Source of the DNA: Candidatus Bathyarchaeota archaeon
GTDB lineage: Archaea > Thermoproteota > Bathyarchaeia > RBG-16-48-13 > GCA-020355125
DNA length: 21,796 nucleotides
Assembly (NCBI GenBank): GCA_026014905.1
Contig: JAOZHK010000110.1
Location: 1-21,796 of the forward strand
Direction of reading: 5' to 3'
Numbering within the stretch: the stretch's first letter is position 1; each line of letters starts with the position of its first letter. The notes beneath the pieces were generated by a model. It worked only from the letters and a program-made list of their open reading frames with translations, made no database searches and was not told the DNA's origin. The position numbers and the translations under genes are program-made. Positions 1 through 21,796 of this stretch are shown here, in pieces.

Positions 1-88
1 TCAATTCAGTGAGCATCGGTGACTGTTCAATTGCTTGAGCCCATCTTCCCGCTCCAAATAATACTTTCAATGTTTTTTCTAACCTCAT
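1..88 (-). CDS. Partial gene of unknown function (N-terminus only)
   Basis: A frame opens with ATG at 88-86 on the minus strand and stays open to the window edge. It gives 29 residues starting MRLEKTLKVLFGAGRWAQAI. I do not recognise the family. The start is supported by a TATA-like box (GGTTAATATATC, 128-117) about 30 bases upstream, which would give an almost leaderless transcript; no Shine-Dalgarno is visible. It lies 86 bases downstream of the CoA-transferase genes on the same strand, so it may be related in function, but it seems to have its own promoter. Whether the frame continues to a full-length gene cannot be seen. Confidence 0.55.
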   Translation of the reverse strand, partial: MRLEKTLKVLFGAGRWAQAIEQSPMLTEL

Positions 89-116
89 AAGATTAATTTC
101 TTAGTCTAGTCATTCC

Positions 117-128
117 GATATATTAACC
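117..128 (-). promoter_or_regulatory. TATA-like promoter of the left-edge gene
   Basis: Read on the minus strand, GGTTAATATATC lies 29-40 bases before the ATG at 88. Archaeal TATA boxes sit about 25 bases before the transcription start, so transcription would begin near 95 with a leader of only a few bases. This is a motif reading only. Confidence 0.35.
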
Positions 129-174
129 TTCACTGTCAGATACGAGATTATAACCTCTCCTCGAGCACCTGCTC

Positions 175-966
175 TCATGAGATTGTTTTCCGAAAGACGA
201 TGCCCGCGGGATCAATCTCATGTAAAATCTGAAGTTCGCGGAGTGATGGAGGAGTACTCTCAATGAGATCTGGAGCGATATGAATCTTAAACGCGGAGTG
301 GTCGTGAATATCTTGGATCGTCACATCAGGATGAAGTTGGATCAAAGTCATCTGTTTCGTAGCTTCTTGAAACCCATAGACGCCGAGTTGTGTTATAACT
401 CGGTATGGACCACAATTCTCAGGCAGTCCCGACCGTTCACGAGCGCCTGCTCCTGAAAGGTATCCTGGTGTTGTCAGAAAATCGAGGTGTTTGACAAATC
501 GTCGTTGCTCCTGCCGCATAATGATAATCGTCCGCCAACAGAGCGAGCTGACGTCATTTCCTCCTCCACTTCCGGGAAGACGTACAATTGGACGATCATG
601 AGGGCCGATGGTGGTCGTATTGATATTGCCATACTGATCAATCTGAGCTGCGCCTAAGAACCCATAATCTAAGTATCCTGCTTGGGATATTGACATTGCA
701 TCATGCATACTTGATGCAATGACCGCTCGATGAAAGGTTCTGGAGTCGCCAACGGATATCGGTAATACTGGAATTTGTGCTCCAATTCCTCCTCCTTCGA
801 ATACCATGAGTAGCTGAGGAGCATGTGTCCGCTGAGCTAACATCGCCGCGATCATCGGCAATCCCGTACCGACAAAAACGGATTTTTTATCTTCGAGAAG
901 TCTCGCCGCAATACACGCTAAGAGCTCTGTAGCCGTATATGGATGTGAGATAGCGGCTGTCATCAT
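175..966 (-). CDS. CoA-transferase subunit B (glutaconate CoA-transferase / IpdB-like)
   Basis: Catalytic subunit of a family I two-subunit CoA-transferase, which moves CoA between an acyl-CoA and a free carboxylic acid through a glutamyl-CoA intermediate. It is cytoplasmic and about 263 aa, usual for the beta subunit. The segment VFEGGGIGAQ contains the likely catalytic Glu (E57), at nearly the same place as Glu54 of Acidaminococcus GctB; the glycine-rich GSGGGNDVSS loop follows. I chose the ATG at 966 because it overlaps the stop of the upstream subunit gene as ATGA and has AGAGGAAACG directly before it; a start at 987 would only add MDRAEET. The overlap implies coupled translation of A and B. 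The substrate is unknown: glutaconate, a branched or aromatic acid, or a steroid-ring acid are all possible. Family assignment is firm, substrate is not. Confidence 0.88.
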   Translation of the reverse strand: MMTAAISHPYTATELLACIAARLLEDKKSVFVGTGLPMIAAMLAQRTHAPQLLMVFEGGGIGAQIPVLPISVGDSRTFHRAVIASSMHDAMSISQAGYLDYGFLGAAQIDQYGNINTTTIGPHDRPIVRLPGSGGGNDVSSLCWRTIIIMRQEQRRFVKHLDFLTTPGYLSGAGARERSGLPENCGPYRVITQLGVYGFQEATKQMTLIQLHPDVTIQDIHDHSAFKIHIAPDLIESTPPSLRELQILHEIDPAGIVFRKTIS

Positions 967-1985
967 CGTTTCCTCTGCTCGATCCATGGTGCTCGCATTG
1001 GAGCTTGAAGTTCTTCTACTTGGCGGAGGTACTGCAGCTTCATTGCACCACCTATCAATTGGAGATATTCGTGAAAATTCTGCACAGCAAATACATATTT
1101 GTCAAGATATGTCGTGGTGCCTTCGGGTGTTTTAGAGTACAGTAACCACTCACTCAGATGCTCTTCATCCGAGAAATAAACTAACGGCATCTGGCACGGG
1201 TGACATCCACACGGTGCCTCGACCACCGCATCAACCAGATAAAACGGAATGACGGTCCTCCATGGCTCCTTACGGATCCTCGATTCGGGAACAATCTGTT
1301 CAGTTGTTATGATTAATCGTCGAGCCGCTCGGGCAATTTCGAAGTCGTCAACCAGATTTCCATCAATCTGAGCATTCCCAAAGCGATCGCATCGATGGAC
1401 ATGAATCATAGCCACATCTGGATAGCATGCAGGAATTAAACAGACGCGTTTTCCGCTGTACGGATCTTGAACAACTTTACATGAACTATGAGTGAACGTA
1501 TCAGTGCCAAAGAGCACCCGGCTCGGTATGAAGGGAATTCCCATCATAGCCGCGAGAAAACGCCATTGAAATGCGGCATTACTTATTTCAGCAACAACTT
1601 GACACTTCCCCGTTTCAACAGCACGCCTCGAAGCAGATGATAAACCTCGGAGTTCTTGGCCAAAACAATAACCCACTTCCACCTCCGTGACGCAACCTGC
1701 GCTAATAAGCAAGTCGGCGTCATGGCATCCGGGTTTCGCAGCCATAGAGAGGTTACGAAGACGTTGACGTATCATCTCATATATCAAGATCGAGGGGATA
1801 CGCACATGACCGAAACCTCCAAACACAATTAATGCATCGTTGTGAACAAAACGATGCACCGCGTCGAAAGCACTCATCCGCTTATCGATGAGATCTCGGG
1901 ATTTATTGACTTGAACCCAGCGTCGAGCATCGTCGGGATCATGCCATCCAAGAAGTTTTCCAGTGCCTTCCTCATATACATCCAT
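963..1985 (-). CDS. CoA-transferase subunit A (glutaconate CoA-transferase / IpdA-like)
   Basis: Alpha subunit partner of the gene downstream, with which it overlaps by 4 bases. About 340 aa. An N-terminal extension (YEEGTGKLLGWHDPDDARRW, then KSRDLIDKRMSAFDAV) precedes the CoA_trans core, which begins near VFGGFGHVRIP. Further blocks typical of this subgroup are the central GTDTFTHSS, the DPYSGKRVCLIPACYPDVA stretch, IHVHRCDRFGN and the late VEAPCGCHP. The ATG at 1985 is preceded by GAAGAGGACG as a possible ribosome-binding site; ATG at 2003 and GTG at 2009 are in-frame alternatives. A TATA-like CTTTAAGA lies at 2044-2037 on this strand. In context the pair could activate acids made by the aldehyde oxidoreductases in this window, which is inference. 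The histidine- and cysteine-rich CGCHPC near the C-terminus is notable but may be subgroup-normal. Confidence 0.85.
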   Translation of the reverse strand: MDVYEEGTGKLLGWHDPDDARRWVQVNKSRDLIDKRMSAFDAVHRFVHNDALIVFGGFGHVRIPSILIYEMIRQRLRNLSMAAKPGCHDADLLISAGCVTEVEVGYCFGQELRGLSSASRRAVETGKCQVVAEISNAAFQWRFLAAMMGIPFIPSRVLFGTDTFTHSSCKVVQDPYSGKRVCLIPACYPDVAMIHVHRCDRFGNAQIDGNLVDDFEIARAARRLIITTEQIVPESRIRKEPWRTVIPFYLVDAVVEAPCGCHPCQMPLVYFSDEEHLSEWLLYSKTPEGTTTYLDKYVFAVQNFHEYLQLIGGAMKLQYLRQVEELQAPMRAPWIEQRKR

Positions 1986-2036
1986 GTCTGCCGTCCTCTT
2001 CATCAACACTTTTCTTTTAGTATATTAGTATCTCTA

Positions 2037-2076
2037 TCTTAAAGCCATCCACGAGCGCGTGTAGTGAACTTATAAG
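2037..2076. promoter_or_regulatory. Divergent promoter region between CoA-transferase and ThDP enzyme
   Basis: Minus-strand TATA-like CTTTAAGA (2044-2037) would serve the CoA-transferase operon. Plus-strand CTTATAAG (2069-2076) would start transcription near 2100, just before the ThDP enzyme start codon. Between them lies GCGCGTGTA (2055-2063), one of the CGCG-type elements that recur in intergenic regions of this window. Both genes could share one regulator bound there; that is inference. Confidence 0.45.
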
Positions 2077-2108
2077 TCGAACGCCATCTATCTCTCCTAT
2101 AGTGATTG

Positions 2109-3737
2109 ATGATGAAAGGAGCGGAGATTGAAGCTCGAATACTCCAGCTTGAAGACGTGAAATGCATTACTTTATACCCTGATATTGAACTCACCGATGC
2201 CGCTGCTCAAGTTGGCATTCGCACCATTATGCCTCGAACCGAGCGAGTCGCCGTAGACATCGCGAACGGACTCAGTCGTGTGTCTAATGGTCGAACTATT
2301 GGTGTATGTACCATGCAGCCTGGTGCAGGAATTCAAAATGCCTATGCTGGAGTAGCTCAAGCATGGGCTGACTCATCCCCTATCCTGGTGCTGCCTGAAG
2401 TGACTAATCGACGTTTATTGCACACATTTCCATCTTATAATGCCTATGACAGTTACCGGAATATTACAAAATGGTCAGAAACGATCCTCTTTCCTGATCA
2501 GATTCCTGACCTAATGCGACGCGCATTTACTCTCCTCCGAACAGGTCGACCCGGACCAGTTGTCCTCGAACTCCCCGGCGATGTTGCACGTGAAGATTAC
2601 GCTCCATCAACCATACACTATACTCCCGTGAAAGGCTGGAAATCAGCAGCAGCTGCCCACGATGTGGAAATAACAGTACGTGCTCTCGCCGCGGCTTCCG
2701 CGCCAGTGATCTATGCTGGCCAAGGAATCCTCTATGCAGAGGCTTGGGATGAGTTAATAGAACTAAGTGAACTACTTCAAATCCCAGTTCTCACAACAAT
2801 GACTGGAAAAAGCGCGTTTCCTGAGAACCATCCCTTATCCTTAGGCGTCGCAGCCCATGTTCAGACACCCGCTGCCAAACATTTCCTCGCGAAAGCGGAT
2901 CTCGTCTTTGCTCTTGGCGCGGGGTTATCACGGCACTGGATGCAAGCGCCCATTCCTCCAGGGAAAACCCTCATTCAGTTAACTAACTGTGAGTTTGATA
3001 TTGGAAAAGGATATTCTGTGCATCACGCCCTCCTTGGTGACGCCAAACTTGTGTTACAACAATTGATTCAAGAGATCCACAAACAGGGTGCAGTTCAAGC
3101 ACCAAACTCTGCACTTCTCACCGCAATCTCCAAAAAGAAAGAAGCTTGGTGGTCAGAATGGAGCGATCTCTGTACATCACAGGAAGTGCCCATTAATCCA
3201 TTGCGCGTAATCTGGGATCTCATGCATACCATCGATCGGGAGAACTCGATTGTGACCCCGGAGTCGGGAAAATCTCGCGATCATCTATCGACGACATATG
3301 AAGTTCTCACACCTCGCGGCTACATCGGTTTCGGTCACACTACCACTCTAGGCTTCACGTTAGGCTGTGCGATGGGTGCAAAACTCGCGCAACCAGAGAA
3401 ATTAGTCGTCAATATCATGGGTGATGGAGCATTTGGAATGGTTGGAATGGATATTGAAACCTCTATACGGGAAGATCTCCCATTTCTCACAATTCTTTTA
3501 AACAACTCAACCCTATCGACAATCAATGGATTTCCAACCGCGAATAAACAATATCGGACCGGTTCAATGACGGGGGACTATGCAGATATGGCAGAAACAC
3601 TTGGTGTACATGGCCAAAAAGTTGAACATCCAGATCGTATCATCCCCAGCATCAAGCGCGCGATAACCGAAGTCAAAGGGGGACGCAGTGCCCTCATCGA
3701 AGTCATCACTAAACTGGAGACCAAAGTATCTCGGTAA
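2109..3737 (+). CDS. Thiamine-diphosphate-dependent enzyme, acetolactate synthase / 2-oxoacid decarboxylase family
   Basis: Cytoplasmic ThDP enzyme of about 542 aa (COG0028 fold), normal length for acetolactate synthase-like and benzoylformate or indolepyruvate decarboxylase-like proteins. The N-terminal Pyr domain has the cofactor-activating Glu in RTERVAVDIANG (about E45), followed by a QPGAG loop. A central nucleotide-binding-like domain spans about 190-330. The C-terminal PP domain carries MGDGAFGMVG (about 437-446) and LLNN 20 residues later, the GDG...NN magnesium-diphosphate motif. It uses 2-oxo acids: it could decarboxylate them to aldehydes for the AORs or ligate them. No valine-sensitive regulatory subunit gene is adjacent, which argues against a simple biosynthetic acetolactate synthase. 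Start: TTG 2106, ATG 2109 and ATG 2112 are consecutive; the TATA box at 2069-2076 makes the transcript nearly leaderless. Cofactor family is certain, reaction open. Confidence 0.85.
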   Translation: MMKGAEIEARILQLEDVKCITLYPDIELTDAAAQVGIRTIMPRTERVAVDIANGLSRVSNGRTIGVCTMQPGAGIQNAYAGVAQAWADSSPILVLPEVTNRRLLHTFPSYNAYDSYRNITKWSETILFPDQIPDLMRRAFTLLRTGRPGPVVLELPGDVAREDYAPSTIHYTPVKGWKSAAAAHDVEITVRALAAASAPVIYAGQGILYAEAWDELIELSELLQIPVLTTMTGKSAFPENHPLSLGVAAHVQTPAAKHFLAKADLVFALGAGLSRHWMQAPIPPGKTLIQLTNCEFDIGKGYSVHHALLGDAKLVLQQLIQEIHKQGAVQAPNSALLTAISKKKEAWWSEWSDLCTSQEVPINPLRVIWDLMHTIDRENSIVTPESGKSRDHLSTTYEVLTPRGYIGFGHTTTLGFTLGCAMGAKLAQPEKLVVNIMGDGAFGMVGMDIETSIREDLPFLTILLNNSTLSTINGFPTANKQYRTGSMTGDYADMAETLGVHGQKVEHPDRIIPSIKRAITEVKGGRSALIEVITKLETKVSR

Positions 3738-3741
3738 AAAC

Positions 3742-3763
3742 GGAGTCACTCCATTATCTTTTT
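3742..3763 (+). terminator. Possible terminator between convergent genes
   Basis: The perfect palindrome GGAGTCACTCC is followed by the T-rich ATTATCTTTTTAA, just past the stop of the ThDP enzyme. It overlaps the stop codon of the convergent dehydrogenase gene. The stem is short (4 bp with a 3-base loop), so the T run is the better evidence. Confidence 0.3.
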
Positions 3764-4777
3764 AACCCCAATCTTCAAGTTGTGACAGACCTTAAGAATC
3801 TCTCGCCACGAAATCTCATCCACCGGAATGCCCTCTTGTTGCCGCTGGATCATCATTCGATGTTCTCGTTCACCGGGTAACAAGACTTCATCAAATCCGG
3901 GTCGAACAGGTGATTCTTTAACTTCCCTAATCAAGCGATCCACTTCCTTTTTAAACTCAACCACTGTTGTAAACGCATCAATGCTAATTGCGGTCATCAA
4001 TACGCCTTGTCCTTGAGCTCGCTGTCCTGTTCCAGATAGGTTTAATGCTCCACCCAACACATCAATAACCAAATTAATCCCGTAGCCTTTATATGTCCCA
4101 AAAGGTAGTAGCGCGCCTCCTGATTCCCAAAACGTCTCTAATTCGTCTAATGAAAGATCATATCCTTTAACTGGATTGCCTTGTGTATCAATAAGCCATC
4201 CTTCAGGCAAAGGTTTTCCCTCAAGAAGAAAGGTTTTCACATGCCCTTGCGCTACCATCGTCGTTGCAAAATCTAAAATGATGGGGTACTCTTTCCCAGC
4301 GGGAATACCGACACTAAGTGGATTTGTTCCCCCAACGGGTTTAACACCGCCCCAAGGCGCACAGACTGGGCCTTCACGAGCAGTGACAATTCCGATCATA
4401 TCCGAATGAACCGCCATCATAGCATAATAGAACAAATTCACAATCCATTCACCATTAACTATACTACATGACCCAATTCCCGTTTGCTCGGCTTTTTCAA
4501 GAGCAAGTTCCATCCCTCTTCTTGCAGAGACAGGACCAAATGTATGGTTAGCATCTAAAAGAGCTGTCCCCGCCATTTCTTTAATCACCGAACAATGAGC
4601 TGGAGGCTTCTTCGTTATGAAGACAGGAAACGCTCGGACTCCATGTGAATCAATGCCGCGAAGACTACCTGTCACCAATACATCTACAATCGTCTCAACG
4701 TCGGCATCTGTAAGACCTGAAGTTTTCACCATTTCGTAACCAAGTTGTCTCCAACTTTCTTCAGAAAACACCCGCAT
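3746..4777 (-). CDS. Malate/L-lactate dehydrogenase type 2 (Ldh2) family NAD(P)-dependent 2-hydroxyacid dehydrogenase
   Basis: Non-Rossmann NAD(P)H oxidoreductase of the Ldh2/MDH2 family (COG2055; relatives are malate, sulfolactate, ureidoglycolate and 2,3-diketogulonate reductases). 343 aa is family-normal. The N-terminal helical part ends in LRGIDSHGVRAFPVF, where SHG holds the active-site His. The nucleotide-binding core has VKPVGGTNPLSVGIP and ILDFATTMVAQGHVKT, the LPFGTYKGYGINLVIDVLGG helix follows, and the terminal VLLPGERE block is intact. Unusual: the segment that in relatives reads roughly NSNHFG-AGYYA is here NGEWIVNLFYYA, so the His-Phe-Gly is lost while YYAMMA is kept. The substrate or catalysis may therefore differ. 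ATG at 4777 is clear, with A/T-rich promoter-like sequence upstream. It converges on the ThDP enzyme with an 8-base gap, so both could act on the same 2-oxo acid pool. Confidence 0.85.
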   Translation of the reverse strand: MRVFSEESWRQLGYEMVKTSGLTDADVETIVDVLVTGSLRGIDSHGVRAFPVFITKKPPAHCSVIKEMAGTALLDANHTFGPVSARRGMELALEKAEQTGIGSCSIVNGEWIVNLFYYAMMAVHSDMIGIVTAREGPVCAPWGGVKPVGGTNPLSVGIPAGKEYPIILDFATTMVAQGHVKTFLLEGKPLPEGWLIDTQGNPVKGYDLSLDELETFWESGGALLPFGTYKGYGINLVIDVLGGALNLSGTGQRAQGQGVLMTAISIDAFTTVVEFKKEVDRLIREVKESPVRPGFDEVLLPGEREHRMMIQRQQEGIPVDEISWREILKVCHNLKIGVKKIME

Positions 4778-4876
4778 AGTTTAACCCACATCCAACTTTA
4801 TGGCTCTAAATCTTAAAAGACTTCGGTAAAATGATGCGAAAGACACCAATGGCGAGACAGCGAAGAGCTGTAACAA

Positions 4877-4916
4877 ACTTATTTAACGTGATCAACTGTG
4901 TTGTATGTCGCGCGAA
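4877..4916 (+). promoter_or_regulatory. Putative promoter of the aminotransferase operon
   Basis: ACTTATTTAA (4878-4887) is a plausible TATA box, putting the start of transcription near 4910, where the CGCG-type element GTCGCGCGAA (4907-4916) sits. A protein bound at that element would cover the start site. Motif reading only. Confidence 0.3.
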
Positions 4917-4929
4917 TAACTGATAGAGA

Positions 4930-6108
4930 GTGAGAAACATTTTGGATGAATTCCATCATCGCTTCAGTGATCGAATACAATTAATTCGCCCCTCAGGTAT
5001 TCGAAAACTCTTTGATATTGCGCAGCAGATGGATAATGTCATCAGTCTAGGAATTGGGGAGCCAGATTTTAATACACCGACTCATATCACAACTGCAGCA
5101 ATTGCGGCAATTAACGAGGGATATACCCACTATACCCCCAATGCAGGGTTTCCTGATCTACGGGAAGCCTTAGCACAGAAAGTAGCGAAGCAAAATGACT
5201 TAGCTTATCAATCGGACGAAGTGATAGTTACAAATGGGGGCTGTACGGGTGCTTTACTTCTCGCGATGCTCGCTCTTGTGAACCCAGGAGACGAAGTCAT
5301 CATCAGCGACCCGGGTTTTGTGGTCTACGATGCAGCTGTTCGCATCGCAGGTGCGATTCCAGTACCTGTCGTAGTCAAGGAAGACACTGATTTCAGGATA
5401 CTACCGGATGTCGTGGAACAACACATCACTGCAAAGACACGAGCCCTCATTCTGAACTCACCAAGTAATCCCACAGGGAGTGTACAACTTCATAAAGATC
5501 TCAAAAACCTCGCCAATCTCGCACAACAGCATAATTTTTATGTCATTTCCGATGAAGTCTACGAGAAAATGGTTTACGATGGTACAAAACATTACAGCAT
5601 CGCTTCGTTTCCTGGCATGCATGCACGAACCGTCACTGTTAACTCTTTATCAAAGACATATGCTATGACCGGATGGCGAATAGGGTACGCAACAGCGGAT
5701 CATCCGATAATTGATCAAATGATTCAACTCCAGCAATTCACCATGGTGCACGCGCCAGCCATCTCGCAACGAGCAGCTCTTGCAGCTCTCACGGGTCCCC
5801 AAGACTTTGTAGATTATATGGTTCAACGATTTGACGAGCGGCGTCATTTTCTTGTAAAAAGATTAAATGAACTTCCTCCATTTCGCTGTCCAACTCCGAA
5901 AGGAGCTTTTTATGTTTTCCCCAATATCCAAGACTCTCAGTATTCCTCAACTGAATTCGCCCAATACCTATTGAAGACCTGTAACATCGCCTGCGTTCCC
6001 GGTTCAGCATTCGGTACTCATGGAGAAGGCTACCTCCGATTAAGCTATGCTCAGCCACTAGAACAACTTAACGTTGTATGTGAACGAATTCAACACGCAC
6101 TTCAATAA
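4930..6108 (+). CDS. PLP-dependent class I/II aminotransferase (aspartate/aromatic type)
   Basis: Fold-type I aminotransferase of 392 aa that swaps the amino group between an amino acid and a 2-oxo acid. Diagnostic motifs appear in order: SGIRKLFD near the N-terminus, GIGEPDF (41-47), YTPNAGFPDLREA, NSPSNPTG (176-183), ISDEVYE (206-212), the PLP lysine K242 in SLSKTYAMTGWRIGY, and the C-terminal LRLSYA, whose Arg binds substrate carboxylate. The sequence resembles archaeal AspC-like enzymes, which accept aspartate, aromatic or branched amino acids; specificity cannot be read here. The start is GTG at 4930, with TTG at 4942 as an alternative; no strong ribosome-binding site distinguishes them. 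It heads the plus-strand group leading to Lin0512 and cupin, and would feed 2-oxo acids to the ThDP enzyme. Confidence 0.93.
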   Translation: MRNILDEFHHRFSDRIQLIRPSGIRKLFDIAQQMDNVISLGIGEPDFNTPTHITTAAIAAINEGYTHYTPNAGFPDLREALAQKVAKQNDLAYQSDEVIVTNGGCTGALLLAMLALVNPGDEVIISDPGFVVYDAAVRIAGAIPVPVVVKEDTDFRILPDVVEQHITAKTRALILNSPSNPTGSVQLHKDLKNLANLAQQHNFYVISDEVYEKMVYDGTKHYSIASFPGMHARTVTVNSLSKTYAMTGWRIGYATADHPIIDQMIQLQQFTMVHAPAISQRAALAALTGPQDFVDYMVQRFDERRHFLVKRLNELPPFRCPTPKGAFYVFPNIQDSQYSSTEFAQYLLKTCNIACVPGSAFGTHGEGYLRLSYAQPLEQLNVVCERIQHALQ

Positions 6109-6175
6109 CTGATATAGGAAATCGGAGACCATATATTTACACAATACAACTTACTGATGCTGAGGAGCCAGAAAG

Positions 6176-6571
6176 ATGCCCCAATGGAGAAAATATATTT
6201 TAGAAATCGGTGTGGGAATTGACTTACATGGCCAAGATGTCACAAAAGCCGCACAACGAGCCGTAAAAGACGCAATCAGCCATGTTAGCATGATTGGGCT
6301 GCGCGAGATCTTGCCGATTACGCAAATCGAGGATCTCGACGACTTACTTCTCGTCGATGTCACAATTGCCACTCCCTTTCCCCAGCAAGTGGACCATGCA
6401 GCCGTTTTATCAATTTTACCTGAAGGGCGACGACGGATCACAGTGGTTGAAGGGGGAATACTCTATCCCACTCCACACAATAACGATCTCCCCGCTATTC
6501 ACCCAGTTGTCACGGCAGTGGCCACTATCGTTGTTCTATTCGATATTGAAAAATCTAAAGTCACTCCCTAA
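6176..6571 (+). CDS. Lin0512 family protein of unknown function
   Basis: A 131-aa protein with the features of the Lin0512 family: ILEIGVGIDLHGQDVTKAAQ near residue 9-28 (Gly-x-Gly-x-Asp-x-His-Gly then Thr-Lys-Ala), the RAVKDAISH helix, a VDVTIATPFPQQVD strand, LPEGRR, and a VVEGGI turn. Members are small, widespread, of unproven function and often sit near metabolic enzymes. This one has a slightly extended C-terminus (FDIEKSKVTP). The start ATG is fixed by GAGGAG at 6162-6167. The gene follows the aminotransferase by 67 bases and may be co-transcribed. I would not assign a reaction. Confidence 0.8.
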   Translation: MPQWRKYILEIGVGIDLHGQDVTKAAQRAVKDAISHVSMIGLREILPITQIEDLDDLLLVDVTIATPFPQQVDHAAVLSILPEGRRRITVVEGGILYPTPHNNDLPAIHPVVTAVATIVVLFDIEKSKVTP

Positions 6572-6587
6572 TCACCATCGTACCCTA

Positions 6588-6605
6588 ACGCGAAACCTTT
6601 AAATT
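6588..6605 (+). promoter_or_regulatory. Promoter of the cupin gene with CGCG element
   Basis: CCTTTAAATT (6596-6605) is a TATA-like box 37-46 bases before the cupin ATG; ACGCGA (6588-6593) abuts it upstream, where an archaeal TFB-recognition element or an activator would sit. GTAGGAAG near 6628 could be the ribosome-binding site. Confidence 0.4.
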
Positions 6606-6641
6606 GCTGAGGTAAAAGCTAGACTGTAGGAAGTAGATAAC

Positions 6642-6983
6642 ATGATACTTGTGAAACGTGAAGATGCAAAGGAATTTTCCGTAATACCCGGAGTAGATAA
6701 TACAATTCTAGTGACAGGGGAGAAACAAATGCTAGTCCTCATTGACCTCGCACCCACCGCAGAAATACCCTTACACAACCATCATCATGAACAGATCGGA
6801 GTATGCCTACGCGGAACTGTTGAATTCCGGACTGAATCAGGTCCAGTAGTTGTTGAGGAAAACATGGCTTACCTCTTCAAATCTAATGAAAAACATGGTT
6901 GTGTTCCTCTCAGTAAGAATGGCGCCACCGTCCTCGAATCCTTTTCTCCACCCCGTGAGGATTTTCTGAAGCAAGTAGAATAG
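6642..6983 (+). CDS. Small single-domain cupin protein
   Basis: A 113-aa protein consisting of one cupin beta-barrel. Motif 1 is LHNHHHEQIGVCLRG (44-58), with H45, H47 and E50 as likely metal ligands and the closing Gly. Motif 2 includes the late His in SNEKHGCVP (H85). This matches the conserved cupin (PF07883-type) metal site. Such small cupins may be isomerases, dioxygenases, sugar- or acid-binding proteins, or regulators, so no reaction is assigned. It has its own TATA-like box and ends in a T-rich stretch, so it is probably monocistronic. There is no signal peptide; it is cytoplasmic. Confidence 0.82.
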   Translation: MILVKREDAKEFSVIPGVDNTILVTGEKQMLVLIDLAPTAEIPLHNHHHEQIGVCLRGTVEFRTESGPVVVEENMAYLFKSNEKHGCVPLSKNGATVLESFSPPREDFLKQVE

Positions 6984-7026
6984 CCTCTTCCCTTTTTTCT
7001 TTATTTCTCATAACGATTTTTTTTTG
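6984..7026 (+). terminator. T-rich archaeal-type terminator after the cupin gene
   Basis: The 51-base gap holds several T runs (CCCTTTTTTCTTTATTTC and a run of ten T ending near 7026) and no convincing hairpin. Archaeal RNA polymerase terminates at oligo-T tracts, so this is a likely stop for the cupin transcript. The downstream peptidase would then use the same A/T-rich area as promoter. Confidence 0.45.
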
Positions 7027-7034
7027 GGATTAAC

Positions 7035-8075
7035 ATGTCTTCTCAATATACCCTGTTGCAGCAGCTCTCTGATGCTTTTGGGCCACCGAATGACGAAACT
7101 GATGTAAAAACAATACTTCGACACGAACTAAGTGAGTTTGCTGATCAAACTACCGAAGACGCACTGGGGAATCTCTTCATGTCCCTTGATGGGGACGAAA
7201 AATACCCGCGGGTGATGTTAGCAGCTCATATGGATGAAGTTGCCTTCTTGGTCACCCATATTGAAGTAACAGGTTTCCTCCGCTTTCATACTTTGGGAGG
7301 AATCACGCCTCACGTAATGCCTGGTCAACGAATTCGCCTCAGAGGTACTCAAGGACCTGTTTCAGCAATCATTGGAACCAAACCTCCGCACGTCATGTCT
7401 GATGAAGACCGGAAGAAACTGGTATCATTAGACAATTTATTCATGGATATTGGAGCAAATTCCGAGAGTGAAGTGAAATCGAAAGGAATCGATATCGGGA
7501 CAGTTGGAGTTTTTGATGTAAAGTTTCAGGATCTTGGAAATGGATATTTGCTTGGAAAAGCCTTCGATGACCGTGTAGGCTGCGCAGTCATGGTTCAAGT
7601 AGTAAAAAAACTCCACAAGTTAAATCGCCAAGTCGTGGCTGTCGGTACAGTCCAAGAAGAAGTTGGTTTGCGAGGAGCTCGCGTTGCTGCTTGGCAAGTC
7701 GATCCTCAGTATGGCCTAGCTCTGGAAGGGAGCTTTACTGCAGATGTTCCTGGTTCACTACCTCATCAAATCTCTGCAAAACTCCAATCAGGCCCTGTCA
7801 TCGCAATTGCGGATCGAACAACTCTAACCCATCCAACGATACTCAACACATTGATTCAAGTCGGGAAACAACACAAGATTCCCTTCCAATTTAAAAAAAT
7901 ACCGCGAGGAGGAACTGATGCGGGAGCAATCCATCTGACTAAAGCTGGAATTCCAAGTGGGACAGTCGCTGTCCCATGCCGCTATATCCATGGTCCAGCA
8001 TCTATCCTCCATATCACCGACTATGAAAACACAATCCAACTCGTAACCCAATTCGTGAAAGCACTACCATCATAA
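7035..8075 (+). CDS. M42 family metallo-aminopeptidase (glutamyl aminopeptidase / TET-like)
   Basis: 346-aa di-metal aminopeptidase, the usual length. Family members form dodecameric tetrahedral shells in the cytoplasm and trim peptides left by the proteasome. Visible sites: AAHMDEVAF (H65 first metal ligand, D67), an inserted PDZ-like substrate-size domain (about 75-165), KAFDDRVGC (D178 or D179 bridging ligand), QEEVGLRGA (E208 catalytic base, E209 ligand), LEGSFTADVPG (acidic ligand E231 or D237), RGGTDAGAIH (S1-pocket loop) and VPCRYIHGP (H319). All catalytic positions appear intact. The start ATG at 7035 follows TTGGGATTAAC. It stands between the cupin and a transporter on the same strand. 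Specificity (acidic, aliphatic or lysyl) is not readable. Confidence 0.92.
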   Translation: MSSQYTLLQQLSDAFGPPNDETDVKTILRHELSEFADQTTEDALGNLFMSLDGDEKYPRVMLAAHMDEVAFLVTHIEVTGFLRFHTLGGITPHVMPGQRIRLRGTQGPVSAIIGTKPPHVMSDEDRKKLVSLDNLFMDIGANSESEVKSKGIDIGTVGVFDVKFQDLGNGYLLGKAFDDRVGCAVMVQVVKKLHKLNRQVVAVGTVQEEVGLRGARVAAWQVDPQYGLALEGSFTADVPGSLPHQISAKLQSGPVIAIADRTTLTHPTILNTLIQVGKQHKIPFQFKKIPRGGTDAGAIHLTKAGIPSGTVAVPCRYIHGPASILHITDYENTIQLVTQFVKALPS

Positions 8076-8138
8076 GACAACTTGCCAACGCGTAAGACGC
8101 CATCACCTCGGGGCTTCTTGTTGATGCAGTGAAAACTA

Positions 8139-9011
8139 ATGCAGCTGAAAAGCTATTTCACAATCAGCAGTGTTGTTGTGATGTGGGGTATGTCATTTAT
8201 CCTTCTAAAGCTGGGCTTAGATACTATTACGCCTCTATCAATAGCATTATTTCGGTTCCTTCTTCTTTTCCCTCTAATTCTCAGTCGACTCTACCACCAC
8301 CGCAAAGGGCTGTTGAGTCGTGTCCGAAGGGACTGGAAACGTTTTTCCTTCCTCGGGCTTACTGGTGTTACGCTTTATCATGTCTTTCAAAACTATGGCC
8401 TCTCATATACAACAGCTTCGAATGCAAGCTTGATAATTTCTACTAACCCGATTTTGATTGCAGTATTGGATCACATCAGCAACCACGAATCGGTGAATCG
8501 ATATCAGGTTTTGAGTATTTTACTAGCTTTTTTCGGGGTAATCCTCGTGATTCGCCCTCTTCACTGGGCGCTTAATCCCGTGGGAGTTTTTGGTGATATT
8601 CTCACAGTGGGATCTGCAGCAAGCTGGGCTCTATACTCAGTCTATAGTAGACCCATGGTGGCTCATTATAGCGTGGAACAAGTTACGTGGATTACTATTT
8701 TATTCGGAACAGTTTACTTATTCCCTATAACCTTTCTCGTTGAAACCCCTCAAATACCCTCGTCGCTCTGGATTTGGACATTACTGTTAGTCTTGAGCTT
8801 TTTATGCTCTGGTCTTGCCTATTTTTTTTGGAGTAAAGCCTTGAAAGAACTCTCTCCAACTCGAGCGGGAGTGTTCCTTTATTTTCTTCCTGTGATCTCT
8901 GTTAGTTTAGCTAGCGTAGTCCTTGGGGAAGTTGTTGATTCTTTGTTTTTAGTGGGTGCAAGCTTCGTCATCACTGGCGTTTACTTAACTCAGAGATTCT
9001 CGAGGGATTGA
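8139..9011 (+). CDS. EamA/DMT-superfamily transporter (10 TM)
   Basis: 290-aa integral membrane protein with the duplicated EamA architecture: two repeats of five hydrophobic segments (about 6-140 and 150-283). Recognisable features are the opening VVVMWGMSFILLKLGLD, FRFLLLFPL with the repeat-1 Arg, the NYGLSYTTASNASLI segment near 85-100, the second-repeat AASWALYSVYSRP (near 158-170), and the closing KALKELSPTRAGVFLYFLPV then ASVVLGE. Drug/metabolite transporters of this group usually export or import amino acids or small metabolites, which would suit the amino-acid theme; the substrate is unknown. ATG 8139 is the natural start because the first helix begins just after it, though no strong ribosome-binding site is seen. 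Confidence 0.9.
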   Translation: MQLKSYFTISSVVVMWGMSFILLKLGLDTITPLSIALFRFLLLFPLILSRLYHHRKGLLSRVRRDWKRFSFLGLTGVTLYHVFQNYGLSYTTASNASLIISTNPILIAVLDHISNHESVNRYQVLSILLAFFGVILVIRPLHWALNPVGVFGDILTVGSAASWALYSVYSRPMVAHYSVEQVTWITILFGTVYLFPITFLVETPQIPSSLWIWTLLLVLSFLCSGLAYFFWSKALKELSPTRAGVFLYFLPVISVSLASVVLGEVVDSLFLVGASFVITGVYLTQRFSRD

Positions 9012-9047
9012 TACACGCAGTACAATGCACACGTCATGTTAGAAGGA

Positions 9048-9059
9048 TACGCGCGCGTA
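9048..9059. repeat. CGCG palindrome upstream of the flavin-reductase gene
   Basis: TACGCGCGCGTA is a perfect 12-base palindrome of strictly alternating pyrimidine and purine, in the 149-base gap between the transporter and the flavin-reductase-like gene. It is one of several such elements found in intergenic DNA here. It could be an operator or a Z-DNA-prone site. Confidence 0.6.
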
Positions 9060-9160
9060 GGGTTTCTGCGTGTCTCACCAAGTAATGACCCATACTTATT
9101 TCTCAGAGAATGGTGGTAGTAAACTACATAAGAAAATATCGATACTTAGCGTGAGGAGAC

Positions 9161-9712
9161 ATGGTTAAAAAAAGAGTTCCAATTAATGTCTCGGTGGGAC
9201 ATCTGGTTGCACCGAAACCTACAGCACTCATAACTTGCCAAGATACTAAAGGGAAAGCAAATATTATTGCAATCGCTGCCATCACAGTTGTATCTCATCG
9301 CCCTCCTATTTTTATGATTGCCGTTCGGGAAGATAGGTTTTCCCACGATCTTATTCAGGATTCTGGAGAATTTGTGATTAATATGCCGACTGCAGACCAG
9401 ATTGAAGCCACGCATCTCTGTGGGCGAATCAGTGGTCGAACCTGTGATAAGTTTCAAGCGAGCGCACTCACCCGAATATCTGCTAGTGAAGTGCAAGCAC
9501 CACTCATCCATGAATGCCCGATAAATATTGAATGCAAAGTCGTAGAAACAGCACGACCTGGGACTCACACATTATTCTTTGGCGAAGCCGTTGCAGTCCA
9601 TGTTGAAGATAAACTGTTTAATGGTGTCAAGATAGACCTCACCCGCTATCCTACCATTCTATTCAATTACACTGAATATCGTGCACCCACACAGATCCTA
9701 AAACAATTATAA
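9161..9712 (+). CDS. Flavin reductase-like FMN-binding split-barrel protein
   Basis: 183-aa protein of the flavin_reduct family (split beta-barrel binding FMN). Typical blocks are the opening VGHLVAPKPTALITCQDTKGKANI, which leads into the FMN phosphate region (KANIIAIAAITVVSHRPPIFMIAV), HDLIQDSGEFVINMP, CGRISGRTCDKFQ and the HTLFFGEAVAVHVED strand. Homologues are NAD(P)H:flavin oxidoreductases or flavoredoxin-like electron carriers in anaerobes. The start at 9161 is fixed by GAGGAG at 9153-9158. It converges with the AOR operon across the hairpin at 9720-9773. A role as an electron carrier is possible but unproven. Confidence 0.88.
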   Translation: MVKKRVPINVSVGHLVAPKPTALITCQDTKGKANIIAIAAITVVSHRPPIFMIAVREDRFSHDLIQDSGEFVINMPTADQIEATHLCGRISGRTCDKFQASALTRISASEVQAPLIHECPINIECKVVETARPGTHTLFFGEAVAVHVEDKLFNGVKIDLTRYPTILFNYTEYRAPTQILKQL

Positions 9713-9719
9713 AAAATGG

Positions 9720-9773
9720 CCTCTCTACACGCGCGTATAAATTGAATGAGAAATACTCGCGCGTGTATGGAGG
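9720..9773. terminator. Long hairpin between convergent genes, probable bidirectional terminator
   Basis: CCTCTCTACACGCGCG (9720-9735) pairs with CGCGCGTGTATGGAGG (9758-9773): a perfect 10-bp inner stem, one C/T mismatch, then five more pairs (one T-G), around a 22-base loop. It lies between the stops of the flavin-reductase gene (9712) and the AOR gene (9797), facing each other. Both arms are copies of the TACACGCGCGTA-type element seen elsewhere. It could end transcription from both sides or bind a protein. Confidence 0.6.
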
Positions 9774-9796
9774 ATATGAAGAGGCTACTAAATGCT

Positions 9797-11626
9797 TTAT
9801 GTGCTTAAGTCAACCACTCTGCTGAGTTCAGGGATTACGAAGTCAAGCTCCAGGTTTTTCAGGGTCGTACGTGTAGGAATTCCTCGGGAGTCACAACCAC
9901 GTGCAGTATACCAGGCTTGCTTATCCTCCTCAAACTGTTGCCGATCATAGAGTGCCGCCGGGGTCCCCGCTTTGGGACCTTGAGTTAACGGTTCTGTGAA
10001 GACACGTTCTGGGAGGATGTCATCTCTTTCAGGTAGTAACCCATGTTTGATGTTCCAGGCACGTTCAAGGATGATGATTCGATGTGCATATTGATTCCAT
10101 TCTTCTTGGTTAGTGAAGTACTGCCAACCAGTTGCTGCGGTTAATGCATGGCCAATTGTTTCTGGATCGAGATATCGCACATTCCGAATGCAAAGCGTTA
10201 ATCCATCAGCAATAGCAAAATTATCTTGTCCTTCAATCGTGGTCCCATAAAGATGAACTCCACCCCGATCTGACATCACATAGCAGAAGGTTTCTCGCTG
10301 ATCACGGTTATTGCCTGCACCGCCGACCCCCCATTCAACGCCTTTACAATGCATCGCAAATTTGTCAGAGTTTTGACCGACCTTTCGTGAGGCTAGGCGA
10401 ATGCCTTCAGCTAGGAGATCTCCGATGCCTTCCCGATTCACAATTTTCTTTACCATTTCGAACATGGCGTCGATATTACCCCAAGTTAATTCTACACCAT
10501 CTAAATCTTCAAGAGTTAGTAGACCTTTTTCATAGCACTCCATGACCCATGACAGGGTGTTTCCAGTTGAAATCGAGTCTAATCCCATAGCATCGAGAAA
10601 AGAGCTTAACGCATAGACTCCGTTGGGATCTGTGACCATGCAATTAGGATGGAGAAGATCGGTTGAATCATAGTCAGGGATATCAAAGGTTCCAGCCCAT
10701 GTTCCTTCTCGAATAATTCCGAGTTGATTGCAGGGCGTTGAGCATCCATAGCATCCACGATTTTTTACTCGGCATCGGCTTTCCCATTGAAGTGGGCCTC
10801 CTGTCTCAATCGCATCGCCCCAAAACGCTTCACGCCAATTTTTCAGCGGGCCAGTCGAGGAATCACTCGACGTAATATTCGCTGTCGTTGATCCCCATCG
10901 TTTTCGTCCATAAAGATATGTCGGGTCGCTTCGTAATTTATGGTAGACGATATCTTCAAGCATAAGCAGAGAATCAATATCCGCAACAGGAATCTCCAAG
11001 GTCCCGCGGACGGCAATCGCTTTCAGGTTTTTCGAACCCATCACTGCACCCCCCCCACAGCGGGACCCAGAATAAAAGAATTCTTGGTTAATACATGCAT
11101 ATCGCACCAGTTGTTCTCCTGCGGGGCCTATCTGAAGAACCCGTACATGGGGATCCACCTCTTTTTTCAAACGGACCTCTGTTTCAAAGATTGAGCTTCC
11201 CCACAAGTGTTGTGCACTCCGAATTTCCGCTTCACCATTTGAAATGAACACATAAACGGGTTTTTCGGCTTTTCCGCTCACAATAACGCCGTCAAAGCCG
11301 GCGAATTTGAGCTCGGGCCCCCAGTTTCCTCCCGTTGAAGTGTGTCCCATAAGGTTTAAATCCGTTGTAGTAGCTGCGAGGGGCGATTTAAACCGGATAA
11401 TTGTGCGATTTCCACTCAGTAGTCCTGTGAGTGGACCAGTGAAAAACATGATCTGATTCTGTGGACTGAAGCCTTGGGTTTCGGGACTCAATCGATCCCA
11501 TAACAATTTCGTCATGATTCCACGCGCACCGATCAAGCGTTGCGCGTCCAGTTCATTCATGGCAATACTTCGAGTACTGTTAGTTGACAAATCAACATCT
11601 AAGATCTTTCCAGCATATCCCTTCAT
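9797..11626 (-). CDS. Tungsten aldehyde:ferredoxin oxidoreductase (AOR family), copy 1
   Basis: 609-aa AOR-family enzyme, full length, expected to bind bis-pyranopterin tungsten and one [4Fe-4S] cluster and to oxidise aldehydes to acids with ferredoxin as acceptor. The N-terminal AOR_N domain runs from MKGYAGKILDVDLST to SRCGGGAVMGSKNLKAIAV (about 188-207). Cluster ligands C292, C295 and C299 are in CYGCSTPC; the fourth, C479, is in LTLCIRN. These match the Pyrococcus AOR spacing. The segment that reads PEYE in most relatives is PDYD here (about 317-320), replacing a conserved active-site Glu by Asp. I chose ATG 11626 because it overlaps the ferredoxin stop as ATGA, with GGAAGGTGG just upstream; GTG 11635 is a longer alternative. 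The overlap couples it to its ferredoxin subunit. Substrate unknown. Confidence 0.93.
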   Translation of the reverse strand: MKGYAGKILDVDLSTNSTRSIAMNELDAQRLIGARGIMTKLLWDRLSPETQGFSPQNQIMFFTGPLTGLLSGNRTIIRFKSPLAATTTDLNLMGHTSTGGNWGPELKFAGFDGVIVSGKAEKPVYVFISNGEAEIRSAQHLWGSSIFETEVRLKKEVDPHVRVLQIGPAGEQLVRYACINQEFFYSGSRCGGGAVMGSKNLKAIAVRGTLEIPVADIDSLLMLEDIVYHKLRSDPTYLYGRKRWGSTTANITSSDSSTGPLKNWREAFWGDAIETGGPLQWESRCRVKNRGCYGCSTPCNQLGIIREGTWAGTFDIPDYDSTDLLHPNCMVTDPNGVYALSSFLDAMGLDSISTGNTLSWVMECYEKGLLTLEDLDGVELTWGNIDAMFEMVKKIVNREGIGDLLAEGIRLASRKVGQNSDKFAMHCKGVEWGVGGAGNNRDQRETFCYVMSDRGGVHLYGTTIEGQDNFAIADGLTLCIRNVRYLDPETIGHALTAATGWQYFTNQEEWNQYAHRIIILERAWNIKHGLLPERDDILPERVFTEPLTQGPKAGTPAALYDRQQFEEDKQAWYTARGCDSRGIPTRTTLKNLELDFVIPELSRVVDLST

Positions 11627-12165
11627 TTTTTCCACCTTCCATTCTGCACATTTTTTTCTACGGGATAAAATTGATCCGCGATTCGTTCAGCGATCAGTTC
11701 TGGAGGTTTCGCTAATCGCTTCGAAAATCGTGAAAGAAGTAAAAAGTGCAAAACATTTGATGGACAATATCTCGCGCATTGCGGATCCCCATCACAGAGA
11801 TCACAGATCTGGGCAATCCCTGTCTGAGGATTGAAGGTTATACAGCCTCCACGTCCTGCGTCAATACAAGCTTGATTACAACGACCACATTGCGTACACA
11901 GGTCTGGATTCACCTTCATGAGGTAGGCAGCTCCGTCATAAGTCAGAGCTTCCGTAGGGCACGCGTTAACGCAGGGACGATCCTCACAATACTGACATAC
12001 AATTGGGACATCTATCGGTCCAGGATAGAATTGATACACTCTGATACGAGCAAAAGCGGGGTTATACCGCTTTTCATGACGTAAGGCACATACTTTCTCG
12101 CAAATCCGGCAGCCACTACAGCCGGGAAGATTATGATCCACATATATTTGCATTGGATTATCCAT
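11623..12165 (-). CDS. Four-cluster ferredoxin, AOR electron-transfer subunit
   Basis: 180-aa polyferredoxin of the HycB/DmsB type. Four cysteine blocks are visible: CSGCRICEKVC, CQYCEDRPCVNAC, CTQCGRCNQAC and CDLCDGDPQCARYC, giving 16 Cys and room for four [4Fe-4S] clusters. It ends with a charged tail (about 145-180). Overlapping the AOR gene by 4 bases, it is most likely the dedicated electron acceptor or beta subunit of that enzyme, passing electrons to ferredoxin or a membrane acceptor. ATG 12165 is preceded by AAGGTGA (12177-12171). GTG 12174 and ATG 12153 are alternatives, the last fitting a leaderless transcript from the TATA-like box at 12192-12181. No Tat signal is seen, so it is cytoplasmic. 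Confidence 0.9.
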   Translation of the reverse strand: MDNPMQIYVDHNLPGCSGCRICEKVCALRHEKRYNPAFARIRVYQFYPGPIDVPIVCQYCEDRPCVNACPTEALTYDGAAYLMKVNPDLCTQCGRCNQACIDAGRGGCITFNPQTGIAQICDLCDGDPQCARYCPSNVLHFLLLSRFSKRLAKPPELIAERIADQFYPVEKNVQNGRWKK

Positions 12166-12180
12166 CAAGCTCACCTTAAG

Positions 12181-12214
12181 GTATATTTTAAGAATGTGCC
12201 ATAAACTATTAAAG
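12181..12214. promoter_or_regulatory. Divergent promoter region of ferredoxin-AOR operon and GGG-terminal protein
   Basis: On the minus strand CTTAAAATATAC (12192-12181) and CTTTAATAG (12214-12206) are TATA-like; on the plus strand TATTAAAG (12207-12214) is. Only 89 bases separate the two start codons, so both directions probably fire from this stretch and may be co-regulated. Confidence 0.45.
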
Positions 12215-12254
12215 TGTTCATTTCCTCCATTCCAAGAGATTTCCTTTGGGCATC

Positions 12255-12494
12255 ATGACAACCATACAAGTCATGCGTCATCTATTAAAAGAATGGCGTC
12301 TACCAGATTCGATGACCATTTCATGGAATCCTCATAATGTTTTCGAAGTTGCGCATGCCACAGATAAGTTTCACGAATATCTTCAAGATGGCTGGATGGC
12401 ATTCCGTGATGAACCCTCTGGAAGAACGCAAATCTTCACATTTGACCCTTCGATTAATCGTATTCTCTTGATTCCGCCCTTGGGTGGAGGATAA
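12255..12494 (+). CDS. Small protein with ubiquitin-like/MoaD-like GGG C-terminus (candidate sulfur carrier)
   Basis: A 79-aa protein ending FDPSINRILLIPPLGGG at the stop codon. The IPP-x-GG(G) end closely resembles the tails of beta-grasp carriers (MoaD, ThiS, SAMP), whose terminal Gly-Gly is adenylated by an E1-like enzyme and then thiocarboxylated or conjugated. Size (MoaD is about 80 aa) and position fit: it is divergent from the ferredoxin-AOR operon, and AOR needs a pyranopterin whose dithiolene sulfur comes from a MoaD-type carrier. Against this, the N-terminal part (HATDKFHEYLQDGWMAF region) does not show a clear MoaD pattern, and no E1/MoeB gene is in the window. ATG 12255 is the natural start (TTG 12246 adds three residues). 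Gene likely; function inferred. Confidence 0.6.
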   Translation: MTTIQVMRHLLKEWRLPDSMTISWNPHNVFEVAHATDKFHEYLQDGWMAFRDEPSGRTQIFTFDPSINRILLIPPLGGG

Positions 12495-12816
12495 AATGTC
12501 TGCACAGATTTTTTTAGATTTTTATTACTGAAGAAAAAACGTTATTAAATCTTCATAAATTTTTAATCTCCTATTGAAAAAGAGCTCTGTGTCTTCGGTG
12601 TTGATTTGGTTCTGCGTATGTAAATCCCATGGTGTGTCTCACTCTTCCTCTGTCAAGAGAGAGCCAAAAGAGTCGAATAATTTGGGTGATGCGCTACCAG
12701 CTCACCGGGGACACGCGTTCTCATTTTAGCTACGGCTGGCTGATGGAATTACCCGTGAGATACCTTAGGGTTCCTGAACCCAGATTCTTACCGTGTACGT
12801 GCACGCAGTTATGTTG
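12495..12816. other. 322-base stretch without a convincing gene; possible structured RNA
   Basis: The left part (to about 12600) is A/T-rich and holds the T-run terminator and a TATA-like CATAAATTTTTAA near 12560. The right part (about 12690-12816) is richer in G/C and folds well by eye: CCAGC/GCTGG enclosing the hairpin GGGGAC-ACGC-GTTCTC, then GGGTT-CCTG-AACCC, then CGTG-TACGTG-CACG, then TCAGC-TTTC-GCTGA at the end of the M81 gene. A 75-codon open frame starts at 12629 but runs into the M81 gene antisense and looks unlike a protein. It may be an ncRNA, a decayed element, or chance pairing. Confidence 0.35.
12509..12523 (+). terminator. Oligo-T terminator of the small GGG-protein gene
   Basis: A run of seven T (12509-12515) and one of five T (12519-12523), 15-29 bases after the stop codon. 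Archaeal oligo-T termination would end the transcript here, making the small gene monocistronic. Confidence 0.5.
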
Positions 12817-14283
12817 TCAGCTTTCGCTGAAGGGCCACATTGGACGCGGGATATGATGAAAGGTAAACAAACTTAGATTCGGGCTAGTGATGCCAGGCGC
12901 ATCAACCTCGATCACTTCTTTTGCATAAGGTTCATACGCTGCCCGGAAATGTCCACGAGATTTTAGCACAAGAATTTTTTTATCAAAGGGTTCAATGCCA
13001 TGTCGACGAAAGATCTCTGGATCATTTGGTGCATGACTTTTCTCCGTTAAAATGATCTCAATTCCTGCTGCATCAATAACCGCAGTTTTCCCTACATTCA
13101 CTTGCATACCTGCGCGTGCTGCTTTATTAACAAAGATTCCGTCAGTTAGAGTTTTAACTACTCCTGAGACCTGAATAGGTTGACCGTGATGTTGATCAGT
13201 CTTTCCTCCAATAATCGTGGAGAACTGCTCGCCGATTCCCACTTCCATCGCATGTTTCACAGCGGCGGGGTCTTTAATAATAGCAAATCCTACATCTTTT
13301 ACTTCAGATTCCAAGAGTTGTTGGAGAATTTCTGTACCATCACCCGGTGCACCCCCGCCAGGGTTGTCCGACACATCTGCAAGAATGATTGGCCCCTCTT
13401 CTGCGCTTTGTGCTCTTTGGACAGCGGCATCAACACTTACAAGAGCTTTCAAAAAGTCTCCTCGACACTTCCACATTGCAGATCCCAATTTATCACTGAT
13501 CTGGTGCGCTAGTTCTCTATTATTCTCCGTGACAACAACGATGCTAGATCCAACTCGTGCAACATCGGCATAGGGGAAACCCCCAAATATTGATACATTT
13601 ATCACTTGAGGACTGTCCTCTATGGTCTTTGCTTGCTCAAAAAGGTTAACCATAGGACCTTCTGTTGTTCGCATATTAATCGTGGGAGGCATCATAGGAA
13701 GCTTAGTAAAAGCGGTGGTAGGGTGACACTTACCTTCTAACGTAGCAACCAAGCAGTTTGCGGCTTCAATGCCTCGATCAAACTGATCTACATGAGGATT
13801 CGTATTATAACCAAATATTGCATCCGCCTGTGAAATTATTTGTTCAGAGACTAATGCATGGAGGTCCAATGTGCAGATGATGGGGATCGATTGTCCTAAA
13901 GATAAGCGAAGCATCTGTAACAAATTACCTTCAGCTTCGGGAACGTCCTGAGCGACCATCGCTCCATGTAATGACAATAACATTCCATCAAGATCGCTTT
14001 CTGCTCGCGCTCCCTCAACGATTTTCTGACAAATTAATCGATAATCTTCATAAACTAAAGGACCAGAGGGTGTAGCACTCGCAGCTAGCGTTGGCACTAC
14101 ATCTATATGATGGTCCCGTAGTATCGCGAGAAATCCACCTAACTCAGTCTGAGTATTACTATATACTTCATAGATTTCTTGTCCATAACATGGATTAAAA
14201 TCTGTTATTTGGGTTTCGACACGACTAAATGTATTCGTTTCATGACTCATCCGGGCGATAGCTACTTTCAACGTGAAGCTCAC
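12817..14283 (-). CDS. M81 family metallopeptidase (microcystinase C / MlrC-like)
   Basis: About 488 aa, close to the usual 480-510 of MlrC homologues, which cleave small peptides including linearised microcystin, and other amide substrates. Blocks: N-terminal VAIARMSHETNTFS (His of HETN), SATPSGPLVYEDY, LLSLHGAMVAQDV, CTLDLHALVS (zinc-binding Asp/His pair), FGYNTNPHVD, then the MlrC C-terminal domain starting LADVSDNPGGGAPGDGT, with KTDQHHGQP and LKSRGHFRAAYEP near the end. I prefer GTG 14283, right before the first beta strand; TTG 14328 would add 15 residues that read as non-domain sequence. It is divergent from the second AOR gene and near two amidohydrolases, fitting peptide or N-acyl amino-acid scavenging. 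Actual substrate unknown; microcystin is unlikely to be the natural one. Confidence 0.9.
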   Translation of the reverse strand: MSFTLKVAIARMSHETNTFSRVETQITDFNPCYGQEIYEVYSNTQTELGGFLAILRDHHIDVVPTLAASATPSGPLVYEDYRLICQKIVEGARAESDLDGMLLSLHGAMVAQDVPEAEGNLLQMLRLSLGQSIPIICTLDLHALVSEQIISQADAIFGYNTNPHVDQFDRGIEAANCLVATLEGKCHPTTAFTKLPMMPPTINMRTTEGPMVNLFEQAKTIEDSPQVINVSIFGGFPYADVARVGSSIVVVTENNRELAHQISDKLGSAMWKCRGDFLKALVSVDAAVQRAQSAEEGPIILADVSDNPGGGAPGDGTEILQQLLESEVKDVGFAIIKDPAAVKHAMEVGIGEQFSTIIGGKTDQHHGQPIQVSGVVKTLTDGIFVNKAARAGMQVNVGKTAVIDAAGIEIILTEKSHAPNDPEIFRRHGIEPFDKKILVLKSRGHFRAAYEPYAKEVIEVDAPGITSPNLSLFTFHHIPRPMWPFSES

Positions 14284-14321
14284 TGATCGATTATCCAATC
14301 CGTTATTCCTTTTAACACTTT

Positions 14322-14338
14322 CGCGCAAGGCTTAAATG
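14322..14338 (+). promoter_or_regulatory. Promoter of the second AOR gene with CGCG element
   Basis: CTTAAATG (14331-14338) is a TATA-like box that would start transcription near 14360, a short leader before ATG 14384. CGCGC (14322-14326) sits immediately upstream, the same order seen before the cupin gene and the ThDP enzyme gene. Confidence 0.4.
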
Positions 14339-14383
14339 ATCAACATTGCTATCATTCCACCACGGATGAATGAGGGTTCGAAA

Positions 14384-16219
14384 ATGGTTTTTGGATATGC
14401 TGGGAAATTTTTACGCGTCAATCTATCCACCGAGAAAGTAACGCATCAAGTTTTCGATGAAACTAACCTAAGAAGCCATTTAGGTGGCACAGCACTTGGT
14501 GTTAAAATCTTATATGACGAAGTTGATCCCGCCATTTCATGGAGTGATCCCTCGAACCGTATCATTTTAGCTTCAGGGCCCCTTGGAGGAACAATAATTC
14601 CAGGAACTGGTACTTTTTCCTTAGTCACCAAAGGAGCCTTAACAAATGGCTGTACTTCTGTCCAGGCGAATGGCCTCTTTGGGGCGTATCTAAAATTTTC
14701 AGGATATGACGGGATCGTCATTGAGGGGACAGCTAAGCGATGGCTTTACCTCAATATTTTAGAAGATGATGCTGAGTTACGAAATGCAAGTCATCTGCTA
14801 CGCCGGGATACATACGAAACGGATGACATGATTAAACAGGATCTAAAAAAAACTGATCGTGAAATGAGTGTGGTCTCTATTGGACCCGCTGGTGAAACTA
14901 AATGTTTACCTGCAGGTGTTTTTGAACGAAAAGGCCATTCCGCATCACATAACGGACCAGGAGCAGTCATGGGTTCCAAGCGATTAAAAGCCATAGCCGT
15001 TTCGCAGGGCTCCCATCGCGTTGAAGTCCAGCATCCTGAACGGGTTAAAAAAGTTGCTGCTATTATCCGTGAAAATGCTTTAAACTTTCGTGGAACTGTA
15101 GGAGGTGTTCACGACACCTATAAACGTAATAATGGAGTTCTCCCCATTAAAAATTATACGACTAACCTCTGGGATATTGATGACACAAAGCTTACTCGCT
15201 ACAGTGAGCCAAGTATACGTGAACGATATCAGCCACGGCCAAATCCCTGTTGGGCATGTCCTGCTACACATAGTACAATGATGACCATTCCTGAAGGTCC
15301 TTATGCAGGTACGGTTATTGAAGAACCTGAATACGAGCAATTAGCTGCGATGGGTCCCGTTATAGATGTAAGGGATGTTGATCAAGCTGCAATGCTTGGG
15401 AGTGTCTGTGACCGCCTAGGATTCGATACGAATGAAATGGGATGGATTCTCGGCTGGGTCATAGAATGTTACGAACGTGAACTCCTATCTAAAGAAGACT
15501 TAGGCGGTCTTGACATGACCTGGGGTAACGCGGAAGCAGCTCGACAACTCATGTACATGATCGCTCATCGTCAAGGCTTTGGCGACATTCTAGCTGAGGG
15601 CATCATGCGTGCCTCCCAGCAATTTGAAGGAGAAGCTGCTCGTGCAGCAATATACACGCTAAAAGGTAATTCGCCTCGAGGTCACGATCACCGGACTGGA
15701 TGGGGAGAAATGTTTGACACAGCCGTCTCCAATACAGGTACAATTGAAACTCATACCATACTCTCTGCCCAATCTCCCTATAACGCCGCTGCAGGCAACC
15801 CACAAGGTACCTTAGAAGGTGTGGCGCTAACAAAAGGAATCAGCATCTTTGTAGATTCACTCGGTAATTGTCGTTTCCCATCAGGATTAAACCATGCTCT
15901 TCTTACGGAAGCTGCAGCCGCAATCACCGGTTGGAACTTAACTCTTGAAGAAACGAAGCAAATAGGATTACGCGCTGTCAACCTTATGAAAGTGTTCAAC
16001 CTTCGTGCGGGAATATGCAAAGACGTTGACGCTCCCTCCTCTCGATATGGCTCAACACCTGTCGACGGCCCAACACAAGGAATTGGCATCGCTAAGCACT
16101 GGGATGACATGCTACGAAGCTATTATACCTTAATGGGCTGGGAGGTTGAGACCGGGAAACCTTTGCCTAAGACATTGGGAGCACTTGGCTTGAATCACAT
16201 CATTAGAGACATTTGGTAA
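14384..16219 (+). CDS. Aldehyde:ferredoxin oxidoreductase family protein, copy 2, with Cys-to-His cluster substitution
   Basis: 611-aa AOR-family protein, full length: AOR_N begins FGYAGKFLRVNLST, NGPGAVMGSKRLKAIAV marks the end of the pterin-binding N-domain, and DLGGLDMTWGN plus the C-terminal helices follow. The cluster motif is CWACPATH: C289 and C292 are present, but the third ligand position, Cys in Pyrococcus AOR (C295), is His296. The fourth, C496 in SLGNCRFP, is kept. The active-site-region Glu in EPEYEQL is also kept. The start ATG 14384 is chosen for GAGGG at 14372-14376; the 16 residues from 14336 look like untranslated leader. No ferredoxin gene is attached, unlike copy 1. It may carry a His-ligated cluster or none, and may use a different substrate. 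It converges with the D-aminoacylase-type gene across 12 bases. Confidence 0.9.
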   Translation: MVFGYAGKFLRVNLSTEKVTHQVFDETNLRSHLGGTALGVKILYDEVDPAISWSDPSNRIILASGPLGGTIIPGTGTFSLVTKGALTNGCTSVQANGLFGAYLKFSGYDGIVIEGTAKRWLYLNILEDDAELRNASHLLRRDTYETDDMIKQDLKKTDREMSVVSIGPAGETKCLPAGVFERKGHSASHNGPGAVMGSKRLKAIAVSQGSHRVEVQHPERVKKVAAIIRENALNFRGTVGGVHDTYKRNNGVLPIKNYTTNLWDIDDTKLTRYSEPSIRERYQPRPNPCWACPATHSTMMTIPEGPYAGTVIEEPEYEQLAAMGPVIDVRDVDQAAMLGSVCDRLGFDTNEMGWILGWVIECYERELLSKEDLGGLDMTWGNAEAARQLMYMIAHRQGFGDILAEGIMRASQQFEGEAARAAIYTLKGNSPRGHDHRTGWGEMFDTAVSNTGTIETHTILSAQSPYNAAAGNPQGTLEGVALTKGISIFVDSLGNCRFPSGLNHALLTEAAAAITGWNLTLEETKQIGLRAVNLMKVFNLRAGICKDVDAPSSRYGSTPVDGPTQGIGIAKHWDDMLRSYYTLMGWEVETGKPLPKTLGALGLNHIIRDIW

Positions 16220-16231
16220 TTGCCCCGCGAG

Positions 16232-17923
16232 TTATTCTCTTGTAAGAATTCTGCCCGGAACCTCCTCTAAATATTCGCCATGTTCAACAGTTACAGTCCC
16301 ATTCACTAGAACATATGGTATACCTGTTGGATACTGACGGGGCTGTTGGTAAGTTGCCCGATTTGTAATCGTCTTGGGATTCAATACCACAAGATCTGCC
16401 CACATGCCTAGTTTGATCATGCCTCGATCAGAAATACCTAGAAATTGTGCTGGTAATGCAGTCATCTTTCGGATCATATCTTCTAGGCGTAAAACGTTCA
16501 GTTCTCGAACATAGCGTTGTAGAATTTTAGGCCAGGTCCCCCAAGCTCGAGGATGAGTAATGAAGTGAGATGCATCTGAACTAACCATGGCTTCGGGAAT
16601 TCGATACGAAGCTATGATGTGAGGTTCCCTTCTTCCCTGTGGTGTAGTAGACATATTCACAACAAGAGTGCGACCATCATCAGCAATAAAGAGCTGTCGT
16701 GCAGCCTCCCAAACATCTTCAGCTCCAAGAGTTCTTGTGACTTCTCGGAGAGTCGTTGGTAATTTTGTATCGTTGCCCTCAAACTCGGGGTGGGATGGTG
16801 AATACACGATTCCTACCCGGTCGTTAATATCCCATATTTCAGGTACCGTGATGACCGGCTTCTCTTGTTCTAATTGTTCCCGTCGCTTCTCATTCTCTGC
16901 CTGTAACTGTTGCGTTCGTGCTAGTGCTTTGGTTTTAATTTGATGCCACTCCGAGTTATCTTTGAACATTTCAGCGGTCTCATGAAACAATGGTTCTTTG
17001 AAATCTCTGATGTTCCAGAAACGCCAAGCCTCAGGGTCGCGCTGTTTCATCAGTTGGTGCCCAAAAATCCAGAACGCAAGGTTTTTCCCACTACCATGAA
17101 TCCAAGGATACAGGTCGAAGTAGATTTCGACACCGTTTAGTCGTGCGATCTTGAATTGGGCTAGTGCGATCGGATCTGATGCGAGTGTTGCATGAGCTAG
17201 ACAACCTGGTATGGGGGTTTGTTGACAGATTTCAATAAATTCACTCATGGCTGTTTTTCCTCCACGGGCATGTGCCATGAATACGCCTCCATATTTTGCA
17301 ACAAGCCGTGTCAACGAGATGATCTCTGAGGTCGAGGCATTTCGTTGTACTTGGTAACTTAAACCAACTGTAAGGCCAAATGCACCATCACGCATACCTT
17401 GATGAATGAGCTGTGACATCTCTTCCATCTGCTGAGGTGTTGGATGAAAGTGTTCTCCACCTTGATCTTCATGCCCCATAATACTAGCTCGAATCGTACC
17501 AAATCCTATAAATGGTGCAATGTTCAATCCGATACCTATCCCCATCATCGTTTTTCGCCAATCAGCAAGGCTCAACCAAGGAAGCGGTTCCATCGAAAAT
17601 GTTTGCAAGTACTCTCGATAATCACGTGTCATGGTGTGCATCGCCATTCCGCAATTTCCCGTGCACTCCAATGTCACTCCTTGCATTATTGACTGACGAA
17701 CCACAGGATCCTCGTGAAGAAACCGTCCTAAATGCCCGTGGGGATTGATAAAGCCAGGACACACAACATCTTTGTTCACATCAATGTAATGAGCAGCTTT
17801 AGGAACTCTATTACGGAGAATAGAAGATATTTTACCCTTGTGAATACTAATATGAGCGTAATACCAGGGATTTCCTGTTCCATCAATAATTCTACAATTC
17901 TGTAATGTAAGATCGTGGATCAT
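16232..17923 (-). CDS. D-aminoacylase / N-acyl-D-amino-acid deacylase family amidohydrolase
   Basis: 563-aa amidohydrolase (COG3653 type) that removes acyl groups from N-acyl-D-amino acids in characterised members. Metal-site residues line up with Alcaligenes D-aminoacylase: H62-x-H64 in INPHGHLG, the bridging Cys C91 in TGNCG, H218 in MAHARGG, H244 in CLAHATLA, and D450 in SSDASHF. The C-terminal SDASHFITHPRAWGTWP block and the closing RGMIKLGMWADLVVLNP are canonical. Two oddities: the usual GHGTLR is GFGTIR (140-145), and the protein is longer than usual because of a charged, probably helical insert around 325-357 (QTKALARTQQLQAENEKRRE-like, heptad-rich). The ATG at 17923 is clear, with a TATA-like box at 17975-17966. 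Stereospecificity cannot be told. Confidence 0.85.
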   Translation of the reverse strand: MIHDLTLQNCRIIDGTGNPWYYAHISIHKGKISSILRNRVPKAAHYIDVNKDVVCPGFINPHGHLGRFLHEDPVVRQSIMQGVTLECTGNCGMAMHTMTRDYREYLQTFSMEPLPWLSLADWRKTMMGIGIGLNIAPFIGFGTIRASIMGHEDQGGEHFHPTPQQMEEMSQLIHQGMRDGAFGLTVGLSYQVQRNASTSEIISLTRLVAKYGGVFMAHARGGKTAMSEFIEICQQTPIPGCLAHATLASDPIALAQFKIARLNGVEIYFDLYPWIHGSGKNLAFWIFGHQLMKQRDPEAWRFWNIRDFKEPLFHETAEMFKDNSEWHQIKTKALARTQQLQAENEKRREQLEQEKPVITVPEIWDINDRVGIVYSPSHPEFEGNDTKLPTTLREVTRTLGAEDVWEAARQLFIADDGRTLVVNMSTTPQGRREPHIIASYRIPEAMVSSDASHFITHPRAWGTWPKILQRYVRELNVLRLEDMIRKMTALPAQFLGISDRGMIKLGMWADLVVLNPKTITNRATYQQPRQYPTGIPYVLVNGTVTVEHGEYLEEVPGRILTRE

Positions 17924-17965
17924 GTCAAGTCATCTATGATCTCTATGTCGAATTCTTAATAAGAC

Positions 17966-17975
17966 TTTTATAAAA
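17966..17975. promoter_or_regulatory. Palindromic TATA box between divergent amidohydrolase genes
   Basis: TTTTATAAAA is self-complementary and can serve as TATA box for the minus-strand deacylase (start near 17944) and for the plus-strand amidohydrolase. CTTAATAAG just to its left (17955-17963) is a second candidate. Confidence 0.45.
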
Positions 17976-18065
17976 TCGACAATGAATGCACGGTAAACAT
18001 AAATAGCTATGCGCTTGTATCCAGGCTTAACCTATTTCCATCTCCAAAGACAGAGGAAGCATCAA

Positions 18066-19448
18066 ATGCCCCAATATAGCTTATTACTAAAAAATGGACA
18101 CGTTATTGATCCCATCAACCAAGTAAACGAGATTATAGATATTGGTATAACACACAACCAGATCTCCGCTGTCGCGACCAACCTTAACCCTCGACATGCT
18201 GAGAAAGTAATTGATCTCTCTCATCGTATTGTGATTCCTGGAATCATTGATCCTCATGTTCACATCCGAAATATTGGGCATCGCAACATGGCGAAAGTTG
18301 GCGTTATTACTGCAGTTGATGTGACAGCATCAATGAGCGAAATAGTATCTGGGATCAAACAGATGGGAACTGGGATGAATATCGCAGCAATCACTGACAT
18401 CCACCATAATATCCATGAAACTCACCCTTCACGAGTAAGGATTAAGACAATGCTTAAAACCTATCTCACGTCAGGAGCTCTCGGTGTAAAAATCATTCAA
18501 GAGCCGCTTCCTCATGAAACGATCCTCGAAACTATCGAAATAGCCAATATTCAACAGGCATATGTGAAACTGGATTGCGGGGTCACTGAAGAAGGGAGCA
18601 ATATCGATGGGTTATCCTGGATAATCAAAGAAATTGGTGGTGACCTTTGTCTTGATATCGCACACATCAATAGTTATTGTCGAGGTCAAGTAAAGGATCC
18701 TATCAAAGAAGCCCTCATTGCTCTCCACTTACTTGAAGGAAACCGAAATATTCAGTCAGAGTCTTATCTTGGAATAATAAACGGTACCAATGGGCAGATC
18801 GTCAATGATGTACCTCTCAATGGATGCACCCGTGATTGTCTTCGCCTCGGAGGTTACCCCGAAACAGCTGCGGGAATGCGTCAAGCACTCTTAGATGGCT
18901 ATGCAAAAGTTCCTGAAGTTATTGGAGGAGAAACGCTTTTATTAACCGGCGATGATGCCCTGCAAGCTTGGGTAGCTTCTGACCGACGAACAATCAGCTT
19001 CCCTGTGAACGTTCCGAACGCGGCAATCTTACTTGCTACCCGAAAAAACATCAAGAATCAATTTATCATCAACGCTATCTCGACTGATGGTGGCGCCACT
19101 CCTCGGAATGTCATAGTGCGCTCAGGTCTTGCTTTAGTTCGCTACGGTGCGCTTACAATACAAGATTTTGTGATCAAGACCTCGTATAACCCTTCAAGAA
19201 TGTTCGGTATGTTATCTAAAGGGACATTAGGCGTTGGAAAGGACGCGGATATCACCGTTTTGGACCTTAATGCGGGACAAGCAACAATGGGTATCGCTCG
19301 AGGGAGGGTAATTATGATTAACAACGTGCTTACAGGGAGGGGCGGCCATCTTCTAACAACTCCGCAAGGTGAATCTGCTATTAAAAAAACGGGTTTACCC
19401 TACAGTCTCCTTGACCTTGGAAAGAGTGGACTCTACATTAAAAATTAG
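18066..19448 (+). CDS. Dihydroorotase-like amidohydrolase superfamily protein
   Basis: 460-aa metal-dependent hydrolase. It has the cyclic-amidohydrolase layout: an N-terminal beta-sandwich strand (LLLKNGHVIDP), GIIDPHVHI with H64-x-H66, a candidate carboxylated lysine K142 in GALGVKII, H200 in LDIAHINS, the catalytic Asp D341 in ISTDGGATPRN, and the closing LGVGKDADITVLDL. The central SESYLGIINGTNG and NGCTRDCLRLGGYPETAAG segments are unlike true dihydroorotases and suggest a hydrolase of N-acyl, imide or lactam compounds; no reaction is assigned. I set the start at ATG 18066 because GAGGAAG at 18053-18059 precedes it; an in-frame ATG at 18009 would add 19 residues with no family support. 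It probably works with the divergent deacylase. Confidence 0.85.
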   Translation: MPQYSLLLKNGHVIDPINQVNEIIDIGITHNQISAVATNLNPRHAEKVIDLSHRIVIPGIIDPHVHIRNIGHRNMAKVGVITAVDVTASMSEIVSGIKQMGTGMNIAAITDIHHNIHETHPSRVRIKTMLKTYLTSGALGVKIIQEPLPHETILETIEIANIQQAYVKLDCGVTEEGSNIDGLSWIIKEIGGDLCLDIAHINSYCRGQVKDPIKEALIALHLLEGNRNIQSESYLGIINGTNGQIVNDVPLNGCTRDCLRLGGYPETAAGMRQALLDGYAKVPEVIGGETLLLTGDDALQAWVASDRRTISFPVNVPNAAILLATRKNIKNQFIINAISTDGGATPRNVIVRSGLALVRYGALTIQDFVIKTSYNPSRMFGMLSKGTLGVGKDADITVLDLNAGQATMGIARGRVIMINNVLTGRGGHLLTTPQGESAIKKTGLPYSLLDLGKSGLYIKN

Positions 19449-19459
19449 TTGAGGTCCAC

Positions 19460-19471
19460 TATGCGCGTATA
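19460..19471. repeat. CGCG element upstream of the SDR gene
   Basis: TATGCGCGTATA, alternating pyrimidine-purine over twelve bases, lies in the 68-base gap before the SDR gene. The same type of element recurs elsewhere in the window. The overlapping GTATAAC could also be part of a TATA box. Confidence 0.45.
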
Positions 19472-19516
19472 ACAAATAGTAACAACCTCATAGCCTCGTC
19501 GTGTGAGAGGAAGTAT

Positions 19517-20308
19517 ATGGATCTAGGTTTACGGAATCGAGTAGCACTTGTTACAGGGTCCAGCCAAGGGATTGGTTGGGCTATCGCCAATCGGTTTGCA
19601 TTAGAAGGCGCTAATGTGGTAATTTGTGCACGAAATCTTAAAAAACTTGAATTAGCTGCGAAAAAGATACAGTCAACCACCGGTTCAGAAGTATACTATG
19701 TTCAGACTGACCTCACTTCACCAATTGAAATTACAAGGCTCGTGACCAATACCTTGTCCCACTTCCATCGTATTGACGTACTTGTTAACAATTCGGGAGG
19801 GCCGCCACCAAAATTTTTCTCTGAAACTACGCCTCACGACTGGATCGCTGCATTTGATTCATTACTTCTTAGTGTAGTAAACTGTTGCTCCGAAGTGATA
19901 CCTTATATGAAACGACAGAAGTGGGGGCGAATCATTAATATAACATCCTTTGCAGCAAAACAACCTGTTGAACGGCTAATTTTATCCAATGCATTACGAG
20001 CAGGAATTCTCGGTTTAACAAAAACGCTTTCGAATGAGCTTGGTCCTGAAGGTATTCTTGTCAATGCCATCTGTCCTGGATGGACTCAAACTCGAAGACT
20101 CGAATCGTTAGCACGTGTACGCGCAAAACAAACATCACAATCGTTATCAGAAGTTCTTAACGATTGGGCAAAACAAATTCCCTTAAAACGTCTTGCCCAG
20201 CCCGAAGAGATTGCAAACTTAGTAGTCTTTCTCGCATCTGAATGTGCAAGCTATATAACAGGTACAGTAATCCAGGTGGATGGAGGGTACATCCAAGCTC
20301 TCATATAA
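19517..20308 (+). CDS. Atypical short-chain dehydrogenase/reductase (BKR-like, lacking the Tyr-Lys pair)
   Basis: 263-aa Rossmann-fold SDR. The cofactor loop TGSSQGIG (13-20), CARN (38-40 region, Arg suggests NADP(H)), the D-L-T site (TDLTSP), NNSGGPPP (91-98), S144 in NITSFAAK and the PGW-T segment ICPGWTQTRR are present. The catalytic Tyr-xxx-Lys is replaced: the aligned stretch reads LILSNALRAG, giving Ser157 and Arg161. This matches a recognised BKR-like subgroup with the signature NNSGGP plus SNALRAG rather than recent decay, as length and the rest are intact. The reaction is unknown. The start is set by GAGAGGAAG at 19505-19513. It follows the amidohydrolase by 68 bases and may be co-transcribed. 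Confidence 0.9.
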   Translation: MDLGLRNRVALVTGSSQGIGWAIANRFALEGANVVICARNLKKLELAAKKIQSTTGSEVYYVQTDLTSPIEITRLVTNTLSHFHRIDVLVNNSGGPPPKFFSETTPHDWIAAFDSLLLSVVNCCSEVIPYMKRQKWGRIINITSFAAKQPVERLILSNALRAGILGLTKTLSNELGPEGILVNAICPGWTQTRRLESLARVRAKQTSQSLSEVLNDWAKQIPLKRLAQPEEIANLVVFLASECASYITGTVIQVDGGYIQALI

Positions 20309-20322
20309 TCTCCACACCTTTC

Positions 20323-20336
20323 TACGCGCGCATGTA
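20323..20336. repeat. CGCG element after the SDR gene
   Basis: TACGCGCGCATGTA, fourteen bases of alternating pyrimidine-purine, 15 bases past the SDR stop codon and upstream of the DUF2156 fragment. Confidence 0.5.
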
Positions 20337-20378
20337 ATAAGTGGATTATGTAACGGGATACGAGTGTGTTGCATTGAC

Positions 20379-20388
20379 CTTAAATAAG
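20379..20388 (+). promoter_or_regulatory. TATA-like promoter of the truncated DUF2156 copy
   Basis: CTTAAATAAG lies 30 bases before the ATG at 20418, the same near-leaderless spacing as in the intact DUF2156 gene, so the fragment seems to keep its promoter. Confidence 0.45.
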
Positions 20389-20417
20389 AATAGACCTGTT
20401 CCATTCATGATTTCGTA

Positions 20418-20530
20418 ATGCTCAAATCCGTCCCAATCTTTCCCGAAGTACGAGATCTACAATTCTATGATCAAACCATTTTGTACCAAGCTTTTCAAAC
20501 TGATCGTCCTCAAATCTCAGAATATACGCG
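20418..20530 (+). pseudogene. Truncated N-terminal copy of a DUF2156 gene
   Basis: The first 37 codons (MLKSVPIFPEVRDLQFYDQT... to PQISEYT) align without gaps to the first 37 residues of the intact DUF2156 protein on the opposite strand, with 15 identities by my count and ISEYT at the end of both. The intact protein goes on FTNLFIWRE; the fragment instead runs into a CGCG palindrome and then into the antisense of the intact gene's 3' end, with no more homology. At about 40 per cent identity it is a divergent paralogue, not a fresh copy. The open frame continues to 20660, but that tail is an antisense shadow. Confidence 0.65.
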
Positions 20531-20539
20531 CGCGCGTAT
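20524..20539. repeat. Longest CGCG palindrome, at the break in the DUF2156 fragment
   Basis: ATACGCGCGCGCGTAT is a perfect 16-base palindrome of alternating purine-pyrimidine. It begins within the last conserved codons of the truncated DUF2156 copy, exactly where homology stops, and lies 24 bases from the stop codon of the intact, convergent copy. Confidence 0.6.
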
Positions 20540-20562
20540 TATATTCTCTTTTCCCGCGAGCG

Positions 20563-21462
20563 CTACGGAGACACCAGGTATTTTTCGACGAAATGGGTGG
20601 GGTGATAACTCATTTTCGCGCGGCGTAAGCCAGGAACGCCGAGGTCTTGCTCTCGATTAACATAGGTAAAGTCGTGAAGTGCTTCAGCACAAAACCGTTG
20701 ATTGATGACCTGATATAACCCAACGATGTTGGGATTGGCTTTTTCAAAATGAATAACCGCTGTGTTGCTGTTTAATCGCTCCCCAATGGTGAACGCTTCC
20801 AAGGATCCATCGACATACACGGCCCCGCCAAACACGTTTAACTCGTGGTAATGGAGAAAGGTTTCCTTCGTCGCGCGGTTCTCGGCGGCTAGACCTGGAA
20901 TCAAATCACATTGACGAAGATTACACCAGGATGTCTGCAATTGGAGACACTGATGAATGATGTCGACATTAATTGGTTCATATTCCAACGTGTACGCATC
21001 CTGACAGTTTGCAATATTCTTCCGTTTGGTGTAATATTTAGGTCCAGACAACTCAACGAGGTCTTGGACACGGTGTACATAATCCCAATTCTCACGCAAC
21101 TCGACGAGCGTCAATCCCCGCGCTTGAAACACTTGTGCTTGACTTAAGTTCAATCCATAGATAGCTGCAACGCCCATTTCATGCAGATTCGCGATGAGAT
21201 GGGGGGCCAGGTCACTGATGGTGGTGGGTCCAATCGGTGGGAACAGATGAAATTGATTCATCTCCTGGTTAAATCGCTTGATCAAGATGGTGTCATTCAT
21301 TCGTGAAAGCAGTGTAGGATTGGTTTCTCGCCATATGAAGAGGTTGGTGAAGGTGTATTCCGAGATATTCGGCGCCCATCGCTTGAACGCTCGATCGAGA
21401 AACGCCTTATCCTGTAACCCAATTTGTCTAAAGGTGGGATACATTGGGAGTGAATTCATCAT
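20563..21462 (-). CDS. DUF2156 protein (phosphatidylglycerol lysyltransferase C-terminal-like, GNAT fold)
   Basis: 299-aa protein of the DUF2156 / LPG_synthase_C family, a tandem GNAT-like fold related to the aminoacyl-phospholipid synthase catalytic domain of MprF but without membrane helices. Typical features: the N-terminal ISEYTFTNLFIW, the central WDYVHRVQDLVELSGPKYYTKRKNI, the second-domain VYVDGSLEAFTIGERL, then HFEKANPNIVGLYQVINQRF, NREQDLGVPGLRRAKMSYHP and FVEKY near the end. All are intact. It may transfer an acyl or aminoacyl group to an unknown acceptor. ATGATG at 21462 is the start; a strong TATA box 28 bases upstream implies a nearly leaderless transcript. It stands alone on this strand, facing its truncated paralogue. 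Confidence 0.9.
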   Translation of the reverse strand: MMNSLPMYPTFRQIGLQDKAFLDRAFKRWAPNISEYTFTNLFIWRETNPTLLSRMNDTILIKRFNQEMNQFHLFPPIGPTTISDLAPHLIANLHEMGVAAIYGLNLSQAQVFQARGLTLVELRENWDYVHRVQDLVELSGPKYYTKRKNIANCQDAYTLEYEPINVDIIHQCLQLQTSWCNLRQCDLIPGLAAENRATKETFLHYHELNVFGGAVYVDGSLEAFTIGERLNSNTAVIHFEKANPNIVGLYQVINQRFCAEALHDFTYVNREQDLGVPGLRRAKMSYHPTHFVEKYLVSP

Positions 21463-21489
21463 ATCCAGAACTTGCTTCTGGGTCTACAA

Positions 21490-21499
21490 TATATAAAGC
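21490..21499 (-). promoter_or_regulatory. TATA box of the DUF2156 gene
   Basis: On the minus strand GCTTTATATATTG (CTTTATATAT at 21499-21490) is a near-ideal archaeal TATA box; transcription would start about 21466-21470, a few bases before ATG 21462. Confidence 0.6.
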
Positions 21500-21546
21500 T
21501 AGCTACGCATACGTACCAGCTACGCTAGCTAGTGCACGCACGCATG
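21497..21546. repeat. Repeat-rich regulatory-looking segment upstream of the DUF2156 gene
   Basis: AGCTAGC (21497-21503) is inverted as GCTAGCT (21524-21530); AGCTACGC occurs directly repeated at 21501-21508 and 21518-21525. Between and after lie alternating purine-pyrimidine tracts TACGCATACGTAC (21504-21516) and GTGCACGCACGCATG (21532-21546). It abuts the DUF2156 TATA box and lies about 85 bases upstream of the riboswitch promoter. The rest of the gap to 21630 is A/T-rich with one more TATA-like TGTATATAAA near 21577 and no gene. Confidence 0.5.
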
Positions 21547-21630
21547 AAAACTCACGTTTTTCCTTCTCATCAATATTTGTATATAAATTCACTCTTTTTT
21601 CTATTTGTTTTCGCATGCTCGTGCATAAGA

Positions 21631-21640
21631 ATTATATAGT
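21631..21640 (+). promoter_or_regulatory. TATA box of the riboswitch transcript
   Basis: ATTATATAGT would place the transcription start near 21660, just before the first conserved bases of the TPP aptamer. Position supports a transcript that begins with the riboswitch. Confidence 0.5.
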
Positions 21641-21667
21641 GAACAAAAATAATTGAGGCATGTTAGG

Positions 21668-21761
21668 TTGCTATCTGTGGGGGAGCTGGGTGCTACCCGG
21701 CTGAGAGGATGGCGTGACCATCGACCCATTGAACCTGATCCAGATAATGCTGGCGGAGGAA
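21668..21761 (+). promoter_or_regulatory. TPP (thiamine diphosphate) riboswitch, THI element
   Basis: All signature parts occur in order: GGGGAGC, the P3 hairpin CTGGGT-GCT-ACCCGG, the invariant CTGAGAGG that binds the pyrimidine end, a P3a hairpin GATGG-CGTGA-CCATC, GACCC (P2 3' strand), TTGAACCTGATC, the P5 hairpin CCAG-ATAATG-CTGG with the conserved ATAATGC, and GCGGAGGAAA. The Shine-Dalgarno GGAGG (21755-21759) is within the conserved 3' end of the aptamer, 7 bases before the start codon, so TPP binding would hide it and block translation. No P1 closing helix could be drawn with confidence. Confidence 0.95.
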
Positions 21762-21766
21762 AATGC

Positions 21767-21796
21767 ATGTCTGAACGCTATGTCACAGCATCGGAG
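21767..21796 (+). CDS. TPP-riboswitch-controlled gene, partial (first 10 codons)
   Basis: ATG 21767 starts MSERYVTASE and runs off the window. The earlier ATG at 21763 meets a stop after three codons, so 21767 is the start, 7 bases after GGAGG. Control by a TPP riboswitch means the product almost certainly makes or imports thiamine or its precursors; ten residues do not identify it. Confidence 0.75.
   Translation, partial: MSERYVTASE

Follow-up and report, generated by a model that had tools for sequence, protein, structure and literature searches.

A small gene from a Bathyarchaeota genome likely codes for a ubiquitin-like (beta-grasp) sulfur carrier, similar to MoaD, for the tungsten cofactor of an aldehyde ferredoxin oxidoreductase (AOR) that is encoded divergently from it. 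The gene lies at 12246..12494 (+) of the window, the whole stretch of 21,796 nucleotides that was analyzed (assembly GCA_026014905.1, contig JAOZHK010000110.1), and its product ends in the tail IPPLGGG. The organism belongs to the Bathyarchaeia, archaea known mainly from metagenomes. The role as a carrier is supported by the GG tail, the linkage to AOR genes, the predicted order of the strands, and the molybdenum- or tungsten-related (Mo/W) neighbors of members found away from AOR; it is favored because the checks on the tail, the AOR neighborhood, and the predicted strand order came out its way. As far as the searches go, what is new is an unclassified family, either very diverged or separate, in the role of AOR carrier, together with its mutual exclusion with MoaD.

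The preliminary description of this DNA reported a 79-residue open reading frame ending in GGG, and the translation of 12255-12494 (+) indeed stops right after LLIPPLGGG. Many homologues, however, start with MG[EVK]M. This beginning lines up with a TTG that is in frame at 12246, and the protein therefore probably has 82 amino acids (from TTG 12246) rather than 79 (from ATG 12255). On the opposite strand are the two genes that were said to diverge from it: one for a ferredoxin-like protein with 4Fe-4S dicluster domains (11623..12174 (-); Pfam Fer4_7, E 7.5e-10), whose start is probably the ATG at 12165, and one for a tungsten-type AOR of 612 amino acids (9797..11635 (-); Pfam AFOR_N 2.4e-62, AFOR_C 3.2e-81). 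The reported 89-base gap holds from the ferredoxin ATG at 12165 to 12255, but with the TTG start the short intergenic region (12166..12245) is probably 80 bases. The same divergent layout of carrier and ferredoxin-AOR genes recurs at five other loci (L002, L003, L004, L046, and L051), and in the short contig L005 the carrier and ferredoxin genes lie at the contig end. A similar ferredoxin partner was recognized by reading in L002-L005 and by phmmer in L046 and L051. The window also codes for a second AOR (14336..16219 (+); Pfam AFOR_N/AFOR_C), which has no adjacent carrier and is adjoined by an MlrC/M81 gene; around this AOR and the first one, a single GG-ended family member was found.

Other features of the window deserve mention. 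An aminotransferase, a Lin0512-family gene, and a cupin form a cluster at 4930-6983, about 3 kb beyond the AOR. By eye, this cluster also adjoins the carrier in L005 (1039-4996), and the cupin and Lin0512 genes are present in L004 (18324-19319); the recurrence suggests an amino-acid breakdown context for the window AOR. No Moco/Tuco RNA scored above cut-off in the window, and the sole Rfam report was a TPP riboswitch (RF00059) at 21669-21778 (+), which scored 62.6 bits (cut-off 54.3) and whose downstream gene, if any, lies outside the window.

The small open reading frame is a real conserved gene and not a chance one. A search with the single sequence returned 12 proteins, the window's own included, and the profile built from them matched 193 at E<=1, with 120 of these listed; a profile with paralogues gave 115 proteins. 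Where an organism is named, the homologues come from Bathyarchaeota, the miscellaneous Crenarchaeota group, Thermoproteota, or Nitrososphaeria. (The source name of one protein, P0069, is that of an LPS-export protein, and nothing else bore this out.) The terminal glycines, whose conservation the preliminary description singled out as a check on its proposal, are kept in 218 of the 224 fetched family proteins, a count that includes the window protein. By comparison, the fetched loci contain 664 stop-to-stop frames no shorter than 150 codons, overlapping loci being counted separately, and 2 of these end in GG. Among the six family members that do not end in GG, three have one extra residue, one has a 16-residue extension, and two either lose the frame or stop short of the tail. 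In the alignment of the window's subfamily, all 121 rows (the window protein being present twice) have glycine at positions 78-79 and proline at position 75. A few sequences (L047 5800-6090, P0109, P0160, P0165, and P0202) run 1, 16, or 26 residues past the GG; these members would have to be cut back before they could act as carriers. The codon pattern of the carrier gene shows clear purifying selection. The dN/dS ratio is 0.16-0.25 among L003, L004, and L005, and 0.12-0.32 for the three pairs with the window that have a finite dS, which is near saturation there; dS is saturated in 6 of 15 pairs.

The predicted order of strands is that of a ubiquitin-like protein. Two AF2 models (pLDDT 90.2 and 89.2) both consist of two strands, a helix, three strands, and the tail, with the strand order of the ubiquitin-like beta-grasp (model 1: E2-6 E24-27 H32-47 E51-56 E59-63 E72-76; model 2: E4-9 E14-19 H23-38 E42-47 E50-54 E63-67). 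In Foldseek, the top match of model 1 was chain B of human molybdopterin synthase (84 residues; E 0.52), presumably the MoaD-type subunit, and the fourth was MoaD from a MoaD/MoaE complex. Judged by their titles, the VIA matches listed are mainly Ras-binding, PB1, UBX, protein L/G, UFM1, TtuB, SAMP1, MoaD, and BubA chains. The structure prediction thus gave the beta-grasp order that the preliminary description had looked for, and the listed matches are mainly beta-grasp, though weak; the likeness in three dimensions is only approximate.

At the level of sequence, the family is not recognizable as MoaD or ThiS. No Pfam or NCBIfam model scored above cut-off for the family proteins scanned, and hmmscan of 19 of them gave no match to ThiS (PF02597, which covers MoaD, ThiS, SAMP, and Urm1-type proteins) at E up to 0.5, 1, or 5. 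Elsewhere in the 12 genomes that carry the new family, the same model has 66 matches at E<=0.001, 65 of them above cut-off. When the family was compared with 22 local MoaD/ThiS-type proteins by hhalign, the last 12-14 columns were all that aligned (Prob 54-82), the glycine pairs matching up in the alignment shown, and a forced global alignment gave Prob 3.5-32. The preliminary description held that the N-terminal half does not look like ordinary MoaD and that the family may be new; here no model fits above its cut-off, and the tail is the only part that aligns. Both groups nonetheless share the predicted order of strand, strand, helix, and strands, and a GG tail that often follows PP; tails of MoaD-type proteins next to AOR in the same genomes, such as IFPPLAGG (L155) and IFPPVAGG (L160), resemble IPPLGGG. 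This likeness of the tails could reflect either deep homology or convergence. The helix-GW-A-F and F-[DN]-P motifs of the new family are missing, by eye, from the local MoaD/ThiS set. In a PDB sequence search, profile A5 gave six matches at E 0.2 or worse, with no ubiquitin-like protein among them.

Among 256 genomes in the class to which the genome of L002 belongs, 12 carry 24 family matches; neighborhoods were inspected at L002-L005, L016-L023, and L046-L057. An AFOR_N (AOR) match lies within 1.5 kb of 17 of the 24 family genes, compared with 0.71 expected under random placement (P 1.6e-21), so homologues neighbor AOR genes, a point that the preliminary description wanted checked, far more often than by chance. 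In this count, near-identical contigs of G002 (C46/C104; C31/C144/C145) are separate, and collapsing them leaves, by subtraction, 15 of 21 next to AOR. One of the 17, in G207 (L056), is a short AOR remnant with a stop that falls below the family cut-off. At L056 5795-6209 the carrier is intact and divergent to this remnant, a short N-terminal match that contains a stop codon in frame, meaning that a carrier can outlive its AOR. In G202, the AOR is two genes away from the family gene; in G003:C48, the ferredoxin is present and then the contig ends; and in G002:C145, the family gene itself is cut by the contig start.

Three other contexts are related to molybdenum or tungsten as well. In L049 (G006), the family gene comes immediately downstream of moaE, and a MoeB-like E1 gene as well as two genes of the ThiS family lie within 6 kb; that of L054 (G034) adjoins a three-subunit molybdenum hydroxylase of the xanthine-dehydrogenase type; and that of L021 (G003:C97) adjoins a TupA-TupB-WtpC tungstate transporter, names that are the best NCBIfam matches, below the equivalog cut-offs. 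Like the AOR-linked MoaD genes, then, members of the new family have AOR or Mo/W cofactor genes as neighbors. Near one member, G005:1267951, there was no AOR, MoaE, ThiS-family, or ThiF-family match. MoaE is matched in 11 of the 12 carrier genomes, always once, and the ThiF family (E1) also in 11 of 12.

Beside its AORs, the new family occupies the place that ThiS/MoaD genes hold beside other AORs. The 12 carrier genomes contain 97 AFOR_N matches, up to 18 in one genome (G001, G002, and G005 have 13-18 each). Within 1.5 kb, 17 of the 97 are accompanied by a gene of the new family, 20 by one of the ThiS family, 60 by neither, and none by both. The chance of zero overlap is P 0.013 overall and P 0.008 when stratified by genome; these values are modest and uncorrected, take the AOR gene length as fixed, ignore contig ends, and are based on Pfam ThiS matches. 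Small GG-ended MoaD-like frames next to AORs in L115, L123, and L154 are outside the ThiS-family 20. In a quick tree of 89 AOR frames (at least 340 amino acids, no bootstrap, the shorter ones being out, including the AORs of L016, L056, L105, and L107), all six members of the clade of the window AOR have the carrier (SH-aLRT 100), and the nearest AOR found to that of the window is the one in L051, 80% identical. The clade of 14 that includes the window's second AOR has 9 members with their own carrier, and the new family also accompanies the AOR of L052 and lies two genes away from that of L057; the labels were given by hand, with L123 and L154 counted as ThiS-type. As the family is present in several AOR clades, it does not mark a single AOR lineage. 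AOR is common in the class, but most of the genomes there lack the family, which is therefore a lineage-limited alternative rather than a general requirement.

MoaD and ThiS proteins are adenylated at their terminal glycine and carry sulfur as a thiocarboxylate. By analogy, we infer the same chemistry for the new family. An E1-type enzyme (ThiF/MoeB) would adenylate the C-terminal glycine of the carrier, and a sulfur donor would then convert the C-terminus to the thiocarboxylate form. Docking with MoaE, the flexible PPLGGG tail would deliver the sulfur inside that protein to form the pyranopterin dithiolene, and the pyranopterin would become the tungsten cofactor of the AOR encoded on the opposite strand, the carrier perhaps preferring its neighboring AOR.

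Could the GG tail serve another purpose? It might be conjugated to lysines, as in SAMP or Urm1, perhaps those of AOR or ferredoxin, and thereby control assembly or turnover. The conservation of the tail and the ThiF-family matches in nearly all carrier genomes would suit such a modifier, as would the few members with residues beyond the GG, and in Thermococcus kodakarensis the ubiquitin-like proteins are both carriers and modifiers, according to the accessible part of PMC11323500. Prok-JAB (PF14464) is matched in 5 of the 12 carrier genomes, but not in the other 7, and no carrier gene has any of the 11 matches within 50 kb. The AOR, moaE, molybdenum hydroxylase, and tungstate transporter neighbors point instead to cofactor supply, and a modifier is unlikely. 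We give the same low standing to an AOR-specific maturation chaperone or small subunit, which would bind apo-AOR and hand over the finished cofactor, the GG being a docking tail that carries no sulfur. Tight pairing with individual AOR genes, complete in one clade, and a sequence unrecognizable as MoaD would be expected of such a protein, and the MoaD-resembling AorD and AorE of Aromatoleum are termed putative maturation factors in the part of PMC6365974 that was available. However, one member of the family lies by moaE and one by a molybdenum hydroxylase other than AOR, which fits cofactor synthesis better, and AORs with the new family lack a ThiS-family neighbor and vice versa, as would be the case for interchangeable carriers.

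A function apart from cofactor sulfur altogether, such as regulation or the coupling of electron transfer between ferredoxin and AOR, with the GG a coincidence, is very improbable. The fold match is approximate, and phage relatives as well as one archaeal gene sit in neighborhoods without recognized Mo/W genes, but a GG placed at the exact C-terminus in almost every member, and the return to Mo/W contexts in three cases where AOR is missing, are hard to reconcile with coincidence.

The phage relatives themselves are weak. With the single sequence, there was no match in plasmids and only three in phages, at E 0.3-0.8; a viral_contigs match (L001) was dropped, the common element being the word IFTFDP within a different 173-amino-acid protein. 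Two phage or virus records and one IMG/VR contig hold the relatives: L177 3839-4201 (120 amino acids, ending QVAGG), L178 4785-5213 (142 amino acids, without GG), and L179 3962-4186 (74 amino acids, ending LKGG). Neither these relatives nor their scanned neighbors match a PHROG, and the best PHROG matches of the family, taken without a cut-off, were at E 0.035 or worse. The family may therefore reach beyond tungsten enzymes. More tentatively, and with the doubt outweighing the belief, one could imagine a separate GG-tailed beta-grasp lineage, with phage relatives and no recognizable descent from MoaD or ThiS, that took over the delivery of sulfur to tungstopterin in some Bathyarchaeia; every isoenzyme or group of AORs would have a carrier to itself, with the supply routed enzyme by enzyme through one shared MoaE.

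A GG-tailed carrier beside AOR is already a known kind of system. The preliminary description proposed a carrier dedicated to this AOR; the sequence family is new, but the idea is not, as MoaD-type genes linked to AOR were described in 2006 and proposed to act in tungsten-cofactor synthesis by making its molybdopterin (Iyer, Burroughs and Aravind 2006, PMC1779556). The AOR operon of Aromatoleum has two MoaD-like genes, AorD/AorE (PMC6365974), and in T. kodakarensis UblB (TK2118) is involved in tungsten-cofactor synthesis while the gene of UblC (TK1065) adjoins AOR (PMC11323500). As far as the accessible parts of these papers go, the AOR-linked MoaD genes share with the new family a small GG-ended carrier-type gene next to AOR (PMC1779556, PMC6365974); they are often near MoeB, occasionally MoaE, and were recognized as MoaD by sequence, whereas the new family, missed by Pfam ThiS and NCBIfam, is often transcribed divergently and shows a conserved W/F/G/A/F core of its own. 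UblB and UblC are likewise archaeal ubiquitin-like proteins with a terminal di-glycine, but the available text of PMC11323500 places them in the MoaD family; the comparison with the new family is by description. Another archaeal GG-terminal family outside the MoaD/ThiS group is arCOG06308, given in the part of PMC2948915 available as unique to Halobacteria and TBP-like; compared by description, the new family differs in that its listed VIA matches are mainly beta-grasp, and no TBP-like fold is among the listed structure matches.

No description of the new family was found in the literature covered, which consisted of titles and the beginnings of abstracts, subscription journals being mostly outside it. 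We know of no experiments on the family. It probably represents a new type of component in the making of AOR's tungsten cofactor. If the proposed role is true, the family offers a direct test of whether carriers are enzyme-specific, an unannotated GG-tailed family is added to the ubiquitin-like repertoire, a sequence unrecognized by the models scanned can take the role of MoaD, and genome annotation misses part of tungsten-cofactor synthesis.
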